Source: a virus. From it: 64,000 bases of DNA. The stretch spans positions 1 through 64,000 of the IMG/VR virus record IMGVR_UViG_3300047560_001714; one strand, given 5' to 3'. This document shows, one piece after another, positions 1-64,000 of the stretch. A program made the position numbers and the translations under genes. Under the pieces are notes generated by a model, which was not told the origin of the DNA, ran no database searches, and worked only from the letters and a program-made list of their open reading frames with translations. Within the stretch, counting starts at the first letter, position 1. Every line of letters begins with the position of its first letter.

Positions 1-2
1 AT

Positions 3-404
3 TTCAATGTGTACGGTCGTTATATGCACACCAAAGGCGAATTCAAAGACATTATGTCACAATGGCGTGAACAAGCTAAGAAAGAAGGTAGAATAACTAT
101 CTGGGGCAATGCAGAGCATATCAAACGTGATTGGGTTTGGGTTGGTGATGTGTGCCGTCTTCACATTGATTTCATTAAACAAGTTAATGGGTCTGGTATT
201 TGGAATGTTGGGTCTGGACTATCCCATTCATACTTTGACATTGCTGAGGAAATTTCTATCCAAGAGGGAGTTGAGTTAAAATTAATTGACCCAAAGATAA
301 CTGAGCAATATAATACAAAAGCTGATCTACGCCATCTTAAAGAAACCATAGGTAAACGCAAATGGGCAAATGTATATGAGTGGCTAGACCGTGGAATAGA
401 ATAA
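3..404 (+). CDS. NAD-dependent sugar epimerase, C-terminal part (HldD-like)
   Basis: The gene runs in from the left edge, so only the last ~133 residues are seen. The frame opens with FNVYG, as in the substrate-binding region of ADP-L-glycero-D-manno-heptose 6-epimerase (HldD/RfaD). IKRDWVWVGDVC then matches the HldD KRDFVYVGDV motif, and NVGSG follows. The family is short-chain dehydrogenase-like, uses NADP and epimerises the C6 carbon of an LPS core heptose precursor. In a phage it could alter host LPS or make a sugar for virion decoration; that is inference. The catalytic YxxxK would lie off the window. The related GDP-mannose and UDP-glucose epimerases are less good matches. Confidence 0.75.
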   Translation, partial: FNVYGRYMHTKGEFKDIMSQWREQAKKEGRITIWGNAEHIKRDWVWVGDVCRLHIDFIKQVNGSGIWNVGSGLSHSYFDIAEEISIQEGVELKLIDPKITEQYNTKADLRHLKETIGKRKWANVYEWLDRGIE

Positions 405-408
405 ATAC
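401..408 (+). promoter_or_regulatory. Late promoter core (T4-like)
   Basis: ATAAATAC, overlapping the stop codon of the epimerase gene and 20 nt before the next start. It matches the T4 late consensus at six or more positions, and the same word recurs before most structural genes in the window. Confidence 0.5.
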
Positions 409-427
409 CAAGATACGGAGAATATTA

Positions 428-883
428 ATGAAAATACGCGAATTTATTGATGATTACGACGATGATGAAGATGATGAACCAAACTATGATGATCTTCCAT
501 CAGTAAAAGATGCAGAAGCACTACGCCCATTATTAGCAAATGCAGCACAACAAATATATGATAAATGGGATGAAGAAGATATTGATACTTATGCAGGTGG
601 TGGAATATGTCACTACATTGCCGATGCATTCGTTGATATATTATATTCAAGACTACATCTGAACTGTCAATCAGTAACATCAAGTCATGAGCAACACGTT
701 TATGTTGCCGCGCAATTCCAAGAAGGTGTCTATGTTATCGATTTACACCACAGTAATTATGAAACTGGTGGTGGATTTTCGTGGAAGAAAATACCAGATG
801 TCGAAATAGACCCACGAGATATTACTTTTTATAGATATTCAGCAAATCCAGGTGATTTTGATGAATATGTAGGAGATTATTAA
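428..883 (+). CDS. Hypothetical acidic protein with capsid-targeting-like N-terminus
   Basis: A 151-residue protein that I do not recognise. The start at 428 has a GGAG ribosome site about 8 nt upstream; a longer frame from 380 lacks one. It begins MKIREFIDD, one of many M-[KR]-x-x-E-[FLI] starts in this window that resemble T4 capsid-targeting sequences. A run of Asp/Glu (DDYDDDEDDE) follows. The middle (CHYIADAFVDIL, HVYVAAQFQEGVYVIDLHH) has Cys and His residues that recall a small papain-like or transglutaminase-like fold, but that is only an impression. Its stop overlaps the next start (TAATG), so the genes are translationally coupled. Confidence 0.6.
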   Translation: MKIREFIDDYDDDEDDEPNYDDLPSVKDAEALRPLLANAAQQIYDKWDEEDIDTYAGGGICHYIADAFVDILYSRLHLNCQSVTSSHEQHVYVAAQFQEGVYVIDLHHSNYETGGGFSWKKIPDVEIDPRDITFYRYSANPGDFDEYVGDY

Positions 884-1242
884 TGAGAGCACATGAATTT
901 TTAAATGAAGACAGCTTTGGTACTAATCCAAAGCGTAAAATGCGTGAAGGCAGTCGTCCAGCAAGAGGACACGCTGCGCAACCAACTTATAAAGAACAAG
1001 TCCAGAGTGAAGACTTTGACTTAGATGAAGCTGGAAAAGCACCTAAGAAACTCTGCTTATCTAAAAAAACTGATAAAGAATTAGGGGCAAGTCAATTATC
1101 ATCTTGTAAAGCACAAGGTTTACGTAAACGTGATACCAAACGTAAATTTAATATTGGCAATAAAGTCAAGAAAATTAAAGGTAAAATGGTTAAATCAAGT
1201 GATTACGGCGGTCCATTACCTAAATGGAAAGGGAATGAATAA
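883..1242 (+). CDS. Hypothetical basic protein, possible internal head protein
   Basis: A 119-residue Lys/Arg-rich protein beginning MRAHEFLNEDSFG, again the capsid-targeting-like start with a possible gp21-type cleavage site (FLNE). The C-terminal half is very basic (KRDTKRKF, KVKKIKGKMVK), as expected for DNA-binding internal proteins. It overlaps both neighbours by one base (TAATG). No enzymatic motif is seen and the function is unknown. Confidence 0.6.
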   Translation: MRAHEFLNEDSFGTNPKRKMREGSRPARGHAAQPTYKEQVQSEDFDLDEAGKAPKKLCLSKKTDKELGASQLSSCKAQGLRKRDTKRKFNIGNKVKKIKGKMVKSSDYGGPLPKWKGNE

Positions 1243-2030
1243 TGAAAATTTTTGAACTGTTAGCACCTGCTACGTCACCATTTTCATTAAATGTGCCTTC
1301 GAGTAAAGAAGGCATGGATATTGCTGATTTACAAAAAGTATTGAAAGCACTTAGATATGACTTAGGCCCAACTGGTGTTGATGGAAAATTAGGTGACTAC
1401 ACATCTGCAGCTATAAAAGCAGCACAAGCCGACGTTGAGCAAGCATCAACTGGTGTACCAGATAGTGAATTTATCAATGTATTAAACCAAGTGTTATCGG
1501 CATACCCAGAGTTTACAGCATCACTGTCAAAAACAAATCCAGATGAATTAAAGCACTCAAAGGACTCTGGTTCATCCAACATTGAGTTAGATCCAGAATT
1601 CGATAAAGCATTGCATCAAGTTGCTGAAAAACTAGGTGTCAATGCAAACGATTTAAAAGCAATTATGTACAAAGAATCTAGGCTCAAACCAACCGCAGTA
1701 AACAAATATTCTGGGGCAACTGGGCTGATCCAATTTATGCCAAAAACGGCGGCGGCACTTGGTACCTCAACGAAAGAATTGTACAATATGTCTGCTGTTG
1801 AACAATTGCAATATGTCTATAAGTACTATAAACAATATGTGCGTCCTGGTGACGACCGTGGTACATTATACATGGCTACGTTCTATCCAGCACTTATGCA
1901 TCATGATGACAACCACGTAATTAGTTCTCGTGGTAAAGCAATATATGACCAGAACCGTGGTCTAGATGTTTCACACGATGGTGTTCTTACAGTTGGTGAT
2001 GTAAAACGAAGTGTGAATGCCTATGCTTAA
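1242..2030 (+). CDS. Soluble lytic transglycosylase with peptidoglycan-binding domain
   Basis: A 262-residue protein. After a short MKIFELLAP start, residues ~25-90 resemble a PG_binding_1 domain (DIADLQKVLKALRYD, then VDGKLGDYTSAAIKAAQ). Residues ~120-250 are an SLT/goose-lysozyme-type transglycosylase domain with IMYKESRLKP, where Glu145 is the expected catalytic acid, followed by GATGLIQFMPKTAAALG. It cleaves the MurNAc-GlcNAc bond, probably as a virion-associated murein hydrolase used during entry or as an endolysin. No signal peptide is visible. It starts on the stop codon of the preceding gene, so it sits in a tightly packed operon. Confidence 0.8.
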   Translation: MKIFELLAPATSPFSLNVPSSKEGMDIADLQKVLKALRYDLGPTGVDGKLGDYTSAAIKAAQADVEQASTGVPDSEFINVLNQVLSAYPEFTASLSKTNPDELKHSKDSGSSNIELDPEFDKALHQVAEKLGVNANDLKAIMYKESRLKPTAVNKYSGATGLIQFMPKTAAALGTSTKELYNMSAVEQLQYVYKYYKQYVRPGDDRGTLYMATFYPALMHHDDNHVISSRGKAIYDQNRGLDVSHDGVLTVGDVKRSVNAYA

Positions 2031-2043
2031 GTTAAATAGGTAC

Positions 2044-2592
2044 ATGAATTTAACAGGTAATTTAATAATAGCACCACCAGCGGTCAAAGGAAACTTCTGG
2101 TATAAAACAGTTATAATGATAACTGAACATCATACTAATGGTAGTATTGGACTCATGCTTAATAAAAAAAGCAATATGTCCGTCGCCGAACTTGGTGATA
2201 AGTTAGGATACGATATAGATATCGATGATTTTGTATATGTGGGTGGTCCTATAAGTAAACAAAGTCTTTCACTACTACATAGCAATGAATGGCGATGCAA
2301 AAACACTATGAGAATAAATGATCAATTTTCTATTAGTTCAGCTGATGATATGCTTCCTAGATTTGCTAAGTATGATATGCCAAATCAATGGCGAATGTTT
2401 GTTGGTGTATGTGGGTGGGCACCTTGTCAACTAGAAAATGAAATTAAAGGTGTTGAACCATATATTCATGACAATAGTTGGTGTATCTCAACTGGTAGTT
2501 CTGATCTAGTATATAACTCAGATGGTAAAGAACAATGGTGGAATGCACTAGAACAATCTAGTATGGAATTCGCACGTGGGATTCTATCATGA
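2044..2592 (+). CDS. YqgE/AlgH family protein (UPF0301, DUF179)
   Basis: A 182-residue protein closely resembling bacterial YqgE/AlgH: MNLTGNLIIAPP at the start, ITEHHTNGSIGLMLNK and VYVGGPISKQ. The family's biochemical role is not settled, though AlgH was first described as a regulator. I chose 2044 over an in-frame ATG at 2017 for two reasons: family members begin at this Met, and a TAAATA late-promoter core lies exactly 5 nt before it (2033-2038), so the mRNA would be leaderless. From 2017 the gene would overlap the transglycosylase gene by 14 nt. A host-like gene on a phage; the benefit is unknown. Confidence 0.75.
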   Translation: MNLTGNLIIAPPAVKGNFWYKTVIMITEHHTNGSIGLMLNKKSNMSVAELGDKLGYDIDIDDFVYVGGPISKQSLSLLHSNEWRCKNTMRINDQFSISSADDMLPRFAKYDMPNQWRMFVGVCGWAPCQLENEIKGVEPYIHDNSWCISTGSSDLVYNSDGKEQWWNALEQSSMEFARGILS

Positions 2593-3026
2593 AGAAATGG
2601 CTATGGAAAATTGGTGGTTTTGTTTTATTAGGGATTGCATACTTAGGTGTAATAACACCAGGACTGCCATTTAGTCCATTCCTAGTTGGCGCGGCGGTAT
2701 GTTTTAGTAAAGGTAGCCCAAAAATGCATGCTTGGATTTATAATCATAAGCTATTTGGACCTTTTCTTACTAACTGGGTTGACCATAAGGTATTTCCTAC
2801 TAAAATGAAATATACTATGCTGATTGTAATGGGGTCATCTCTTTTAATACTATGGCTTAAAACATACAACGTTAAAGCACTATTAGGTAGTGGTATCTTT
2901 ATGGCATTGGTAGCAATATGGGCATGGCGATATCCTGGTAGCCTCGATGAATATGAATATAGAAAATCTAACGGAAAACGCATAGGATGGTTTAAAGTTT
3001 CGTTAAATAACGATATACAACAATAA
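2589..3026 (+). CDS. DUF454 (YbaN-like) inner-membrane protein
   Basis: A 145-residue protein with several hydrophobic segments (residues ~8-38 and ~75-115). The signature is GVITPGLPFSPFLVGAAVCFSKGSPKMHAWIYNH, split here across the first membrane segment and the SSPRFHAWL-like motif of Escherichia coli YbaN. The family has no assigned function, although it often lies near heme or iron genes in bacteria. It overlaps YqgE by 4 nt (ATGA). It is unusual cargo for a phage; a role in membrane remodelling or lysis timing would be a guess. Confidence 0.7.
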   Translation: MKKWLWKIGGFVLLGIAYLGVITPGLPFSPFLVGAAVCFSKGSPKMHAWIYNHKLFGPFLTNWVDHKVFPTKMKYTMLIVMGSSLLILWLKTYNVKALLGSGIFMALVAIWAWRYPGSLDEYEYRKSNGKRIGWFKVSLNNDIQQ

Positions 3027-3034
3027 AGGATTTT

Positions 3035-3841
3035 ATGAGATTTTTATTATTAACATTTACATTATTAGCGGCATTCCAAGTAAAAGCATGGGATCAATGG
3101 GCACCATATCCAGTTGACAAATGTCAAGTGCAAGTACCATACGGCATACCAGCCGCATCAACACAAGGCACAACTATCTGTCGGGCCGGATATATTACAT
3201 TGAATGACCCTATTGCAAAATTACCAGTATGGGTAAGTTATCAATTATTTCCAGAATACGCATTAGGTTGTGTGCCCCGTTCAAATGGATTTGCACCGGA
3301 CAAAAGTTTACCTAAAGGTGCAAGAGCTGAATTAGAAGATTATGCAAAATCTGGATATGACATCGGACACGTTGCGCCAAACGCTGATATGAGTAGATTC
3401 GACCAGTTGGAACTCGAAAGTTTTTTGTTAACAAATATGATGCCGCAACTCCCTGGGCTAAATCGTGGGATTTGGAAGTTATTGGAAACCAATGTTCGTG
3501 GATGGACCGTGCAACGGAACCATTCGATTGTGGTATACGCTGGACCTATTTATGGCGCTGGTGATCCAGTAATCGGTCCTAATAAAATGGTGATTCCACA
3601 TGCATTTTATAAGATTGTAATCGATACCACCACAAACGAGGTTGCTGGGTTTTTATTCCCACATACCGGTAACCAAGGTAATGATTTAACTAAAGTTAGA
3701 GCCCCAGTTGCACAAATACAATCATTAACTGGTATAGCGTTTGCATACCCAGCTAATGCAGTTGAATTACCATTAGATTACTTATGGTCCGTTGATTATA
3801 AAGCATTGACTGATGCTAAGAAGGCGTCTTGTGGTAAATAA
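3035..3841 (+). CDS. Secreted DNA/RNA non-specific endonuclease (NUC1/EndA family)
   Basis: A 268-residue protein with a clear signal peptide (MRFLLLTFTLLAAFQVKAW). The beta-beta-alpha-metal nuclease core contains YDIGHVAPNADM, a variant of the DRGHLAP motif with Ile in place of Arg and His as general base. Downstream is LTNMMPQLPGLNRGIWK, whose Asn residues are the usual metal ligands. The family cuts DNA and RNA without sequence preference in the periplasm or outside the cell. For the phage it may recover nucleotides from released DNA or destroy competing DNA. The D-I-G-H change could alter activity and is worth testing. Confidence 0.8.
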   Translation: MRFLLLTFTLLAAFQVKAWDQWAPYPVDKCQVQVPYGIPAASTQGTTICRAGYITLNDPIAKLPVWVSYQLFPEYALGCVPRSNGFAPDKSLPKGARAELEDYAKSGYDIGHVAPNADMSRFDQLELESFLLTNMMPQLPGLNRGIWKLLETNVRGWTVQRNHSIVVYAGPIYGAGDPVIGPNKMVIPHAFYKIVIDTTTNEVAGFLFPHTGNQGNDLTKVRAPVAQIQSLTGIAFAYPANAVELPLDYLWSVDYKALTDAKKASCGK

Positions 3842-3903
3842 TATAATTACAGCCATCTTTGACGTATTAGCTTGGTATGGTTGTGGTTTGGAGGGAATTA
3901 TCT

Positions 3904-4125
3904 ATGAAATATGACTACTTGGCCGAACGCGCCCAATATCTTAGCCATACAAAAGAATTAGCAAAAGCACATTACGGCGACGTCGAAAATGAGGACGAAG
4001 CTGTGTTACAATTCTTAGCAAGAAGTGTTGCACATTCAAAAGAGGATGATGCAAGATTAACCGATGAGGTTGAACTTCTTAAAGATCGTATTACAAAAAT
4101 TGAAGATATTATCAACGCAAGATAA
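3904..4125 (+). CDS. Hypothetical small coiled-coil protein
   Basis: A 73-residue acidic protein ([15 protein letters not shown]...). The start at 3904 follows a GGAGGG ribosome site about 9 nt upstream; a longer frame from 3877 has none. The C-terminal half ([17 protein letters not shown]) looks like a short coiled coil. Its 3' end overlaps the 3' end of the oppositely oriented ALAS gene by 14 nt. Function unknown. Confidence 0.6.
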
Positions 4126-5305
4126 GTGCTGTTAACGCATTCACTAAATCTTCAATCATACCGTCTGTGTGAAGAGGGGTTGGGGCAAATCTCAATCGTT
4201 CTTCACCAACTGGCACCGTTGGATACTGTATCGCTTGTGCATATATATTATACTCATTCAGTAACAAATCACTAATTTCTTTCGCACGTTTTGCATTACC
4301 AATTTTCACTGGAACTATATGTGTAAAACTTTCCATAACTGGTAATCTTGCCTTTATCATTTTATATTTTAATTTAGCCGCACGTTCTTGATGTGCCATC
4401 CGTAATTCATGATGTTCTTTTAAATACTTTACGGATGCCAATGCACCAGCCGCGATAACAGGACTTAGACTAGTGGTAAATATAAATCCATCGGCGACAC
4501 TTCTTATTGCATCTATTACCACTGAATCAGCCGCAATATAACCACCTTGTACACCATACGCCTTACCAAGAGTACCATTAACGATATCTATTCGATGTTG
4601 TAATCCATATTCTTCCAAAAATCCTGCACCAGTTGCACCTCGTACACCAACCGCATGGACCTCGTCTATATAAGTAATTGCATTATACTTTTCTGACAAC
4701 TCACAAATCGTAGCAATTGGGCTTATATCACCTTCCATCGAATATACACTTTCAAATACAATACAAGGTGTTGCTCCTCGACTAACCGCGTCAACTAAAC
4801 ATTCCTCTAAATGATCCATATCATTATGTTTAAATATCTGTTTCGGTGCCCGACTATGGCGCATTCCATTAATTAAACTGTTGTGATTTTTACTATCACT
4901 TATAAATTCGATATTGGGGACAATCTTAGCTAATGCAACCAAACTCCATTCATTAGCCGTATACGCGGAACTGAATAACAATGCGCGTTCTTTTTTATGC
5001 AATGATGCTAACTCGTGTTCTAACGCAACATGATAATGACAAGTTCCTGAAATATTTCTAGTACCACCTGAACCTGCACCAGTCATATCTAATGCTGTTC
5101 TCATTGCATCTAACACAACTTTATGCTGACCCATTCCTAAGTAATCATTACTGCACCAATTAACTATATTTTTAATAGCATACGGTCCATACCATATTGC
5201 ATTTGGATACTTACCTTGTTCACGTAATATATCGTTGAATACTCTATAGTTACCGTTGTCTTTTAATGTGGTTATAATTTTTTGAAATGGTTCTTTGTTT
5301 ATCAT
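4112..5305 (-). CDS. hemA: 5-aminolevulinate synthase (ALAS)
   Basis: A 397-residue PLP enzyme of the alpha-oxoamine synthase family that condenses glycine with succinyl-CoA to 5-aminolevulinate, the first step of heme synthesis by the C4 route. Seen: [45 protein letters not shown] (Asp214 pairs with the PLP ring) and [13 protein letters not shown] (Lys248 holds PLP). These favour ALAS over its relatives BioF and KBL. Length is normal for the family (~400). The start at 5305 has no ribosome site but lies 4 nt after a TAAATA late-promoter core, so it is probably a leaderless late gene; a longer frame to 5569 would cross the divergent gene. ALAS points to an alphaproteobacterial host, and the heme could feed the heme oxygenase at 48.8 kb. 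Confidence 0.9.
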
Positions 5306-5309
5306 TTTG

Positions 5310-5327
5310 TATTTATGCCTAAATATA
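5310..5327. promoter_or_regulatory. Back-to-back divergent late promoters
   Basis: On the minus strand CATAAATAC (5318-5310) ends 4 nt before the ALAS start codon. On the plus strand CCTAAATATA (5318-5327) precedes the GGGAGAGG ribosome site of the gene at 5343. The two cores abut, forming an 18-bp bidirectional late promoter. Confidence 0.6.
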
Positions 5328-5342
5328 GGGAGAGGATTTAAA

Positions 5343-5558
5343 ATGGCAGCAAACGGCATATCCACACTTGCAACAAAAGCAGCAAGACAAAAAGCAAAAT
5401 TAGACTTAGCGCAAACTAAAAGAAGTACCACTGGAACTAATGGATATAGAACATTACATACATATGCATTGGCAGACTTACCAACACAATACTCTGGTAA
5501 CAATGTGATTGATAATCCAAATGTTGGTGGTCTTAAACAAGGCAGACCTTGGTCATAA
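5343..5558 (+). CDS. Small conserved phage protein preceding fibre genes
   Basis: A 71-residue protein ([19 protein letters not shown]...[26 protein letters not shown]). This kind of small protein, with an [12 protein letters not shown] core, is familiar from T4-like marine phages next to structural genes, but I know no function. The start at 5343 has a strong GGGAGAGG ribosome site. It is expressed with the fibre genes that follow. Confidence 0.65.
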
Positions 5559-5570
5559 GAGAGGCGCATA

Positions 5571-5828
5571 ATGACAATTGAAGAATTATTAAGATCCTTA
5601 ATGGATCGATTAGATAAGATAGAAAACGGTGATACGAAACAACCAGTAGTGGTACACGTTCATAATAATCTAAATGGCGAAACCTCTGAACATAATCCAA
5701 CCGAAATTGACGATGAACCTGGTACATTCACACCACCGCTCCAACAAAAAATTGAACTATTAAAAAAATCAGCCGGTCTTAAATCTATATTTGACCTTGC
5801 CGATGATGATGGTCCATTCGAGAGTTAA
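5571..5828 (+). CDS. Small fibre-accessory protein (PLQQ-motif)
   Basis: An 85-residue acidic protein with an N-terminal helix ([19 protein letters not shown]) and a C-terminal [17 protein letters not shown] motif. A related motif ([15 protein letters not shown]) occurs in the protein at 9633, which precedes the second collagen-like fibre, so the two may be fibre-specific chaperones or adaptors. That role is inferred from the repeated arrangement only. It ends 2 nt before the fibre start. Confidence 0.6.
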
Positions 5829-5830
5829 CC

Positions 5831-9601
<3,771 letters not shown>

Positions 9602-9606
9602 TATAC

Positions 9607-9615
9607 GTAAATATA
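9607..9615 (+). promoter_or_regulatory. Late promoter core
   Basis: GTAAATATA, 18 nt before the ATG at 9633, with a separate AAAGGA ribosome site between. Confidence 0.45.
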
Positions 9616-9632
9616 TTAATAAAGGATTATAA

Positions 9633-9910
9633 ATGAGAGCAAGAGAATTTACAATAAATGTACCAATTAACATTAAAATTAATGGTGATGGTGATCCCGA
9701 AATAGATGTTCCATCATCGGATAGTGTTGATCCTAGTGAACTAGACCCAAATCCAATATATATCTCACCATTACAACAAGATTTAGAACTCCGTAAAGCT
9801 GAGGTTGGTAAAAATAGTGATGTTATCCAAGATCTCACACAAGATGAATTCAAAGATACCTTATCATCCGATGAACTAGTAAGAGTTAGAGAAATACTTG
9901 GAAAATTAGT

Positions 9911-9914
<4 letters not shown>
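9633..9914 (+). CDS. Small fibre-accessory protein, paralogue of the 5571 gene
   Basis: A 93-residue acidic protein that begins [10 protein letters not shown] (capsid-targeting-like) and carries [15 protein letters not shown], matching the motif in the protein at 5571. Its end overlaps the start of the second fibre gene by 4 nt (ATGA). It probably assists assembly or attachment of that fibre (inference from position and motif). Confidence 0.6.
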
Positions 9915-12481
<2,567 letters not shown>

Positions 12482-12484
12482 TAA

Positions 12485-12492
12485 CTAAATAC
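12485..12492 (+). promoter_or_regulatory. Late promoter core
   Basis: CTAAATAC just after the fibre 2 stop codon and 41 nt before the next gene, which has its own AGGAG ribosome site. Confidence 0.5.
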
Positions 12493-12532
12493 AACATAAT
12501 GGAATTATCCATAACAATTAGGAGAATAAAAA

Positions 12533-15500
12533 ATGGCAATAATTAGCGAACTAGGCAAAAATAGTGCTGTAATTACATACCAGTCAACTACAGGTGCCGA
12601 TGTTTTTGGTACATTTGGACTTATTGACAAGTGGATTCGAAATGATACATTACAAGGTACTGCATCGACATCCGGAACTACTGTTTTAGGTGCAAATTCA
12701 ATGTTCTTAACTCAATTAAGTTCAGGCGACATTATCATGCTTGGCGGTTACAAAAGAATAGTAGATACAATAGCATCTGATTCTAGCTTCACTGTTACAG
12801 TAGCATTTTCACCTGATATTTCAGCCGCTAATCCCGGAACAATCAAAGTATTAAATCCAGTGGTTGGTACAGGTACACAAAACACACAACTAGCCGGTAC
12901 TGCAAGTACATTAGATTTAGCGTATGCTAATAGTAATACTGCAGGCACCGTGTCAGTTAAAGCGGGCGATGTTACTGTTACTGGTTCATCAACATATTTT
13001 ACAAGCGAATGTACTAACTCAGTATCAACTTCTGCGGTAACTGGTACAGTTGCAGTTGATACATCTGGTAATATTACCGGGACAGGTACCTCATTCTTAA
13101 CAGCAGTACTAGATGCTGATAAATTAAAACCAGGCGATAGTATTTTAGTTGGAACAAACAACTATTTCGTTGTCGATACAGTAACAGGAGACCTTACCGC
13201 AACAGTACGCGTTCCACCTGCATCTGGAATTGCCGGAGGAGCAGCGATTGCAAAAGCTACAAATAGTGTGGTCGGACGTACTATAAACATAAATGGTCGT
13301 GTTCGTGTAATTACTGGAATAACTAATGACACTACACTAAATGTAAATGCTGCGTGGGATTTTACTGATACAAATCTTGAATTTAAAATGTATCCACGTG
13401 GTACAGTTGCAGTTACAGCAGCTAATACCGGTATAACTGGAACTAACACCTGTTTTTCTTGGGACATTCCATCAGGATGTCAAGCATGGGTTGGTGACGA
13501 ATTAAGAACGTTTACATATTTAGCAGGTGCAACTACTGCTGCGACAGCTGGGATTAGCGGGTATCCTATAGGTTATAGTGCAATATCAGCAAACTTTTCA
13601 ACAACAATGACCGGGTTAACATTTAGACGTGACGACACTGTTGTAACATATACTCCGTCAGGCGGCAATCTTCTTGCTAACGAAATTCGCGTTGGTGATG
13701 ATATTATCATTAACGGTAATGAAACAACTATTACTAAAATAATTTCGGCTACCCAATTTAAAGTTAGTACCGATTTACCGTACTTTGATGCTAAAACTGT
13801 ATATAAAAAGAAAAAATTACACGGTTTCACATTAGAAGGTACTCGTGAAGGAATTACATCAGATACGTCTGTCACTAGGTTAGGTACAACTACGTACATA
13901 ACTGCTAATGCACTAATTGGAACAAATACAATTACAATTACTGCGTTAACTGCTAATGTTCATGCTGTTAATAACATTGTTAAAATCCAAGGCGCCGGTG
14001 GTCCGCATGCGCTGTTAACAGGTACTGTAATTGTTAATACTAATAATACAATTTCCGGAACTAATACAAAATTCTTGTCAGAATTACATGTAGGTGCTGA
14101 AATTTTAGTTGGTAATGAGTTTACTTATATTACTGCAATTTCAAGTGACACTGGTGCAACTGTTGCACCATGGCCAAATGTTGGTTCTGCAAACGCAAAT
14201 CAAATTAACACTGGTTCGAATTCATTCCCGATTTACAGAACTACACCATTATATACATTTATTACGGGAACAAGTTCTAATACGTTTACAATTTATCATC
14301 CTTTAAAAAATTCATTGTATATTAACGGTACAGGTGGAACATTAGGTCCGGCAGTTATGTGTCCAACTACTACTGTTGCAACTAACTTTATTGAATTTGT
14401 GTACTCTGCGCCAAACAAAATGATTGAGACATCAATTACTGATATTAACAATAGTTACGATCGTAAATATTTTGGAATAAGGTATTACCCATTTGCAGGA
14501 ACAACAAATACCCTTATTGGTTCAGATGGGGCATACAACGTAACTGTATACGAAAGATGGGTCGCTAGTTGGGCTGGCGCTGGTGGTGTTGGTATTAACT
14601 TAGCTCACGGTAGTGACGGTATAACTGGACTCGGATTAAGTCAAAATACTACAGTAACTGATCAGACATCAATGACATTCCAAACAGGTGGATATTTATA
14701 TTTGTTTGCTAAACCAAGATACTTCATCGTACAAGGTAAAACATTTGGCGGTATTCAAAAACAATGGTTAGGTTGTATTGAATTTGAACGCGCTCAACCA
14801 GACGATTTACCATCCGGTTTAGGAACAGCTACCCCTGGATATTCGTATACCGGAACATTTAGTGGCAACTATTCAATTGCGCCAACAACTAGTCCGTTCC
14901 CGTGCTTTGCATATTTTAATTCAAATAGATTCCCAGTAGGAGCAACTCAAATTCCTACATTCCCAATTAATTATACAACTGCTGCACAAGGTGTTCACGG
15001 TAGTATTTTTTCAGTTCCTCGTATTAAGGGTAGTAGAGGTGATTTAGTTAATATTAACTCACATATCTATACTGCTGCAACTGTTACAACTGGAAGATGG
15101 GGCCATTTATTTGAACTTGGTGGGGCAGGTGCATATACTAATCCGACAGCATCTGGCGCAGCTTTTGTAAGTGGAACAATAGGTAATACCGCAAACACAT
15201 TGTTCCAGCCGCATTTAGGACAGATTATTCCTTATGCACCTAACGTTTATAATAGCAAACGGTTTATGTTTAGTCCTGTTATGATTTTAGGTCCTGCATG
15301 GGATCCCGATATTCGTGGAAGAATGTTCGGTCTTAAAATTATCCCAAGCAACTTAGGAACATTAATGGACACCGTAAATGTAACTATTGAATCCGATGAC
15401 TTTTATGATAAGAACGGAACTGCCACTGATCACTGGGTTATTACAGCGCCTGGGGTTACTACTTATACCTTTAGGGTTATTGGAACCGCAACAGCTTCAA

Positions 15501-15607
15501 CATATACCGCTACTAGTGGTATTAGAAGTCTTGAAGATGAAAGTACAACTTTTAGTTTAACACCTACTACATTTACAAACAACTTTAGATTTGCAATTCC
15601 AACTTAG
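12533..15607 (+). CDS. Large beta-rich virion structural protein A
   Basis: A 1024-residue Gly/Thr/Ser/Ala-rich protein with no enzyme motif. It contains a recurring unit of the form GTGTSFLTAVLDADKLKPGD...ILVGTNNYFVVDTV. Recognisable copies lie near residues 45-90, 180-220, 365-410 (VGDDIIINGNETTITKI) and 500-550 (GTNTKFLSELHVGAE). This suggests a chain of small beta domains. The ribosome site is AGGAG and a hairpin terminator follows. By position it is probably a tail, baseplate-periphery or fibre protein; the exact part cannot be named from sequence. Confidence 0.7.
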   Translation: MAIISELGKNSAVITYQSTTGADVFGTFGLIDKWIRNDTLQGTASTSGTTVLGANSMFLTQLSSGDIIMLGGYKRIVDTIASDSSFTVTVAFSPDISAANPGTIKVLNPVVGTGTQNTQLAGTASTLDLAYANSNTAGTVSVKAGDVTVTGSSTYFTSECTNSVSTSAVTGTVAVDTSGNITGTGTSFLTAVLDADKLKPGDSILVGTNNYFVVDTVTGDLTATVRVPPASGIAGGAAIAKATNSVVGRTININGRVRVITGITNDTTLNVNAAWDFTDTNLEFKMYPRGTVAVTAANTGITGTNTCFSWDIPSGCQAWVGDELRTFTYLAGATTAATAGISGYPIGYSAISANFSTTMTGLTFRRDDTVVTYTPSGGNLLANEIRVGDDIIINGNETTITKIISATQFKVSTDLPYFDAKTVYKKKKLHGFTLEGTREGITSDTSVTRLGTTTYITANALIGTNTITITALTANVHAVNNIVKIQGAGGPHALLTGTVIVNTNNTISGTNTKFLSELHVGAEILVGNEFTYITAISSDTGATVAPWPNVGSANANQINTGSNSFPIYRTTPLYTFITGTSSNTFTIYHPLKNSLYINGTGGTLGPAVMCPTTTVATNFIEFVYSAPNKMIETSITDINNSYDRKYFGIRYYPFAGTTNTLIGSDGAYNVTVYERWVASWAGAGGVGINLAHGSDGITGLGLSQNTTVTDQTSMTFQTGGYLYLFAKPRYFIVQGKTFGGIQKQWLGCIEFERAQPDDLPSGLGTATPGYSYTGTFSGNYSIAPTTSPFPCFAYFNSNRFPVGATQIPTFPINYTTAAQGVHGSIFSVPRIKGSRGDLVNINSHIYTAATVTTGRWGHLFELGGAGAYTNPTASGAAFVSGTIGNTANTLFQPHLGQIIPYAPNVYNSKRFMFSPVMILGPAWDPDIRGRMFGLKIIPSNLGTLMDTVNVTIESDDFYDKNGTATDHWVITAPGVTTYTFRVIGTATASTYTATSGIRSLEDESTTFSLTPTTFTNNFRFAIPT

Positions 15608-15631
15608 CGCAAACTAAGTAATAAAATTTTA

Positions 15632-15661
15632 AATAGCTGCCTGACCCGCAGCTATTTTTTT
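15632..15661 (+). terminator. Rho-independent terminator
   Basis: AATAGCTGC and GCAGCTATT form a 9-bp stem around CTGACCC, followed by a T run. It ends the transcript of the gene at 12533. Confidence 0.85.
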
Positions 15662-15663
15662 AG

Positions 15664-15671
15664 GTAAATAT
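15664..15671 (+). promoter_or_regulatory. Late promoter core giving a leaderless start
   Basis: GTAAATAT follows the terminator directly. TAAATA ends 5 nt before the ATG at 15676, and no ribosome site is present. Confidence 0.6.
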
Positions 15672-15675
15672 TAGT

Positions 15676-18600
15676 ATGATTATTAACTTCCCTGCTCCAG
15701 GTTCTGAAACCGCAACACAGTTAAATACTGTTTTTGAAAACTTTACTGTACCGTCAAATAGTGGTGCATTATCGTATATTGATACTACCGATATTGAAAT
15801 TGGTACTCCGATTTACATTACAAATTATAAAGTATCCTTTAATGTCGCAGATTGGTATGCTAAAGAATTAAATATTTTATCTAGATCAGTAACAGTGCCT
15901 TCCGGCTCACAAACTTTAAATTTTAACAATAAGTCGGCTAGCTCGTTAATATTACAAGTTGGATATAAAATAAAAATAACCGACTTAGTTTTAAATACTA
16001 GCACAATTGTGACTATTTCTGCTGCTACTATATCAGGTATTACTATTCCAGTGATACCAGGATTTCCGCTATACGGTAACCGATCTATTAGGATTGTAAA
16101 CGTTACAACTGAAATATATCCAAAAACTGCGGTATCTCAAAAAAATGTATCATTGGGGTTAATAATTGCTAATATTATAGCACCTAGAGATAATTTGTTT
16201 TTGTCAGAAACTGCGCCATCAGTTCGCGGCATAAAACTACCGATTAGTCAATCCTTAATATCTAGCCAAATACCAGTTGTTCCGTCTAGACTTAACACAT
16301 ATTCTAATGTTAATATTAAAGGTGACATATTAGTCAATATTACTGATCAGTCAACTAATTTAAAAACTACCTCATCTAATATTATAAACTGGTATGCAAC
16401 AGAAGAGCCTATACTAAAAATTACCACAACATTGCCATCAACTAAAATACTGTATTTTTCTCAACAGTCATATATTCCGTTTTTTAAAGGCAGTACAGTA
16501 CGAGTATCAGCAACACATGGGTTTATTGGGACATTTACTGTATTAGACTGTTCACTGACATCAGTAACTTTGGATAACTGCGCAATCTTTGGTACTGTTG
16601 GAACAACTGTTGATAACATAACAACTACTGTGCGTAAGGTTAGAGATCAAGTTGAATTACCAGCACTACCATTACGTAATTTACTTTATAGTTTAGTTAA
16701 ATCCACTAGTAGTTTTATTGGAAGTACGCCCGTTGTTACACAATTTGAACCTGCAGTAATTAATCAATCACTATCTGTAAGAGAAGTTTCCCCGATAATA
16801 GTAAGTGCAAAACTAAGCACATACGATAACGTTGGTCTTACCGAAGGCGCAGCAGTTACTATTAATAGTATTGTTGAAAACATTTTACCAATTACCGGAA
16901 TGTTAAGTAATGCATCATCCAATGTAGTTAATTGGTATACTAATGAATTGAATATTCTTACTACTACATATACCAATCCTTCAACAGTGACATTGTTCTT
17001 TAATAAACCGACCACAATTGGATCGGATATTGTATTATCAAATTCACAAAGATCGTATATTAGTAAAATTACAGTAATATCATCAACTTTAAATAGTGTA
17101 ACTATTGCAAGACCGGCATTTGATATTAATTTTACCGGATTCTTTACTGGATTCTTTATCTATGTATCTTCAACATTAAATTTCACTTCCACATCATCTA
17201 TTCTGTATAATAGTGGCGGATTTGTTAAATTAAATGCACCAGGGTACTCAACAGTTGTACCTATAATTAGCGGAAATAACTCATCGATCACGGTTGAAGT
17301 CCCATTACAATCACTAACCATGAGTTATACTAGTTTTGAAAATGCAAGTTTATCAGTATATCCAAGTGTAATGGCGTCATCAATGTCGCATACTAGAGAA
17401 AAAATATTCTTAGTTTCCTCTAGAATCGCGGATACGAGCAATGCAGCATCGTTGGATAGAATTGCGTCAGCTGATATCGTACCTAAAATAAAATCAGTAA
17501 ACTTAATTGAACCGTTTTATAATGTTCCTAACTTTGTTGAAAATGTAATAGTATCAACTGGGTCAGTTGACACTGTAATACCAATTACGTTTAGTATACA
17601 GGCATACACTAATAACGTGGTACAATGGTACGAACAAGACCTTAATATCTTAAAGCAAACCGCAATTACACAAACCACATTAATACTATATTTTAATAAT
17701 TCGATTGGGGTTGTCGCGGGTTCAACTATTCGTGTAATAGAATATACCTCTAAACTATATAGATTGTTAACCGTTATTTCTGCAAATTCGTATAGTGCAA
17801 CTGTTGCGTATGATTCATCTCTTATAATTAATAATTTATATGTATATGTCAAAACTACCCAATCGTTTACACAAAAATCGTTTATTCCATATATTATTAC
17901 AGGTATTGTATCATTAAAATTACCAAATAGTACAATAGTGATTAATACAAGTATTATCAACAGTACATCATCATCGATTGAGTTTGTTAAAACATCAGTA
18001 ATAAATACTGCCGGGGCAACTATATCTGATGCTAATCCATCATACTATCCTCAAATTAAAGTTGCTACAACACAACTACCTTTAACCCCAAGAGAGAACT
18101 TATATTATGCGGTGGTATTGCCATATTATAGAACAGCACAAACTGTAAAACCGGCAACAGAAGAACCAAGAACATTTAGTAATTTTGGAAAAATATCTGC
18201 ATTTAAAACAGATCAGTATCAAGGCTTTATTGTTCCTAAGAATGATAAAGTTCAAACTGTTAAATTTACTGCATCTGCAACTAGTGTATCAGTCGGCGAC
18301 GTTACGTCATTACCTAAATTTTCAACAGTACCAACTGCAATAACTGCATCTGCAGTAGGACAAACAGTTTACAACGTACCAACTTGGTATGGGTTTGAAT
18401 TAAACATATTGCAACGACAGTCTACCGTAAGTTCAACAACACGATTGGTCTTTAATAACGCCAGCAGTTATAATTACTTATTTTCGGTCGGCGACACTGT
18501 AAAACTATACAGATTAAATTATTACGTGTATGTTGAAATCCTAAGCGCAACACTAACGACTATTACGTTTATAACTCCAAACGGATTTCCTAATGACACA

Positions 18601-19131
18601 TCAGGTTTGACTATTCAAAATTATTCGTCAACGATATATCCAAAAGATGTAACATACGCAGAGATGGCACCACTTGGTATGCCGCGTGATGTACAGATAC
18701 CTCGTCAAAACTTAATATCTGCTGAATACATAAAACCAAATCAAAGAGGTTCTACTGATTTTAATATTGATAGAACCGAAAGTGCGGTAATTACGAGTGG
18801 GTTACTTGGCAAATTTAAAGTTGATATAATTGCGGTCGAACCTATTAACAAGGCCAACACCCTTAATAAACCATTATTTACAGTAGTTAATATTGCTGCT
18901 AAGATTAATGTTGGTAAAGTTACCCAATTTGCTAAAATTGCAGGAGACGCAGTTTCAGTTTCTAACAGTAAGGGTGTTATAATTAAAAACGATAAACTAA
19001 CATCGATTGATCAGATTATATCCAGCGAAGGTATAATTAAACAATTTAAAGTAGATCGTATTGCGGGGATAACATCAGAACCAGCAAAAATTATAGTAAC
19101 ACCATTATCTCCGATACAGTTTTGGAATTAG
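15676..19131 (+). CDS. Large virion structural protein B with internal repeats
   Basis: A 1151-residue Ser/Thr/Ile/Val-rich protein. At least five copies of a unit of the form [VI]xxWY..ELNIL(..)T..S...L.FNN occur near residues 56, 240, 419, 654 and 901 (for example VADWYAKELNILSRS, VNWYTNELNILTTTY, TWYGFELNILQRQ). Each is followed by a small beta segment, so the protein is a string of ~200-residue repeat domains. No ribosome site precedes the ATG, which sits 5 nt after a late-promoter core. Probably a tail or baseplate-associated fibre; function unknown. Confidence 0.7.
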   Translation: MIINFPAPGSETATQLNTVFENFTVPSNSGALSYIDTTDIEIGTPIYITNYKVSFNVADWYAKELNILSRSVTVPSGSQTLNFNNKSASSLILQVGYKIKITDLVLNTSTIVTISAATISGITIPVIPGFPLYGNRSIRIVNVTTEIYPKTAVSQKNVSLGLIIANIIAPRDNLFLSETAPSVRGIKLPISQSLISSQIPVVPSRLNTYSNVNIKGDILVNITDQSTNLKTTSSNIINWYATEEPILKITTTLPSTKILYFSQQSYIPFFKGSTVRVSATHGFIGTFTVLDCSLTSVTLDNCAIFGTVGTTVDNITTTVRKVRDQVELPALPLRNLLYSLVKSTSSFIGSTPVVTQFEPAVINQSLSVREVSPIIVSAKLSTYDNVGLTEGAAVTINSIVENILPITGMLSNASSNVVNWYTNELNILTTTYTNPSTVTLFFNKPTTIGSDIVLSNSQRSYISKITVISSTLNSVTIARPAFDINFTGFFTGFFIYVSSTLNFTSTSSILYNSGGFVKLNAPGYSTVVPIISGNNSSITVEVPLQSLTMSYTSFENASLSVYPSVMASSMSHTREKIFLVSSRIADTSNAASLDRIASADIVPKIKSVNLIEPFYNVPNFVENVIVSTGSVDTVIPITFSIQAYTNNVVQWYEQDLNILKQTAITQTTLILYFNNSIGVVAGSTIRVIEYTSKLYRLLTVISANSYSATVAYDSSLIINNLYVYVKTTQSFTQKSFIPYIITGIVSLKLPNSTIVINTSIINSTSSSIEFVKTSVINTAGATISDANPSYYPQIKVATTQLPLTPRENLYYAVVLPYYRTAQTVKPATEEPRTFSNFGKISAFKTDQYQGFIVPKNDKVQTVKFTASATSVSVGDVTSLPKFSTVPTAITASAVGQTVYNVPTWYGFELNILQRQSTVSSTTRLVFNNASSYNYLFSVGDTVKLYRLNYYVYVEILSATLTTITFITPNGFPNDTSGLTIQNYSSTIYPKDVTYAEMAPLGMPRDVQIPRQNLISAEYIKPNQRGSTDFNIDRTESAVITSGLLGKFKVDIIAVEPINKANTLNKPLFTVVNIAAKINVGKVTQFAKIAGDAVSVSNSKGVIIKNDKLTSIDQIISSEGIIKQFKVDRIAGITSEPAKIIVTPLSPIQFWN

Positions 19132-19139
19132 CTAAATAT
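19132..19139 (+). promoter_or_regulatory. Late promoter core
   Basis: CTAAATAT right after the stop at 19131, 29 nt before the next start, which has a GAGGA ribosome site. Confidence 0.5.
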
Positions 19140-19168
19140 AATATAAACATTAACACGAGGACAACACT

Positions 19169-19420
19169 ATGTTTGACGATTTAAATTCGGCATTCCCAGA
19201 TCATGACTACTTTTATGAAGTATCTGGTCTTACATTGAATGAAGCAATGGAATACTGCGCACGACTTTCAGCAGGTAACCCGCATATTTTTAACTTCAAC
19301 GGCAAAGTTATATTTGCTTCACAACAACCGGTGTCAACGACTGATATTTCATGGTTAACAGAAGTACCAGGTTCACCAACTATTTTAGCAGAAGATGTTT
19401 CTGCTACACCATCTGAATAA
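19169..19420 (+). CDS. Hypothetical small protein
   Basis: An 83-residue acidic protein (MFDDLNSAFPDHDYFYEVSGLTLNEAMEYC...). I do not recognise it. It lies between two giant structural genes with 12 nt to the next start, so it may be an assembly helper or minor virion protein. Confidence 0.6.
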   Translation: MFDDLNSAFPDHDYFYEVSGLTLNEAMEYCARLSAGNPHIFNFNGKVIFASQQPVSTTDISWLTEVPGSPTILAEDVSATPSE

Positions 19421-19432
19421 TAGGAGAGGCTG

Positions 19433-22400
19433 ATGGCAAAACGAATAGTCTTAGAATCATATTCATTTGACAAAGTTAACAAAATTGTTACAATTAACAA
19501 TAGATATCTGCGTAGAGAACAACTGATATTAATCACAAATATTGATAAAAATACCGTAATTTATAATTTTGCAGATACCACATTTTCAATTGATACTTGG
19601 GAAACCTCAGTAACACCAAATGCAGAATATACAAAAATTACATTAAAAAACACTGGAAACCCACTAGCGTTTGATAATATGAGTAATACAGATAAACTAT
19701 CCATTTTAGTTGAAGAAACTAATGAATCGTTTCAACCTGATGAAGCAAGAATGGACCCAGTTGGTAAACTCAGAGTGAGTACTCCACAGTCATTAATCGA
19801 CACTGACTTTGAATACGGTCCACAACCTACAAAATGGGAAACGGTTGGATTAGTAAATAATCGTCCATCAGCATATTACGACCCTACTGTCTTTTTTCAA
19901 GCAGGTATTAGTAATATTACTGCAACTAACGCTAGCAGAACTGTAACCGTTTCATTACCATCATCAGCGGTATATTCTGCATCGTGTACACCGGCGGTTG
20001 GTTCAAACTCACTAGCTGTTACATCAACTGCTGGTTTGCAAGTAGGTATGTATTTAATAGCTGCATCATCAGGCCTTCCACTTGGCGCTATGGTTACTAG
20101 TATTACTTCTACAACTGCATTTACAGTAAACTATGTAGCAAACACTACAACTGCGGCAACTATGAACTTTGCGTTAGTAAGTCCAATTGCACCAATATAT
20201 ATTCAAGACACAACAGTGCCAATGTTAAACGGTTGGACAATACCAACATCAGTAACTTATGTTGCAGCAACCACCTCATCGTTTACATACACAGCTCGTG
20301 AAAACTTTACAGGTACTACAGGTAACGTTAACGACACTAGCAAAACATATATATACCCTGGATATTTCTTCAGTGGTGCAGGTATTCCGGTTTCCACTGC
20401 GGCTACTGTAACTAATTCATTTACAAACTCAGGTACTATTGTATCAGTTACTACATTAACTGCACACGGATTAAGTATTGGACAAGGAATTTATGTTACA
20501 AATTTAACGGCTACCACTAACCCTCCAAATGGTGCATGGATTGTTAAAACAACTCCTACTGCAAACACATTCACATACGAAGTAATCAATGCTCCAACTG
20601 GTACTATAGTTGCAGGGTGGGTAAGTGCAGCACAGTCAACTGCATTAACACTTAATGTAACTTCAGTATCTGGTGGTACTATTGTTTCTATTGGTGGGCC
20701 AGTAACCGCAGGTACAAATTACAACGTTGGAGACATTGTTCCAATTAGTACAGGTACTGGCGGATTGGCTAAAATCTTGTCAATTACTGGTGGCGGTGTA
20801 GTTAATCAGGTTGGTATTTTACATGCCGGGACCGCTTCTTACACAACTGGCACACTAGCAACTACTGCGGCAACTTATGCGTGTAATGTATTATTCCCTA
20901 GATCATGGGGAACAGCAGTGCATCGTGCTTTTGACGGTGGGGTTTCATTCTCAGCTGGTTTACCGTATCATGGTAATCAAACAATTCGCCAAACACGTCG
21001 TTACTTTAGATATCAATCTGGTAAAGGTATTCAATTTAATACAGGCACAAATATGTGTTCACCTTTCCAACTTGATAGTATTGTAGTTTCTGGTACTAAC
21101 TTAGTAACAGTAACTACTAAGTACTCACATAATTTGTACATGAATAATTCCGCTACGGCAAATGGTCCAACTGTTAGAATCTCAGGCGCTGGTGCACCGC
21201 ATACCGCATTAAATGGTGACTGGGTAGTGACAGGTGTCACTAGCGATACAACATTTACATTTTCAGTAAGTTCATTTTCCAACGGGCAAGTTGTTAATGC
21301 CGCTGGTGGCTCATTAACTGTTCAACCATATAAATGGTACGGTGCTAGTACACGTATCGGAATGTTTGATCAACAAAATGGTTTCTTCTTTCAATACGAC
21401 GGCGCTAACGTGTCAGTTAATCGCAGATCTAGTACATATCAGTTACCTGGTGCAATTAGTAACTTATGCTGCGGTTCAGCTACTGTAACAGGTGTTGGTT
21501 CAAGATGGAATGTTGATTTAGTGCCGTATGATTTTATTGTTATTCGCGGTCAAAGCTATATGGTACTTAGTATCGAATCAGCAACATCAATGACAATATG
21601 CCCAGAGTACAAAGGAACTGCAATTCTTGCTCCAACATTGGCTGTTATTAGTAAAACGGTTGACTATAAAGTAAATCAAGCATCTTGGAATATTGATAAA
21701 TGCGATGGTACTGGTGCAAGTGGGTTCAATCTTGATATTTCAAAAATGCAAATGTGGATGATGGATTATTCATGGTATGGGGCAGGTGCTATTAGATTTG
21801 GTTTTAAAAATCAAAGAGGTGAAATTATGTATGTTCACCGTATGGCACACGGTAACCAACAAACTGAAGCATTTATGCGTAGTGGTAACTTACCGGCACG
21901 ATATGAAGTTAATACATTTTGGCCTGTTACTAAATTAGTTCCAATGGCTGCTAGTCCAAGTACGTTTACATTAGCAAATAACGGAGCATCGTTTACTGTT
22001 AGTGATGCAACTGGTTTCCCTCCAGCCGGTTATGTTACCTTTAGTGGACATACTACTGCATCACCTCTTGCAGGTGCGATGCCTACGATCGAATATGTTA
22101 AATATACATCATTAACTGGTAACGTGTTTAGTGGTCTTACACGAGGATGTACGGTAGGGTCAAATCCAATTATCGGTCCAGGCGGGTTAACAGCAGCTGG
22201 CGGTAGTGCTGCAACTACATATGATTTTACTAACGCACCATGTGCGGTTTCATTATGGGCGCCGCAATCTTCTACTACATTAAGTCACTGGGGTTCTGCA
22301 GTTGTAATGGATGGTAGATTTGACGACGATAAAGCGTTTATATTTAACTATGGTAATTCTGCATCTGCAACGTATGCAACTTCGGGTACTAGATATCCGG

Positions 22401-22876
22401 TGTTTAGTATCAGATTGGCACCTAGTGTTGATGCTGGCTTAACTGGTTTATTAGGTGCTAGAGAGATTATTAATAGAATGCAATTAACACCAGTATCTTG
22501 CGGTGTGTTTTCAACTAGTGCCGCTGCGGTTAGAGTTGAATTGTTCTTAAACTCTAGAGTTAATACCGGTACGTTTGTACCAGTCGGTGGTTCAAGTTTA
22601 GCACAATATGCAACTCATGGTACTTCTGGGGTATTATCAGGTGGTGAATGTATATTTACGTTCTTTGCACCTGCTGGTAGTGTTAGTTCTCAAGATTTAT
22701 CTAAAGTACGTGACTTAGGTACAAGTATTTTAGGTGGCGGAAATACATTAGCATATCCAACGACTCCGTTAAACATATACCCAGACGGTCCAGACGTATT
22801 AACATTATGTGTTACACCATTAGCGGCTAATGCCGTTGTAGCTGCTCGTATTAACTGGTCCGAGGCCCAAGCTTAG
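19433..22876 (+). CDS. Large virion structural protein C
   Basis: A 1147-residue protein with a strong AGGAGAGG ribosome site. The N-terminal ~125 residues are a separate domain. Residues ~110-145 contain DPVGKLRVSTPQSLIDTDF and a following YGPQPTKWETV stretch, familiar from structural proteins of T4-like marine phages. The middle and C-terminus are Thr/Val/Gly-rich beta sequence (repeats such as GTNLVTVTT and SGTIVSVTT). No enzyme motif is seen. It is probably a baseplate or tail-fibre-network protein and ends at a strong terminator. Confidence 0.7.
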   Translation: MAKRIVLESYSFDKVNKIVTINNRYLRREQLILITNIDKNTVIYNFADTTFSIDTWETSVTPNAEYTKITLKNTGNPLAFDNMSNTDKLSILVEETNESFQPDEARMDPVGKLRVSTPQSLIDTDFEYGPQPTKWETVGLVNNRPSAYYDPTVFFQAGISNITATNASRTVTVSLPSSAVYSASCTPAVGSNSLAVTSTAGLQVGMYLIAASSGLPLGAMVTSITSTTAFTVNYVANTTTAATMNFALVSPIAPIYIQDTTVPMLNGWTIPTSVTYVAATTSSFTYTARENFTGTTGNVNDTSKTYIYPGYFFSGAGIPVSTAATVTNSFTNSGTIVSVTTLTAHGLSIGQGIYVTNLTATTNPPNGAWIVKTTPTANTFTYEVINAPTGTIVAGWVSAAQSTALTLNVTSVSGGTIVSIGGPVTAGTNYNVGDIVPISTGTGGLAKILSITGGGVVNQVGILHAGTASYTTGTLATTAATYACNVLFPRSWGTAVHRAFDGGVSFSAGLPYHGNQTIRQTRRYFRYQSGKGIQFNTGTNMCSPFQLDSIVVSGTNLVTVTTKYSHNLYMNNSATANGPTVRISGAGAPHTALNGDWVVTGVTSDTTFTFSVSSFSNGQVVNAAGGSLTVQPYKWYGASTRIGMFDQQNGFFFQYDGANVSVNRRSSTYQLPGAISNLCCGSATVTGVGSRWNVDLVPYDFIVIRGQSYMVLSIESATSMTICPEYKGTAILAPTLAVISKTVDYKVNQASWNIDKCDGTGASGFNLDISKMQMWMMDYSWYGAGAIRFGFKNQRGEIMYVHRMAHGNQQTEAFMRSGNLPARYEVNTFWPVTKLVPMAASPSTFTLANNGASFTVSDATGFPPAGYVTFSGHTTASPLAGAMPTIEYVKYTSLTGNVFSGLTRGCTVGSNPIIGPGGLTAAGGSAATTYDFTNAPCAVSLWAPQSSTTLSHWGSAVVMDGRFDDDKAFIFNYGNSASATYATSGTRYPVFSIRLAPSVDAGLTGLLGAREIINRMQLTPVSCGVFSTSAAAVRVELFLNSRVNTGTFVPVGGSSLAQYATHGTSGVLSGGECIFTFFAPAGSVSSQDLSKVRDLGTSILGGGNTLAYPTTPLNIYPDGPDVLTLCVTPLAANAVVAARINWSEAQA

Positions 22877-22883
22877 TCCATTG

Positions 22884-22911
22884 AAATCCCCAGTTCGCTG
22901 GGGATTTTCTT
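22884..22911 (+). terminator. Rho-independent terminator
   Basis: AAATCCCCAG and CTGGGGATTT form a stem around TTCG, followed by TCTTTTG. Strong terminator after structural protein C. Confidence 0.85.
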
Positions 22912-22921
22912 TTGTATTATC

Positions 22922-22929
22922 CTAAATAC
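22922..22929 (+). promoter_or_regulatory. Late promoter core giving a leaderless start
   Basis: CTAAATAC; TAAATA ends exactly 5 nt before the ATG at 22934 (spacer CTAGT). No ribosome site is present. Confidence 0.6.
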
Positions 22930-22933
22930 TAGT

Positions 22934-23335
22934 ATGAAACTTAGAGAACTATTATCAGAAGGATTACAGCAAGATAGTGCAATAAAAATTATTGACAAAT
23001 TTTTAAAATTTGCTGCATCCGAACTTGAATTACCACAGTTACCAAAGATTGATCTCCAACGGGATAACGGGCGTTCCATAGAACACCGCAGTTTTGGTGG
23101 GTATGGTGGCCATAGCATTACTGTAACATTGACTAATCGTCATATTATGGATGTATGTCGTACTTTGGCGCATGAATTAGTACACTATAAACAAGATCTT
23201 AACGACCAGTTAAATCCAGATAGTGGTAAAGATGGTAGTCCAGAAGAAAATGAAGCTAATGCGATGGCGGCGGTGGTTATGAGGAAATGGGGTAAGAAAC
23301 ATCCCACTTTGTTTAGTAAACAAGCTGTTGAATAA
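22934..23335 (+). CDS. Small zinc metallopeptidase-like protein with capsid-targeting-like N-terminus
   Basis: A 133-residue protein. It begins MKLRELLSEGLQQ, matching the T4 capsid-targeting pattern with a likely LxE-G cleavage site. Residues ~75-92 contain TLAHELVHYKQDL, an HExxH zinc site. EENEANAMAAVVMRKW then supplies a plausible third ligand (Glu), as in gluzincin or SprT-like small peptidases. It could act inside the head or be injected with the DNA; that is inference. No ribosome site; it is read from a late promoter 5 nt upstream and followed by a bidirectional terminator. Confidence 0.7.
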   Translation: MKLRELLSEGLQQDSAIKIIDKFLKFAASELELPQLPKIDLQRDNGRSIEHRSFGGYGGHSITVTLTNRHIMDVCRTLAHELVHYKQDLNDQLNPDSGKDGSPEENEANAMAAVVMRKWGKKHPTLFSKQAVE

Positions 23336-23337
23336 AT

Positions 23338-23363
23338 AAAAGGCCCTTTACGGGCCTTTTTGT
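23338..23363. terminator. Bidirectional terminator between convergent genes
   Basis: AAAAGGCCC and GGGCCTTTT form a 9-bp stem with T runs on both strands, between the plus gene ending at 23335 and the minus gene ending at 23363. Confidence 0.85.
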
Positions 23364-23545
23364 TATTTGTTTGAAACAAACGTATTCATCTTAGATGCGG
23401 TGTTTAAAATATCTTCAATCGTCGGCACGGTTGCATCAAGCCCGACACCGTGTTCTGTGTTAAATTTAGAAAACTCAAAATCAAATGCTAATTTTATTAA
23501 ATCTGCTCTAATATCAAATCCTGTGCGTCCTGCTTTATGTTCCAT
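23363..23545 (-). CDS. Hypothetical small protein on the minus strand
   Basis: A 60-residue protein beginning MEHKAGRTGFDIRADLIKLA. It is a real gene: it has an AGGAG ribosome site 8 nt before the ATG and a near-perfect sigma70-type promoter upstream, and ends at a terminator. Short proteins with a GFDIRADLLKLA-like start are known in T4-like phages without a function. The early-type promoter and isolated minus orientation suggest early expression against the surrounding late genes. Confidence 0.65.
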   Translation of the reverse strand: MEHKAGRTGFDIRADLIKLAFDFEFSKFNTEHGVGLDATVPTIEDILNTASKMNTFVSNK

Positions 23546-23574
23546 GATGGATCTCCTGTGTTGTTATGTGGTAT

Positions 23575-23602
23575 ATTATACCATTATAATATAAAATGTC
23601 AA
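23575..23602 (-). promoter_or_regulatory. Sigma70-type early promoter
   Basis: On the minus strand TTGACA (23602-23597), 16-bp spacer, TATAAT (23580-23575). It drives the 60-residue minus-strand gene. Confidence 0.75.
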
Positions 23603-23621
23603 GATATATTTTAAAATTACC

Positions 23622-23629
23622 ATAAATAC
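23622..23629 (+). promoter_or_regulatory. Late promoter core
   Basis: ATAAATAC, 32 nt before the start at 23662. Confidence 0.5.
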
Positions 23630-23661
23630 TGTATAAGCAATACTACTATACGGAAACAATA

Positions 23662-23916
23662 ATGCGTAAAAGTACAAGAAGCATTTTGCAAGAATTAAGT
23701 AATATTAACATGAGCCGCGATACCGATATGTTAGTTGAAAATCGTGGATATAACATTATTCAAAGTGCTATCAATTTATTAGAATCAATAAGAGAAAACT
23801 ATGATGAAGAAATTGCGTCCGATTTAGAACGTAGATTCATTAGTAGTATTAAAGCTGGAAATACGGCTAAATTTAAACGTGGTATTAAAAAAATACAAGA
23901 AAATAAGCAAAAATAA
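23662..23916 (+). CDS. Hypothetical helical protein
   Basis: An 84-residue mostly helical, basic-ended protein (MRKSTRSILQELSNINMSRD...KAGNTAKFKRGIKKI). It resembles small conserved proteins of T4-like phages found near structural genes; no function is known to me. The SILQEL stretch could be a prohead-protease-type site. A late promoter lies upstream. Confidence 0.6.
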   Translation: MRKSTRSILQELSNINMSRDTDMLVENRGYNIIQSAINLLESIRENYDEEIASDLERRFISSIKAGNTAKFKRGIKKIQENKQK

Positions 23917-23935
23917 TACCTTTTTTCATTTTAAG

Positions 23936-23943
23936 ATAAATAA
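23936..23943 (+). promoter_or_regulatory. Late promoter core
   Basis: ATAAATAA, 51 nt before the gene at 23995, which has its own AGGAG ribosome site. Confidence 0.45.
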
Positions 23944-23994
23944 TATTACAAGCTCACAGAGTAGTGAGTTAAAAAGCATATAGGAGAAAATATT

Positions 23995-24510
23995 ATGCCT
24001 TCATTAATTGGTACAACCGTTACCGCAAACTATTTAAAAACTACACCAACAACACAATTTGGTACACGTGCATTACGTATCTTGAAAGTCGTTGCTAACA
24101 ATGCTGGCGACAGTGACATCGATTTCACAGCACAAAAATATGCTGTAACTGGTGCAACAACTGGTGCATTCACTGGTGCATATACTGACAGTGCAAGCTA
24201 CTATTCAGTGGCAGTTCGTGCAATTCAAACATGCGCAGAAATCTATGCAATTGGTCAACCAGATGCAACTTCATTCATTGCGGTCGTTTCATATGACACA
24301 AACAATGATTCAGATGGTAGTTCAAACGTTCCAGGTGCATGGGGTGATTTGGAAACAGCTATTCAAGACGCAGTTCAAGCAATGTTAGGTAACAAAACAC
24401 CTGTTGCTAGTGCTGGATTCGCAGCTAATACAACTATTACAGTAACAGCAATCGATGTTGCTGGTGGTGCACAAAACTTCGTTGGTGGTTCAATTGGTAA
24501 TTTAGTTTAA
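23995..24510 (+). CDS. Putative virion structural protein
   Basis: A 171-residue Ala/Thr/Gly-rich protein (MPSLIGTTVTANYLKTTPTTQFGTR...). Composition, a strong AGGAG site, its own late promoter and its own terminator point to an abundant virion protein, perhaps a head or tail decoration protein. Similar proteins occur in T4-like marine phages. No motif defines its place in the particle. Confidence 0.6.
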   Translation: MPSLIGTTVTANYLKTTPTTQFGTRALRILKVVANNAGDSDIDFTAQKYAVTGATTGAFTGAYTDSASYYSVAVRAIQTCAEIYAIGQPDATSFIAVVSYDTNNDSDGSSNVPGAWGDLETAIQDAVQAMLGNKTPVASAGFAANTTITVTAIDVAGGAQNFVGGSIGNLV

Positions 24511-24536
24511 TAACTAATTATCCATCATACTAAAAG

Positions 24537-24568
24537 TGGGGCTTACATTTTGTAAGCCCTATTTTTTT
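24537..24568 (+). terminator. Rho-independent terminator
   Basis: GGGGCTTACA and TGTAAGCCC form a stem with loop TTT, followed by a run of seven T. Confidence 0.85.
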
Positions 24569-24575
24569 GTCTAGT

Positions 24576-24583
24576 GTAAATAC
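24576..24583 (+). promoter_or_regulatory. Late promoter core giving a leaderless start
   Basis: GTAAATAC; TAAATA ends 4 nt before the ATG at 24587 (spacer CAAT). No ribosome site. Confidence 0.55.
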
Positions 24584-24586
24584 AAT

Positions 24587-24991
24587 ATGCAATATAAACT
24601 TTATACATTAGTAGATATAACACATACCGGTCAGTACCGTAACGAACCAGGTAAAGAACGACTGAGATGGAAAGAACAAAATTACAATACTGTGTTGCAA
24701 ACACTAGGCATACGTGCGAACTTATCATACATTTCAGAACCGCTAATGACTGAAGTTAAAGGTAGTTTAGTTGGGTTTGATACAAATGAAATTATCAGAG
24801 TTTGGCGGTTTGATTTTGAAACAGAACGTGATGATACGTATGATTCAGGGGATGATCCAGTTGGGTTTTTGAAAGATGACTTTGATATGGTGCCATATAT
24901 AGATGGTCTGGATGAATTACTTCAACAAAACTATGCGGTATTCGTAACTGATGGAAAACACAAAAATATTGTTTTCTATAAAAAGCAATAA
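24587..24991 (+). CDS. Conserved T4-like phage protein of unknown function
   Basis: A 134-residue protein (MQYKLYTLVDITHTGQYR... NYNTVLQTLGIRANLSY...). The KLYTLVDIT and QTLGIR segments are familiar from hypothetical proteins of T4-like marine phages; no catalytic motif is visible. It follows a terminator and has a leaderless late promoter. Its stop codon overlaps the next late-promoter core. Confidence 0.6.
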   Translation: MQYKLYTLVDITHTGQYRNEPGKERLRWKEQNYNTVLQTLGIRANLSYISEPLMTEVKGSLVGFDTNEIIRVWRFDFETERDDTYDSGDDPVGFLKDDFDMVPYIDGLDELLQQNYAVFVTDGKHKNIVFYKKQ

Positions 24992-24995
24992 ATAT
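24988..24995 (+). promoter_or_regulatory. Late promoter core
   Basis: ATAAATAT overlapping the stop codon at 24989-24991, before the gene at 25019 (ribosome site TTGGAG). Confidence 0.5.
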
Positions 24996-25018
24996 AATTA
25001 ATATATTGGAGCAATATA

Positions 25019-25255
25019 ATGGCTAGTGATACAACAGAGATTGAAAAATCAAATTTAGAAACGCATGTTGAATTATGCGCATTACGATACAAAAACCTAG
25101 AAACCCGATTATCAACAATCGAATCTAAAGTCGAAGTCCTCTCACTTAAAATCGAGGAAAGTAAGTCCAGTATGAGTAAAGTAATTATAGGGGCAACCGC
25201 AACTATAATAGCAGGACTTTTATCAACCGTTGTAACAATTCTAATAAAATTTTAA
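25019..25255 (+). CDS. Small coiled-coil membrane protein (holin or XhlA-like shape)
   Basis: A 78-residue protein: residues ~8-50 form a coiled coil (NLETRLSTIESKVEVLSLKI) and residues ~53-77 a single C-terminal membrane helix (VIIGATATIIAGLLSTVVTILIKF, written here as one segment of the helix region). This shape matches XhlA-type hemolysin/holin partners. A lysis role is possible but unproven; a virion-anchored tail protein would look the same. Confidence 0.5.
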   Translation: MASDTTEIEKSNLETHVELCALRYKNLETRLSTIESKVEVLSLKIEESKSSMSKVIIGATATIIAGLLSTVVTILIKF

Positions 25256-25257
25256 TA

Positions 25258-25962
25258 ATGAAATTCACAGAGTTATCTATCAATCCTATTCCGTATAATG
25301 AAACTTTGAACCCAGTATTATGGGACGGGGATTCATTAAAAACTGATATCAGGTATAGGCTGATGTTAATAGCAAATCATTTTCAACAATTTGTCAATAT
25401 TAAAAAACCAATAATCACTGACATAACAATAAGTGGTTCTAACGCAAGTTATGGTTATTCTGAATATTCTGACATTGATCTACATATTGTAGTAAAAATG
25501 GATAAAAAATTATCCAGCTACTATACCGCAAAAAAGAACGAATATAATACAAAATACAATATAAAAATAAAAAATATTGATGTTGAGTTATACGTTCAAG
25601 ACAAAAATCAACCACATTTTTCTGCTGGTATATACAGTATAATGCATGATAAATGGATAACTAAACCTAAACACACTGCACCAAAAGTATCAGACCAAGA
25701 AGTTGAAGATAAAGCAAAAAACTATGCCGGTAAAATAATCACTGCGATGAAATCAAAGGATTTGAAAGTTGCTGAAGATACACTAGAAGATATATACAAA
25801 TTAAGAAAGGCTGGTTTAGAAAGTGGTGGTGAAGGTAGTGTTGAAAACTTAGCATTTAAGCTGTTACGTTCATACGGTGGTATTACCAACTTCAGAAAAT
25901 TTATAGATAAACTCCAGAGTGATGAGCTTAGTCTTAAAGAAAAAACAAGGAATATACAATGA
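25258..25962 (+). CDS. Nucleotidyltransferase-fold protein
   Basis: A 234-residue protein. Residues ~57-76 contain ITISGSNASYGYSEYSDIDL, the GS-x9-D-x-D signature of the polymerase-beta nucleotidyltransferase superfamily. Further on, NIDVELYVQ supplies the third acidic strand. The family transfers NMP to proteins, RNA or small molecules; the substrate is unknown here. The start MKFTELSINP resembles the capsid-targeting-like starts in the window. Its 3' end overlaps the next gene by 4 nt. Confidence 0.7.
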   Translation: MKFTELSINPIPYNETLNPVLWDGDSLKTDIRYRLMLIANHFQQFVNIKKPIITDITISGSNASYGYSEYSDIDLHIVVKMDKKLSSYYTAKKNEYNTKYNIKIKNIDVELYVQDKNQPHFSAGIYSIMHDKWITKPKHTAPKVSDQEVEDKAKNYAGKIITAMKSKDLKVAEDTLEDIYKLRKAGLESGGEGSVENLAFKLLRSYGGITNFRKFIDKLQSDELSLKEKTRNIQ

Positions 25963-26516
25963 AAATTAAAGAAATAATGGATAACTTTAAGGTAACTCAA
26001 AACAACCAACAAGGGGTGGAGCTTACCGGCGCTGATGGGACTAAAATGATAATCCCACAAGAAAAAATGGCGGCGTTTCAGGCTGATCCAACCAATCCAA
26101 ATAAATTCTCAATGAACCCCCAAGCAATGCAAGCGCAAACCAACCCAAATGAACCAGCTGGTCCTAAAGTTGGTGCTGAGGTGACGCTACCGCCAGAGTT
26201 ATCCCAAAATAACAATACAATGGGTTCAAACAATCCAAACCAAACACAGCAACCAAGCACTACCCCAGAACAAACAATGGGTGAAACGCAAGATGAATAC
26301 GAACAAGAACAAAATGACTTAATTGGTTCTGGAAAAGATGGTGATATTGGCGGCTTAGGTGACAAAACCGATGATCTAATTTCAGATGTTGAGGATAAAA
26401 AATTTACTCGTGCTTCAAGAGGTTCAGTACCAGAATCACGTACAAACAGCAATGTTAAGAAACTTGCAGAGGATGATGAATTGTCACGATGGTTAACCAT
26501 TGCGAGATTAAAATGA
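25959..26516 (+). CDS. Hypothetical Asn/Gln/Pro-rich protein
   Basis: A 185-residue low-complexity protein beginning MKIKEIMDNF. The middle is rich in N, Q, P and T (NPNQTQQPSTTPEQ) and acidic toward the end. No domain is visible. The capsid-targeting-like start and neighbourhood suggest a virion-internal or scaffold-associated protein. It overlaps both neighbours by ATGA. Confidence 0.5.
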   Translation: MKIKEIMDNFKVTQNNQQGVELTGADGTKMIIPQEKMAAFQADPTNPNKFSMNPQAMQAQTNPNEPAGPKVGAEVTLPPELSQNNNTMGSNNPNQTQQPSTTPEQTMGETQDEYEQEQNDLIGSGKDGDIGGLGDKTDDLISDVEDKKFTRASRGSVPESRTNSNVKKLAEDDELSRWLTIARLK

Positions 26517-26938
26517 CAGTAATTTCTGAATTAGCCAAGTATTTTGATCAAGAGTTACAACGAACCCTGCCTATTGTAATATTACCAAATGGGTCACTTG
26601 GGTATCATAACTTCTTAATTAAAAAATTGCCTAGTAATAGATGGGGTGTTTTTAACGTTAAAAGTAAAGAACTCATCAACGAATATTATTTGAAAAGTTG
26701 TGCGCTAATGTCAGCCAAGTTTTATAACCATTATCAATTTAATTTATGTCACGAAGTAAAAGATCTGGATAACAAATATTGGTCACACTATAGCGATAAT
26801 TTAGTATTTAAAATGAATATTGAAAACGCACCAGATGAGAAATATGCAATACTAGAGGCTAGACTATCAGAAAGCAGCCATAAATCAGCACATTATCAGA
26901 AAAGAATTTCTCAGCTATTTAAAACGACTTTCAGATAA
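26513..26938 (+). CDS. Hypothetical protein
   Basis: A 141-residue protein (MTVISELAKYFDQELQRTLP...). The start at 26513 gives an ATGA overlap with the preceding gene, so I prefer it to 26489. A central WGVFNVKSKELINEYYLKSC segment and repeated Tyr/His residues are visible. Unrecognised. It ends at a late-promoter core. Confidence 0.55.
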   Translation: MTVISELAKYFDQELQRTLPIVILPNGSLGYHNFLIKKLPSNRWGVFNVKSKELINEYYLKSCALMSAKFYNHYQFNLCHEVKDLDNKYWSHYSDNLVFKMNIENAPDEKYAILEARLSESSHKSAHYQKRISQLFKTTFR

Positions 26939-26942
26939 ATAC
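26935..26942 (+). promoter_or_regulatory. Late promoter core
   Basis: ATAAATAC over the stop codon at 26938, 36 nt before the start at 26978. Confidence 0.5.
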
Positions 26943-26977
26943 AAGCATAGATAACTAATGTTAAAAGGAACACTAAC

Positions 26978-27937
26978 ATGCAAATTAAAGATTTATCACA
27001 AAAAGTAACCAGCAAAAAGTTAAATGAAAGTTTAGCAAAAACCTTTGGATATAAATTAAAATTAGAACAATTCTCAGATATCCAATTGGAAGACGTCCGT
27101 AATAAATTACGTACTGAATTAAGCCAAATGGAAATGAACGAAAGTTATGATAATATTTTGGAAAATTCAAAATATCAAAAAACCCGTGCATTATTGGACG
27201 TTGTAAATCAAGCTATTTTTGAAAGAGAAGAAGCTGCTAGTATTGAAGTACCAGTGACTAAACAAGTTAGCGAACATGCAATGGCGACCGCAATTAGTCA
27301 ACGTGCTAAAAAATTATCAGTACCAGAAAGCTGGATTAAGAATGCAATTAAACGTATTCAATTAGGGGAGTCTGATCGTGCTGAATTGTCAGCAGAAGTT
27401 CGTTTACGTTACGACTTATCAGCCGAACAAGCTAGTTGGATGTTGTTAGAAGGCGAAGAACAAAAAGCTGAAAACATTTTAGCAACAAAAGACATGGTTA
27501 GTAAAGTTACTAACTGGATCGAAGATACCGCAGCTATGAAAGCGGATCAATTATTAGAACTGTTAGACTCTATAAGAGCAGAACAAGGCAGTGCAGTTTC
27601 AACACAATTCAACCAAGTTGCATCACAGGCATTAGAAGGTGTTTATACAGCATTAGTATCAGCACGTGAAGGATTATCACAGGCATTAGCATTAGTGTCA
27701 GGCGAACAAGAAGAAACAATGGGCGCAGAAGTACCAGGTGCCGGTATGCCAGGTGCGGAACCAGGGTTACCAGGTGAAGAACCAGGTGCAGAAATACCAA
27801 GTGCTGGTGGTCCAGAAGGCATCCCCGGTGAGGAAGAAGCATTACCTCCACCAGCCGATGAAGCTGGCCGTATGAAACGTGAAAGCATTGAATACAGCCG
27901 TAAACTAGGCCTTTTACTCAGCTCAAAAAAAAAGTAA
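26978..27937 (+). CDS. Prohead core / scaffold-like structural protein
   Basis: A 319-residue protein, helical up to ~240 and then a Gly/Pro/Glu-rich tail (MGAEVPGAGMPGAEPGLP). Residues ~170-235 (MVSKVTNWIEDTAAMKADQL...LEGVYTALVSAREGLSQAL) resemble a family in T4-like marine phages often annotated as prohead core protein; I assign it with moderate confidence. Possible LxE protease sites (KLNES, EMNES) are near the N-terminus. It ends SSKKK-stop at a run of nine A. The frame one base back stays open for another 124 codons, suggesting -1 frameshifting. Confidence 0.6.
   Translation: MQIKDLSQKVTSKKLNESLAKTFGYKLKLEQFSDIQLEDVRNKLRTELSQMEMNESYDNILENSKYQKTRALLDVVNQAIFEREEAASIEVPVTKQVSEHAMATAISQRAKKLSVPESWIKNAIKRIQLGESDRAELSAEVRLRYDLSAEQASWMLLEGEEQKAENILATKDMVSKVTNWIEDTAAMKADQLLELLDSIRAEQGSAVSTQFNQVASQALEGVYTALVSAREGLSQALALVSGEQEETMGAEVPGAGMPGAEPGLPGEEPGAEIPSAGGPEGIPGEEEALPPPADEAGRMKRESIEYSRKLGLLLSSKKK
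27928..27934 (+). other. Possible -1 frameshift slippery site A_AAA_AAG
   Basis: In the zero frame the heptamer reads A AAA AAG just before the TAA stop at 27935-27937. It is the same heptamer used in Escherichia coli dnaX. A -1 slip joins the upstream protein to the open frame 27934-28308. A 9-bp hairpin (28004-28012 with 28019-28027) lies ~70 nt downstream, farther than usual stimulators. Confidence 0.45.
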
Positions 27938-28308
27938 CTGAAAACTCTGAATTAGATGATCCATTAGTAAAAATCTTACTGTGGTTCAAAAACAAAGCCG
28001 CAAGAACTGGCGAAAGAACGCCAGTTCCTTGGGCAGCTATCAATAATGCATTATCGGCATTTGGCGCACCAGTTCTTGGTATATCAGATGAGGAATCATA
28101 TCAATCATTTGATAAAAGAATGCAATCAACTCAAGGTGGGGCACTTCACACAATTGCGGACGAAGGCGCATCATATGACACACATGGTATTTCTTTTAAT
28201 TCACCCACCGAACCAAATGATATGGTAAATGACCAAGAAGTTATTGACCAATCACATAGCAATGTTAAAGCTATGGCCGCATCTGAATTAAACCGTTCAA
28301 AAAAATAA
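27934..28308 (+). CDS. C-terminal extension reachable by -1 frameshift
   Basis: A 124-codon open frame with no plausible start codon before an internal ATG at 28120. It encodes a folded-looking segment (PLVKILLWFKNKAARTGERT, PVPWAAINNALSAFGAPVLG, SYQSFDKRM...). Its frame is -1 relative to the preceding gene and joins it exactly at the A-rich slippery site, giving a 443-residue fusion. Alternatives are a one-base homopolymer error or a recent mutation that split a single gene, or an independent short gene from 28120 (62 residues). Confidence 0.5.
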   Translation, partial: VTENSELDDPLVKILLWFKNKAARTGERTPVPWAAINNALSAFGAPVLGISDEESYQSFDKRMQSTQGGALHTIADEGASYDTHGISFNSPTEPNDMVNDQEVIDQSHSNVKAMAASELNRSKK

Positions 28309-28309
28309 C

Positions 28310-28338
28310 TTGACTTTATATTAATATGTCACTATACT
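28310..28338 (+). promoter_or_regulatory. Sigma70-type promoter with leaderless start
   Basis: TTGACT, 17-bp spacer, TATACT (28333-28338). The expected transcription start, 7 nt further, is the A of the ATG at 28345. No ribosome site is seen. Confidence 0.7.
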
Positions 28339-28344
28339 AATCAT

Positions 28345-29061
28345 ATGACATTATTAACAGAAAGATATCAATATACAGAAATAGACAGAACATCAGTTGA
28401 GGGCAAACGATTATATCTTTGCCCCGACGGTTCTAAAGTCCCCTCAGTTACCACAATCCTATCGGCAACTCAATCCCCAGAAAAAAAAGAAGCATTAGCA
28501 AATTGGCGCAAGTCAGTTGGTGAGGCAAAAGCAACACAAATAACAACCGAGGCAGCTGGGCGTGGAACTAGAATGCACAAGTACTTAGAGGATTACATAT
28601 TAAATGGTGAGTTAACTCCACCTGGAAGTAATCCATATAGTCATCAAAGCCATAAAATGGCTGCTAAAGTCGTATCAGATGGATTTCCTAATATAAATGA
28701 AATATGGGGGTCTGAGGTTGGGTTATATTACCCAGAATTATATGCCGGTACCGCTGATGCGTTAGGAGTTCATAACAATATCCCATCAATATTTGATTAC
28801 AAACAATCTAATAAACCAAAAAATAAAAACCAAATTGAAGATTACTTCTTGCAATTAACAGCATATGCAATCGCACATAATAAAGTCCACGGAACTAATA
28901 TTAATCAAGGTGTGATCCTAATGTGTGTTAAACCAGCAGAAATCTCCCCAGGAAAATGGGGTGAACCACAGTATCAAGAATTTATTATGACTGCTGATGA
29001 TTTCAAAATATGGGAGAATAAGTGGTGGGATAAAGTAGAACAGTACTATAAGGTTAACTGA
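28345..29061 (+). CDS. PD-(D/E)XK exonuclease (MGME1/RecB-like)
   Basis: A 238-residue protein. Early residues VPSVTTILSATQSPEKKEAL and GRGTRMHKYLEDYI are typical of this nuclease group (similar to mitochondrial exonuclease MGME1 and T4-like phage exonucleases). Further on, YAGTADALGV...SIFDYKQS carries the catalytic D...D-x-K. It probably trims or degrades DNA during recombination or host-DNA breakdown. It has its own sigma70-type promoter and no ribosome site, which suggests early expression from a leaderless mRNA. Confidence 0.8.
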   Translation: MTLLTERYQYTEIDRTSVEGKRLYLCPDGSKVPSVTTILSATQSPEKKEALANWRKSVGEAKATQITTEAAGRGTRMHKYLEDYILNGELTPPGSNPYSHQSHKMAAKVVSDGFPNINEIWGSEVGLYYPELYAGTADALGVHNNIPSIFDYKQSNKPKNKNQIEDYFLQLTAYAIAHNKVHGTNINQGVILMCVKPAEISPGKWGEPQYQEFIMTADDFKIWENKWWDKVEQYYKVN

Positions 29062-29068
29062 TAAATAC
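29061..29068 (+). promoter_or_regulatory. Late promoter core
   Basis: ATAAATAC immediately after the exonuclease stop codon, before the structural gene at 29090. Confidence 0.5.
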
Positions 29069-29089
29069 AAGATAATATGGAGAATTTTT

Positions 29090-29503
29090 ATGGTTCAAAC
29101 AGTAACAAGAGTAAATGGTTCGTCAACGCGAGTTGCAACATTATTCAACCCAAATGTAAACTTATATCTTATCACAGTACAAAATAGCAGCAATACCGCG
29201 ATCAACCTACAATTAGAAGACAGTTATGATGGTGATGGCGCGGGGGCGGATGTTGCATTAGTCGATGGCGTAATCGAATCTATTGTTAAAGAGATTAGTC
29301 CACTAGCGTGGTTTGCAAAAGCTGACACAACAGGTGTAATCTATGTTGTAATGGACAAAGCGATTAACGATGCGACCGAATTAAGAACACGTATTCGTAG
29401 AATTGGCTTAGTGGCCGGTGGAACTACAACGGCAGTCGGTCCCAATGCGGTTGATATTAGTGGTACGACCGTTACAGCGGCAACATCATTTACAGTAGCA
29501 TAA
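29090..29503 (+). CDS. Putative virion structural protein
   Basis: A 137-residue Val/Thr/Ala-rich protein (MVQTVTRVNGSSTRVATLFN...) with a strong GGAG ribosome site, a late promoter before it and a terminator after it. Composition suggests a beta-sandwich decoration or small tail protein. Not assignable further. Confidence 0.6.
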   Translation: MVQTVTRVNGSSTRVATLFNPNVNLYLITVQNSSNTAINLQLEDSYDGDGAGADVALVDGVIESIVKEISPLAWFAKADTTGVIYVVMDKAINDATELRTRIRRIGLVAGGTTTAVGPNAVDISGTTVTAATSFTVA

Positions 29504-29506
29504 TAT

Positions 29507-29532
29507 AAAGCCCTAGTAACTAGGGCTTTTTT
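29507..29532 (+). terminator. Rho-independent terminator
   Basis: AAAGCCCTAG and CTAGGGCTTT form a 10-bp stem with loop TAA, followed by T residues. Confidence 0.85.
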
Positions 29533-29546
29533 ATATCCAAAATGTC

Positions 29547-29554
29547 ATAAATAT
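29547..29554 (+). promoter_or_regulatory. Late promoter core
   Basis: ATAAATAT, 18 nt before the tailspike-like gene at 29572, which also has an AGAGGA ribosome site. Confidence 0.5.
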
Positions 29555-29571
29555 ATTAAAGAGGATATATT

Positions 29572-31248
29572 ATGGCAGTCTATCAAGTATCAAAAATACA
29601 AATACGTCGTGGCAAAACCTATGGTGGCACAGGTTTACCACAATTAGCAAGTGGGGAATTGGCATGGTCCATAGATACCGCTGAATTATTCATTGGAAAT
29701 GGCTCTGTTGCTGAAGGTGCGCCACAGGTTGGAAATACAAAAATTCTAACGCAAAATGATCTACTTTCGCAAGGGAATCTTCTAAATCTTGCCTCCTATG
29801 CGTACAGAAGCAATACATTAATAACTGGAACTGGGGCAAATTTCCCCACAGTTCGAACAGTTCAAGTGGTATTAGACGATCACGTTAATACCGATGATTT
29901 TGGAACTACTAGAAACGGTATCAATGACGATACTGAGGCATTACAACGTGCAATATTTCAATTATTTTTAAACGAGGCAAACCCATCGTATGGCACTAGC
30001 ATTTCGTCAATAAAATCTCGCGTTGTATTAAACATGTTACCAGGAAAATACTTAATAACTAGTACAATTTATATACCTAGTTACACCACTATAGTTGGTG
30101 CTGGTGCTGACAAAACAATTATAAACTTTACTGGCACTGGTCCAGTTTTTCAATACATAAATGATTCGTCAACTATGGACGTGATCAGTCCAATTACTGC
30201 AACATTGGGTATCACTCAACCTAGAAACATTGTTATTGATGGCGTTGGCGTCAATATAACTAACAATTCAGCAATTGGGTTTAAACTAGATGCCACCAAA
30301 AATTGCATTTTACAAAACATAGCATTATACGGGAATTGGAATAATGTGGTAAATGTATCACATAGCGCAATCCAGTTAAATGCGTTTAGTGATATCGTGA
30401 CTTGTGAAAATAATACATTTAAGAATATAACAATAAATGGATTTACCTATGGCGTATACGCAAAACAAGACATATACAATAACACATTTGATAATATCAT
30501 TATTTCAGACAGTAATATGGGCTTTGGGTTAGGTATTGCGGCAAATGGTGGTTCAACTGGGGAAACATATGGACCCCGTCAAACAACTATATCTAATTGT
30601 AAATTTACCAATATTAAAAAACAAGCGATATTCATTAATCGTGGCAATGCTAATGTACTATCTAATATTAAAATGGTAAACGTTGGTAATGATGGTGGTT
30701 CAGCACCATTATATCCTCAAATATATTCAACCTACGCTGGAAATAGCATTTCACAAATTCAATCAGACAGATATGCCATATTATCTCTAACTACATCTAA
30801 TTACAAATATATTCCAGAAGTTAGTGGTCATGGTGAGTACTCGTCTGGTGCAACAATTACGGCATATATCGGGCAACTATCTAGTTATCAACCGTTATTA
30901 CGGTTACCAGTCACCACCGATGTATATGGGGTTGCTGGTGGTTCTGTGTTATTTGATATTTCATACATTTATAACAGTATCGGTAATTTTACTAGAAAAG
31001 GTACAATATCAATAACGGCTGACGTGGACCACGGGGCTATACAATTAAGTGATGATTACTTATTTGCGGGTACTGGTTCGAGTTCAACACAACTTTCCCT
31101 TGATTTCAAAGCTGGATTCTTAGATGAACTCGGTGCGGTTTATACTGGTGCGGTAGGCCAGATTGCAAGCACTATTGTATTATCATATATCAATACCTTA
31201 TCAGGCGACGCTGGTACATTAAATTTTTCATACAAAATGATGTGTTAA
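29572..31248 (+). CDS. Tailspike-like protein with right-handed beta-helix
   Basis: A 558-residue protein. The N-terminal ~60 residues (IQIRRGKTYGGTGLPQLASG, then ELAWSIDTAELFIGNG) are a known phage attachment domain similar to the major tropism determinant N-terminus. From ~100, VVLDDHVNTDDFGTTRNGIN and DTEALQRAI match the start of pectate-lyase-like beta helices in tailspikes. Repeats of N-x-x-F-x-N-I follow (ENNTFKNITING, YNNTFDNIIIS), and the last ~120 residues form a C-terminal domain. It probably binds or cleaves a surface polysaccharide. A catalytic residue cannot be named. Confidence 0.75.
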   Translation: MAVYQVSKIQIRRGKTYGGTGLPQLASGELAWSIDTAELFIGNGSVAEGAPQVGNTKILTQNDLLSQGNLLNLASYAYRSNTLITGTGANFPTVRTVQVVLDDHVNTDDFGTTRNGINDDTEALQRAIFQLFLNEANPSYGTSISSIKSRVVLNMLPGKYLITSTIYIPSYTTIVGAGADKTIINFTGTGPVFQYINDSSTMDVISPITATLGITQPRNIVIDGVGVNITNNSAIGFKLDATKNCILQNIALYGNWNNVVNVSHSAIQLNAFSDIVTCENNTFKNITINGFTYGVYAKQDIYNNTFDNIIISDSNMGFGLGIAANGGSTGETYGPRQTTISNCKFTNIKKQAIFINRGNANVLSNIKMVNVGNDGGSAPLYPQIYSTYAGNSISQIQSDRYAILSLTTSNYKYIPEVSGHGEYSSGATITAYIGQLSSYQPLLRLPVTTDVYGVAGGSVLFDISYIYNSIGNFTRKGTISITADVDHGAIQLSDDYLFAGTGSSSTQLSLDFKAGFLDELGAVYTGAVGQIASTIVLSYINTLSGDAGTLNFSYKMMC

Positions 31249-31250
31249 AC

Positions 31251-31279
31251 TTGACATTATCATAATAATAGTATATAAT
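31251..31279 (+). promoter_or_regulatory. Sigma70-type promoter for nrdA
   Basis: TTGACA (31251-31256), 17-bp spacer, TATAAT (31274-31279): a consensus promoter. The transcript would begin near 31286 and run straight into a perfect hairpin. Confidence 0.85.
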
Positions 31280-31287
31280 TCACAATA

Positions 31288-31315
31288 GTTCTTGGATATA
31301 CCTATATCCAAGAAC
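31288..31315 (+). promoter_or_regulatory. 5'-terminal hairpin of the nrdA leader
   Basis: GTTCTTGGATATA (31288-31300) pairs perfectly with TATATCCAAGAAC (31303-31315). It starts within 2-3 nt of the predicted transcription start. Probable role: protecting the mRNA 5' end, or an operator in DNA form (inference). Confidence 0.65.
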
Positions 31316-31370
31316 CTCACCCCAATTCTGACAGGATTGCCAGATTTACATCAATTCTCTAATATAACCA

Positions 31371-31378
31371 CTAAATAC
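31371..31378 (+). promoter_or_regulatory. Late promoter core in the nrdA leader
   Basis: CTAAATAC, 40 nt before the nrdA start codon; may allow late transcription of nrdA. Confidence 0.35.
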
Positions 31379-31417
31379 TTTCACCGAATTTATATAGTGA
31401 ATAGAGAGCAACATCAT

Positions 31418-33736
31418 ATGGATATGAATAAAATTACAGTAATCAAAAGAAACGGGCAAAAAGCACCGTTGACCATTGAAAAATGGCAAGCTCAAATAGC
31501 TAATGTATGCAGTGGTATCGCAGACGTTAGCCAATCAATGATTGAAATCAAAAGTCAACCACATTATTATGACGGTATCACAACACGAGAGATCGATGAG
31601 GTAACCTTACGAGCAATCGTGGATTTAATCGATGTCGAGGCTAATCCAGATATCGGACATACAAATTACCAATACGTAGCAGGCAAGCACAGATTGTCTA
31701 TGTTACGTAAAGATGTATATGGTCAGTATGAACCATTACATATATATGACATAGTTCAAAAAAATATTAAATTAGGATTATATACCCCTGAACTTTTAGA
31801 ATGGTATTCTAAAGAGGAATGGGATAAAATTGAAAGTTTTATTGATCACTCAAAAGATGAACAATACTCGTATGCGGCAATTGAACAACTAATTGAAAAA
31901 TACTTAGTTCGCAATCGTGCAACAAACGAGGTGTTCGAAACTCCACAAATCAGATACATGATAGCAGCAGCAACGGTATTCCACAAAGAGGAGCCGAACT
32001 CTGCTAGAATGAAATTTATTAAGGAATATTATAATGCAGCGTCGGATGGTCTCTTCACTCTTGCCACTCCTGTTCTTGCTGGTCTTGGAACTCCAACAAA
32101 ACAATTTTCTTCTTGCGTCCTTATTAGGAGTGCCGACGATCTTGACAGTATATTTGCTTCTGGTGAGATGATGGCAAAATATGCTAGCAAGCGTGCTGGC
32201 ATAGGTTTAGAAGTCGGCAGATTACGTCCACTTGGCTCACCAATTCGTAATGGTGAAATCATGCACACTGGTTACATTCCATTTTTAAAGAAATGGTTAG
32301 GTGACCTCAAATCTTGCTCACAGGGCGGAATTCGTAACGCAAGTTGTACGACATTCTACCCAATTTGGCATTACCAATTTGACGACTTAATTGTTCTCAA
32401 AAATAACCAAGGAACTGAGGAAACTCGTGTTAGACACCTTGATTACGGGGTTGTCCTATCTGGATTTTTCTGGCGTAGATTTAAAAATCGTGAAAATATC
32501 ACATTCTTTGATCCAAACCAAGTACCAGATTTATATGAAGCATTCTATCAAGATTCTAATTTATTTGAGGAACTTTATGTAAAGTATGAAAAACGTAAAG
32601 ACCTTCGTAAAAAAACAATGAGTGCCGAGGAGGTATTCAAAGGTGGTGTATTAAAAGAACGCTCTGATACTGGTCGCATTTACTTAGTCAATATTGACAA
32701 CGTAATGAACCAAGGTGCGTTTGATCCATTAGTGCATACAGTATACCAATCCAATCTCTGTGTTGAAATTGTATTACCAACCAAACCATTTAAACGGTTA
32801 GACGATGCCGATGGGCGTATTGCTTTATGCACGTTGGGAAGTATTAATTGGGGTGCTTTCAGAAACCCAGAAGATATGCGCCGTTCAGCTAGATTGTTAC
32901 ACCGCAGTTTAAACAATATCTTAGATTACCAAGATTTCCTAAGTATTCAAAGTGAGCTTAGTAACCTAGAAATTAGACCAATTGGTATTGGTATCACTAA
33001 CTTAGCATACTGGGCAGCTAAACGTAATTACAAATACGGCGAAGCTGATATGCTAGCCGAAGTTAAAACATGGATTGAACATCAAATGTTCTATTTGACT
33101 GAATCTAGTGTTGAATTAGCTGAAGATCGTGGACCGTGTTTACATAGCCATTTGACTCGATATGGACAAGGTATTTTTCCGTGGGAAAATCGTGCCGCTG
33201 GTGTAAATGAGTTAACCGATTTCACACCAGAAATTGACTGGGAACCATTACGCGAAAGAATGAAAAAATCTGGTGTACGCAACGCTGTTAATGGTGCAAT
33301 TGCGCCTGTTGAATCTAGCTCAGTTGTTATCAATTCAACCAATGGTATCGAAATGCCTATGCAATTGATTCAAACAAAAGAATCAAAAGCCGCTTCGTTA
33401 ACACAAGTTGTTCCAGAATTCCATAAACTAAAAAACAAGTATCAATTGTTATGGGACCAAACTGATTGTATAGGTTATTTGAAAACTGCAGCCGTATTAG
33501 CAGCATACATCGACCAAAGTATTTCTACTAATACGTTCTATAATCCAGCACATTTTGAAAATAGAAAAGTCCCAGCAACCCTAATTGCTAAAAACTTAAT
33601 GTTATTCCAAAAATGGGGCGGAAAAACTGTATACTACAGTCTTATCAATAAACAAGGTTCAAAAGCCGATGACGTTGAATTACCAAGCAGTGTTGTTGAT
33701 GATTTTGATGATGATTGTGAAGCATGTAAATTATGA
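31418..33736 (+). CDS. nrdA: Class I ribonucleotide reductase, alpha subunit
   Basis: A 772-residue protein that reduces ribonucleoside diphosphates together with NrdB. The start at 31418 has a GAGAG ribosome site; the longer frame from 31292 lies inside the leader hairpin. Domains: ATP-cone (~1-95, ITVIKRNGQKAPLTIEKWQ), then the ten-stranded barrel. Catalytic cysteines are Cys233 (FSSCVLIRS), Cys448 (SNLCVEI, including the N-x-C-x-E triad) and Cys471 (ALCTLGS). The C-terminal redox pair is Cys767/Cys770 (CEACKL). The presence of all these residues predicts an active enzyme. It is followed by small genes, NrdB and a glutaredoxin that can re-reduce it. Confidence 0.95.
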   Translation: MDMNKITVIKRNGQKAPLTIEKWQAQIANVCSGIADVSQSMIEIKSQPHYYDGITTREIDEVTLRAIVDLIDVEANPDIGHTNYQYVAGKHRLSMLRKDVYGQYEPLHIYDIVQKNIKLGLYTPELLEWYSKEEWDKIESFIDHSKDEQYSYAAIEQLIEKYLVRNRATNEVFETPQIRYMIAAATVFHKEEPNSARMKFIKEYYNAASDGLFTLATPVLAGLGTPTKQFSSCVLIRSADDLDSIFASGEMMAKYASKRAGIGLEVGRLRPLGSPIRNGEIMHTGYIPFLKKWLGDLKSCSQGGIRNASCTTFYPIWHYQFDDLIVLKNNQGTEETRVRHLDYGVVLSGFFWRRFKNRENITFFDPNQVPDLYEAFYQDSNLFEELYVKYEKRKDLRKKTMSAEEVFKGGVLKERSDTGRIYLVNIDNVMNQGAFDPLVHTVYQSNLCVEIVLPTKPFKRLDDADGRIALCTLGSINWGAFRNPEDMRRSARLLHRSLNNILDYQDFLSIQSELSNLEIRPIGIGITNLAYWAAKRNYKYGEADMLAEVKTWIEHQMFYLTESSVELAEDRGPCLHSHLTRYGQGIFPWENRAAGVNELTDFTPEIDWEPLRERMKKSGVRNAVNGAIAPVESSSVVINSTNGIEMPMQLIQTKESKAASLTQVVPEFHKLKNKYQLLWDQTDCIGYLKTAAVLAAYIDQSISTNTFYNPAHFENRKVPATLIAKNLMLFQKWGGKTVYYSLINKQGSKADDVELPSSVVDDFDDDCEACKL

Positions 33737-33756
33737 AAACTATATCATAGGATAAT

Positions 33757-34041
33757 ATGAAATTCTTTTCAACCCAAACTCGTCGTGAAGGCGATGTTTT
33801 AAAAATTAACTCAATTTTTACTTGGGGCAGGAGTATCAGCCCAACCAACGAACCAGATGGATGGTACTTTATAGTATCATTCCCATTTGGGATTACTAGA
33901 AACTATACCGACCCATGCACGTTTAAACCAAAGATTGGTAAATGTTATTATACTATTATGTTTAGACGTAGATACAAATATGAACAAATATTTGTAGCTA
34001 AGATGTGGCGACCACTTACACAGGAACTTGCAAATGGATGA
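33757..34041 (+). CDS. Hypothetical protein in the nrd operon
   Basis: A 94-residue basic protein (MKFFSTQTRREGDVLKINSI...WYFIVSFPFGITRNY). Probably a small beta-barrel; unrecognised. It lies between nrdA and nrdB, has a ribosome site (AGGA), and overlaps the next gene by 8 nt. Confidence 0.6.
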   Translation: MKFFSTQTRREGDVLKINSIFTWGRSISPTNEPDGWYFIVSFPFGITRNYTDPCTFKPKIGKCYYTIMFRRRYKYEQIFVAKMWRPLTQELANG

Positions 34042-34225
34042 CGCAGAAAATTTAGCAGAAATCGCAAAACAATTAAAAGATAAATTAAAATACTGGGGAG
34101 TACCCGATGATTTCTATATAGAAGATGAAGCAAAAGAGTTTATTCTGACTGCACTATCATCGGAAAAGATATCAAGTGTTTACATAGACAAAGACAATGG
34201 ACTTTGCATCGACGAATTTGAATAA
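34034..34225 (+). CDS. Hypothetical small acidic protein
   Basis: A 63-residue protein (MDDAENLAEIAKQLKDKLKY...), likely helical then beta. No motif is recognised. It overlaps the preceding gene and ends 10 nt before nrdB, so it is part of the nrd operon. Confidence 0.55.
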   Translation: MDDAENLAEIAKQLKDKLKYWGVPDDFYIEDEAKEFILTALSSEKISSVYIDKDNGLCIDEFE

Positions 34226-34235
34226 AGGAATATAC

Positions 34236-35336
34236 ATGTCAGATCAACAATACGATTTAAATACAAAAACTGATTATCTTCAACGTAAGATGTTCCTTGA
34301 CCCAGCTGGTCCAGTAACCATTCAACGCTTTGAAGAAGTTAAGTACAACAAACTTGCAAAGTTTGAGCAAACTCAACGTGGATTCTTTTGGATTCCAGAA
34401 GAAATCAATTTGTCAAAAGATGCCAATGATTTCAAAGATGCAAGCGACGCGGTTAAACATATTTTTACCAGTAACTTACTACGCCAAACCGCACTAGATA
34501 GTCTACAAGGCCGCGCACCTGTTCAAATTTTCAGTCCAGTTGCTAGTATCCCAGAACTTGAGGCATTAGTATCTATATGGTCGATGTTTGAAACCAACAT
34601 CCATAGTCGTAGTTATAGTCATATTATTAGAAATATCTATTCAATACCAAAAGACGTATTTAATACTATTCACAATACACAAGAAATCATTGATATGGCA
34701 TCTAGTGTTGGTAAATACTATAACAGACTACACAAACTTAATTGTCAAAAAGAATGTGGAATTGATGTTCCTATTAAAGAACATATTAAAGCAATTTGGT
34801 TGGCACTTCATGCAAGTTATGCGTTAGAAGCATTCAGATTTATGGTTTCATTTGCAACTAGTTTAGCAATGGTGGAAAACAAATTATTCATCGGCAATGG
34901 TAATATTATTGCGCTGATCTTACAAGATGAATTATTACATCGAGACTGGACTGCGTTTCTTATTAACCAAGTCATCAAAGAAGATAACAGATTCTTAGAA
35001 ATTAAAGATGAATGCGAAGCTGAGGTATATGGGATGTACATGGATGTTATCCGTGAAGAAAAAGCATGGGCAGATTACCTGTTCCAGAAAGGTCCAGTTA
35101 TTGGACTTAACGCAAACATTTTATGTGATTTTGTTGATTACACCGCTGTTGCAGCATTAAAAGAGGTTGGTATTAAATATTTAGGCACAGCACCTAAAAC
35201 AACACCAATCCCTTGGTTCAATAAGCATAGTGATCCAAGCAAAAAACAAACTGCACTCCAAGAAAGTGAGAGTGTAAACTACGTCATTGGCGTAATGAGC
35301 GACGAACTTGATTACGACGCTCTACCAGCAATATAA
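34236..35336 (+). CDS. nrdB: Class I ribonucleotide reductase, beta subunit
   Basis: A 366-residue diiron protein that makes the tyrosyl radical for NrdA. The start at 34236 follows AAAGGAA; an upstream frame from 34197 has none. Radical Tyr127 lies in NIHSRSYSHIIRNIY, as in E. coli (Tyr122), and LLHRDWTAF carries later iron ligands. One oddity: the ligand segment reads E119-T-N-I-H123. The usual spacing is E-x-x-H, so there is one extra residue between these two ligands. The C-terminal tail ends SDELDYDALPAI, resembling the peptide that docks on NrdA. Confidence 0.93.
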   Translation: MSDQQYDLNTKTDYLQRKMFLDPAGPVTIQRFEEVKYNKLAKFEQTQRGFFWIPEEINLSKDANDFKDASDAVKHIFTSNLLRQTALDSLQGRAPVQIFSPVASIPELEALVSIWSMFETNIHSRSYSHIIRNIYSIPKDVFNTIHNTQEIIDMASSVGKYYNRLHKLNCQKECGIDVPIKEHIKAIWLALHASYALEAFRFMVSFATSLAMVENKLFIGNGNIIALILQDELLHRDWTAFLINQVIKEDNRFLEIKDECEAEVYGMYMDVIREEKAWADYLFQKGPVIGLNANILCDFVDYTAVAALKEVGIKYLGTAPKTTPIPWFNKHSDPSKKQTALQESESVNYVIGVMSDELDYDALPAI

Positions 35337-35345
35337 GGAAATAAT

Positions 35346-35816
35346 ATGGCTAATTTTAAAAGTGAATTACTTGTCGAAAAAAGTAAATTAGAAAAAATGA
35401 TTGCAGAATGTTCTGCAAGCGATGCCGCGTGGGAGCTGCATAGAGTGGCTGGATTAAAAGCCAACTTAGCTGCGTGTGAGAAAAAACTTAAAATTATCGA
35501 AGATGACGCACACCAAGTGGTGGTGGATGAAATGAAATATTTTGTCAACCTTAACCGCGAACTTGATTCAAAATATAGTTGCAGAACCGTTCGTGCATTA
35601 TATGCAATCGCTGAGTGGTGTGAAAAACCACGTTCTCATAGTATCGCTACTTGGTGCCGTGATTTTGCTATGAAAAAAATTCATGCACCAGTTTGCTCGA
35701 TTGGTAAACCACCAGCTGCTAAATACAAGAAACCAGAAATTATTGGTACTATCTCTGATAGGGAAAAAGATGCCCTTATTGCCAGAGATATAATTGATAT
35801 AGTAGCAAAAGGATAA
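35346..35816 (+). CDS. Hypothetical coiled-coil protein
   Basis: A 156-residue protein: residues 1-60 form a coiled coil (SELLVEKSKLEKMIAECS...LKANLAACEKKLKIIED), followed by a small Cys/Trp-containing domain (SCRTVRALYAIAEWCEK, TWCRDFAMKKIH). Unrecognised. It lies between nrdB and the glutaredoxin with ribosome site AAGGAA. Confidence 0.55.
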   Translation: MANFKSELLVEKSKLEKMIAECSASDAAWELHRVAGLKANLAACEKKLKIIEDDAHQVVVDEMKYFVNLNRELDSKYSCRTVRALYAIAEWCEKPRSHSIATWCRDFAMKKIHAPVCSIGKPPAAKYKKPEIIGTISDREKDALIARDIIDIVAKG

Positions 35817-35825
35817 GGAAAAATT

Positions 35826-35993
35826 ATGGCAAAGATTCAAGAAGAAATTTATGTTTTACGTTTAAGCAAATTAGTTAGAGATGATACTAACGATGTATCA
35901 AAAATTGCGGATATCAACTTTAATGATAATATCGCAGCAGTTGCACAAGAATTACTTGGCGCTGGTGTAATGGTTGAAGTGATTAAAGAATAG
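35826..35993 (+). CDS. Hypothetical 55-residue protein
   Basis: A small gene with ribosome site AAGGA 8 nt before the ATG: MAKIQEEIYVLRLSKLVRDD...ELLGAGVMVEVIKE. It is likely an alpha/beta mini-protein. Spacing (9 nt each side) fits the operon. No known family. Confidence 0.6.
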   Translation: MAKIQEEIYVLRLSKLVRDDTNDVSKIADINFNDNIAAVAQELLGAGVMVEVIKE

Positions 35994-36001
35994 AGGGTAA
36001 C

Positions 36002-36241
36002 GTGTCAGAAACCTTTATTATTTGGGGCAAAGATCAATGCCCAATGTGTGACCAAGCAAAGAATTTACTTAAATCAAAAGGTTTAAGTTATGAGGAACGT
36101 AACCTGTCAGCTGGCGTATGGACCAGAGAACAATTATTAGAAGCTGTCCCAGATGCGCGTTCCGTTCCACAAATTTTCGTTAACGAAACCCACCTAGGTG
36201 GGTTTTCAGAATTAAGACAATACTTACAAGAGGCTGTATAA
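36002..36241 (+). CDS. nrdC: Glutaredoxin
   Basis: A 79-residue glutaredoxin with a GTG start (GAGGG ribosome site). Active site CPMC at residues 13-16, then RSVPQIFVNETHLGGFSEL, which holds the cis-Pro (TVPQIF type) and the glutathione-binding GG. It supplies electrons to NrdA/NrdB, whose genes are just upstream. Its stop overlaps the next start by one base. Confidence 0.9.
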   Translation: MSETFIIWGKDQCPMCDQAKNLLKSKGLSYEERNLSAGVWTREQLLEAVPDARSVPQIFVNETHLGGFSELRQYLQEAV

Positions 36242-36528
36242 TGTTAATCAATAAAGGTGCGTCAGTTGGTGACGTGGTAACTATGAAATTAGTGTCAGGT
36301 GAGGAATTACTTGGAACATTACGTGAGGAAACTGATTCATACGTCAAGGTTTCTAAACTAAAAGCGCTTACCTCGACCAAAGAAGGGCTTGGTATGATGC
36401 AATATGTTTTAACGGTTGATCCCGAACAAGACATCAAAGTAAATCGTGCAGTAATTATTATGATGGAACCAACTGATAAAGAGTTTGCGTCATCATATAC
36501 TAAAGCAACAACCGGATTGATACTATAA
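36241..36528 (+). CDS. Small Sm-like-fold phage protein
   Basis: A 95-residue protein (NKGASVGDVVTMKLVSGEEL, LGTLREETDSYVKVSKLKAL). The pattern of a five-stranded barrel with VSGEEL(L/V)G resembles Sm/LSm-like proteins common in T4-like marine phages. RNA binding is possible but not shown. It overlaps the glutaredoxin stop and the PAAR gene start by one base each. Confidence 0.55.
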   Translation: MLINKGASVGDVVTMKLVSGEELLGTLREETDSYVKVSKLKALTSTKEGLGMMQYVLTVDPEQDIKVNRAVIIMMEPTDKEFASSYTKATTGLIL

Positions 36529-36830
36529 TGGCGGAGGTTGCGCGTGGTAGTAGCACTGATACTGTAGCAACTGGCCACGGGTGTACAAGTACAACCAAAA
36601 CCGACAAATGCTCAACTAATGTTTTTGCCAATAGCAAAGGTATTTGTCGAAAAGGGGATGCAATTTTATCCCATACCAAACCATCTGGCAATAACTGTGT
36701 ATCTCACAGTGCAAATATATCCGGTGGGTCTAACAATGTGTTTGTAAATAATATAGCATTATCTAGAAAAGGCGATGCCGCTGATTTAGGGTCAATTTCG
36801 TCTGGTAGTGCTAATGTATTCGCAAACTAA
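36528..36830 (+). CDS. PAAR-repeat tail-spike tip protein
   Basis: A 100-residue protein made of PAAR-type repeats: ATGHGCTSTT, STNVFANSKGICRKGDAIL, SHSANISGGSNNVFVNNIAL and SRKGDAADLGSISSGSANVF. Regularly placed Cys and His residues bind metal. The protein caps the tail spike with a sharp tip, like T4 gp5.4. It ends directly at a late-promoter core and at the leader RNA region. Confidence 0.85.
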   Translation: MAEVARGSSTDTVATGHGCTSTTKTDKCSTNVFANSKGICRKGDAILSHTKPSGNNCVSHSANISGGSNNVFVNNIALSRKGDAADLGSISSGSANVFAN

Positions 36831-36834
36831 ATAT
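36827..36834 (+). promoter_or_regulatory. Late promoter core
   Basis: CTAAATAT, overlapping the PAAR gene stop and lying just before a sigma70 -35 box. Confidence 0.4.
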
Positions 36835-36839
36835 TTTTA

Positions 36840-36868
36840 TTGACATACTAATTATATATTAGTATAAT
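36840..36868 (+). promoter_or_regulatory. Sigma70-type promoter for the leader RNA / rlpA transcript
   Basis: TTGACA (36840-36845), 17-bp spacer, TATAAT (36863-36868). Expected start near 36875. Confidence 0.85.
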
Positions 36869-36872
36869 TACT

Positions 36873-37130
36873 AATCATTGGATATTAAATATTTAATGAT
36901 ATAAACTGTTTCGTAAGAAACTAAGATAGATGGACTGAATAGAGGTATCGTTCAGTCCGCGAGTCTTGGCCAATGAAGGAACCCGAAGTCGGGAAGCCAT
37001 ACTCGCCTAAGCATTTAAGTGCAAGTTGAATGCTGATGGAGAAAACGCCACTAACGAAGGGTTAGCAACCTTGGCTGTTATCTCCCTTAATGTAATGTGT
37101 TGCTGTTTTAGAACACACCAAGTGAAAGGA
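36873..37130 (+). ncRNA. Structured leader RNA upstream of the RlpA-like gene
   Basis: About 260 nt without a credible gene between a strong promoter and the RlpA-like start. By eye it holds a 5' hairpin (36874-36899); GTTTC-GTAA-GAAAC (36908-36921); GGACTGAA/TTCAGTCC (36932-36958); and GCGAGT/ACTCGC enclosing TTGGC/GCCA and a CCCG-AAGT-CGGG hairpin (36959-37006). A final domain GGAGA...TCTCC (37038-37085) contains GCCA/TGGC and a possible H-type pseudoknot (CTAAC-GAAGG-GTTAG with CCT). It may be a cis-acting leader or an independent small RNA. It matches no riboswitch class that I can name. Confidence 0.6.
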
Positions 37131-37136
37131 GAAAAA

Positions 37137-37715
37137 ATGAAAAATTCACTTATACCACTGGTTATTTCAATCGGTGTTGCTTTACCGTCTGTTGCTTATA
37201 CGAACAATGTTTCTCCAAGCAAACAGATTGAAAATGTTGCACATAAAAAAAGTGCAACCACAAAAAAAGATGTTAAAGCGGTACATAAAAAATTCAAAGT
37301 ACCACATAAACATCATCGACATATCCACAATGCAGTTGTGTCAAAAAGAAAAACCCGCCATCAAGATAAAGTCGCAAGAAAACAACGTGGGCATTCCTTT
37401 AAAGTGGTTGATGCTATTATGGACCCATCTAGTTTATTAGTTGGCACCGCATCATATTATGGTGGTGCGTTCCAAGGTAAAAAAACTGCATCTGGCGAGC
37501 GATTCAATCAAAGAGTTTTGACTGCTGCACATAGAACTATTCCGTTAAACTCATTAGTCGAGGTTACTAATTTGAAAAATAATAAAAAGGTAATTGTTCG
37601 TATTAATGACAGAGGTCCTTGGATTAAAAATAGGATTATCGATTTGTCAAAAGCGTCAGCGGACAGATTAGGAATTGGTGGAATAGCACAAGTTTCATTA
37701 AGAGTTTTAGAATGA
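37137..37715 (+). CDS. RlpA-like double-psi beta-barrel protein (secreted)
   Basis: A 192-residue protein with an AAAGGAG ribosome site and a signal peptide (MKNSLIPLVISIGVALPSVAY). A Lys/His-rich linker (VPHKHHRHIHNAV) follows, then a C-terminal RlpA/DPBB domain: LVGTASYYGGAFQGKKTASG, LTAAHRTIPLNSLVEVTN, VIVRINDRGPW, RIIDLSKASADRLG. RlpA proteins are septal lytic transglycosylases acting on denuded peptidoglycan. Here it is a candidate endolysin or a regulator of host division. The structured leader and own promoter suggest special control. It overlaps the next gene by ATGA. Confidence 0.8.
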   Translation: MKNSLIPLVISIGVALPSVAYTNNVSPSKQIENVAHKKSATTKKDVKAVHKKFKVPHKHHRHIHNAVVSKRKTRHQDKVARKQRGHSFKVVDAIMDPSSLLVGTASYYGGAFQGKKTASGERFNQRVLTAAHRTIPLNSLVEVTNLKNNKKVIVRINDRGPWIKNRIIDLSKASADRLGIGGIAQVSLRVLE

Positions 37716-38767
37716 ATAAATCACTAACTGGCGATTATATAACAGGATACTTAACATTAATAAGTGGATTGTCAATCTCATCAGTTGCTATATATTATTC
37801 GGTAATTGGGTTAGTCAGTATATTTTCATCCGCAGCTATGCCTATTATGATTATGGGCATAGTGTTGGAAATAAGTAAACTCATAGCCACAGTATGGCTT
37901 AAACGTCATTGGTCTGATGGGCCAGTGATGTTTAAGTCATTTTTTATTATAGCTGTTTTAATTTTTATGTTTATCACATCAATGGGGATTTTTGGGTTTT
38001 TATCACGGGCACATTCCGACCAAGCGGTTCCATTTGGTGACACCATAGAAAAAATTGAAATTATCGATGAAAAAATCAAGACACAACAAGAGAATATCAC
38101 TATAGCACGTAAAGCAATTTCCCAAATGAATGAGGCGGTCGATCAAACTATGGCTAGATCCACTTCAGAGGGCGGTGCTGCAAAAGCTATACAAATTCGG
38201 AAAGTTCAAGCAAAAGAACGTATCCAACTACAAAATGATATTACCACCGCACAAAATGAAATTTCAAACTTGCATACATTAAAAGAACCACTAGCGGCAG
38301 CAATGCGTCGAGCGGAAGCTGAGGTGGGTCCAATAAAATATATTGCGGCAATGATATATGGTGATACCTTAGATGCATCACTTTTGGAACATGCTGTTAG
38401 ATGGGTTATAATATTAATTGTTGTGGTATTTGACCCAATGGCTGTGATGTTGTTACTTGCGTGTCAACATACCTTTAATCAAATTCATATTAAGCAACAG
38501 GTGGAAATTCCGACAGTCGAATTACCCAGTATAAAAGCGAAACCTATTGTAAAAGAACCTATTGTACACGAATCAATTGTACAAGAACCAATTACTGAAA
38601 ATGATAGTATTTCTAATGTTTTTATTGACGAAATAGTAAATACAGGTGATGCGTTTCCAATCTCAGCAGAGATTGGCCAAGAGTTTACCAGAATAGATTA
38701 CAATCCACCACGCTCGTTCATATTCAATGGCGATCAATGGGTTGACGCAGAAAATTACAAAGTATAG
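37712..38767 (+). CDS. Integral membrane protein with long coiled coil
   Basis: A 351-residue protein with membrane helices near residues 12-30, 35-55, 72-95 and 225-250. A coiled coil at ~110-200 (EKIEIIDEKIKTQQENITIA, QNDITTAQNEISNLHTL) and a soluble C-terminal tail (~265-351) with VKEPIVHESIVQEP repeats follow. No known enzymatic motif. Translation is coupled to the RlpA-like gene, so a role in envelope change, superinfection exclusion or lysis is possible. Confidence 0.6.
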   Translation: MNKSLTGDYITGYLTLISGLSISSVAIYYSVIGLVSIFSSAAMPIMIMGIVLEISKLIATVWLKRHWSDGPVMFKSFFIIAVLIFMFITSMGIFGFLSRAHSDQAVPFGDTIEKIEIIDEKIKTQQENITIARKAISQMNEAVDQTMARSTSEGGAAKAIQIRKVQAKERIQLQNDITTAQNEISNLHTLKEPLAAAMRRAEAEVGPIKYIAAMIYGDTLDASLLEHAVRWVIILIVVVFDPMAVMLLLACQHTFNQIHIKQQVEIPTVELPSIKAKPIVKEPIVHESIVQEPITENDSISNVFIDEIVNTGDAFPISAEIGQEFTRIDYNPPRSFIFNGDQWVDAENYKV

Positions 38768-38775
38768 AAGGGTTT

Positions 38776-39195
38776 ATGAACTTAGGAAATATCACAATTT
38801 TAACACCACCAGATAAAATATTTAATTTAAATATAAGTTACTTACTGGTAAGTCCATCGATGACTGTTAAACAACAATTCCAAACAATTCTGAGTAAAAT
38901 TCCAGATGCAATAAATGTGTTTATGTACGAATCGGACGAAACAGATATTGATTGGTTGTTAAGTGTCGGAATGATGGCTGATGTTGTTATTATTGACATA
39001 GATAATTGTAACCAAATTACAAAAACATTTATTTCAGTGTTGTTAGCACAACCAAATGTTCATTACATTACAACAGATGAAATAACCCCATACGGTCTAG
39101 TATCCAAGAATAGAATATATAACTTGGACTGGATAGTTGAAAATATAGACGATATTATAGATGAGGATAACGATGATAATCAATCAGAAGACTAG
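38776..39195 (+). CDS. Hypothetical acidic protein
   Basis: A 139-residue protein (MNLGNITILTPPDKIFNLN...) with a Rossmann-like alternation (ADVVIIDIDNCNQITKTFIS) and a very acidic tail (DEDNDDNQSED). The function is unknown. Its 3' end overlaps the bS21 gene by 23 nt. Confidence 0.6.
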   Translation: MNLGNITILTPPDKIFNLNISYLLVSPSMTVKQQFQTILSKIPDAINVFMYESDETDIDWLLSVGMMADVVIIDIDNCNQITKTFISVLLAQPNVHYITTDEITPYGLVSKNRIYNLDWIVENIDDIIDEDNDDNQSED

Positions 39196-39403
39196 AACAG
39201 GTGTGTTAGTACGTGAAAGTGATAACATTAACCAATCACTTAGAAAATTCAAAAAGAAAGTTGAGGAATCTGGTAAATTAGATGACTTGCGAAAAAATGA
39301 ATTTTACGAAAAGCCAACCACCACTCGTAAACGTGCCAAAGGCGCGGCTCGTGCTAGACTTAAGAAAAAACTTCTGAAAGAAGCCCTTCCAAAAAAACAT
39401 TGA
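39173..39403 (+). CDS. rpsU: Ribosomal protein bS21
   Basis: A 76-residue basic protein. It carries the bS21 core NINQSLRKFKKKVEESGKL followed by EFYEKPTTTRKRAKGAARAR, a close match to the bacterial EFYEKPTTERKRAKA signature. The start at 39173 has GAGG 6 nt upstream, better than ATG 39161. bS21 joins the 30S subunit near the anti-Shine-Dalgarno sequence and can affect start selection. Phage-encoded bS21 has been reported in other aquatic phages. It may favour phage mRNAs, including those without a ribosome site (inference). Confidence 0.93.
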   Translation: MIINQKTRTGVLVRESDNINQSLRKFKKKVEESGKLDDLRKNEFYEKPTTTRKRAKGAARARLKKKLLKEALPKKH

Positions 39404-39428
39404 CATATTACATACCCTCTGATAGAAT
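39400..39428 (+). promoter_or_regulatory. Sigma70-type promoter inside a hairpin
   Basis: TTGACA (39400-39405), 17-bp spacer, TAGAAT (39423-39428). The left arm of the 39412-39454 hairpin lies in the spacer, so transcripts from this promoter lack it. Confidence 0.75.
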
Positions 39429-39454
39429 ATATTTTTTATATTCATAGAGGGTAT
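39412..39454 (+). promoter_or_regulatory. Hairpin hiding the ribosome site of the next gene
   Basis: ATACCCTCT (39412-39420) pairs with AGAGGGTAT (39446-39454); inside it GAATATA pairs with TATATTC. The right arm contains AGAGGG, the ribosome site of the gene at 39459. Read-through RNA would be closed and RNA from the internal promoter open. Confidence 0.65.
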
Positions 39455-39458
39455 TTTT

Positions 39459-39746
39459 ATGGCAACATTAAGCAGTTTTTCCTATACACTAGTTCTAATC
39501 ATCAACAATGTTCAAGGTTCTCCAATATATGCGGAGACTTTAAAAGTATGTGAAACTAACGCAAAAATAATTGTTGAGGCGTTAAAAAAAGATGGTAATC
39601 AACATAGTACTATTAAAACTGTTTGTTTGCCATTGTTTGAAGCAAAGAGCAGAGAACAACAACCGACCACTGCACCAAAAGAAATTAACATATCAAAACA
39701 GCCAATTGTCGCGTTACTATCCAAACCAAACACAATGGTGAAATGA
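39459..39746 (+). CDS. Hypothetical protein with RBS hairpin
   Basis: A 95-residue protein (MATLSSFSYTLVLIINNVQG...TIKTVCLPLFEAKSREQQP). The N-terminus is hydrophobic, perhaps a signal or anchor; two Cys residues follow. The function is unknown. The ribosome site AGAGGG lies in the 3' arm of a hairpin, implying expression only from its own promoter. It overlaps the next gene by ATGA. Confidence 0.6.
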   Translation: MATLSSFSYTLVLIINNVQGSPIYAETLKVCETNAKIIVEALKKDGNQHSTIKTVCLPLFEAKSREQQPTTAPKEINISKQPIVALLSKPNTMVK

Positions 39747-39928
39747 TGTTCATCGCTTTCGTATGGTTGACAATAGGGTTTTGTATCTTATTAAGTGGAT
39801 TGGTTTGCTTGGTCATTGACTATAATAAAAAAATATCATTCCAATTAATACATGCGGGAATCGTGTCAATGATTCTTAGTATTATATACCATTTCTATAT
39901 AGGAGAATACCAAGTATGGATGACATAA
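39743..39928 (+). CDS. Small membrane protein with two helices
   Basis: A 61-residue protein made of two membrane helices (FIAFVWLTIGFCILLSGLV and LIHAGIVSMILSIIYHF) separated by a short basic loop. Holin-like in size and shape, but so are many phage membrane peptides. Its 3' end overlaps the DexA-like gene by 13 nt. Confidence 0.55.
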   Translation: MMFIAFVWLTIGFCILLSGLVCLVIDYNKKISFQLIHAGIVSMILSIIYHFYIGEYQVWMT

Positions 39929-40476
39929 TGATAGATTTAGAAACATTATCCACTGCTACCAATGCGGCAATATTAACAATCGGGGCGGTTAGATTTAATC
40001 CATATGGTGATGAAACAACAACTCCCGAAATGATCGAATTCTATTATAAAATAGATTTAGATTCGTGCGAAGAATTAGATTTAGATATTGACGAAAATAC
40101 CATCAACTGGTGGGCACGTCAATGCACCGAAGCCAAAGATGAGGCATTCAGTGAGCATAACCGGATTAAACTAGAAGAAGTGTTCAAAGAATTATCGAAA
40201 TTCTGCAAAGGTGCAAAACGAATCTGGTCAAATGGTGCTGGGTTCGATGTTGTAATATGTGAAACAATATTCAAGCGGCTATGCCTTCCAATTCCTTGGA
40301 AATTTTGGAACATTCGTGATTGTAGAACATATTATGATCTAGGAATCGATCCAAAAATGCCAAGTATCACGGCACATAACGCACTTGCTGATGCTAAGGC
40401 ACAAGCAATTGCAATTCAGAATGTCTCGCGTATAATGAAATACGCAAGTTTTAAACCATTACAAAAAAATTCATAA
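39916..40476 (+). CDS. dexA: DexA-like 3'-5' exonuclease (DEDD family)
   Basis: A 186-residue protein with the exonuclease motifs IMIDLETLSTATNAAILTIG (Exo I, D-x-E), WSNGAGFDVVICE (Exo II) and TAHNALADAKAQA (Exo III, H-x4-D), characteristic of T4 DexA and relatives. T4 DexA degrades DNA 3'-5'; some relatives act on RNA. Length is close to family members (~200). It probably takes part in nucleotide recycling. The next gene has its own promoter. Confidence 0.85.
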   Translation: MDDIMIDLETLSTATNAAILTIGAVRFNPYGDETTTPEMIEFYYKIDLDSCEELDLDIDENTINWWARQCTEAKDEAFSEHNRIKLEEVFKELSKFCKGAKRIWSNGAGFDVVICETIFKRLCLPIPWKFWNIRDCRTYYDLGIDPKMPSITAHNALADAKAQAIAIQNVSRIMKYASFKPLQKNS

Positions 40477-40481
40477 AGTTG

Positions 40482-40509
40482 TTGCATTTTTTACAACAAC
40501 TGGTATAAT
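40482..40509 (+). promoter_or_regulatory. Sigma70-type promoter before the NadM/Nudix gene
   Basis: TTGCAT, 16-bp spacer, TATAAT (40504-40509). Expected start near 40516, at the first base of a 7-bp hairpin. Confidence 0.65.
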
Positions 40510-40514
40510 TTAAC

Positions 40515-40537
40515 CCGTGGAGGATAGACTTCCACGG
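40515..40537 (+). promoter_or_regulatory. 5'-terminal hairpin
   Basis: CCGTGGA (40515-40521) pairs with TCCACGG (40531-40537), at the very 5' end of the predicted transcript. Confidence 0.55.
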
Positions 40538-40562
40538 TTTCTTAACTAAAAGGGGTTCTTTT

Positions 40563-41603
40563 ATGAAAAAATTAAAAACAATCGTCTACATCGGTAGATT
40601 TAGCCCATTTCATAATGGTCACGCAAATACCATTATAGAGGCAATGGAACAATGCGAACAACTAATCATAATCATCGGTTCATCTGATGCGCCACGATCA
40701 TTCAAGAATCCGTGGACATACGAAGAAAGATGGCAAATGATTAGAACTGCAATAACCGATGATCTTGATCTAAGATTTGAAAACATCATTATCAAACGTG
40801 CGGTTGATTACAAATACAACGATACTCGATGGGCAACCCAAATCCAAGATATTGTGTCACAGTTTAATTCCGATGACAAATCAATCGGTATCATTGGGTA
40901 TGAAAAAGACGAATCATCTTTCTACATTAAGATGTTTCCACAATGGAAACGTGTCAATGTTCCAGCATTCGAATCCAACGGGAAAGTAATTAATGGCACC
41001 GATATCAGACAAGTTGTCGAAGAAGGTTGGGATTTTAAAAAAATAGTTGACATTGTTCCATATTCCGTGTATTCTTTCCTTCAACAATACAGTACTTGGC
41101 CTGCAAGAGATAACCTAAAAAAAGAACGGGCTTTTATTAACCTGTATAAAGAACAGTTTAGCAAATGTCCATATCCACCAGTATTTGTCACCGCTGATGC
41201 GATGGTGATTCAAAGCGGTCATGTTCTGATGGTTAAACGAAAAGATTATCCAGGTAAGGGTCTTTGGGCATTACCAGGCGGGTTCTTGAATGCAGGTACC
41301 GATAAAAGTATCGTGGATTGCATGATACGGGAACTAAAAGAGGAAACAAAAATTAAATTACCAGAGGCGGTTTTACGTGGTAATATAATTGACGAACATG
41401 TGTTTGACGCAATCGATAGGTCCGCACGTGGCAGAACTATAACACACGCGTTCTATATCGATTTACCAAACTCAGGCGATTTTCCAAAAATCAAGGGGTC
41501 TGATGATGCTGAAAAAGCTAAATTTATCCCATTACGCGAAGTGGCTAGAAATAAATGTTTTGAGGACCACTTTGATATTATCTCATATTTTACAGGTATC
41601 TAA
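40563..41603 (+). CDS. nadM: Bifunctional NMN adenylyltransferase / Nudix hydrolase
   Basis: A 346-residue two-domain protein. Residues 1-180 form an NMN adenylyltransferase with YIGRFSPFHNGHANTI (HxGH-type) and NGTDIRQVVEEG (ISSTxxR-type). Residues ~205-346 form a Nudix domain with GGFLNAGTDKSIVDCMIREL continuing KEETKI, matching Gx5Ex7REUxEExGU with one variation (Thr/Asp-Lys before the helix). The first half makes NAD from NMN and ATP; the Nudix half cleaves ADP-ribose or related compounds. Both can rebuild NAD after host depletion or supply cofactor during infection. Confidence 0.9.
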   Translation: MKKLKTIVYIGRFSPFHNGHANTIIEAMEQCEQLIIIIGSSDAPRSFKNPWTYEERWQMIRTAITDDLDLRFENIIIKRAVDYKYNDTRWATQIQDIVSQFNSDDKSIGIIGYEKDESSFYIKMFPQWKRVNVPAFESNGKVINGTDIRQVVEEGWDFKKIVDIVPYSVYSFLQQYSTWPARDNLKKERAFINLYKEQFSKCPYPPVFVTADAMVIQSGHVLMVKRKDYPGKGLWALPGGFLNAGTDKSIVDCMIRELKEETKIKLPEAVLRGNIIDEHVFDAIDRSARGRTITHAFYIDLPNSGDFPKIKGSDDAEKAKFIPLREVARNKCFEDHFDIISYFTGI

Positions 41604-41605
41604 TT

Positions 41606-41836
41606 ATGGATTTACCCATTGTACTAGCATTATCAATCGCTGCAGTCAGTGCGGTTGGAGTATTGCTGTATCGTTCTAAAATGTTTCACCAAAATCTTTA
41701 CGAAGCAATCATAGTATTATTGTTGCTTATAGCAATAGATTATCTAAGTTACACTAGAACTAGACTTTCTATTGAACAAGCGTTTGCCGATGTAACTATT
41801 TGCGAGAAAAAAGCAGATAACGGTATTAACGCTTAA
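41606..41836 (+). CDS. Small membrane protein
   Basis: A 76-residue protein with two membrane helices (LPIVLALSIAAVSAVGVLLY and LYEAIIVLLLLIAIDYLSY) and a short C-terminal tail. No family recognised. It starts 2 nt after the NadM/Nudix stop codon. Confidence 0.5.
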   Translation: MDLPIVLALSIAAVSAVGVLLYRSKMFHQNLYEAIIVLLLLIAIDYLSYTRTRLSIEQAFADVTICEKKADNGINA

Positions 41837-41843
41837 TAAAAAT

Positions 41844-41866
41844 CCCGGCAATATTTTTTTGCCGGG
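41844..41866. terminator. Hairpin, possible terminator
   Basis: CCCGGCA (41844-41850) and TGCCGGG (41860-41866) form a GC-rich stem. On the plus strand the T run is in the loop; on the minus strand ATTTTT follows the stem. It separates the gene at 41606 from the next promoter. Confidence 0.5.
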
Positions 41867-41869
41867 TAC

Positions 41870-41898
41870 TTGACAACCTAGTTTGGTTGTTGTAGAAT
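41870..41898 (+). promoter_or_regulatory. Sigma70-type promoter for the helicase-methyltransferase operon
   Basis: TTGACA, 17-bp spacer, TAGAAT (41893-41898). It is followed within ~9 nt by the hairpin TTGAAAA-TGA-TTTTCAA (41907-41923). Confidence 0.75.
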
Positions 41899-41946
41899 AG
41901 ACACACTTGAAAATGATTTTCAATTACACACATAAAAGGATTTATA

Positions 41947-44900
41947 ATGTCGATTTCGATAAACGGCAAGAATGCCGAAATACACGTATTTTCAACCCAC
42001 AACTTTTCAGGAAAATTAAACGCTAACCAAGTATTGTTGTATCTTACACCATTCAAGCTTGGGAAAGTATCAAGAAATTCATCAGCTGGTTTAACACCAG
42101 ATCGTGCTTTTAGGGAACGTTATAAAAATCAACGTTCATCAATGGCTGGAAATATGATAGCATCAGATTTCTTTGTCGTTGATAAGAATAAAGGTGAAGA
42201 ATATGATTATGATGAAGCATTTCGCAAATATATTCATATATTATTTAAAGCTGGATTAATTCCTTTCGATGCATTGTACAAAGGATATCAAAAACCTGGG
42301 CAAAATGCCGAAGCATTAATTAATTTTGACAGAGACAGCGACCTCGAAACACTTAAAGAAGTGCTCAGAAATTTCTGTGGACTTTCTGATTCGTTCAACT
42401 CAAAAGAAAGTATTAGCTGGAGATATAAACAGTTTGAGGATGCTATCGAAATTGTGGAAAAATTAGAAACACATTCTATTTGTTTATACGCAGCACATAC
42501 CGCGAGAGGGAAAACTAAAATTGCATCTGAAGTTGCCGCTAGATTATTACCAACTGGTGGTATTGTTTTAGTAACAACGCCTATCACTGATACCAAAAAA
42601 TCGTTTGAGGATAATATCAAAAACTATCATTTTGGTCCAAATAGAGATATGTCAGCAATATATCTCGATAATGCGGAATTCAATAAGTATTCTATTTCGG
42701 AATTACGTGATAAAGCAAATAATGGCGAATTAGTGTATGTTGTTCTAACAGTACAAGATGCTCGATATAACGATTCATATGATTTATCGGATGATGTGCT
42801 TCGTGAAAAATATGCGGAACTTTCTGATAACATTGATTTGTGGATTCGAGATGAACGCCATTTTCAATACAATGGTGATAAAACTAGTAAACGTCTAGCA
42901 AACATTGATGCACGATATATTCTTGACTTAACAGCAACACCATATAACGTATTAGATAAATATTCAGCAGATCAAATTATCGCTAGAACGTTACCTTGGG
43001 GATTACAACATAAAAATCATACAAAATTGCCAAATATTGCAATTAACGCAATTAACACACCATTTTGTAATGTAAATAATAATATTTCACATTTGTTTTC
43101 GACAGAGGAAGGGTTTACACCAATTAAACTATTCTTACGTCAAAATAATCAATTTTTGATGCAATCTGATATCGTTGAAACCTTTGATAGATTTTATCAT
43201 AGCCCAATAAGCCGTAATAAAAATCCATTAAGTATTATCAATGATCCAGAATTAAGTATGGTTTCAAAAAACTGTGGACTTGTTGTATTACCAGCTGGTC
43301 AAGGAAATGATAGTGCTAACAGTTATATTCCGGCGTTAGCAAAAATGTTAAACGCATCATCCAAAACATTTTTCATTGATAGTTATTCATTAGAAAAAAT
43401 GTGCCCAGATGATACCAGCATTGGCGATTATGTTGATACCTTAATTAGTAAACACGGTCGTGTGATTATTCTAACTTGTGGTAAATTTCTCACCGGTACC
43501 GATATTCCAGCTCTTGGACATATTGTACTGTTTGATAAAATGGATAGTATTTCTAGTTTTGAGCAATTACTAGGTAGAATGATTCGAAACTATGATGGAA
43601 AAGATGATGTAAAATTATATGCACTTTCACCAGGGGCATCATTACAAATAGTATTAGGTCGGTTAGCTAAGTCAAATGCTATATTAAATGAAGGCACCGA
43701 ATATGACTTTTTAGACTGCATTCCGTTAAGTGAATATGTGGCCGATAAATATGTTGTTGTTGATCCAGACACTATTATGGACTCGACCCGTGCTTGGTGT
43801 AAAGACCAAGTTAGTGTTACTTTATCAACGACACAATTGCAGTCAGCGTTAAAAAACATTGATCTTAGTTTTTTTCGTTATTCAAACTTACAGTCAGGAA
43901 TACAATCAACTGAAACCACGCTTACTGATGTGACTGGGGCGGTTGATAAAGTTCAAACCAAACCTGACCGTAAAGAATCATCGGATGACAAAATATCAAA
44001 CAATGATCTCGAAAAAGCAATTACTTTAATAAAAGCGATCTCATTAGAAGCATCTTGGGTCGCATATAGTATGAACAATTACAACTTTGAGGATGTATAT
44101 ACATCTGATGCAATCACTGGTATGTTTGGTTCCGATATCATTCAGCATTTACTTATCGTTATAAGTAATAGTGAAAAATTAGAACAACTTATCAGATCAG
44201 ATTTACTAAAAAAGCAGCAAGCATTTGCTGCGTTACCACCTAGAGAGGTTTATTCAGACCTTTTTAAAAATTCAGCAATGAAACAAAAACTAGGGTTAGT
44301 TTATGTCGATTTCGAGGTGGCCGATAAGTTAGTATCAGAAATCCCATTTGTTGACACGGATGAGTCGATAACTGTGGATCTGGTCGTATTTAATGCGTTA
44401 AATGGGACAATCCCACTGGCGATTAAAGATCGATACAGTAATGTTAATGTAACTTGTGTTGAAACATTCCCATATTTCAACGCACATTTATCACAACTCG
44501 GATTTAATGTAATTCCGTGGGATGATTTTATAACTATGAACAAGGAGGTTCATTTGAGTAAGTTTTCAGTATACGTGGGGAATCCACCATATCAACAACA
44601 AGATGGTGGGAATGGCTCTAGTGCTAAACCTATATATCAATTATTTGTAAATAAAGCAATCGAGGATGATCCCGAACACATCTTAATGATTACTCCGTCG
44701 AGATGGATGACTGGTGGTAAAGGATTAGATAAGTTTCGCGCACAAATGTTAGCCGATACTAGAATAAATGTGATTCATGATTACCATAGTTCAAAGGAAC
44801 TATTCCCAAATGTCGAAATCAAAGGTGGCGTTTGCTATTTTAGATGGGATCGAGATGGGTCAGGTGATTGCCAAATATTCCAACACTATTCAAATGGTGT

Positions 44901-45510
44901 TGTTTCTGAGGCAACCCGGCCATTAAAAGAACCCGGTAACAAGGTGTTTATTAGAAATAATGATGCAATTCAAATTTTGAAGAAAGTGCAAGCACTGAAA
45001 GAACAGTCAATGTTTGAAACAGTACACCCACGTAACCCATTTGGGCTTGTGAGTAATTTTACAAACTTTCACGAAAATGAATTTCCAAATTCAGTTAAAA
45101 CATACGCAAGACATAAAATCAGATATACCGATTATGCTGTGATTCCTAAAAATCACGAGTTAATTGAAAAGCATAAGGTTTTAGTTCCAAATGCCACTGG
45201 TTCTGGCGATGGTCTCAAAGACGTACTCAAACCAATATATGGCGAACCAGGGTCTTGCTGTACTGAAACATATATTGTAACTGGTGCATTTGATACCGAG
45301 GATGAAGCAAGAAATCTTATTTCGTATATCAATACTAAATTCTTTCATTTCATGCTTACCTTGAAAAAGAATACCCACGTAACATCTAGAAAAGAATATA
45401 TGTTTATTCCTGTTCAAGATTTTACAAAACCTTGGACCGACGAGGAATTGTTCAATAAATACGGACTAACTGATGATGAGGTCGCAAACTTGTTAGGGTC
45501 GGTAAGATGA
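41947..45510 (+). CDS. Superfamily 2 helicase fused to an N6-adenine methyltransferase-like half
   Basis: A 1187-residue protein with ribosome site AAAGGA. Helicase motifs: AAHTARGKTKIASEVAARLL (Walker A, ~183-202), DERH at 302-305 (Walker B), LDLTATPYN (~327-335, motif III), then TCGKFLTGTDIPALGHIVLF (motif V) and QLLGRMIR at 540-547 (motif VI). Residues ~850-1187 contain NPPY at 879-882, the catalytic motif IV of Eco57I-type adenine methyltransferases, then a target-recognition-like C-terminus. The segment before NPPY (VDLVVFNALNGTIPL) lacks the glycine-rich SAM motif I. The order resembles type ISP restriction enzymes or phage P1 DarB-like antirestriction proteins, but no nuclease motif is seen. 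The next gene supplies an intact motif I. Confidence 0.75.
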   Translation: MSISINGKNAEIHVFSTHNFSGKLNANQVLLYLTPFKLGKVSRNSSAGLTPDRAFRERYKNQRSSMAGNMIASDFFVVDKNKGEEYDYDEAFRKYIHILFKAGLIPFDALYKGYQKPGQNAEALINFDRDSDLETLKEVLRNFCGLSDSFNSKESISWRYKQFEDAIEIVEKLETHSICLYAAHTARGKTKIASEVAARLLPTGGIVLVTTPITDTKKSFEDNIKNYHFGPNRDMSAIYLDNAEFNKYSISELRDKANNGELVYVVLTVQDARYNDSYDLSDDVLREKYAELSDNIDLWIRDERHFQYNGDKTSKRLANIDARYILDLTATPYNVLDKYSADQIIARTLPWGLQHKNHTKLPNIAINAINTPFCNVNNNISHLFSTEEGFTPIKLFLRQNNQFLMQSDIVETFDRFYHSPISRNKNPLSIINDPELSMVSKNCGLVVLPAGQGNDSANSYIPALAKMLNASSKTFFIDSYSLEKMCPDDTSIGDYVDTLISKHGRVIILTCGKFLTGTDIPALGHIVLFDKMDSISSFEQLLGRMIRNYDGKDDVKLYALSPGASLQIVLGRLAKSNAILNEGTEYDFLDCIPLSEYVADKYVVVDPDTIMDSTRAWCKDQVSVTLSTTQLQSALKNIDLSFFRYSNLQSGIQSTETTLTDVTGAVDKVQTKPDRKESSDDKISNNDLEKAITLIKAISLEASWVAYSMNNYNFEDVYTSDAITGMFGSDIIQHLLIVISNSEKLEQLIRSDLLKKQQAFAALPPREVYSDLFKNSAMKQKLGLVYVDFEVADKLVSEIPFVDTDESITVDLVVFNALNGTIPLAIKDRYSNVNVTCVETFPYFNAHLSQLGFNVIPWDDFITMNKEVHLSKFSVYVGNPPYQQQDGGNGSSAKPIYQLFVNKAIEDDPEHILMITPSRWMTGGKGLDKFRAQMLADTRINVIHDYHSSKELFPNVEIKGGVCYFRWDRDGSGDCQIFQHYSNGVVSEATRPLKEPGNKVFIRNNDAIQILKKVQALKEQSMFETVHPRNPFGLVSNFTNFHENEFPNSVKTYARHKIRYTDYAVIPKNHELIEKHKVLVPNATGSGDGLKDVLKPIYGEPGSCCTETYIVTGAFDTEDEARNLISYINTKFFHFMLTLKKNTHVTSRKEYMFIPVQDFTKPWTDEELFNKYGLTDDEVANLLGSVR

Positions 45511-45914
45511 ACATAGAACAGATTATAGAACATTGCAGAAACCATGGTTATATGTCTGGGGTTGATCGTGAAGCAAGTCGTATCAGAGAAACCGCTGAGG
45601 TATTTACACCATACTTTTTAGTTAGTGAGATGTTAGATACCTTACCACAAGAACTGTTTAGTGATGCCAGTAAAACATTTATTGACAATTCGTGTGGGGA
45701 TGGGCAGTTTTTATCCGAAGTATTGATACGCAAAGTTTCAAATGGTATTGATTTTGAAACCGCATTATCGTCAATTTATGGGGTGGATTTAATGCCAGAT
45801 AATATTGAATTATGCCGAAACCGATTACTTTGCGGTCAAGAACATCTCAGACATATCGTTGAAAAAAATATAGTATGTCATGATGCATTGACATATGACT
45901 ATTCATTTAACTAA
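45507..45914 (+). CDS. SAM-binding half of an adenine methyltransferase (motifs X-III only)
   Basis: A 135-residue protein that overlaps the helicase-methyltransferase gene by 4 nt (ATGA). It carries motif X (EVFTPYFLVSEML), motif I (IDNSCGDGQFLSEVL), motif II (IYGVDLMPDNIELC) and motif III (IVCHDALTYDYSFN), then stops just where the catalytic NPPY motif should follow. It therefore lacks a catalytic motif, while its partner lacks a good SAM motif. Together they could form one split enzyme, or this may be a truncated remnant. Overlap and intact frame favour co-translation. Confidence 0.7.
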   Translation: MNIEQIIEHCRNHGYMSGVDREASRIRETAEVFTPYFLVSEMLDTLPQELFSDASKTFIDNSCGDGQFLSEVLIRKVSNGIDFETALSSIYGVDLMPDNIELCRNRLLCGQEHLRHIVEKNIVCHDALTYDYSFN

Positions 45915-45915
45915 G

Positions 45916-45923
45916 ATAAATAA
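45916..45923 (+). promoter_or_regulatory. Late promoter core
   Basis: ATAAATAA shortly after the methyltransferase stop codon. It is followed by an imperfectly terminator-like 9-bp hairpin (GATGGATTT/AAATCCATC, 45925-45948) without a T run. Confidence 0.35.
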
Positions 45924-45957
45924 TGATGGATTTAGAAATAAATCCATCAAATATTTC

Positions 45958-45986
45958 TTGACAAAATTTATTAATTATTTTATAAT
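45958..45986 (+). promoter_or_regulatory. Sigma70-type promoter for dnaK
   Basis: TTGACA (45958-45963), 17-bp spacer, TATAAT (45981-45986). A late-promoter core ATAAATAA (45991-45998) lies just downstream, and a small hairpin TGGCA-TAG-TGCCA (46030-46042) precedes the ribosome site. Confidence 0.8.
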
Positions 45987-46069
45987 AATGATAAATAAAA
46001 TTAGTAAACGCCGATTGGGTTTACAAAACTGGCATAGTGCCAAACAACTCGCTTAATAGGAGAATTACA

Positions 46070-47980
46070 ATGAGTAAAATTATAGGTATTGACTTAGGTA
46101 CAACAAATTCGTGTGTTGCCATTTTAGAAAATGGTGTTTCAAAAGTTATTGAAAATTCTGAAGGCACGAGAACAACCCCCTCAATCATTGCATATACTGA
46201 CAATGAAATCTTAGTTGGTGCTGCGGCGAAACGCCAAGCAGTTACTAACCCAAAAAATACAATTTATGCTGCAAAACGCTTAATTGGACGTAAGTTCGAA
46301 GAAGATGCAGTTCAAAAAGACATCTCACTTATGCCATATGCAATCGTCAAAGCCGACAACGGTGACGCTTGGATTGAAGCAAATGGTGAAAAACTTGCAC
46401 CCCCACAAATTTCCGCTGAAGTACTTCGTAAAATGAAAAAAACCGCTGAGGATTATCTTGGCACCGAGGTCACTCAAGCTGTTATTACTGTTCCTGCTTA
46501 CTTTAACGATTCACAACGCCAAGCAACAAAAGATGCTGGTCGTATCGCTGGATTAGAAGTATTACGTATTATCAATGAACCAACTGCGGCGGCATTGGCC
46601 TATGGTGTTGACAAAACTGATAATAAAGATCGTAAGATTGCGGTTTACGATTTGGGTGGTGGTACATTTGACATCTCAATCATTGAAATCGCTAACATCG
46701 ATGGTGAAAAACAAATCGAGGTATTATCAACAAACGGTGATACTTTCTTAGGTGGTGAGGATTTTGATCAAAGACTAATGGATTATTTGGTCGATGAATT
46801 CAAAAAAGACACCGCTGTCGATTTAAAAAATGATACGATGGCATTGCAACGATTAAAAGAGGCTGCTGAAAAAGCAAAAATCGAATTATCGTCATCAGAA
46901 CAAACTGATGTAAATTTACCATACATCACAGCAGATGCATCTGGTCCAAAACATCTAAACGTCAAAATCACTCGTGCTAAATTCGAAGCACTGGTTGAAG
47001 ATTTGATCGAACGTAGTATTACACCATGTAAAATCGCTATCAAAGATGCTAAAGTTAGTTTAAGTGATATCGATGAAGTTATTTTAGTCGGTGGTCAAAC
47101 TCGTATGCCAAAAGTACAAGCGGCGGTTGAAGCGTTGTTTGGAAAATCCCCACGTAAAGATGTTAATCCAGATGAAGCTGTCGCGGCTGGTGCAGCTGTA
47201 CAAGGTGCGGTATTAGCTGGCGATAAAACAGACGTGTTATTGTTAGACGTAACACCATTAAGTTTGGGTATTGAAACAATGGGCGGTGTATTCACCAAAT
47301 TGATTCAAAAAAATACCACTATCCCAACTAAAGCAAGTCAAACCTTCTCGACAGCCGATGATAATCAACCAGCGGTAACTATCAAAGTTGCGCAAGGTGA
47401 ACGTGAGTTATATCAATATAACAAACAGCTCGGTGAATTCAACCTTGACGGTATCAACCCAGCACCCCGTGGTGTACCACAAATTGAGGTAACGTTCGAT
47501 ATCGATGCAAATGGTATTATGCACATTTCAGCATCCGATAAAGCAACTGGAAAGAAAAACCATATTACTATTAAATCAGATTCTGGCTTATCAGAGGACG
47601 AAATTACACGTATGGTTAGAGATGCTGAGGAAAACGCGGAGGCTGATAAAAAAGCTAAAGAATTGATTGAAGCTCGCAACCAAACAGAAGCACAACTTCA
47701 TAGTATTCAAAAAGATTACAATGAAGTTAAAGATGAACTATCTGATGATGAAAAAGCGGCGATTGATGAAGCTATCACCAACGTGAATACTGCGGTAACT
47801 AGCGATGATATTGAGAAAATGAAAGAGTCAACATCAAAGCTAATGGAATCAGCAACCCCAGTTTTTGCTAAAAAGCAAGAAAAAGCCTCAGCACAAGAGC
47901 CAACATCATCCGATGAGGTTCCTATCCAAGCTGAGTTTACTGAGGTTGAAACCCCAAATTCTACTGAAGATAAAAAATAA
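46070..47980 (+). CDS. dnaK: Hsp70 chaperone DnaK, full length
   Basis: A 636-residue DnaK, the same length as the bacterial protein (E. coli 638). Start 46070 has AGGAGA 7 nt upstream. ATPase domain: [79 protein letters not shown]. Linker: [19 protein letters not shown]. The substrate-binding domain and helical lid follow, with a short acidic tail ending in EDKK. All nucleotide-binding residues I can check are kept, so it should be active with host DnaJ/GrpE, neither of which is in this window. Full-length DnaK is rare in phages. It likely helps folding of the very large virion proteins. Confidence 0.97.
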
Positions 47981-47997
47981 TACCAAGTGTAATATTG

Positions 47998-48028
47998 CCC
48001 CTAGAATGGGTATTCTAGGGGTTCTCTT
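47998..48028 (+). terminator. Rho-independent terminator after dnaK
   Basis: CCCCTAGAAT and ATTCTAGGGG form a 10-bp stem with loop GGGT, followed by TTCTCTT. Confidence 0.8.
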
Positions 48029-48045
48029 GTAAAGGATTTTTAGTT

Positions 48046-48474
48046 ATGACTCCAACAGTAAAGGTAATCGATACCGCAACATTAGCACAATTAAGCAGAG
48101 CACTTATCGGATTTGACCGTATATTTAATAATATAGAATCAAGAAACTCATCGAGTAATTATCCACCATATAACATTCTTAAATATGATGAAAACAACTA
48201 CGAAATTGAAATCGCGGTTGCCGGATATGATAGAGATGAAATCGAGGTATTAGTCGATCAAGATCAATTAATAATTCGTGGTGACCGTCGTAAAGATGAA
48301 GACCCATCATTGTATATTCATCGTGGATTGGCATCACGCGCATTTGAAAAGTCATTTACACTTCCACAATATATGGAAGTCGTAAATGTAGGGTTGACGA
48401 ATGGAATTTTATATGTTAAACTGCTCCTCGAAGTTCCAGAAACGCTTAAACCGCGTATTTTAAAAATACAATAA
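48046..48474 (+). CDS. Small heat-shock protein Hsp20 (IbpA-like)
   Basis: A 142-residue protein with an N-terminal FDRIFNNIES region (as in IbpA) and an alpha-crystallin domain (ILKYDENNYEIEIAVAGYDR, EIEVLVDQDQLIIRGDR, RAFEKSFTLPQYMEV, NGILYVKL), ending PRILKIQ. It holds unfolded proteins without ATP and hands them to DnaK, whose gene is just upstream. Hsp20 is common in T4-like cyanophages. Ribosome site AAAGGA. Confidence 0.93.
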   Translation: MTPTVKVIDTATLAQLSRALIGFDRIFNNIESRNSSSNYPPYNILKYDENNYEIEIAVAGYDRDEIEVLVDQDQLIIRGDRRKDEDPSLYIHRGLASRAFEKSFTLPQYMEVVNVGLTNGILYVKLLLEVPETLKPRILKIQ

Positions 48475-48484
48475 TTTTTTCAAC

Positions 48485-48510
48485 TGAGGGGGATTTCCCC
48501 CTCACCTTTT
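48485..48510 (+). terminator. Rho-independent terminator or attenuator
   Basis: TGAGGGGG and CCCCCTCA form an 8-bp stem with loop ATTT, followed by CCTTTT. It separates hsp20 from clpS; some read-through seems needed because no promoter is visible before clpS. Confidence 0.7.
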
Positions 48511-48525
48511 ATGGGGATACACATT

Positions 48526-48828
48526 ATGTCTACTGACATCGCAGTTAAAGAACGCACACGAATTAAAATCTCAGAACCTAAAAAATGGAGTGTAATCATT
48601 TTAAATGATGACCACACCTCATTTGAATTTGTTATTTCCATGTTAATTCAAGTTTTCAACCATTCTATCGATTCGGCAAATGAAGTAACAAAATCAGTAC
48701 ACGAACAAGGCGCTGGTGTAGCTGGGGTTTATGATTTTGAAATTGCGGAGGTTAAAGCCGTTGAAGCAACTAAAATGGCACGTGAAAATGGGTTTCCATT
48801 GCAAATTAAAATCGAAAGCGAGGGTTAA
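48526..48828 (+). CDS. clpS: ClpS, adaptor of ClpAP protease
   Basis: A 100-residue protein. Core: VIILNDDHTSFEFVISMLIQ, SVHEQGAGVAGVYDFEIAEV and KARENGFPL-like KMARENGFPLQIKIE, matching the N-degron pocket and ClpA-binding face of bacterial ClpS. The start at 48526 has GGGGAT upstream; an ATG at 48511 overlaps the terminator. ClpS directs N-degron proteins to ClpA and inhibits ClpAP degradation of ssrA-tagged proteins. That is notable because this phage also encodes a tmRNA. It is followed directly by heme oxygenase (0 nt gap). Confidence 0.9.
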   Translation: MSTDIAVKERTRIKISEPKKWSVIILNDDHTSFEFVISMLIQVFNHSIDSANEVTKSVHEQGAGVAGVYDFEIAEVKAVEATKMARENGFPLQIKIESEG

Positions 48829-49362
48829 ATGAGTTTAAAAGAAATCACAAAAGAATTGCACACAGAAGCCGAGAAATCGGCTTTTGCTAAACTATTGTTA
48901 AGTGGTAATATTACCAAAGAAAAGTATGTGCAATACTTAACAGAAATGCAACCAATTTATCAGTTGATTGAAAAACACGCATCCGCACAAGGGATATTAG
49001 ACACCTTGCCTGGTATTAAACGTGCTAATGCTATTTTAGAAGATATCAGAGAGCTGTCAGATGTTGTACCATCCTCTGTGTTAAAACCAACCGTTGATTA
49101 TCTTATATACTTAGATAAATTATGTGAGGACGTGGCGACTAAACACCTAATTAAAGCTCATCTATATGTCAGACATATGGGCGACTTATTTGGTGGTCAA
49201 TTCATTGCAAAAAAAGTTCCGGGTTCTGGTAAGTTTTACCAATTTGATAACCCAGATGAACTGAAAGTTGCCATTAGAGAGTTGCTCACAGATGATCTAG
49301 GGGATGAAGCGAAAGTTGCATTCCAATGGGCAATAAAAATTATGGATGCGCTCGGTGAGTAA
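48829..49362 (+). CDS. Heme oxygenase
   Basis: A 177-residue heme oxygenase. His11 in TKELHTEAEKSAF is the proximal heme ligand, and YVRHMGDLFGGQFIAKK (~112-128) is the distal helix with the flexible Gly residues and Asp119, as in bacterial enzymes. It opens heme to biliverdin, CO and iron using reduced ferredoxin or a similar donor. It is somewhat shorter than typical bacterial forms (~200). It starts right after the clpS stop with a GAGGG ribosome site, and its end overlaps the bilin reductase gene by 17 nt, so the two are co-expressed as a pathway. Confidence 0.92.
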   Translation: MSLKEITKELHTEAEKSAFAKLLLSGNITKEKYVQYLTEMQPIYQLIEKHASAQGILDTLPGIKRANAILEDIRELSDVVPSSVLKPTVDYLIYLDKLCEDVATKHLIKAHLYVRHMGDLFGGQFIAKKVPGSGKFYQFDNPDELKVAIRELLTDDLGDEAKVAFQWAIKIMDALGE

Positions 49363-50032
49363 CGTTTGGGATACCTTAGTATCAATTCAAATACATTTTG
49401 AAAAAATGATTGGTACTAACGGTATAGAAATCAACGAAAAAGGCATGGATAGATTCAACCAACCTGGTTGGATTAACCGTGTCTGGACCAGTGAAGCATT
49501 TCGTAGAGCGCACATTGATGTTGTGGATGCTAGAGAGAGTAAAGGGTTGTGGATGATGCATTGTTGTATTTTTCCACACACTCATAATGCGGCACCAATA
49601 TTTGGGTTTGACGTTGTTGCAGGTCGAAATAAAATCACTGGCTGTTTTTATGATTTTAGCCCATCTGGTTCATCAAATCACGAAATGGCGGAATGGTTTG
49701 ATGAAAGTGTTAAAGATCTTGAGTGGAAAAAGACACGCGAATTACCACCTTGGGCTGAACGTATTTTTAGTCATAATATGATTGCGGCAAGTAATGTTCA
49801 ATCAGATGATGAATTAAAACAGATCCACGAAATGGCAACATCTGGTATTGATTTCTATCTACAACAAGTTGGTACGTATAACAATACCACAAAAGATGTT
49901 ACCGCGTTGCATAACTTTTATGCACAGAACCAAAAACAAAATCCACATACCCCAAAAGTTATGGCAGCACTTGGGTTAGATGAGGATGATGTTAAGGTGT
50001 TCATCAATGACTGTCTGTTCCCAGAACTCTAA
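49346..50032 (+). CDS. Ferredoxin-dependent bilin reductase (PcyA/PcyX-like)
   Basis: A 228-residue protein. FRRAHIDVVDARESKGLWMM, HCCIFPHTHNAAPIFGFDVV (Asp89 in the position of the catalytic Asp) and AGRNKITGCFYDFSPSG align with PcyA-type enzymes (LQILHMVLFP, PIFGCDLVGGRGQISAA). LPPWAERIFS matches PEWGDIFS. PcyA reduces biliverdin to phycocyanobilin. The phage variant PcyX, described from metagenomic phages thought to infect alphaproteobacteria, makes phycoerythrobilin, and context makes PcyX likely here. Which bilin is made cannot be read from sequence. The start could be GTG 49355. It ends at a terminator. Confidence 0.88.
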   Translation: MRSVSNVWDTLVSIQIHFEKMIGTNGIEINEKGMDRFNQPGWINRVWTSEAFRRAHIDVVDARESKGLWMMHCCIFPHTHNAAPIFGFDVVAGRNKITGCFYDFSPSGSSNHEMAEWFDESVKDLEWKKTRELPPWAERIFSHNMIAASNVQSDDELKQIHEMATSGIDFYLQQVGTYNNTTKDVTALHNFYAQNQKQNPHTPKVMAALGLDEDDVKVFINDCLFPEL

Positions 50033-50054
50033 TTAACTACTAGTTTTATTATAT

Positions 50055-50092
50055 AAAGCTCCTTCTTAAATAATTAAGAAGGAGCTTTTTTT
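50055..50092 (+). terminator. Terminator overlapping the csgF ribosome site
   Basis: AAAGCTCCTTCTTAA (50055-50069) pairs perfectly with TTAAGAAGGAGCTTT (50074-50088), followed by T residues: a 15-bp terminator for the operon ending in the bilin reductase. The right arm contains AAGGAG, the ribosome site of csgF at 50093. Confidence 0.85.
50067..50072 (+). promoter_or_regulatory. Late promoter core inside the terminator hairpin
   Basis: TAAATA spans the end of the left arm and the loop. A transcript starting ~6 nt downstream (near 50078) would carry GAAGGAG free of its pairing partner. Confidence 0.5.
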
Positions 50093-50572
50093 ATGACTAA
50101 AATTATAGGTTTATTACTTATACTTGTTTGTTCGCAAGCACTATCCGCCGAATTGGTACATCAATTTAATAGTCCATCATTTAGTGGTATTGGTTACAGT
50201 GCGCACGTACTTACTATAAACCAATTAGAAAATCAAGCGGCAGATAAAAATAAAGCATTAGCTGATTCTATAAAAGCAAAGGCGGAGGCGGCAGCATTGA
50301 ATACCCCCGAAGCTAAATTCTTGGCTAACTTAGAATCTAGAATATACTCACAACTCGCAAAACAATTAACTGATACTATGTTTAGCGAGGGAAATACTTG
50401 TAATATCCCAGGAACAGTTTGTGGCTCAATACCAGATTTGGGCGGAAACCATGTTACATGGAGTTTGGGCGCAGGGACTGATCAAGGAATGATAATCATT
50501 GATATTGTCAATAACTCTAACCCAGCGCAAACAACGTCGATGAAGGTACCATCCGGTTCATTTTACTTTTAA
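50093..50572 (+). CDS. csgF: Curli assembly protein CsgF-like
   Basis: A 159-residue protein with a signal peptide (MTKIIGLLLILVCSQALSAE). The mature N-terminus ELVHQFNSPSFSGIGYSAHV follows the CsgF pattern ELVY.P.NPSFGG; CsgF inserts this segment into the CsgG pore. A helical middle (NKALADSIKAKAEAAALN) and a beta C-terminus follow. It sits immediately before csgG (2 nt gap). In bacteria CsgF couples curlin secretion to surface nucleation. Expression probably starts from a late promoter inside the upstream hairpin. Confidence 0.85.
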   Translation: MTKIIGLLLILVCSQALSAELVHQFNSPSFSGIGYSAHVLTINQLENQAADKNKALADSIKAKAEAAALNTPEAKFLANLESRIYSQLAKQLTDTMFSEGNTCNIPGTVCGSIPDLGGNHVTWSLGAGTDQGMIIIDIVNNSNPAQTTSMKVPSGSFYF

Positions 50573-50574
50573 CT

Positions 50575-51405
50575 ATGAAAAAAATTATACTATTATTCGT
50601 TATATTAATATTACAAGGGTGTGCAACAACAAGTGAATTGCATAAATTAATTACTGGCGATCAATTCGATGATCCAGTGATTGAAAAGCAATCTTATCTT
50701 ATCAAAGACGAAAGTTGGATTGCACCACCAACAAATGGGGCAATTCCAATTGCAGTGTATGGGTTTGTGGATAAAACTGGGCAACGTAAAGCTGTCCCTA
50801 ATATCGCATCCTTAAGTTCGGCTGTTACACAAGGTGCAGAAAGTTATTTGATTAAGTCGTTACAAGACGTGGGTGAATCAAAATGGTTCACTGTGGTTGA
50901 ACGAGTTGGTCTGGATAATTTAATTAAAGAACGACAAATGATTCGTCAGACTAGAGAACAATTCCAAGGCCGTGATGCACAACAATTACCAGCAATGACA
51001 TTTGCGGGAATAATTGCCGAAGGTGCTATCGTCGGTTATGATTCTAACACAACCACTGGTGGTGCTGGCGTCAGATTATTTGGAATCGGTGGTGAAACTC
51101 AGTATCAAAGCGACACAGTCACTGTTAGTTTAAGAACAGTATCAGTTACGTCTGGTGAAATATTAACATCAGTGTTAGTAACAAAAACAGTATTGAGTTA
51201 CGTGGATAAAGCTGGTGTATTAAAATTTGCTGCATCAGGTACATCAGCAATAGAGGCCGAGGTCGGTGGAAGTATAAATGAAAGTATAAACAGAGCAACC
51301 AATAAAGCGATCCAAGCTGCAGTACTCGATACAATTAAAGAAGGGGCGCGTAAAGGTCACTGGGCAATTCAATCTGTTCCAAATCCTTACGTATTAAACC
51401 ATTAA
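50575..51405 (+). CDS. csgG: Curli secretion pore lipoprotein CsgG
   Basis: A 276-residue protein with a lipoprotein signal and lipobox LQGC at residues ~13-16 (ILILQGCATTSEL), so it is anchored in the outer membrane after acylation. CsgG motifs: IPIAVYGFVDKTGQRK, VVERVGLDNLIKERQMIRQT, FAGIIAEGAIVGYDSNTTTG, VTVSLRTVSVTSGEIL. CsgG forms a nine-fold channel for curlin secretion. Length matches the bacterial protein (277). In a phage it could serve surface-fibre export or make the outer membrane leaky. Confidence 0.92.
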   Translation: MKKIILLFVILILQGCATTSELHKLITGDQFDDPVIEKQSYLIKDESWIAPPTNGAIPIAVYGFVDKTGQRKAVPNIASLSSAVTQGAESYLIKSLQDVGESKWFTVVERVGLDNLIKERQMIRQTREQFQGRDAQQLPAMTFAGIIAEGAIVGYDSNTTTGGAGVRLFGIGGETQYQSDTVTVSLRTVSVTSGEILTSVLVTKTVLSYVDKAGVLKFAASGTSAIEAEVGGSINESINRATNKAIQAAVLDTIKEGARKGHWAIQSVPNPYVLNH

Positions 51406-51441
51406 GGAGCATTGGCAAATAATATTGTTCAATGATAATAA

Positions 51442-52221
51442 ATGAAAACATTAACATTATTTCTACTTTCGATTTTATTTTTTTCTAACGCGTATGGCGC
51501 GGCAGCTGGTGAAAATAAAGTATATATAGAGCAAGCTGGTAACACCAATACCATTACAATAGACCAAATAGGTGGTGGTAATATGGTCGGAGGTACAACC
51601 TCAACAACAATAGCCGTGAATGGCGCAGGGGTGACAACTATCACACCTGCTAGTCCTAGTTCATCTAACTACGCGTTGATAACTGGGAATACAAATAGTT
51701 TAACATTAAACCACTTAGGTGATACTAACTGGGCTCAATATGTCATTACTGGGAGTAATAATATCTACTCTAATAAAATTACTGGGAATAGTAATATATC
51801 AATTCTAACAATCGGAAAAGTATTACCAACTCCTATGGCAAATCTTAGAAATAATATAAATGAAGAAATAATTGGTAATACTAATTATACAATCCAATCT
51901 ATTTCCAATGATGATATTATTAGTAACTTAAAAATAACCGGCGATCAAAACCAAGTTACCACAGACTTAGGTTCTAGTTTTGGAAAAGTAAATACAGTTA
52001 TCACAGGCGGAAATAATATTCTATTCAATACTCAAGCTGGTGTTGCTACTGGTCATGATCTTACTCAAGATATTCTAGGCAGTTTTAACTCAATATCAAC
52101 TCAACAGTTGGGTGTAAATGATTCCATAATAGATATTAAAGTTAATGGCGATCATAATACGATTACAGTTCATTCAAGTGATAGCACTATTGCGTCACCA
52201 TTAATTGCAACACCACGATAA
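51442..52221 (+). CDS. Secreted curlin-repeat-like protein 1
   Basis: A 259-residue protein with a signal peptide (MKTLTLFLLSILFFSNAYGA). The mature part holds degenerate curlin-like strands: VYIEQAGNTNTITIDQIGGG, then units of the form GNTN/GSNN/GDQN about every 20-25 residues. This is the Q-x-G-x-x-N ladder of CsgA/CsgB in a looser form. It probably forms a beta-solenoid exported by CsgG. No Shine-Dalgarno is close to the ATG. Its stop overlaps the FecR-domain gene start by one base. Confidence 0.7.
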   Translation: MKTLTLFLLSILFFSNAYGAAAGENKVYIEQAGNTNTITIDQIGGGNMVGGTTSTTIAVNGAGVTTITPASPSSSNYALITGNTNSLTLNHLGDTNWAQYVITGSNNIYSNKITGNSNISILTIGKVLPTPMANLRNNINEEIIGNTNYTIQSISNDDIISNLKITGDQNQVTTDLGSSFGKVNTVITGGNNILFNTQAGVATGHDLTQDILGSFNSISTQQLGVNDSIIDIKVNGDHNTITVHSSDSTIASPLIATPR

Positions 52222-53306
52222 TGTACATTATAGCCTTATTATTTTTGTTTATTTCTAATTCATACGCTGGTATTGGTACCGTTGTTGATGCAACTGGTAC
52301 CAATTGCACAATAGAGCGTAGTTCTAAAAAAATCTCTGGTGAAAAAGGGGCGATAGTTGAAAGTATGGATACCTATATTACTGGTAGTTGTGTAAGTAAT
52401 ATAACTTTTGACGATGGTACCAAAGTTAAAGTAAACGAAAATAGTAAGCTATTCATAGATGAATTTGTTTACGATCCAAAACAATCAGATGCAGGTAAAC
52501 TAGCTATCAAAGTCGGAATGGGTACTGTTCGTTATGCATCTGGTCAAATAGCTAAAAACAATCCACAAAAAGTTGATATAAAAACACCGACGGCAGCAGT
52601 TGCAGTGCGTGGTACTGACTTTACTATGACTGTCGATGAGATTGGTCAAAGCTTAGTGGTACTTGTTCCAAGTTGTAAAGATGAAAAAGATGTAAAAAAG
52701 TATGAACTACAAGAAAACACTTGCCAAGTTGGTAGAATAATAGTTTCAAATGGTATGGGTTCTGTTGAACTATCCGAGGCATACCAAGCTACTTTTGTTA
52801 ACAGCAATGTGGTGCAACCAACACCACCAGTTGTAATCAATATGACTGAGGGGCAAATTGGGAATAATCTTATCATATTGAAACCAGCGGAAATTCAAAA
52901 AGCGGTTAAAGAAAATACCAGAACCCAAAAAGACTCCGAGAATGATGCAGCTGAGGATGAAACCGCCAGACGCTCAACTAGTATGGCACTGAAATCCGCC
53001 GAACTAAATGATGCAAAAATATCCTCATCTAAAAAACTACAAATTGATAAATCTTGTAACCCATCCTCATCAGTATGTGTGGCTTGGGAAAATAAAGATG
53101 CCGAGGGGCAAGCAAAAGGAATTGGGGTAGCGTATAGATTCCAACCGGATGAACATTATACTGAAATAAAGACACAAGGTTATACCTCTAATACCTCAAT
53201 ATCAATAACACAAAACGATGAATTCGCATCGACCGTCATAGGGGATGGTGCCGCCGGTGGAAACATCATTACTATCAAACAACAAAATGGAGTGTTAAAT
53301 AAATGA
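52221..53306 (+). CDS. Secreted FecR-domain protein
   Basis: A 361-residue protein with a signal peptide (MYIIALLFLFISNSYAG). Residues ~20-150 form a FecR-like beta domain (GEKGAIVESMDTYITG, FDDGTKVKVNENSKLFIDEF, KVGMGTVRYASGQ, KTPTAAVAVRGTDF). The region around 270-361 contains an acidic/charged segment and ends NDEFASTVIGDGAAGGNI, again curlin-like in composition. FecR domains in exported proteins often accompany adhesins. Its place between two curlin-like genes, with one- and four-base overlaps, suggests it belongs to the fibre system, perhaps as an anchor or nucleator. Confidence 0.75.
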   Translation: MYIIALLFLFISNSYAGIGTVVDATGTNCTIERSSKKISGEKGAIVESMDTYITGSCVSNITFDDGTKVKVNENSKLFIDEFVYDPKQSDAGKLAIKVGMGTVRYASGQIAKNNPQKVDIKTPTAAVAVRGTDFTMTVDEIGQSLVVLVPSCKDEKDVKKYELQENTCQVGRIIVSNGMGSVELSEAYQATFVNSNVVQPTPPVVINMTEGQIGNNLIILKPAEIQKAVKENTRTQKDSENDAAEDETARRSTSMALKSAELNDAKISSSKKLQIDKSCNPSSSVCVAWENKDAEGQAKGIGVAYRFQPDEHYTEIKTQGYTSNTSISITQNDEFASTVIGDGAAGGNIITIKQQNGVLNK

Positions 53307-53764
53307 GACATTTGTTACTTTTTCTTTTATGCTCTATATGTTACGCTGATAATTTAACATCAGTTAACCAAATTGGTAATAGCAACGATATTGAAATTAA
53401 CCAAATAGGTGATGTAAATAATATATCGTATTCTGGTAATGGTTCCTTTAATACCGTCAATGTTGAACAAATCGGTAATCAAAAAACTGCAAACTTAACT
53501 GTTATTAATAATAACAATATCATAGACGTATCACAAAGTGGTACTGGGATTGATTCGGCAACAATAGCGGTTAGTGGTGGACTTAAAAATATATCAGTAA
53601 CACAAGAAGGTTCCGGGTCACATTCAGCAACCATAAACTTATCTGGAACACCTATTACATTTGATCTAACTCAATCTGGAGTTAATAATCAAACATTTTC
53701 AATCACGGCAAATTGTGCCCTAGTGGGCGGTTGCGCCGCAGTTCAAGTCATTCAAAATCAATAA
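53303..53764 (+). CDS. Secreted curlin-repeat protein 2 (CsgA/CsgB-like)
   Basis: A 153-residue protein with a short signal peptide (MRHLLLFLLCSICYAD). It has clear curlin repeats: VNQIGNSNDIEINQIGDVNN, VNVEQIGNQ, IDVSQSGTGIDSATIAV, ISVTQEGSGSHSATINL, FDLTQSGVNNQTF. Each has the S/V-x-Q-x-G-x-x-N pattern of amyloid-forming CsgA/CsgB units. Two Cys lie near the end (ANCALVGGCAA). It is the best candidate for the amyloid subunit of the cluster. It overlaps the FecR-domain gene by ATGA and ends near a late promoter. Confidence 0.82.
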   Translation: MRHLLLFLLCSICYADNLTSVNQIGNSNDIEINQIGDVNNISYSGNGSFNTVNVEQIGNQKTANLTVINNNNIIDVSQSGTGIDSATIAVSGGLKNISVTQEGSGSHSATINLSGTPITFDLTQSGVNNQTFSITANCALVGGCAAVQVIQNQ

Positions 53765-53766
53765 TC

Positions 53767-53775
53767 GATAAATAC
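53767..53775 (+). promoter_or_regulatory. Late promoter core before pqqA
   Basis: GATAAATAC, 27 nt before the ATG at 53803. An AAGGAGG ribosome site (53791-53797), the best match to the consensus in the region, lies 5 nt before the ATG. Confidence 0.55.
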
Positions 53776-53802
53776 AATAGCTAGTTCAGCAAGGAGGCAG
53801 CT

Positions 53803-53877
53803 ATGAAGTGGACCACACCAACATTCGTTGATATTCGATTAGGGTTTGAAGTAACACTGTATATCTATAACCGCTAA
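53803..53877 (+). CDS. pqqA: PQQ precursor peptide PqqA
   Basis: A 24-residue peptide: MKWTTPTFVDIRLGF followed by EVTLYIYNR. It matches bacterial PqqA (Klebsiella type [23 protein letters not shown]) at most positions. This includes the invariant Glu16 and Tyr20 of the E-V-T-x-Y motif that PqqE cross-links to build pyrroloquinoline quinone. It has an ideal ribosome site and a late promoter. No pqqB-E genes are in the window, so host enzymes would have to process it. Chance resemblance over 24 residues with this pattern is very unlikely. Confidence 0.9.
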   Translation: MKWTTPTFVDIRLGFEVTLYIYNR

Positions 53878-53920
53878 TCTTTTGTGCTGGATGTTTCTAG
53901 CACCAATAATAAGGATAGCA

Positions 53921-54793
53921 ATGTCAGTTATAATACTAACAAAACCCGATAAAAACGATTTTGAAACTAACAAACTTATAGAGGAATTTGAAAATCGGCA
54001 AATCCAAGTTCGGGTTTGCCAATTCAAACACTTTGACGTAATAATTAATAAAGGTATATTTTACAAAGGCAAACATATTGAACCACCAAAAGTTGTATTA
54101 GTAAGACTAGGCGCAGGAATCACTCGTAAAGAATTAGCAGTAATACGGTACTTTGAGTTATCTGGTATTAAATGTTTCAATTCTAGACATAGTATCAATT
54201 TAGTTCAAGATAAATTACATACTAGTGAAATCTTAGCACAATCAGGTATCGCAGTACCCACAACAATGGTTGTCAAATTTCCAGTAAAACATAACTTAGT
54301 TCAAACTCACATAGGATTTCCTTGTATTGTAAAAGTTGTGGTTGGGAGTTTTGGCGAAGGTGTATATATGTGCCAGACAGAACAAGAATATAATAGAATT
54401 ATAGAATTTGTGGATAGTCTTAGTACAGATAAAACTCTGATCGTTCAAGAATACTTAGGTGATAACCCAGGTACAGATTTACGAGTGTTCGTTATTGGGG
54501 GTAAGGTTATCGGTGCAATGAAAAGAACCGCACCAGTCGGTGATTTCCGGGCGAATATCACAATAGGCGGTTCTGGTGAATCATACCCAGTAAATAAAGA
54601 AATCGAAGATATTGTTCTTAATACCACTAAAATCCTTGGGTTAGATATTGCTGGCATTGACCTATTATTTGATAACCGTGGTTTCCGTGTTTGCGAAGCC
54701 AATTCGAATCCAGGATTCTCTGGGTTTAACAAATACTGCGATGTTAATATCCAAGAACACATCGTTGATTTTATACAAGGACACTTACCGTGA
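53921..54793 (+). CDS. RimK-like ATP-grasp ligase
   Basis: A 290-residue protein with ATP-grasp motifs: VQDKLHTSEILAQSGIAVP, PCIVKVVVGSFGEGVYMC (phosphate loop), VQEYLGDNPGTDLRVFVIGG, AMKRTAPVGDFRANI and GIDLLFDNRGFRVCEANSNP with the metal-binding E-x-N. RimK adds glutamate to ribosomal protein S6; relatives ligate amino acids to peptides or cofactors. The start at 53921 has AAGGAT; an earlier frame from 53882 has none. It directly follows pqqA, so a peptide substrate is a possibility. A hairpin GTGCT/AGCAC lies between. Confidence 0.85.
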   Translation: MSVIILTKPDKNDFETNKLIEEFENRQIQVRVCQFKHFDVIINKGIFYKGKHIEPPKVVLVRLGAGITRKELAVIRYFELSGIKCFNSRHSINLVQDKLHTSEILAQSGIAVPTTMVVKFPVKHNLVQTHIGFPCIVKVVVGSFGEGVYMCQTEQEYNRIIEFVDSLSTDKTLIVQEYLGDNPGTDLRVFVIGGKVIGAMKRTAPVGDFRANITIGGSGESYPVNKEIEDIVLNTTKILGLDIAGIDLLFDNRGFRVCEANSNPGFSGFNKYCDVNIQEHIVDFIQGHLP

Positions 54794-54948
54794 AACAGAA
54801 AAAATTATTAAAAAAAGTAATGAAAGCGTCTTTAGAAAATGACACTAAAGCAATCGATAAGCTTAGAATGGAAGAATATGAAAAAATATTTGAACGTAAA
54901 GCACAAAACAAACCATTCACAACACGTTGGACACTTGTGTCAATTTAG
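54790..54948 (+). CDS. Hypothetical small basic protein
   Basis: A 52-residue protein starting at GTG 54790, which overlaps the RimK-like stop codon by 4 nt; a later ATG at 54820 is the alternative. The sequence is helical and charged (KLLKKVMKASLENDTKAIDK, EEYEKIFERKAQ). Function unknown; co-translated with the RimK-like gene. Confidence 0.5.
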   Translation: MKQKKLLKKVMKASLENDTKAIDKLRMEEYEKIFERKAQNKPFTTRWTLVSI

Positions 54949-54956
54949 GATAATGC

Positions 54957-56303
54957 ATGAGAATTAAAGAATTTCTATTTGAATCAGCGGGTGGTAATAT
55001 GTTAATTAAAAATGGATTAACATACTTACCATTGGCATCTTGGTTAAAACAAGAACTCGGTGATTCACCTGATACCGAAATGGACGAAGCATTTGGGAAG
55101 TTAAACGCACCTGGTAAAGAGGTATCAGATACCAGTATTGGTGATTTCTTAAAAACGATTAAAGATGAACAATTATTAAAAATCACCAAAGAAAAATTAA
55201 ACCCAAATAATGCAAAATTCAAAAATAATCCCAAGAAATATAACGCAGCAGTCGAGAGAAAACAAGCGGCTATCGCTGAATTAGAAAAACGTGATATACA
55301 ACCAACTAATCGGTCGCCAGAACAATATAAAAAAGATTTTATTACAAAACCACATGTTCACGCAACCCCAATTAAATTCATAGATAATGGTACAGAGGTT
55401 GACGTTGAACATATTCGTAATATCATTCTTCAACGCCCAGCTGAAATACTTGGTTCAAATGCAAAAATGGACCATAGTGGCGGCGTTGACCAAGTATACT
55501 TTAAAGTCGGATTACCCGCACTTAGAGGAATGGCAATCGATGAGGAAACTGGTAAATTCATTTACGTAAACACTTGCCCAGGTGCAGGAAGTTGTAAAGT
55601 TGATTGTTTTGCTAAGAAAGGAAACTATGTGGTATTCCCAGGGGTTTGGCAGCATTCGACACAAGTGTTGAATTATTTAATAAATGATCCAGATGGATTC
55701 ATGCAACAATTACACAATGAGATATTAAAAAAAGTTAAGTTATATGAACCACAAAATATTAAAGTTGGTATAAGATGGCATGATTCCGGTGATTTCTTTA
55801 GTCCAGAATACGCTGATATGGCATACAAGTTAGCCAGAAGTCTTCCAAACGTGGATTTCTTTGCTTATACTAAATTTGCATCAGCAATGACTGCCGATAA
55901 ACCTGATAACTTTATTACTAACTGGTCAGAAGGTGCAACACCGGCACAAGATAAAGCGGTTGCATCGCACGCGGCGGAATTGGGTGATAAGTTTAAGCGT
56001 TCAATCATTGTCCCAAAAGAGGCATTTAAACACTTAGTACACAAAGTTACTCCAGTACATGCTAAGGGCAAAAAGAATGAGGTCCTTCAATCAGAGTGGA
56101 ACTCGCCCGAAGCTGAACAAGAATTTAAACAGTGGATGGCACACGCTTACAATTTACCAATTGAATCCATTATTTCATATAATGATTTGGTAAAAATGCC
56201 AAAAACTAATGAACCTAAATGGAACGTAATCGTTAAAACTGGCGACGGTGACATCAGTGCTAATCGCAGAGATGTAATCGGTACTTACCTATTTGCACAT
56301 TAA
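54957..56303 (+). CDS. GP88-family protein with capsid-targeting-like N-terminus
   Basis: A 448-residue protein. Residues 1-14 are MRIKEFLFESAGGN, with a likely FxE-S/A cleavage site. The region ~210-235 contains YVNTCPGAGSCKVDCFAKKG, the cysteine motif of the 'Gene product 88' family found in phages of many hosts, followed by VGIRWHDSGDFFSPEYADMA and an acidic-Ser DISANRRDVIG near the end. The family has no established activity; the Cys cluster may bind metal. It is possibly packaged in the head, judging by the N-terminus. Confidence 0.7.
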   Translation: MRIKEFLFESAGGNMLIKNGLTYLPLASWLKQELGDSPDTEMDEAFGKLNAPGKEVSDTSIGDFLKTIKDEQLLKITKEKLNPNNAKFKNNPKKYNAAVERKQAAIAELEKRDIQPTNRSPEQYKKDFITKPHVHATPIKFIDNGTEVDVEHIRNIILQRPAEILGSNAKMDHSGGVDQVYFKVGLPALRGMAIDEETGKFIYVNTCPGAGSCKVDCFAKKGNYVVFPGVWQHSTQVLNYLINDPDGFMQQLHNEILKKVKLYEPQNIKVGIRWHDSGDFFSPEYADMAYKLARSLPNVDFFAYTKFASAMTADKPDNFITNWSEGATPAQDKAVASHAAELGDKFKRSIIVPKEAFKHLVHKVTPVHAKGKKNEVLQSEWNSPEAEQEFKQWMAHAYNLPIESIISYNDLVKMPKTNEPKWNVIVKTGDGDISANRRDVIGTYLFAH

Positions 56304-56317
56304 TTTAAAATAAAGAT

Positions 56318-57319
56318 ATGATTAAGAAAATACTACTCAGCCATTGGACAGCACTAATAACACTAACCTTAGTTGTGCTAGTTCGCGTAATAGATCCATC
56401 ATTTGTTGAAAGTATCCGTTTAAGATACTTCGATACATTGATAACAGCTAAAGCACCCACAGAAAACAATATTATTTCTGTTAATATAGACGAGGATGCT
56501 CTTGATAAGTATGGCCAATGGCCATTTAGTCGAGATATATACGGTTCTATAATCGAGGATTTATACCAGCGAAATGCTGGGTTAGTGGTATTCAATGTCT
56601 TAATGCCAGAAAAGGATAGACTAGGTGGTGATGCGGCATTGGCAAAAACAATCGCTAATAATCCCGTTATCATTCCAAGCGTTGCATCTATAAAATCAAA
56701 AAATACACCAAAAAACCCAGGGGCATCTGTCATTGGTGCGGATTATGCTGATATGATAGTCCAGTTTCCAGGTATAATTTCATCGATTGATATTATCAGT
56801 GAACATGCGGCTGGTGTTGGTATCATCAATACATTACCGGAAATAGATGGCGTCAATAGACGTTTACCTATGTTAGTAACCGCCAAACATACGTTGTATC
56901 CATCACTAAGTATGGAGGTTCTTCGTGTGGTGGCCGGTGATCCATCGTTTCAAGTCAAACTGAATAACTTTGGTGTTGAAAAAATGCGTATACCAGCGTT
57001 TGGTGTAATATCAACCGATTCGTTAAGTCGTGTGTGGATTGATTGGAGTCAACATAATCAAAGTATTAGTTTATCACAGCTACCAAATGATTTTGGTGGT
57101 GCGATAGTAATAGTCGGACCAACCGCCGCTGGTATTAGTAACCCAATCTCTACTCCAAAAGGTCCAATCTTCCCAAATGATATTCAAGCGGCGATGATTG
57201 GTACTATGATGAATAAAGTAACCATCAACAGACCGGACTATTCGGACGGTGCTGAAATTTTAGTTGGTGCCGTTTGTGGTATCTTGTTAATTATAGGTTC
57301 GTTATGGCGGAAGAGATAG
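56318..57319 (+). CDS. CHASE2 sensor half of a split adenylate cyclase
   Basis: A 333-residue protein. An N-terminal membrane helix (~8-26) is followed by an extracytoplasmic CHASE2 domain (NIISVNIDEDALDKYGQWPF, SRDIYGSIIEDLYQRNAGLV, GDAALAKTIANN, GVGIINTLPEIDGVNRRLPM). One C-terminal membrane helix (EILVGAVCGILLIIGSLW) and WRKR-stop follow. In bacteria CHASE2 is normally followed in the same protein by three membrane helices and a cyclase or kinase. Here the protein ends after the first helix, and the remaining helices plus cyclase are encoded after a homing endonuclease gene. It is likely to pair with that protein. Confidence 0.82.
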   Translation: MIKKILLSHWTALITLTLVVLVRVIDPSFVESIRLRYFDTLITAKAPTENNIISVNIDEDALDKYGQWPFSRDIYGSIIEDLYQRNAGLVVFNVLMPEKDRLGGDAALAKTIANNPVIIPSVASIKSKNTPKNPGASVIGADYADMIVQFPGIISSIDIISEHAAGVGIINTLPEIDGVNRRLPMLVTAKHTLYPSLSMEVLRVVAGDPSFQVKLNNFGVEKMRIPAFGVISTDSLSRVWIDWSQHNQSISLSQLPNDFGGAIVIVGPTAAGISNPISTPKGPIFPNDIQAAMIGTMMNKVTINRPDYSDGAEILVGAVCGILLIIGSLWRKR

Positions 57320-57336
57320 TAAATCCACTAACATTT

Positions 57337-57345
57337 GATAAATAA
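57337..57345 (+). promoter_or_regulatory. Late promoter core giving a leaderless start
   Basis: GATAAATAA; TAAATA ends 5 nt before the ATG at 57350 (spacer ATATT). No ribosome site for the homing endonuclease is seen. Confidence 0.55.
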
Positions 57346-57349
57346 TATT

Positions 57350-57922
57350 ATGAGAATATATATTATTACAAATTTATCAAACAATCATCGATATGTCGGA
57401 ATGACTACTAAAACATTAGCAGAACGGTGGGCGCAACATAAAGCGGATGCTAAGAGAAATAAACCTTGGATTTTACATAAAGCATTGCGAAAATATGGGT
57501 ATGAGAATTTCAAAATAGAATTATTAGAGGAATGTAATGCTAATTCACTGACAGAATTAGGACTTATTGAAACTAATTACATAACAACACTAAAACCAGA
57601 ATATAATATGACATCTGGTGGTGAAGGGCATAGTGGTATTTCAGCAAAAGGTGAAAAGAACGGGATGTTTAATAAAAAGCACAGTGAAGAAACAAAAGAA
57701 AAAATAAGTATCAACCGAAAAGGAAAAGGAGGACAAGTTGGGGAATTAAATCCTCGATATGGTAAACCTGGTACATTTCTCGGATGTCAGCATTCCGATG
57801 AAACTAAATCAAAAATGCGAAAACCTAAATCAATACCTAGACAACGTGTTTCTTGTGAATTCTGTGGTAGAGAAATAGCCATAAATGCAATCGGGCAGCA
57901 TAAGAGAGCACACCATGAATAA
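57350..57922 (+). CDS. GIY-YIG homing endonuclease
   Basis: A 190-residue protein. GIY-YIG domain: IYIITNLSNNHRYVGMTTKT, the catalytic Arg in LAERWAQHK, and Glu in LIETNYITTLKPEYN. Two NUMOD3 DNA-binding motifs follow (GMFNKKHSEETKEKISINRK and RYGKPGTFLGCQHSDETKSK), then a C2H2-like finger (CEFCGREIAINAIGQHKRAH). It is a free-standing mobile endonuclease like T4 Seg/Mob proteins. It sits exactly between the two halves of a CHASE2-cyclase gene and overlaps the cyclase start by 8 nt. The start at 57350 is leaderless after a late-promoter core. Confidence 0.9.
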   Translation: MRIYIITNLSNNHRYVGMTTKTLAERWAQHKADAKRNKPWILHKALRKYGYENFKIELLEECNANSLTELGLIETNYITTLKPEYNMTSGGEGHSGISAKGEKNGMFNKKHSEETKEKISINRKGKGGQVGELNPRYGKPGTFLGCQHSDETKSKMRKPKSIPRQRVSCEFCGREIAINAIGQHKRAHHE

Positions 57923-58982
57923 ACATCTAAGTTATATATTACCACTATTTTTTATTATTATAATATCATTTTTCAGTTTTCATGAATACCAAAATGAACA
58001 CATTCTGTTCGATGTAACATTTCCAGTTATAACAATTGTTCTAGTTACACTACATATTAACACTGTTCGATTTATTACAGAATTAACCCTTAAATTACAA
58101 ATAAAAAAACAATTTGGCACATACCTAAGTGCAGCATTAGTTGAAAAATTGCAGAAAAACCCAGATTTACTCCATTTAGGGGGCGACAGTAGAGAATTAT
58201 CCATTCTCTTTTCCGACGTAAGAGGATTCACATCTATCTCTGAACACTATGGCGAAGATGTCCAAGGGCTTACAAAGATTATGAATAGATATATGACAGC
58301 AATGACAGCAGAAATATTAACAAATGATGGCACACTTGACAAATATATTGGTGATGCTAAAATGGCTTTCTGGAATGCTCCACTTGATGATCCACATCAT
58401 GCAAAAAATGCTGTAAAAACCGCATTACAAATGTTAAAGAACTTGGAGAAGTTTAATAATGAAATCGAAAAAGAAGGAGTTCCAGCTTTCGGGATGGGCC
58501 TTGGTGTTAACACTGCCACTGTGGTTGTTGGCAATATGGGTAGTGATCAGCGTTTCGATTATACCTGCCTTGGTGATGGGGTTAACCTCGCGTCACGGCT
58601 TGAAGGACAATCAAAATCGTATGGGGTTAAAATCGTTCTGGGTCCGAAAACAGCCGACTATGTCAAAGACGAATACTTAGTTCTTGAACTAGACCTACTT
58701 GCAGTTAAAGGTAAAAAACAAGGTGTCACAATCTTTACGGTCTTAGGTGAGAATGATCCCAAATATACAACGCATGATATAAAAATGCATAATAGAATGC
58801 TTGAGTTATATCGCAAACAACGTTGGGATGAAGTTATTCATGCTTGCAATCCATTAAAAAAAGCTTTCAGTGGCGAAATGAAAAAGTATTATGAAATGAT
58901 GCAAGAACGTGCTACTGAATATAGCCAAACTAATAAATTTATTGAAAACTGGGATGGCGTGTACGTTGCCACAAGCAAATAG
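57915..58982 (+). CDS. Class III adenylate cyclase half (two membrane helices plus cyclase)
   Basis: A 355-residue protein that starts at 57915 inside the end of the endonuclease gene. Residues ~5-22 and ~34-50 are membrane helices, followed by a linker (LQIKKQFGTYLSAALVEKLQ, as in CHASE2 cyclases). The cyclase domain runs ~90-275: Asp101 (ILFSDVRGFTSIS) and Asp147 (LDKYIGDAKMAFWNAP) bind the metals, Lys143 and Asp215 (FDYTCLGDG) select adenine, and Asn224 and Arg228 (VNLASRLEG) stabilise the transition state. All are present, so it should make cAMP. A ~75-residue helical tail follows. Confidence 0.88.
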   Translation: MNKHLSYILPLFFIIIISFFSFHEYQNEHILFDVTFPVITIVLVTLHINTVRFITELTLKLQIKKQFGTYLSAALVEKLQKNPDLLHLGGDSRELSILFSDVRGFTSISEHYGEDVQGLTKIMNRYMTAMTAEILTNDGTLDKYIGDAKMAFWNAPLDDPHHAKNAVKTALQMLKNLEKFNNEIEKEGVPAFGMGLGVNTATVVVGNMGSDQRFDYTCLGDGVNLASRLEGQSKSYGVKIVLGPKTADYVKDEYLVLELDLLAVKGKKQGVTIFTVLGENDPKYTTHDIKMHNRMLELYRKQRWDEVIHACNPLKKAFSGEMKKYYEMMQERATEYSQTNKFIENWDGVYVATSK

Positions 58983-58990
58983 GATTATTC

Positions 58991-59857
58991 ATGAGAGCAT
59001 ACGAATTCAGCATTATAAAAGAACTAATTGAACCAAAAGCACCTGGTAATTTAAAGAAATCGACTATTACCAAAGCTGGTACTCAAGGTTCACCTGTTAA
59101 AATAAATCAACGGCAATTTACAACGTCTAAAGGAAATGTTGTAAAAGTACATTTCAAACCATTTATCGAAGATAATTTGAAAGCTGTCGATGTATCGTTT
59201 TTTGTAAATGATACAATGGATGATGAAGCAAGTGGACAACGCGATTCAGAAATTTTACCACAAGTGTTACATACTGTTCTTGCATATGCGAAAACATCAA
59301 AGGTACAACGAATTACATTTTCAGCGGTCGCTGGTAGTGGTGATACAAAAACAAAGTTCAATATACCATTAGACCGACATGTTGCATCACTTAAATCAGC
59401 AATAGCGGTATTTTATAAAAAACTGATAGCAATTGAAATTACACCAGAAATGGAAAAAGATGAATTAGATCGTGTTAATGCCATATACGCAAAAATAGGA
59501 AAGCCATTAAAAACATCAGCTACAGTAATGTACAAAGATGAATTAATCGCAGTGTTAAAACAAATCATGGATTTCATTGATAATCTAACGCCATCTGAAA
59601 ATTCTGGTAACGAATTTAATGCGTTATATCAAGAATTTATGAAATATATTAAACGAACTGATAATTGGCCCGAATTTCATGCATTGCTTAAAGAATTCAG
59701 CAATATGGCCGCAGTTCTTTATAGTTATACAAAACATGGTGCTATGATTAGCAAGAATAGAAGATTAGATCTTTATACCAAGCTGGTTCAAAGATACTTT
59801 GCAAAGGATTGGGATATTTCTATCACTGGGACGTCATTTGGACTGACTAGAAAATAA
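58991..59857 (+). CDS. Hypothetical protein with capsid-targeting-like N-terminus
   Basis: A 288-residue protein beginning MRAYEFSIIKELIEPK, with an FSIIKE segment that could be a processing site. Residues ~60-140 (VVKVHFKPFIEDNLKAVDVS, RITFSAVAGSGDTKTKFNI) might form a GNAT-like fold, but motif A is not clear. The C-terminal half is helical. Function unknown; ribosome site AGGA. Confidence 0.55.
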   Translation: MRAYEFSIIKELIEPKAPGNLKKSTITKAGTQGSPVKINQRQFTTSKGNVVKVHFKPFIEDNLKAVDVSFFVNDTMDDEASGQRDSEILPQVLHTVLAYAKTSKVQRITFSAVAGSGDTKTKFNIPLDRHVASLKSAIAVFYKKLIAIEITPEMEKDELDRVNAIYAKIGKPLKTSATVMYKDELIAVLKQIMDFIDNLTPSENSGNEFNALYQEFMKYIKRTDNWPEFHALLKEFSNMAAVLYSYTKHGAMISKNRRLDLYTKLVQRYFAKDWDISITGTSFGLTRK

Positions 59858-59868
59858 TTCTACACTTC

Positions 59869-59929
59869 GTGGGATATTGGTAGCGAATCAATATCCCACA
59901 GGTGGTAGACACCTCGCCTGCCCGTAGGC
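59869..59929. other. Three consecutive hairpins between convergent genes
   Basis: GTGGGATATTG/CAATATCCCAC (11 bp, 59869-59899), AGGTG/CACCT (59900-59914) and GCCT/AGGC (59916-59929) follow one another with almost no spacer. They lie between the ends of converging genes. No T run; may stop transcription on both sides, protect mRNA 3' ends or be a separate element. Confidence 0.5.
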
Positions 59930-59934
59930 TATTA

Positions 59935-60339
59935 TTATTTATCTGTTTCACTAAAAACCTTAGACTTAGATGTAAAATCCGCTTTCCGCATAATAGACTT
60001 CAACACGACATTTCTTTCAGAACCTTTATCCCCTATAATAACAAACATAAGATTAAGATTAGATGTTGGGTCTTTCATTACTGCATGATAAGGGTTAGGT
60101 AATTTAGTGATCGCTTTAAGAGCATTGGATTTTATTCTATGCAACAATTGTAGAACTTCGTTTACTTCGATAGCTGGTTTATTACGTGGGTCATTTAACC
60201 GCTGTGCAAAATGTGTACCAAAACTTACTTTAACACCAAATGGTGACCACTGTCGATTCACATGATTTACCAATTCTTCCATTTCATAATCAGAAATATT
60301 ATTGGCATTCATATTTTCAAATAATTCACGTAACTTCAT
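59935..60339 (-). CDS. Hypothetical protein with capsid-targeting-like N-terminus
   Basis: A 134-residue protein beginning MKLRELFENMNANN (LFE-N site). Later FGTHFAQRLNDPRNKPAIEV and LQLLHRIKSNALKAITKLPN recall proteins of T4-like marine phages with a conserved HFxxRLNDxRN motif, of unknown function. It overlaps the next upstream minus-strand gene by 4 nt and forms an operon with the three genes to its right. Confidence 0.6.
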   Translation of the reverse strand: MKLRELFENMNANNISDYEMEELVNHVNRQWSPFGVKVSFGTHFAQRLNDPRNKPAIEVNEVLQLLHRIKSNALKAITKLPNPYHAVMKDPTSNLNLMFVIIGDKGSERNVVLKSIMRKADFTSKSKVFSETDK

Positions 60340-60725
60340 TTCTTTACTCGTCTATTGGTTGGTTTTTTAGCCAACTCTTCTTTTAATTCTTCTTTTATTT
60401 CTTCAGCTAAATCTTCTTTGGCCTCTTTCTTTTCTTTGTCATGGAAATTTTGATTGATTAAATACTCAGCCTCAATACGTTCCCATTCAAGTGTTTTTCC
60501 ACGAAGGTGTAAAACTGTATTAACTTTTTGATTTAGACGAATAAGGTCATTATCCAATACTCTGATACGATCAATCAATGCCACTAGTACGGTATTTGCT
60601 TCACCAATTACTGGCTTTACTTCTTTGGTTGACCATTCCCAGACATATTTGATAATATATCCCATTCCAACCGCCATAACAATTGGGAATCCAAACTTAT
60701 TAATTAGATCGGTGACTTTTTCCAT
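60336..60725 (-). CDS. Small membrane protein with acidic coiled tail
   Basis: A 129-residue protein with an N-terminal membrane segment (FGFPIVMAVGMGYIIKYVW), a helical middle (ALIDRIRVLDNDLIRLNQKV) and a charged tail (EDLAEEIKEELKEELAKK). It resembles the protein from 61414 in layout (membrane anchor then a helix), which suggests related or paired holin-like or tail-anchor functions. Function not established. Confidence 0.55.
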   Translation of the reverse strand: MEKVTDLINKFGFPIVMAVGMGYIIKYVWEWSTKEVKPVIGEANTVLVALIDRIRVLDNDLIRLNQKVNTVLHLRGKTLEWERIEAEYLINQNFHDKEKKEAKEDLAEEIKEELKEELAKKPTNRRVKK

Positions 60726-61129
60726 TATTCACAGTTCCATCTGCTTCTAGCTTTACAGATTGGTTTATCTGGCGTGGATGAACAATCGATGTGGTGCATT
60801 TTCTTTTGACCATTTGATCTTGCACAAAAGCTACTTCTACGTTTTGAATCCTTACTACCTTTTTTTAATTTACTTGGATCAGTGGTCACTGCTGTTTTTA
60901 ACTTTGAACCAGGGTTTTCTTTTTTATACGCGTTGACCGCTTTTTTACTCATCCCATCAGTGTTATCTTTCTTATTAACAGATTGCCAATCTTCCTCAAT
61001 CCCTTCGTTACTTGGTACACAGTTTGGAACAGTTTTACCACTTTTCTTTTTTGTACCAACTGGATGATACCCTTTCCAACAAGGGTTTTTAGTTTTTAAA
61101 CTTTCTGTAATTATTTCTGCAACTTTCAT
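60725..61129 (-). CDS. Basic Cys-containing phage protein (DUF5872-like)
   Basis: A 134-residue protein beginning MKVAEIITES, a capsid-targeting-like start. It has NPCWKGYHPVGTKKKSGKTV, KKAVNAYKKENPGSKLKTAV, PSKLKKGSKDSKRRSSFCAR and a final RSRWNCE. This Lys/Cys-rich pattern is widespread in myophages and often annotated as DUF5872 or hypothetical. The very basic nature and N-terminus fit a packaged DNA-binding head protein (inference). It overlaps the preceding gene by one base. Confidence 0.65.
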   Translation of the reverse strand: MKVAEIITESLKTKNPCWKGYHPVGTKKKSGKTVPNCVPSNEGIEEDWQSVNKKDNTDGMSKKAVNAYKKENPGSKLKTAVTTDPSKLKKGSKDSKRRSSFCARSNGQKKMHHIDCSSTPDKPICKARSRWNCE

Positions 61130-61132
61130 ATT

Positions 61133-61414
61133 CTAATCTCGTCTGGAATCTGTTTTACCGTCAGAACGTGCAATACGCTCTAAATCGGGCTTTAACCCAA
61201 TTGCACTACTAATCAAAGCATCAACCCGAACAACCTCATGTGTCATAGTTCTAACACGATTATCAAGGCCAGTAATAATCCCAGCCATTCCTTTGATAGA
61301 ACCAAGCACCCCTTGTAACAATAATTTTATGGTTAGATACACAAAATATCCACCAGCTAATGCCGCTACGATTGGCATACCCAATTCTGAAATTAGTTTA
61401 AATATATCATCCAT
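61133..61414 (-). CDS. Small membrane protein, holin-like
   Basis: A 93-residue protein: residues ~10-40 form a membrane segment (LGMPIVAALAGGYFVYLTIK), then a helix (IITGLDNRVRTMTHEVVRVD) and a charged tail. Similar in outline to the 60336 protein. It has a CGGAGTAA ribosome site and a late promoter overlapping the end of the QueC-like gene. Holin or tail-associated roles are both possible. Confidence 0.55.
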   Translation of the reverse strand: MDDIFKLISELGMPIVAALAGGYFVYLTIKLLLQGVLGSIKGMAGIITGLDNRVRTMTHEVVRVDALISSAIGLKPDLERIARSDGKTDSRRD

Positions 61415-61419
61415 ATCAA

Positions 61420-62022
61420 TTACTCCGTAATATCGTATTTATCGTTCTTACCGAGTTTTCTAAATGCCCATATACGCTCGTTACATTGCCAACACATATT
61501 ACACGGCGTTAATGCCTGTTCCGTACAAGAATGGGTTATGTTCAACAACGGTTCAATATTATATGCATATACCATCTCAATAATATGTGTTTTATATAGA
61601 TCAAAAAACGGAACTTTTAAATTTTCAACATTAGATGTATCAACCCTTACCGGTGCTAGACCCACTAACGGTTCTGGTGGGATTGCATTAGTTCCCATAT
61701 ATATCACATCGATCTCTGGGTGGGATTCTATAATATCAAAATATGCCGAACGAGTTTGCTGGGTATGATGTAATATACTGTCGCCAACTGGGATAGTTGG
61801 TGGTAAGCTGATACCAAACATATCATTAAAGTAATCTAAAATCTTTGGTACAAACTCATATGATCTATCAGATTTCTCAATAGTAAATGGTTGAATATAT
61901 GGCGTTATCTGTTTATTTTTACATTCTAGTAACATCAAATAAAGTAACACAGCACTATCAAGCCCACCACTTAACAGTATTCCATATTTCAAATCAGCTG
62001 TCATGTCTATAGTTATATTCAT
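61420..62022 (-). CDS. queC: QueC-like PP-loop protein (7-cyano-7-deazaguanine synthase family)
   Basis: A 200-residue protein. KYGILLSGGLDSAVLLYLML is the ATP PP-loop. The C-terminal CTEQALTPCNMCWQCNERIW has the four-Cys zinc site of QueC (C-x8-C-x2-C-x2-C). QueC converts CDG to preQ0 with ammonia and ATP, a precursor of queuosine or of 7-deazaguanine DNA modification. The partner genes (folE, queD, queE) are not in the window. Start 62022 lies exactly 5 nt after a perfect TATAAATA late promoter (62035-62028), so I prefer it to an upstream frame to 62115. Slightly short for QueC (~220-230). Confidence 0.8.
   Translation of the reverse strand: MNITIDMTADLKYGILLSGGLDSAVLLYLMLLECKNKQITPYIQPFTIEKSDRSYEFVPKILDYFNDMFGISLPPTIPVGDSILHHTQQTRSAYFDIIESHPEIDVIYMGTNAIPPEPLVGLAPVRVDTSNVENLKVPFFDLYKTHIIEMVYAYNIEPLLNITHSCTEQALTPCNMCWQCNERIWAFRKLGKNDKYDITE
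61435..61443 (-). promoter_or_regulatory. Late promoter core
   Basis: GATAAATAC on the minus strand, inside the end of the QueC-like gene and 21 nt before the start at 61414. Confidence 0.5.
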
Positions 62023-62036
62023 ATAAATATTTATAT
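62021..62036. promoter_or_regulatory. Palindromic bidirectional late promoter
   Basis: ATATAAATATTTATAT is a perfect palindrome carrying TATAAATA on each strand (plus 62022-62029; minus 62035-62028). The minus core lies 5 nt before the QueC start; the plus core lies 33 nt before the small gene at 62063. Confidence 0.6.
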
Positions 62037-62062
62037 CTATCACTATTACCATTAATAACATC

Positions 62063-62218
62063 ATGAAAAAATTATTATCATTATTATCCAGCATTGGTAC
62101 TATCTTATTGTTCATCGTATTCTTCGTTGCGGCATATGTATCATTTACATCGTGTTACCACATAATAGCCGATCAACAAAAAAATGAAATAAAAATTGTG
62201 TTGTTTAAAAGGTCTTGA
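62063..62218 (+). CDS. Small membrane peptide
   Basis: A 51-residue protein: MKKLLSLLSSIGTILLFIVF begins a single membrane helix that runs to ~residue 28 (FVAAYVSFTSC), followed by a short soluble tail. No clear ribosome site. Downstream of the bidirectional late promoter. Could be a lysis or superinfection-exclusion peptide; unproven. Confidence 0.45.
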   Translation: MKKLLSLLSSIGTILLFIVFFVAAYVSFTSCYHIIADQQKNEIKIVLFKRS

Positions 62219-62234
62219 TTTGTATATCATTGAC

Positions 62235-62242
62235 ATAAATAC
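62235..62242 (+). promoter_or_regulatory. Late promoter core upstream of the tmRNA
   Basis: ATAAATAC, 35 nt before the tmRNA sigma70 -35 box, which may give the tmRNA late as well as early expression. Confidence 0.4.
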
Positions 62243-62277
62243 TCCCATCAATGCATTGAGAAATATTTAAAAAGTCG

Positions 62278-62305
62278 TTGACAATTAGTTTTATTCGTGT
62301 ATAAT
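62278..62305 (+). promoter_or_regulatory. Sigma70-type promoter of the tmRNA
   Basis: TTGACA (62278-62283), 16-bp spacer, TATAAT (62300-62305). Expected start near 62312, just before the first stem of the acceptor piece. Confidence 0.8.
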
Positions 62306-62311
62306 ATACTC

Positions 62312-62707
62312 AACTTAGCAACAATAAGCATATTAGATTTATTAGTGTGCTTATTATTGTTGTAATTCCTTCAAAGTGAAGGCATTCAAGACGGGGGTTC
62401 GACTCCCCCCAGTTCCACCATAAAACACATTAGAGGTATCAGAGTGGGGCCATAGCCATAAACTTCCTGCCCCCCCCTAAAAGGGAAGTGCTAGTGTGTT
62501 TTATAATGGGGCTGTCATGGTTTCGATTGGGTGAGATAATGGAGACGGCAACAGGTGAGGTGACTGTCCTAAACAGCGCAAAACAAGTAATCGCAAACGA
62601 TTCAAATTTCGAATTCTATACATTAGATAACATCGATTTAGATGTTATGGCTGCTTAATAACCAGCCGATTCCGGGGCATGTATGCCCTGTTACCTAAAA
62701 TACAACT
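62312..62707 (+). ncRNA. ssrA: Circularly permuted (two-piece) tmRNA
   Basis: Acceptor piece first: a T-arm with stem GGGGG/CCCCC and loop TTCGACT (62393-62409), then CAGTTCC, discriminator A and CCA (62410-62420). After an ~87-nt linker comes the coding piece, which begins GGGGCTG (62508-62514), then TCATGGTTTCGATTGGG, the tmRNA D-region signature. GGGGCTG pairs with CAGTTCC as a 7-bp acceptor stem. The tag frame begins GCA at 62593 (AND, then SNFEFYTLDN, IDLDVMAA) and ends in TAATAA at 62656-62661. Linker ends can pair (TAAAACACATTAG with CTAGTGTGTTTTA), as in permuted precursors. Piece boundaries before 62368 and after 62690 are estimated. It rescues stalled ribosomes and tags the protein for proteolysis. 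Confidence 0.9.
62421..62507 (+). other. Intervening segment of the tmRNA precursor
   Basis: About 87 nt between CCA of the acceptor piece and GGGG of the coding piece, presumably cut out. Its ends pair over ~13 bp (62421-62433 with 62492-62505), bringing the acceptor-stem halves together. It contains a C8 run and an AACTTCC/GGAAGT pair. Confidence 0.6.
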
Positions 62708-62733
62708 AAGCTGCCTTCGGGCAGCTTTTTTTA
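62708..62733 (+). terminator. Rho-independent terminator of the tmRNA
   Basis: AAGCTGCC and GGCAGCTT form a stem with a TTCG tetraloop, followed by T residues. Confidence 0.9.
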
Positions 62734-62760
62734 CATCAAATATCATAGGTGTCAGACAAT

Positions 62761-63117
62761 ATGAACAGAAAAATTACACCAGAAACATACAGTTATATCA
62801 ATTCAACATTAGAAAAGTTGAGATATGAAATAATGTATATAGATCACGGTGCAACACGCATAGCATTAATGGAACACCGTGACGCTATGAAACGTATTAT
62901 TGACGGGCATCCGTTTAAGACGATGTCCCCTCCTCTTCCACCACACAAACCGCAATATCGCAATCAAAACGGAATGACTGGATTTAATCCTCCACCTCCA
63001 TTAAAATCACTATATGAACTTCCTGATCCACCTGCAGGATTAGAGAGTTGTGATGCTTTTTGTAATGAACCTGTATTTCCACGTTGGATGTACGCACTAA
63101 TGGGGAGATTAAAATGA
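62761..63117 (+). CDS. Hypothetical proline-rich protein
   Basis: A 118-residue protein (MNRKITPETYSYINSTLEKL...). The N-terminal half is helical; the middle is rich in Pro (SPPLPPHKPQ, FNPPPPLKSLYELPDPPAG). Function unknown. ATG 62761 is chosen because AGG lies 12 nt upstream; GTG 62749 is the alternative start (four residues longer). Confidence 0.55.
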   Translation: MNRKITPETYSYINSTLEKLRYEIMYIDHGATRIALMEHRDAMKRIIDGHPFKTMSPPLPPHKPQYRNQNGMTGFNPPPPLKSLYELPDPPAGLESCDAFCNEPVFPRWMYALMGRLK

Positions 63118-63127
63118 GGATAGTAAG

Positions 63128-63358
63128 ATGAATTCTGATGTAATAGCATTTATAAGTGTATGGTGTGCTTATTTCTTTTTAAGCACGTGTGCCCTAGATT
63201 TCTTAAACATATTCGATGACAAGATTAAAGCGAAATGGTATTTTAAACCATTAACTATATTTTGTTTTTTCGTGTGGCCGGTACCAGTTGCATTATTGAT
63301 GGTGTATGCAATTGCGATTGTTCCTTTTGTCAAACTTTTTAAAACATTGAGAGGTTAA
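63128..63358 (+). CDS. Small membrane protein
   Basis: A 76-residue protein with two hydrophobic segments (DVIAFISVWCAYFFLSTCAL and FCFFVWPVPVALLMVYAIAI) and a basic end. Ribosome site GAGGA. Unrecognised; in an operon of small genes leading to the macro-domain gene. Confidence 0.55.
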   Translation: MNSDVIAFISVWCAYFFLSTCALDFLNIFDDKIKAKWYFKPLTIFCFFVWPVPVALLMVYAIAIVPFVKLFKTLRG

Positions 63359-63360
63359 TT

Positions 63361-63465
63361 ATGCCTTTAGTACCGATAGCGTTAGTAGTTGGAACCTTAT
63401 TTGGGGTTGCAATATCAAAAACAATAGATTCTTTCAAGAACATCGATAAGGTGAAAAAGAAATGA
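63361..63465 (+). CDS. Very small membrane peptide
   Basis: A 34-residue peptide: MPLVPIALVVGTLFGVAISK, then a charged tail ending VKKK. One membrane helix. It has a GAGAGG ribosome site 9 nt upstream, and its stop overlaps the next start (ATGA), which supports real translation. Confidence 0.5.
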   Translation: MPLVPIALVVGTLFGVAISKTIDSFKNIDKVKKK

Positions 63466-63902
63466 GAGTAATAACCGGAGATTTAATACAACTTGCATTA
63501 CAAGAACGATTTGATGTTATTGTGCATGGTTGTAATTGTTTTAATACAATGGGCGCAGGTATTGCTAAACAACTTGCAATGCGATGGCCACAAGTAGCAG
63601 AAGTTGATCGTACTACTAGCATGGCTGACAAAGCTAAACTTGGAACATTCACTGTTGCAGAAACTCCATGTTGTAAAGTAGTTAATGCGTATACGCAATA
63701 TCATTATGGACAAGCATTTGGTGTTCCTTTTGATTACCAAGCATTTGAAGAAGTATTACACAAGATAGGAAAACACTTTCCTAAAGATACTAAGTTTGGA
63801 TTTCCTATAGGCTGCGGATTAGCAGGTGGCGATCCAATTAAAGTAATGCTCATACTTTCTGAATGGGCAATCGACAGAGATGTTATCTTGGTACGATTGT
63901 AA
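63462..63902 (+). CDS. Macro-domain protein (ADP-ribose binding)
   Basis: A 146-residue macro domain: MRVITGDLIQLALQERFDVI, VHGCNCFNTMGAGIAKQLAM (binding loop with Asn and the GAGIA turn), VVNAYTQYHYGQ and FGFPIGCGLAGGDPIKVML (second loop). It resembles phage Appr-1''-p processing enzymes and ADP-ribose hydrolases. It may remove ADP-ribose from proteins or nucleic acids, or process ADP-ribose-1''-phosphate from tRNA splicing-type repair. With the Nudix domain at 41 kb it could counter NAD- or ADP-ribose-based host defences (inference). Confidence 0.85.
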   Translation: MRVITGDLIQLALQERFDVIVHGCNCFNTMGAGIAKQLAMRWPQVAEVDRTTSMADKAKLGTFTVAETPCCKVVNAYTQYHYGQAFGVPFDYQAFEEVLHKIGKHFPKDTKFGFPIGCGLAGGDPIKVMLILSEWAIDRDVILVRL

Positions 63903-63911
63903 GGAACCAGT

Positions 63912-64000
63912 ATGGAATCTCATAAAAGAACCGCAATAAAAACTATAACCTATCGTTTTTTCGCTTGGTTATTAACTATCGCGTTAACATTTTTCTATAC
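63912..64000 (+). CDS. DUF2061-like membrane protein, N-terminal part
   Basis: The gene runs off the right edge. The visible residues MESHKRTAIKTITYRFFAWL followed by LTIALTFFY resemble the start of DUF2061 proteins (KR-x-x-x-K-x-x-x-W/Y-R-x-x-A-x-x-x-T), small two-helix membrane proteins. Ribosome site AAGGAA 6 nt upstream. Confidence 0.65.
   Translation, partial: MESHKRTAIKTITYRFFAWLLTIALTFFY

Follow-up and report, generated by a model that had tools for sequence, protein, structure and literature searches.

Why phages whose hosts are, as far as known, non-cyanobacterial produce bilins is the question raised by this genome, which combines a gene for the first step of heme synthesis with genes that degrade heme to a bilin. 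The DNA analysed here (the window) comprises bases 1-64000 of an IMG/VR virus record of 187,935 bp. This record contains 216 ORFs, a minority of which were scanned. Three features of the window bear on the identity and genomic setting of the ALAS gene:

2589..3026, plus strand: DUF454 (YbaN-like) membrane protein (PF04304, 92.7 bits)
4112..5305, minus strand: 5-aminolevulinate synthase (ALAS, viral AlaS), 397 aa, assigned by TIGR01821, the tree and catalytic residues
62328-62749, plus strand: phage-encoded permuted tmRNA, scoring with the Rfam betaproteobacterial model; tag ANDSNFEFYTLDNIDLDVMAA

Identity and ancestry of the phage ALAS

The original prediction placed an ALAS gene at 4112-5305. 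The position was right; the gene lies on the minus strand, with its ATG at 5305-5303 and its stop at 4114-4112, and the plus-strand frame at this place is full of stops. ATG 5305 is supported as the predicted start by the relatives, which open with the same MI(N/D), several of them with a stop only a few codons earlier. The TIGR01821 equivalog model matches the protein at 558 bits (cut-off 338.6), and the top PDB match is the ALAS of Rhodobacter capsulatus (2bwn, 433 bits). The PLP lysine Lys248 is present together with Asp214, His217, His141, Ser189 and Thr245, and all six residues are invariant across 22 phage ALAS. We rejected as extremely improbable the notion that the gene is a KBL/BioF-like acyltransferase wrongly called ALAS: the fold family is common to these enzymes, and the BioF and glycine C-acetyltransferase (KBL) models do match at up to 316 bits, but each stays under its own cut-off while the ALAS equivalog lies well above, and the tree puts the gene inside ALAS with support 100. 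By contrast with these viral ALAS, the matches found in the isolate-phage collection are KBL/BioF-type genes (27-36% identity), located in records that resemble contaminating or transduced host DNA.

Phylogeny was the check named for the ALAS assignment, and placement with BioF or KBL was not seen. For the tree, a quick search with SH-aLRT support and no bootstrap, phage ALAS were thinned at 88% identity to 49 sequences and set beside 39 cellular ALAS, mainly alphaproteobacterial, and 17 KBL/BioF-like sequences. The window ALAS and the 48 other phage sequences formed a single clade (SH-aLRT 100), nested within the ALAS group amid alphaproteobacterial sequences and apart from KBL/BioF. Identity to the window ALAS ranges from 65 to 100% among phages, from 46 to 57% for cellular ALAS and from 26 to 35% for KBL-like proteins. 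Because the phage sequences form one clade, a single old transfer would fit better than repeated acquisition from hosts.

The window protein has R340 at the position of R. capsulatus His342, which is involved in heme feedback, and ends at residue 397, before Cys400, a further residue tied to heme feedback. Nevertheless, we consider a heme-feedback-free reading weak, because the absence of this histidine is not specific to phages: it is present in 2 of 29 sampled alphaproteobacterial ALAS and missing from the other 27.

The record is T4-superfamily-like and a relative of giant phages. It encodes a family-B DNA polymerase resembling those of jumbo phages, along with T4 gp9/10-like and clamp-loader proteins. 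The polymerase is nearest to those of jumbo phages of Sinorhizobium (46%) and Agrobacterium (42%), an affinity that hints at an alphaproteobacterial host, and the tmRNA match hints at a host other than alphaproteobacteria. Hence, the view of ALAS as the controlling step of heme synthesis in alphaproteobacteria, from which the original prediction started, need not apply, as the tmRNA fits the betaproteobacterial Rfam model. No heme-pathway enzyme was found among the scanned ORFs, a minority of the 216 that included those whose length (about 280-400 aa) would suit HemB, HemC, HemE and HemH. With this share of ORFs covered and a record that may be incomplete, the middle of the heme pathway is likely supplied by the host. 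Elsewhere in the record, several radical-SAM/SPASM proteins cluster at positions 105067-114087 (L027), possibly forming a peptide-modifying locus. Furthermore, helicase (ResIII) and Eco57I-type methylase domains are joined in a 1187-aa protein of the window (41947-45510), which may be a single-chain restriction-modification enzyme or serve in anti-defence.

The start region of ALAS

Upstream of ALAS, the window holds two divergent boxes and a neighbouring gene:

5310..5315, minus strand: TAAATA, late-type box of ALAS, separated from the ATG by 4 nt (CATAAATA-CAAA-ATG), no Shine-Dalgarno
5320..5325, plus strand: TAAATA, divergent late-type box of the plus-strand neighbour, whose leader bears a Shine-Dalgarno (GGGAGAGG)
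5343..5558, plus strand: 71-aa gene (ORF) divergent from ALAS

On the ALAS strand, the start region reads GGCATAAATACAAAATG. Among 78 distinct phage upstream regions, which are not independent samples, 62 have a TAAATA that ends 4-9 nt 5' of the ALAS ATG; shuffled sequences gave 0.55 and control hexamers 0-8, and the box is missing from that place in 16 regions. Shine-Dalgarno-like motifs before phage ALAS are no commoner than chance (4/78 vs 3.3 when shuffled). A divergent box pair, typically TATTTAGCGTTAAATA, occurs in 57 of the 78 regions, and on its opposite side a Shine-Dalgarno sequence and then an ATG for the neighbour gene follow in 50/61. This late-type TAAATA box close to the ALAS ATG, without a Shine-Dalgarno and usually with a divergent box, is a new observation.

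The same word is among the strongest before the phage's own ORFs, where it was counted 43 times against 8.6 expected, usually at a distance of 16-40 nt. A minor class of 12 ORFs (controls 1-6) has the box 4-6 nt from the start, including a tail-fibre-like gene at 15676. The protein scan, which covered a minority of the 216 ORFs, turned up no T4-type late sigma factor (gp55), so that the interpretation of the box depends on how enriched and conserved it is. It could be argued that TAAATA is a mere AT-rich spacer and that another promoter reads the gene, given that the genome is AT-rich and that ALAS and a convergent gene overlap at their 3' ends, which makes transcription there complex. We find this unlikely in view of the shuffled and hexamer controls, the narrow spacing and the enrichment before other ORFs; moreover, the late-type box precedes CsgF in 45/45 loci. 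The ALAS message is probably leaderless and made from a late-type promoter. The late, leaderless-looking start that had been proposed from this single genome is therefore conserved across phages, as far as motifs can tell.

The heme-to-bilin operon and its linkage with ALAS

As originally predicted, heme oxygenase (HO) and a ferredoxin-dependent bilin reductase (FDBR) lie on the same genome about 44 kb from ALAS. They are encoded on the plus strand, in the following operon:

45958..45986, plus strand: perfect sigma70-type promoter TTGACA-17-TATAAT (12/12), 5' of the HSP70-HO operon
45992..45997, plus strand: late-type box GATAAATA, 5' of the HSP70-HO operon
46037..47980, plus strand: HSP70/DnaK, 647 aa (PF00012, 870 bits)
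48046..48474, plus strand: HSP20/IbpA-like protein
48511..48828, plus strand: ClpS adaptor
48829..49362, plus strand: HO (PF01126, 62 bits)
49346..50032, plus strand: FDBR, PcyX type (PF05996, 65 bits)
50055..50088, plus strand: intrinsic terminator after PcyX, 15-bp stem and T tail

The order HSP70-HSP20-ClpS-HO-FDBR is fixed in 69/69 distinct loci. The FDBR scores 237 bits against PcyX_EBK42635 (5owg) and 59 bits against PcyA. Its D58 and D89 are the equivalents of Asp55 and Asp86 (PcyX numbering), D58 being the PcyX-specific Asp. Because the enzyme is nearer to PcyX than to PcyA and keeps this residue, its product is probably phycoerythrobilin.

The original prediction had the HO operon expressed earlier than ALAS and regarded the difference in timing as puzzling. 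The perfect sigma70-type promoter of the window agrees with early expression; however, a late-type box is present as well, and all 63 loci compared have a TAAATA no more than 110 nt from HSP70 (12 when shuffled). We dropped the clean contrast between an early HO and a late ALAS because of this conserved box. With both elements before HSP70, the operon of the window phage probably has early and late promoters. A TAAATA box of their own was found for FDBR in 0/69 loci and for HO in 12/69. The timing puzzle looks softer than claimed, with ALAS predicted to be late only and HO early and late here and late-type in relatives.

Several further observations concern this region. The HSP70 and HSP20 leaders of relatives share a covarying hairpin, with double changes at 7/9 pairs, and between it and the start they carry TTCTTGCTTA...AGGAG (examples in L079:8625-8686 and L127:6646-6714). 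The L079 HSP20 leader scores 32.4 bits against Rfam ROSE_3 (E 4.6e-4), below the gathering cut-off of 43, and for this reason we call these leaders ROSE-like only; they look like ROSE-type RNA thermometers. Rfam thermometer models gave no match on the window HSP leaders, and the window HSP20 leader (47988-48060) shows a strong hairpin only. A short conserved hairpin of the form GGGGGAGGAAACTCCCCC lies between HSP20 and ClpS, for instance in L127 and L077 and at 48485-48504 of the window. Besides the HSP70 operon, a DnaJ-like protein is encoded at record position 140716-141561. Directly 3' of PcyX, at 50093-53764, are curli genes (CsgF, CsgG, FecR-domain, curlin repeat), which have been described in pelagimyophages (PMC7029224).

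FDBR relatives were found on 290 matched IMG/VR stretches and ALAS matches on at least 542, the latter with broad patterns whose count takes in related acyltransferases. The Pfam HO model PF01126 matched none of 23 ALAS records, mostly because the contigs were too short on the relevant side; the bilin reductase was taken as the marker instead, with longer records. ALAS was present in 10/20 long FDBR/HO records, and in 8/10 records selected by FDBR whose flank reached 59 kb or more. Conversely, FDBR was present in 7/7 records selected by ALAS that extend 47 kb or more on the expected side; ALAS records with a shorter flank often had no FDBR, and none had it on the side opposite to the expected one. 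Wherever both genes were present (20/20 records, the window included), ALAS and FDBR lie on opposite strands and point apart, with 26-70 kb between them, although in one record of 353 kb this layout holds only across the record ends. Control relatives picked by the ribonucleotide reductase NrdA had ALAS in 0/10 and FDBR in 3/10. These counts are not independent trials, because the records are related. The co-occurrence suggested by the original prediction is non-random, and we report as new that ALAS travels with the heme-to-bilin operon from a distant, opposite-strand position.

ALAS has another recurrent neighbour. In 10/10 loci with a 5 kb flank, DUF454 is encoded no further than 2.4 kb from the 3' end of ALAS; it is immediately 3' and on the same strand in 5 of these 10, and its orientation varies elsewhere. 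The loci cited for this linkage are the window, L006, L011, L012, L014 and L017. Only 1 of 95 FDBR loci has DUF454. This protein is a possible functional partner in tetrapyrrole or iron metabolism.

The best-surviving alternative is that ALAS and HO/PcyX are independent auxiliary genes, found in common genomes through phage kinship only. ALAS would then sustain heme for late respiration, and HO/PcyX would act with the chaperones in iron release or stress. To this alternative we give somewhat less than an even chance. It draws on the separate, opposite-strand transcription units, on the locking of HO to HSP70-HSP20-ClpS rather than to ALAS, and on two records (G038 and G039) where HO/PcyX occurs and ALAS does not, although 94-110 kb of flank is available. 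Against it stand the presence of FDBR in 7/7 ALAS records and of ALAS in 8/10 FDBR records with sufficient flank, across records of 64-400 kb, and the lack of ALAS in the NrdA-selected relatives. The conserved layout argues that ALAS, HO and PcyX are retained as a set despite the distance.

We favour with good confidence the joint reading, namely that a functional ALAS, acquired once and expressed late from a near-leaderless message, feeds the host porphyrin pathway for the benefit of the phage HO and PcyX. The gene would have been taken once, by an ancestor of this phage group, from an alphaproteobacterial-type source and retained since. The stand-alone gene would be read from a T4-type late promoter, whose closeness to the ATG would leave the mRNA little or no leader. 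By analogy with characterized enzymes, the window ALAS is expected to convert glycine and succinyl-CoA to 5-aminolevulinate. This product would enter the host porphyrin pathway and, with flux through the host's middle steps, keep up the heme supply. From their separate operon 26-70 kb away, with its own promoters, HO and PcyX would convert heme to biliverdin and then probably to phycoerythrobilin. A more elaborate version, which we put forward tentatively and consider less likely than not, is a two-module programme. One module would be HO/PcyX within the HSP70-HSP20-ClpS operon, driven by promoters of sigma70-like and late type, to which relatives add ROSE-like leaders; the other would be the distant, opposite-strand ALAS, leaderless and late, from its divergent pair. 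Heme destruction and replenishment would thus be controlled separately, by temperature or stress. Such a separable layout, with heme degradation tied to chaperones and a separate late, leaderless message for ALAS, predicts the timing of heme breakdown and refill.

Comparison with known systems

T4 late promoters have the consensus TATAAATA. The window genome resembles T4 in having a NATAAATA/TAAATA box, enriched, at phage genes. It differs in that the exact TATAAATA is not enriched, its count being uninformative and the shorter TAAATA with its position informative. The ALAS box differs further in lying 4-9 nt from the ATG without a Shine-Dalgarno, mostly in overlapping divergent pairs. A leaderless late class in T4-superfamily phages, if conserved, would bear on phage translation control.

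Phage ALAS genes accompanied by hemO and pcyX are not new: they were published in 2024, with a functional test in E. coli. The main text of that study (Wegner et al., 2024; PMC11480375) describes viral AlaS (valaS), often with hemO and pcyA/X, in phages of marine and fresh waters. There, valaS occurs in a cassette, in a broken cassette or alone, belongs to aquatic myovirus-like phages and forms its own clade, and an E. coli strain auxotrophic for 5-ALA is rescued by a homolog from a freshwater phage. The window ALAS is likewise a phage Shemin-pathway ALAS in a clade of phage sequences, with hemO/pcyX in the genome. It differs in its position, 44 kb off and on the other strand, and in its T4-superfamily-like record, the DNA polymerase of which is nearest to those of jumbo phages. 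The main text of PMC11480375 contains nothing on phage promoter type, leaderless starts, HSP70-ClpS or DUF454 linkage.

The bilin genes allow a similar comparison. The freshwater CB_2 reductase is a PcyA without the PcyX-specific Asp (PMC11480375), whereas the window FDBR keeps this residue, as does the oceanic phage PcyX (PcyX_EBK42635, 5owg). The closest isolate is the hemO-FDBR pair of Pelagibacter phage Mosig (46%), in which HO adjoins the reductase as in the window; the isolate-phage search gave no ALAS match for Mosig. Unlike PcyX_EBK42635 and Mosig, the window pair belongs to an operon headed by HSP70, HSP20 and ClpS. Altogether, the window ALAS is a further member of a published kind of phage gene, and the new detail concerns its layout and promoters.

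What the first reader, a model, noticed from the sequence alone, without database searches (positions are those of the whole stretch)
53803..53877. A pqqA gene of 24 codons on a phage
The peptide keeps nearly the full PqqA sequence including Glu16 and Tyr20, which are joined to form PQQ, and has a late promoter and an ideal ribosome site. PqqA supply can limit PQQ production, so the phage may boost a host quinone cofactor used by periplasmic alcohol and sugar dehydrogenases. Such short genes are routinely missed by gene callers.
Basis: partly seen in the sequence, partly recalled or inferred. Interest (0 to 1): 0.8.

Follow-up and report, generated by a model that had tools for sequence, protein, structure and literature searches.

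The report
Hidden PQQ-precursor gene in methanotroph phages

Summary
Window 53803-53877 encodes MKWTTPTFVDIRLGFEVTLYIYNR. It scores 41-45 bits against PF08042 and TIGR02107, twice the curated cut-offs, and keeps Glu16 and Tyr20. It has a Shine-Dalgarno site, a T4-late-type GATAAATA box and a downstream hairpin. The gene is under purifying selection and is syntenic in two related phages; four more carry it at a second site.

The 188-kb record also encodes PmoC (402 bits, gammaproteobacterial methanotroph type), so this is a pmoC-phage. In the methanotroph family that matches its PmoC, 60/61 genomes have pqqA and 58/61 have pqqE. The phage has no pqqB-E and no methanol dehydrogenase.

The gene is not a one-off. 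It lies unannotated in nine Methylophilales phage isolates from several lineages and in well over 200 IMG/VR contigs. No PqqB-E homologue was found within 1.9 Mb around 233 of them.

Best explanation: PqqA is the only pathway component consumed with every PQQ made. Late in infection the phage supplies this substrate to the host's PqqBCDE, keeping methanol dehydrogenase charged. That function is inferred, not shown. Prior art: one Lake Baikal phage contig (2020) and an unspecific gene list (2026). New here are the link to pmoC-phages, the presence in cultured methylophages, and the breadth.

The parts
53803..53877 (+). pqqA, 24 codons: PQQ precursor peptide MKWTTPTFVDIRLGFEVTLYIYNR (Glu16, Tyr20 kept)
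   Evidence: PF08042 41.4 bits, TIGR02107 45.2 bits; only match in the 188-kb record; pN/pS 0.17-0.28 against relatives
53791..53797 (+). Shine-Dalgarno site AAGGAGG, 5 nt before the start codon
   Evidence: sequence; SD-like motif within 20 nt upstream in 108/108 viral pqqA genes tested
53767..53774 (+). T4-late-type promoter box GATAAATA
   Evidence: [GA]ATAAATA kept right after the upstream curlin-like gene in all six relatives compared, with or without pqqA; motif enriched 20-70 nt before gene starts; exact TATAAATA before pqqA in a T4-like relative of another clade
53884..53903 (+). hairpin just after pqqA (attenuator or transcript 3' end)
   Evidence: fold, z -2.4 for the 70 nt after the stop; hairpins follow viral pqqA in 54% of 108 loci against 10% of control ORFs
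53303..53764 (+). curlin-repeat protein, upstream neighbour in slot I
   Evidence: PF07012 22.6 bits; syntenic in L135 and L146
53921..54793 (+). RimK-family ATP-grasp ligase, downstream neighbour; judged not functionally tied to pqqA
   Evidence: TIGR00768 230.6 bits; present at the same place in relatives lacking pqqA and away from pqqA in slot II phages
50093..53764 (+). curli-type block: CsgF-like, CsgG, curlin-like, FecR-like, curlin-like
   Evidence: PF10614, PF03783 164.8 bits, PF07012, PF04773

Best explanation
The gene is a real phage-borne pqqA. It acts as an auxiliary metabolic gene that supplies substrate rather than enzyme. One PqqA peptide is destroyed for each PQQ molecule made, while PqqB-E are reusable, so PqqA is the component a phage can usefully add alone. 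Transcribed from a T4-type late promoter, the peptide would be bound by host PqqD, cross-linked between Glu16 and Tyr20 by host PqqE, and finished by host protease, PqqB and PqqC. The PQQ would keep the host's periplasmic methanol dehydrogenase active while host gene expression is shut down. The same phage carries pmoC, so it touches the first step of methane oxidation (methane to methanol, particulate methane monooxygenase) and the cofactor of the second (methanol to formaldehyde). Shown: the gene, its family membership, selection on the peptide, synteny, the pmoC gene, absence of pqqB-E, and presence of the pathway in the candidate host family. Inferred: expression, processing by host enzymes, effect on PQQ and on phage yield.
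For: Family match at twice the cut-offs. Purifying selection: pN/pS 0.17-0.28 against relatives found independently of pqqA, and 0.27 over codons outside the search pattern among 100 distinct viral alleles. Glu and Tyr invariant when both were left open in the search: 119/119 distinct contexts and 44/44 contigs. PmoC in the same record, 402 bits, closest to the C subunit of PDB 6cxh/7s4l at about 500 bits against about 335 for 3chx/4phz, and 84% identical to the PmoC of one methanotroph genome, G282. In the family of G282, 60/61 genomes have PqqA and 58/61 have PqqE, nearly all with one pqqA copy. Host peptides read MKWETPSYTDLRFGFEVTMYIYNR and share the MKW...YIYNR ends with the window peptide. 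No pqqB-E in the record or near 233 other viral pqqA genes, against PqqB beside 28/30 host pqqA loci. Repeated association with C1 and monooxygenase genes: pmoC in G000, G013 and G021, with a partial copy at a contig end in G012; a methanol dehydrogenase in G314; AmoC directly beside pqqA in four contigs. In 50,697 phage records three different PqqA queries recover the same nine methylophage isolates plus ctXG6705; the only other hits are two records that are host chromosome pieces. Literature: PQQ is needed in quantity by methanol dehydrogenase and PqqA is convertible to PQQ by cell extract; a PQQ-producing methylotroph has five pqqA copies, three of them alone in the genome (PMC9851590); pqqAB overexpression raises PQQ by 29% in Acetobacter pasteurianus (PMC7936290).
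Against: No transcript, peptide or PQQ measurement. Four relatives with the same slot lack pqqA and 24 of 30 related records show none, though most are fragments, so the gene is optional. Whole-operon overexpression raises PQQ far more than pqqAB alone (eightfold against 29%), so PqqA need not be the only bottleneck. Host identity rests on PmoC and peptide signature, not on CRISPR or culture.
Confidence: 0.76

Rival explanations
1. The phage peptide is a decoy: it binds PqqD/PqqE, competes with host PqqA and lowers PQQ synthesis, redirecting metabolism.
For: Only the peptide is carried, without enzymes; a substrate mimic could inhibit. Window residues differ from host consensus at 7 of 24 positions.
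Against: The two reacting residues are invariant in every allele tested, including searches that left them open, and the peptide stays close to host sequences. An inhibitor would be expected to lose Glu or Tyr in some lineages. Association with pmoC, amoC and methanol dehydrogenase points to support of the pathway.
Confidence: 0.08
2. The peptide is made into something else, for example glutamylated by the adjacent RimK-family ligase or exported by the CsgG pore, rather than into PQQ.
For: RimK-like ligase is the next gene downstream and a CsgG/curlin block lies upstream.
Against: RimK and curli genes occupy the same places in relatives without pqqA, and in slot II phages pqqA lies beside baseplate genes, away from both. 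The cultured methylophages other than Melnitz have pqqA without a detectable CsgG.
Confidence: 0.05
3. The gene is a passenger copied from a host, neutral or of marginal effect.
For: Patchy presence among close relatives; no functional data.
Against: Strong selection on a 24-codon frame, occurrence in unrelated phage lineages, a recurring layout of ribosome site, pqqA and hairpin, and two insertion sites in one phage group.
Confidence: 0.08
4. The records are host chromosome pieces or misassemblies, not phage.
For: Records named Acinetobacter phage MD-2021a are host contigs (L003 shows full pqqABCDE).
Against: The gene lies inside complete genomes of cultured phages, between phage structural genes in L268, and in conserved phage synteny here.
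Confidence: 0.01

Closest known systems
Lake Baikal phage VP_266 (Coutinho et al. 2020, PMC7678222)
   Same: Phage contig with pqqA, predicted Methylophilaceae host, with methanol dehydrogenase; same proposed role
   Different: T4-like phage of methanol oxidisers; no pmoC reported; pqqA reported as a single case. G314/L056 here has the same pair, pqqA plus methanol dehydrogenase
pmoC-phages (Chen et al. 2020, PMC7674155)
   Same: Large freshwater myoviruses with stand-alone pmoC of host type; the window's record fits in size, tRNA number and gene content
   Different: [quoted passage not shown] a 24-aa gene would be below usual gene-caller limits
Host PqqA of methanotrophs (TIGR02107 / PF08042)
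   Same: 17 of 24 residues, Glu16, Tyr20, length, MKW start and YIYNR end
   Different: No pqqB-E next to it; phage promoter and hairpin
pqqA of cultured methylophages (Melnitz, Venkman, P19250A, MEP301, MEP401/402)
   Same: Lone pqqA with ribosome site, no pqqB-E nearby in the annotation; unannotated, or covered by a spurious opposite-strand ORF
   Different: Peptide of Methylophilales type (MWT...VMNK; Melnitz MKWTKP...IMTR); phages of other lineages

Membership tests
PqqA (TIGR02107, PF08042) | score above curated cut-off over the whole model | tested here: met
   45.2 vs 20 bits and 41.4 vs 21.1 bits, full model length
PqqA (TIGR02107, PF08042) | Glu and Tyr four residues apart in E-V-T-x-Y | tested here: met
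   Glu16 and Tyr20; numbering as in PMC10906245
PqqA (TIGR02107, PF08042) | translated and under selection as a peptide | tested here: met
   pN/pS 0.17-0.28; ribosome site. Translation itself was not measured
PqqA (TIGR02107, PF08042) | cross-linked by PqqE with PqqD and converted to PQQ | not testable with these tools
   needs biochemistry
PqqA (TIGR02107, PF08042) | linked to pqqB-E (usual in bacteria, not required) | tested here: not met
   none in the record; the candidate host supplies them
pmoC-phage | phage genome with a stand-alone, host-like pmoC | tested here: met
   PF04896 402 bits at G000:96972-97688, full length, 84% identical to a methanotroph PmoC. pmoA and pmoB were not searched for
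pmoC-phage | methanotroph host demonstrated | tested here: inconclusive
   PmoC type and PqqA signature point to the gammaproteobacterial methanotroph family of G282; tmRNA matches the Rfam betaproteobacterial model
viral auxiliary metabolic gene | host-derived metabolic gene that changes host metabolism during infection | tested here: inconclusive
   origin and conservation met; effect on metabolism not testable here

The most novel reading that the evidence does not exclude
Feeding a consumed precursor peptide into a host cofactor pathway is a general strategy of phages of C1 oxidisers (methanotrophs, methylotrophs and possibly ammonia oxidisers). It would be carried by thousands of phage genomes from unrelated lineages, paired in some with pmoC, amoC or methanol dehydrogenase, and overlooked because the gene is 23-24 codons long.
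Probability: 0.55. Interest if true: 0.8.

Novelty: new member of a known kind. Interest (0 to 1): 0.66.

Why it matters
Methanotrophs are the main biological sink for methane, and pmoC-phages are thought to change how fast they burn it. Finding pqqA beside pmoC in one phage genome suggests these phages act on two consecutive steps of methane oxidation. The gene is present, unannotated, in cultured phage-host pairs (Melnitz and Venkman on OM43 strain H5P1), so the idea can be tested now. It also shows that very small genes can hide a common auxiliary function from standard surveys.

Tried and rejected
A 24-aa query was too short for the search for related loci, so degenerate DNA patterns and neighbour genes were used instead. 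RimK as a bait found no relatives; CsgG worked. DnaK gave no host signal (at most about 74% identity, similar to many genomes). Melnitz structural proteins gave no useful match in the record apart from short baseplate-wedge stretches. Functional pairing with RimK or curli genes was considered and rejected on synteny. Contamination was considered: true for the Acinetobacter records, not for the rest. A window-wide excess of [TG]ATAAATA was not seen (10 against 12 expected); only its placement before genes is enriched. A first de-duplicated count of the second open pattern gave 26; a recount over all listed contigs gave 44/44 with Glu and Tyr. Some selection estimates are affected by the search pattern; the ratio outside the pattern is given.

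Full report
WHAT IS THERE. The ORF at 53803-53877 reads MKWTTPTFVDIRLGFEVTLYIYNR. It matches the two curated PqqA models over their full length at about twice the cut-off and is the only PqqA match in the 187,935-bp virus record that holds the window. AAGGAGG lies 5 nt before the ATG. GATAAATA at 53767-53774 is the T4-late type of box; [TGA]ATAAATAC occurs six times in the window, five of them 20-70 nt before a gene start. A hairpin (53884-53903) follows the stop. The neighbours are a curlin-repeat protein upstream and a RimK-family ATP-grasp ligase downstream.

RELATED PHAGES. CsgG as bait brought 30 related IMG/VR records; whole-record scans found PqqA in six. In G001 (L135) and G012 (L146) pqqA sits in the same slot, curlin-like | pqqA | RimK. 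In G007, G013, G015 and G021 it sits elsewhere, after a small baseplate-type gene. Four relatives with the same curlin-RimK junction lack pqqA but keep the [GA]ATAAATA box. So pqqA is an optional cassette that lies at two sites in this phage group. Between the window and these relatives pN/pS is 0.17-0.28; the relatives were found without using pqqA, so this is unbiased evidence that the short frame is read as protein.

THE PHAGE AND ITS HOST. The record carries pmoC (PF04896, 402 bits, G000:96972-97688), as do G013, G021, G009 and, partially at contig ends, G002 and G012. It has 17 tRNAs, a permuted tmRNA, a T4-type clamp loader and a phage DNA polymerase. It is therefore a pmoC-phage of the kind described by Chen et al. 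2020 (PMC7674155). Its PmoC scores about 500 bits against the C subunit of 6cxh/7s4l and about 335 against 3chx/4phz; my reading of these entries as gammaproteobacterial and alphaproteobacterial methanotrophs is from memory. Among 274 genomes of the class it is 84% identical over its full length to the PmoC of G282. In 61 genomes of that family, 60 have PqqA and 58 have PqqE above cut-off. Their peptide, MKWETPSYTDLRFGFEVTMYIYNR, shares the MKW start and YIYNR end with the window's (17 of 24 residues); the phage G007 peptide matches it at 22 of 24. The record has no PQQ alcohol dehydrogenase and no pqqB-E by tblastn.

HOW WIDESPREAD. In 50,697 phage records, three different PqqA queries recover the same set: four Melnitz isolates, Venkman, P19250A, MEP301, MEP401 and MEP402 (all Methylophilales phages), the metagenomic ctXG6705, and two Acinetobacter records, of which the one read is a host chromosome piece with complete pqqABCDE. 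An alphaproteobacterial-type query found only the Melnitz isolates, weakly. In six representative records all matches pass the PF08042 cut-off. In those whose annotation was read, the gene is unannotated or covered by an opposite-strand ORF. The papers on these phages that I could read do not report it. A second returned more than 100 further ones: 107 of 113 fit the strict peptide form, and the other six are longer or cut N-terminal variants of it. From the overlap of these scans with a complete scan of 44 I estimate roughly 2,500-3,000 such contigs; this is an extrapolation that assumes scan order is unrelated to content. Across 233 of these loci (1.9 Mb) there is no PqqB-E homologue, whereas 28 of 30 bacterial pqqA loci have PqqB nearby.

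SIGNS OF FUNCTION. With the Glu and Tyr codons left open, 119/119 distinct contexts and 44/44 contigs still have both. Among 100 alleles pN/pS is 0.17 overall and 0.27 outside the pattern. All 108 tested viral genes have a Shine-Dalgarno-like motif, and 54% have a significant hairpin just downstream against 10% of control ORFs; related sequences are not independent, so the p-value there is only indicative. pqqA keeps company with genes of the same metabolism: pmoC here, a methanol dehydrogenase in G314, and in four contigs an AmoC gene closest to solved ammonia monooxygenase subunits. There AmoC sits directly before a TATAAATA box and pqqA, between a T4-type major head protein and a tail-tube protein.

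MECHANISM. PqqE links Glu16 to Tyr20 of PqqA on PqqD (PMC10906245); the rest of the peptide is discarded. PqqA is thus consumed one for one while the enzymes turn over (established pathway knowledge). A PQQ-producing methylotroph has five pqqA copies, three of them solitary (PMC9851590), and extra pqqAB raises PQQ modestly in Acetobacter (PMC7936290). A phage that keeps C1 oxidation going after host shut-off would gain from supplying PqqA alone. Sequence, selection, synteny, pmoC linkage and host pathway are shown; expression, processing and benefit are inferred. A decoy role is less likely because the reacting residues are never lost.

KNOWN OR NEW. Phage pqqA was reported once, on Baikal contig VP_266 together with methanol dehydrogenase (PMC7678222), and viral pqqA, pqqD and pqqE are listed in a 2026 reservoir study as phosphorus genes (PMC13188868). 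I found no report in the papers searched linking it to pmoC-phages or to the cultured methylophages, or describing it as a recurrent lone precursor gene. The search covered open-licence papers only, main text without supplements. I therefore file it as a new member of a known kind, with a breadth that was not recognised.

Noticed in passing
L268:5007-8429 (also L259, L308, L314): T4-like phage with an ammonia-monooxygenase-type AmoC (534 bits to PDB 9leg_C) directly beside pqqA, between major head and tail-tube genes, with a TATAAATA box before pqqA. Probably a phage of an ammonia oxidiser; why it would need PQQ is unclear.
   Followed up: partly
window 56318-58982: CHASE2 domain and cyclase domain are separate ORFs flanking a GIY-YIG-like ORF (57335-57922, recognised by eye), whereas relatives L176 and L177 have one 681-682-aa CHASE2-cyclase gene; looks like a homing-endonuclease insertion splitting a signalling gene.
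   Followed up: partly
window 48829-50032: Heme oxygenase followed by a ferredoxin-dependent bilin reductase (PF05996, 65 bits) in a phage of a presumed methanotroph; conserved in relatives. Bilin synthesis in such a host is unexplained.
   Followed up: no
window 50093-53764: Curli-type block with CsgF, CsgG and two curlin-repeat proteins plus a FecR-like protein; unlike Melnitz, which is reported to lack csgA/csgB, this phage group has curlin-like genes.
   Followed up: partly
L167:2264-13315 (G000 about 104264-115315): Cluster of ORFs with CxxPW motifs, two of which match the Radical_SAM family and one also SPASM; not PqqE by tblastn with an Acinetobacter PqqE.
   Followed up: partly
L003 (CAKLQF020000010.1) and CAKLQH020000055.1: Records named Acinetobacter phage MD-2021a: L003 is a host chromosome piece (complete pqqABCDE, ppk and fur); the second record looks the same by its pqqA match but was not read.
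   Followed up: partly
L002:4967-5062 and L008:2067-2195: Annotated opposite-strand 'hypothetical proteins' (QZI94433.1, UOF77531.1) cover the real pqqA genes of Melnitz and ctXG6705.
   Followed up: yes
L165:2034-2177 and L165:12017-13540: Rfam Polynucleobacter-1 RNA and a tryptophan-halogenase-like gene in the tRNA-rich part of the same phage.
   Followed up: no
window 62328-62749: Permuted tmRNA matching the Rfam betaproteobacterial model, although PmoC and PqqA point to a gammaproteobacterial methanotroph host.
   Followed up: no

Follow-up and report, generated by a model that had tools for sequence, protein, structure and literature searches.

The window, the whole stretch of 64,000 nucleotides analysed here, comes from a 187,935-bp phage (IMG/VR record IMGVR_UViG_3300047560_001714) and contains a CHASE2-adenylate cyclase locus whose parts follow one another along the DNA in the order CHASE2 half, GIY-YIG/NUMOD3 endonuclease, and class III cyclase half. 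The reading frames and coordinates of these three genes are as given in an initial annotation. Pfam recognises CHASE2 over residues 16-321 of the product of 56318-57319 (E = 2.4e-39), both GIY-YIG (1.6e-9) and NUMOD3 (3.4e-9) in 57350-57922, and Guanylate_cyc in 57915-58982 (E = 1.7e-19). The features of the locus are as follows:

56318..57319, plus strand: N-terminal half of the cyclase, with an N-terminal membrane helix, the extracytoplasmic CHASE2 sensor, and the first helix after CHASE2
57308..57920, plus strand: inserted element of ~613 bp, delimited by comparison with intact relatives at the protein and DNA levels, its boundaries good to a few bases
57319..57349, plus strand: leader of the mobile element, GTAAATCC..TTTGATAAATA
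57350..57922, plus strand: GIY-YIG homing endonuclease with a NUMOD3 motif, by Pfam
57915..58982, plus strand: C-terminal half of the cyclase, with two membrane helices, a signalling helix, the class III cyclase domain, and a C-terminal tail

The initial annotation had placed the sensor and first helix in one gene, helices 2-3 and the cyclase in another, and the endonuclease exactly between the two. Hydropathy, which gives two membrane helices per half, bears out the first part of this description, while the Pfam matches to GIY-YIG and NUMOD3 and the alignment at the break bear out the second. Sensor and catalytic domain do not share one chain here, the split falling at 57308-57920; when both halves are taken together, the CHASE2 sensor lies between the N-terminal helix and a set of three helices. 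The inserted element contributes stop codons, the leader, the endonuclease, and a start codon for the C-terminal half. The N-terminal half ends in GSLW followed by RKR, and its TAG stop comes from the insert. The endonuclease likelier starts at ATG 57350 than at TTG 57335 of the mechanically called reading frame, and for the cyclase half the most probable start is ATG 57915, which overlaps the endonuclease stop (ATGAATAA), rather than ATG 57885; the ribosome-binding site preceding ATG 57915 is weak (AGAGAG).

Comparison with relatives confirms that the split is real and derived, and that the ancestral gene was continuous. Each half, used as a query against viral contigs, matched at least 80 loci, and among the matches listed all relatives that span the junction (146 of 146) read through it in one frame. 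One intact cyclase gene is also present in each of the annotated phages HTVC008M and Melnitz, so the uninterrupted homologues that the initial annotation had proposed to look for do exist. The last conserved codon before the insert is TGG at 57305-57307 and the first one resumed is AAA at 57921-57923; where relatives have AGG TGG followed directly by AAA TAT, this phage has TTA TGG, 613 inserted bases, and AAA CAT. Aligned with intact relatives, the N-terminal half stops at the conserved W of a loop that reads RW-TY or RW-KY (the hyphen marks the break) and adds RKR only, while the C-terminal half, read from ATG 57915, adds MN and then resumes with KHLSY. No residue is lost at the junction, and the claim of a gene divided in two thus survived a comparison in which residues essential to it could have proved missing. 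According to hydropathy and AlphaFold2, the chain is interrupted in the short loop that joins the first two helices following CHASE2, so that every structural element stays whole. The topology that CHASE2 proteins usually have would put this loop on the cytoplasmic side of the membrane.

Both halves look well preserved, about as well as the intact relatives. At positions conserved in at least 95% of 126 clusters of relatives, the N-terminal half keeps 36 of 38 residues and the C-terminal half 61 of 62, compared with an average of 0.98 in intact relatives; by our own reading, the two misses in the N-terminal half are the appended RKR tail, pushed by the aligner into a later column. Neither half contains a stop or a frameshift. 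Residues D101, K143, D147, and R228 of the C-terminal half fall in columns invariant across 32 relatives, and T217 and N224 are present as well. We take D101 and D147 to be the metal-binding aspartates, assigning metal-binding, purine-binding, and transition-state roles from what is known of class III cyclases, and K143 together with T217 makes up the Lys/Thr pair that characterises class IIIb enzymes, CyaC among them. AlphaFold2 models both halves with confidence as separate chains: the N-terminal half reaches a pLDDT of 88, with its last helix at 309-332, and the C-terminal half a pLDDT of 86. The nearest solved structures to the C-terminal half are CyaB, CyaC, and Cya2 (33-35% identity); Foldseek returned no solved structural relative of the CHASE2 half.

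Class III cyclases dimerise through their catalytic domain. The C-terminal half contains this domain entire and is slightly better conserved than the N-terminal half, which would suit a catalytic half that works alone with its own two helices, unregulated, beside a sensor half that is a doomed remnant. We regard this as unlikely, though not strongly so, because the N-terminal half runs without interruption over 333 codons and has kept almost every near-invariant position of CHASE2. Among intact relatives, those closest across both halves reach only ~62-65% identity in protein sequence, and a recent loss of function here could therefore be missed. The identities of the N- and C-terminal halves to relatives are negatively correlated (Spearman -0.38). 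Different parents for the two halves were considered as the cause and rejected, since four relatives (L013, L027, L072, and L025) are close to this cyclase in both halves; we take the trend to reflect query sampling together with shuffling of halves in this cyclase family.

The endonuclease has relatives at 69-72% identity in five contigs (L165-L169), directly behind a CHASE2-cyclase in 5 of 5. These represent two independent lineages, because a single phage, found in four samples, accounts for L165-L168. The element is homologous to L165 and L169 from 57319 to about 57904. The leader GTAAATCC...TTGATAAATA before the start codon is common to L169, and its last part to L165, which implies that the mobile unit begins near 57319. 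Against its L165 orthologue, the endonuclease has a dN/dS of ~0.14, with synonymous sites near saturation in pairwise tests, suggesting that the endonuclease itself is maintained. It is the one GIY-YIG gene found in the 187,935-bp record, and contigs of bacterial genomes yielded weak relatives only.

Judged from its sequence, the insert is a free-standing mobile gene, housed neither in an intron nor in an intein. Endonuclease-interrupted phage genes often contain introns (PMC10448857), and the flanking coding sequence is preserved here, as it would be if a group I or II intron carried the endonuclease and RNA splicing restored a continuous cyclase. We give this very little probability: Rfam has no match at E ≤ 5 across this junction, and in L045, L211, and L169 it finds no intron family, only chance-level matches to unrelated families. 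Outside the endonuclease frame, the 613 bp leave ~42 bp before the ATG and none after the stop, too little for an intron core, and in L165 and L169 the element with the shared leader follows a finished cyclase gene, where there is nothing to splice. A fractured gene whose halves are joined by a split intein through protein trans-splicing has practically no chance of applying; rejoining of endonuclease-fractured phage genes by split inteins is described in work cited in PMC10448857, but here the extra residues number 3 on the N-terminal half and at most ~12 on the C-terminal half, leaving no room for intein halves.

Several relatives carry marks of homing at the same gene. L165, with the endonuclease, and L221, without it, belong to phages that are otherwise almost the same, with an identity of 0.91-1.00 over the CHASE2 half and mostly of 0.8-1.0 farther downstream; identity drops to 0.57-0.74 in the catalytic half, which the endonuclease directly follows, and recovers behind the endonuclease. 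This is the pattern of a catalytic half and endonuclease swapped as one co-converted tract, as would be expected of homing. In L223 and L224, ~0.8 identical elsewhere, identity reaches 0.96-1.00 in the 5' part of another endonuclease and in the cyclase 3' end next to it, and members of the cluster L220-L223/L240 differ in the presence of this type of endonuclease. Presence or absence and co-conversion are thus seen for the relatives' element or for others at the same gene, not for this insertion itself. In the 123 cluster representatives retrieved by cyclase queries, there are 4 nuclease-like ORFs in the 36 kb within 150 bp of the cyclase and 7 in the 970 kb farther out, a ~15-fold higher density that is indicative only because the profile was partly seeded with such neighbours.

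Other arrangements accompany the gene in further contigs. L169 has, at 23-2238, a cyclase with a complete C-terminus, the endonuclease, and a displaced remnant of another cyclase C-terminus, 68 codons long. Endonuclease-like ORFs end at the cyclase start or a few bases before it in L034 (986-1774), L038, L319, and L325 (231-1136), indicating that the 5' side is occupied too. Extra cyclase fragments lie ~4 kb upstream of an intact cyclase in L227 (553-921), L265 (553-912), and L056 (2034-2333), and are possibly leftovers of earlier replacements.

The gene is split elsewhere as well, in two further phage lineages of a subtype for which an uninterrupted allele is available:

L045, 6001-8897: split gene (same contig as L202 and L277)
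L211, 4179-7173: split gene (with L212, L275, and L276)
L278, 3747-5816: uninterrupted allele of the L045/L211 subtype

In L045 and L211, the break falls inside the cyclase domain, after LILSENxxNRLKxEN, and is caused by GIY-YIG-like ORFs other than that of the present phage. Their inserts open with TATAAATA, which also gives the stop codon of the first piece, and the ATG from which the C-terminal piece resumes corresponds to an internal Met in L278. The ORF in L045 has no Pfam match, and its GIY-YIG nature follows from similarity to other ORFs of the set that were partly used to build the profile, making it a weaker case than L211. Comparison of the two with each other indicates that the pieces are constrained: the cyclase domain has a pN of 0.09 and a pS of 0.70, and the separated tail has a pN/pS of 0.29 over 88 codons. 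Site and leader suggest that the two contigs share their split by descent; if so, the latter ratio reflects selection on an already separated piece, although part of the divergence could be older than the split. The attribution of the present split to its endonuclease, made in the initial annotation, is supported both by these further splits and by the free-standing relatives that adjoin the same gene.

A search of viral contigs for the junction pattern returned no second copy of the exact junction, and the present split is found in one contig only. An assembly chimera would account for a single contig, but it is hardly credible given the clean boundaries at a protein loop, the independent homologues that the element has beside this gene in other samples (L165-L169), and the independent splits of that gene. 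A single occurrence would also suit an insertion that inactivated the cyclase and left both pieces drifting, and a phage may tolerate losing an accessory gene. We find a dead gene distinctly improbable, since stops and frameshifts are absent, the catalytic residues and other conserved sites are kept, and the separated tail in the parallel L045/L211 splits has the low pN/pS given above.

We propose that the locus encodes a receptor cyclase in pieces, created by a free-standing GIY-YIG homing endonuclease, with both halves probably made and assembling as two chains; we put the probability of this reading at roughly three in four. The endonuclease, whose known relatives sit directly behind the CHASE2-cyclase of curli-carrying phages, would have left that position and entered the cyclase gene itself at a loop that tolerates insertion. 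With the ~613-bp insert would have come a promoter-like leader, stop codons that end the first half, and a start codon for the second, turning one gene into two with the endonuclease between them. The basic tail of the N-terminal half (WRKR) and the basic start of the C-terminal half (MNK) should hold the new ends in the cytoplasm. The second half could be made by translational coupling at ATGAATAA, and both halves are probably still made and would pack together in the membrane, giving a receptor cyclase of two chains. Function is likely kept through this helix-packing assembly. The main alternative to assembly is an uncoupled cyclase free of its sensor, in which the catalytic half, self-dimerising in this enzyme class, would work by itself. 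We infer the cutting site, as well as the expression, assembly, and cyclase activity of the halves.

A wider reading is that the CHASE2-cyclase of the phage curli module is a standing homing target of several endonuclease lineages, its catalytic half reshuffled between phages and the gene at least twice made into a working multi-chain enzyme, once, in the present phage, by separating sensor from catalytic chain at the membrane loop. We advance this tentatively, at somewhat less than even odds. If it holds, sensing would now depend on non-covalent packing of helices. A membrane sensor divided between sensing and catalysis would be a natural split receptor, one that tests transmembrane signalling across a broken chain. 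With three split lineages, more endonuclease types adjoining, and transfer tracts, the gene is a good place to watch endonucleases reshape a gene in wild phages.

The initial annotation's comparison with nrdA of phage Aeh1 and with gene 39/60 of T4 fits the literature (PMC2988022). In Aeh1, nrdA-a, mobE, and nrdA-b constitute a ribonucleotide reductase gene in pieces whose activity is demonstrated, as reported in PMC2988022, citing Friedrich et al. 2007. As in the present phage, a free-standing homing endonuclease lies between two chains of one phage gene, at an insertion site that differs from the usual place of the element beside its target. MobE, however, is an HNH enzyme rather than GIY-YIG, and the Aeh1 target is a soluble nucleotide enzyme of demonstrated activity, whereas here it is a membrane sensor cyclase known from sequence. 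Split genes with free-standing endonucleases also occur as 43A, seg43, and 43B in Aeromonas phage 25 and as 39/60 with mobA in T4, and the Seg enzymes are GIY-YIG proteins like the endonuclease here (PMC2988022). The function of split 43A/43B is kept by assembly, and the split in phage 25 may be older than the endonuclease (PMC2988022). Both of these cases concern replication proteins, unlike the cyclase. Endonuclease-split phage genes are therefore known; those we found described are soluble replication or nucleotide enzymes, and a split membrane sensor is absent among them. A search of open-licence papers for CHASE2, adenylate cyclase, and phage together returned nothing on point, which is weak evidence.

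The anatomy of L169 matches that of fungal mitochondrial mobile ORFs, which replace the C-terminus of atp6, atp9, cox2, and nad3 in Allomyces and Glomus (PMC3630166): a complete C-terminus, an endonuclease, and a displaced C-terminal piece. The fungal elements are mitochondrial and mostly LAGLIDADG (GIY-YIG in atp9), whereas this phage has a plain split with no duplicated tail. CyaB of P. aeruginosa (3r5g), CyaC of S. platensis (1wc0-1wc6), and Cya2 (2w01) share the catalytic fold and sequence of the C-terminal half but are single chains with other sensor domains.

The leader contains GATAAATA at 57337-57344. This motif occurs 11 times in the window, where 6.0 +/- 2.6 would be expected, in most cases a short way before a gene, and its sites include 26934, 29060, 45915, 53767, and 57337. 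We suggest that it may be a phage promoter, possibly a late box. It is a likelier candidate than the T4-type late promoter TATAAATA, which was set aside because it is not enriched but rarer than chance (3 in the window, 11.7 expected).

Upstream of the cyclase lies a curli module:

50093-50572, plus strand: csgF (Pfam CsgF, 6e-9)
50575-51405, plus strand: csgG (Pfam CsgG, 2.2e-48)
51442..53764, plus strand: a curlin-repeat protein, a FecR-domain protein, and a second curlin-repeat protein (Pfam Curlin_rpt and FecR)

The order csgF-csgG-curlin-FecR-curlin is the same in Pelagibacter phage HTVC008M and Methylophilales phage Melnitz, and pelagiphages of the HTVC023P type likewise combine it with a CHASE2-cyclase nearby. 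In HTVC008M and Melnitz the cyclase is uninterrupted and directly behind the curlin gene, whereas here it is split and a RimK-like and a gp88-like gene intervene. Earlier work describes such a curli module in phages, FecR and adenylate cyclase included (PMC9599517, PMC9004378), and the cyclase is a member of this known module rather than a bacterial gene, which corrects the context in which the initial annotation had set it.

Three further observations concern the surrounding window. A permuted tmRNA gene of betaproteobacterial type, with the tag ANDSNFEFYTLDNIDLDVMAA, lies at 62306-62749 on the plus strand (Rfam RF04321, RF01850); Melnitz is already known to have a phage tmRNA in two pieces (PMC9004378). 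At 48829-50032 on the plus strand, immediately before the curli genes, a heme oxygenase gene is followed by one for a ferredoxin-dependent bilin reductase, a pair that sits here in a phage whose annotated relatives at the curli module infect heterotrophs. At 46037-47980, also on the plus strand, a full-length Hsp70/DnaK-like protein is encoded (Pfam HSP70, E = 8e-262).
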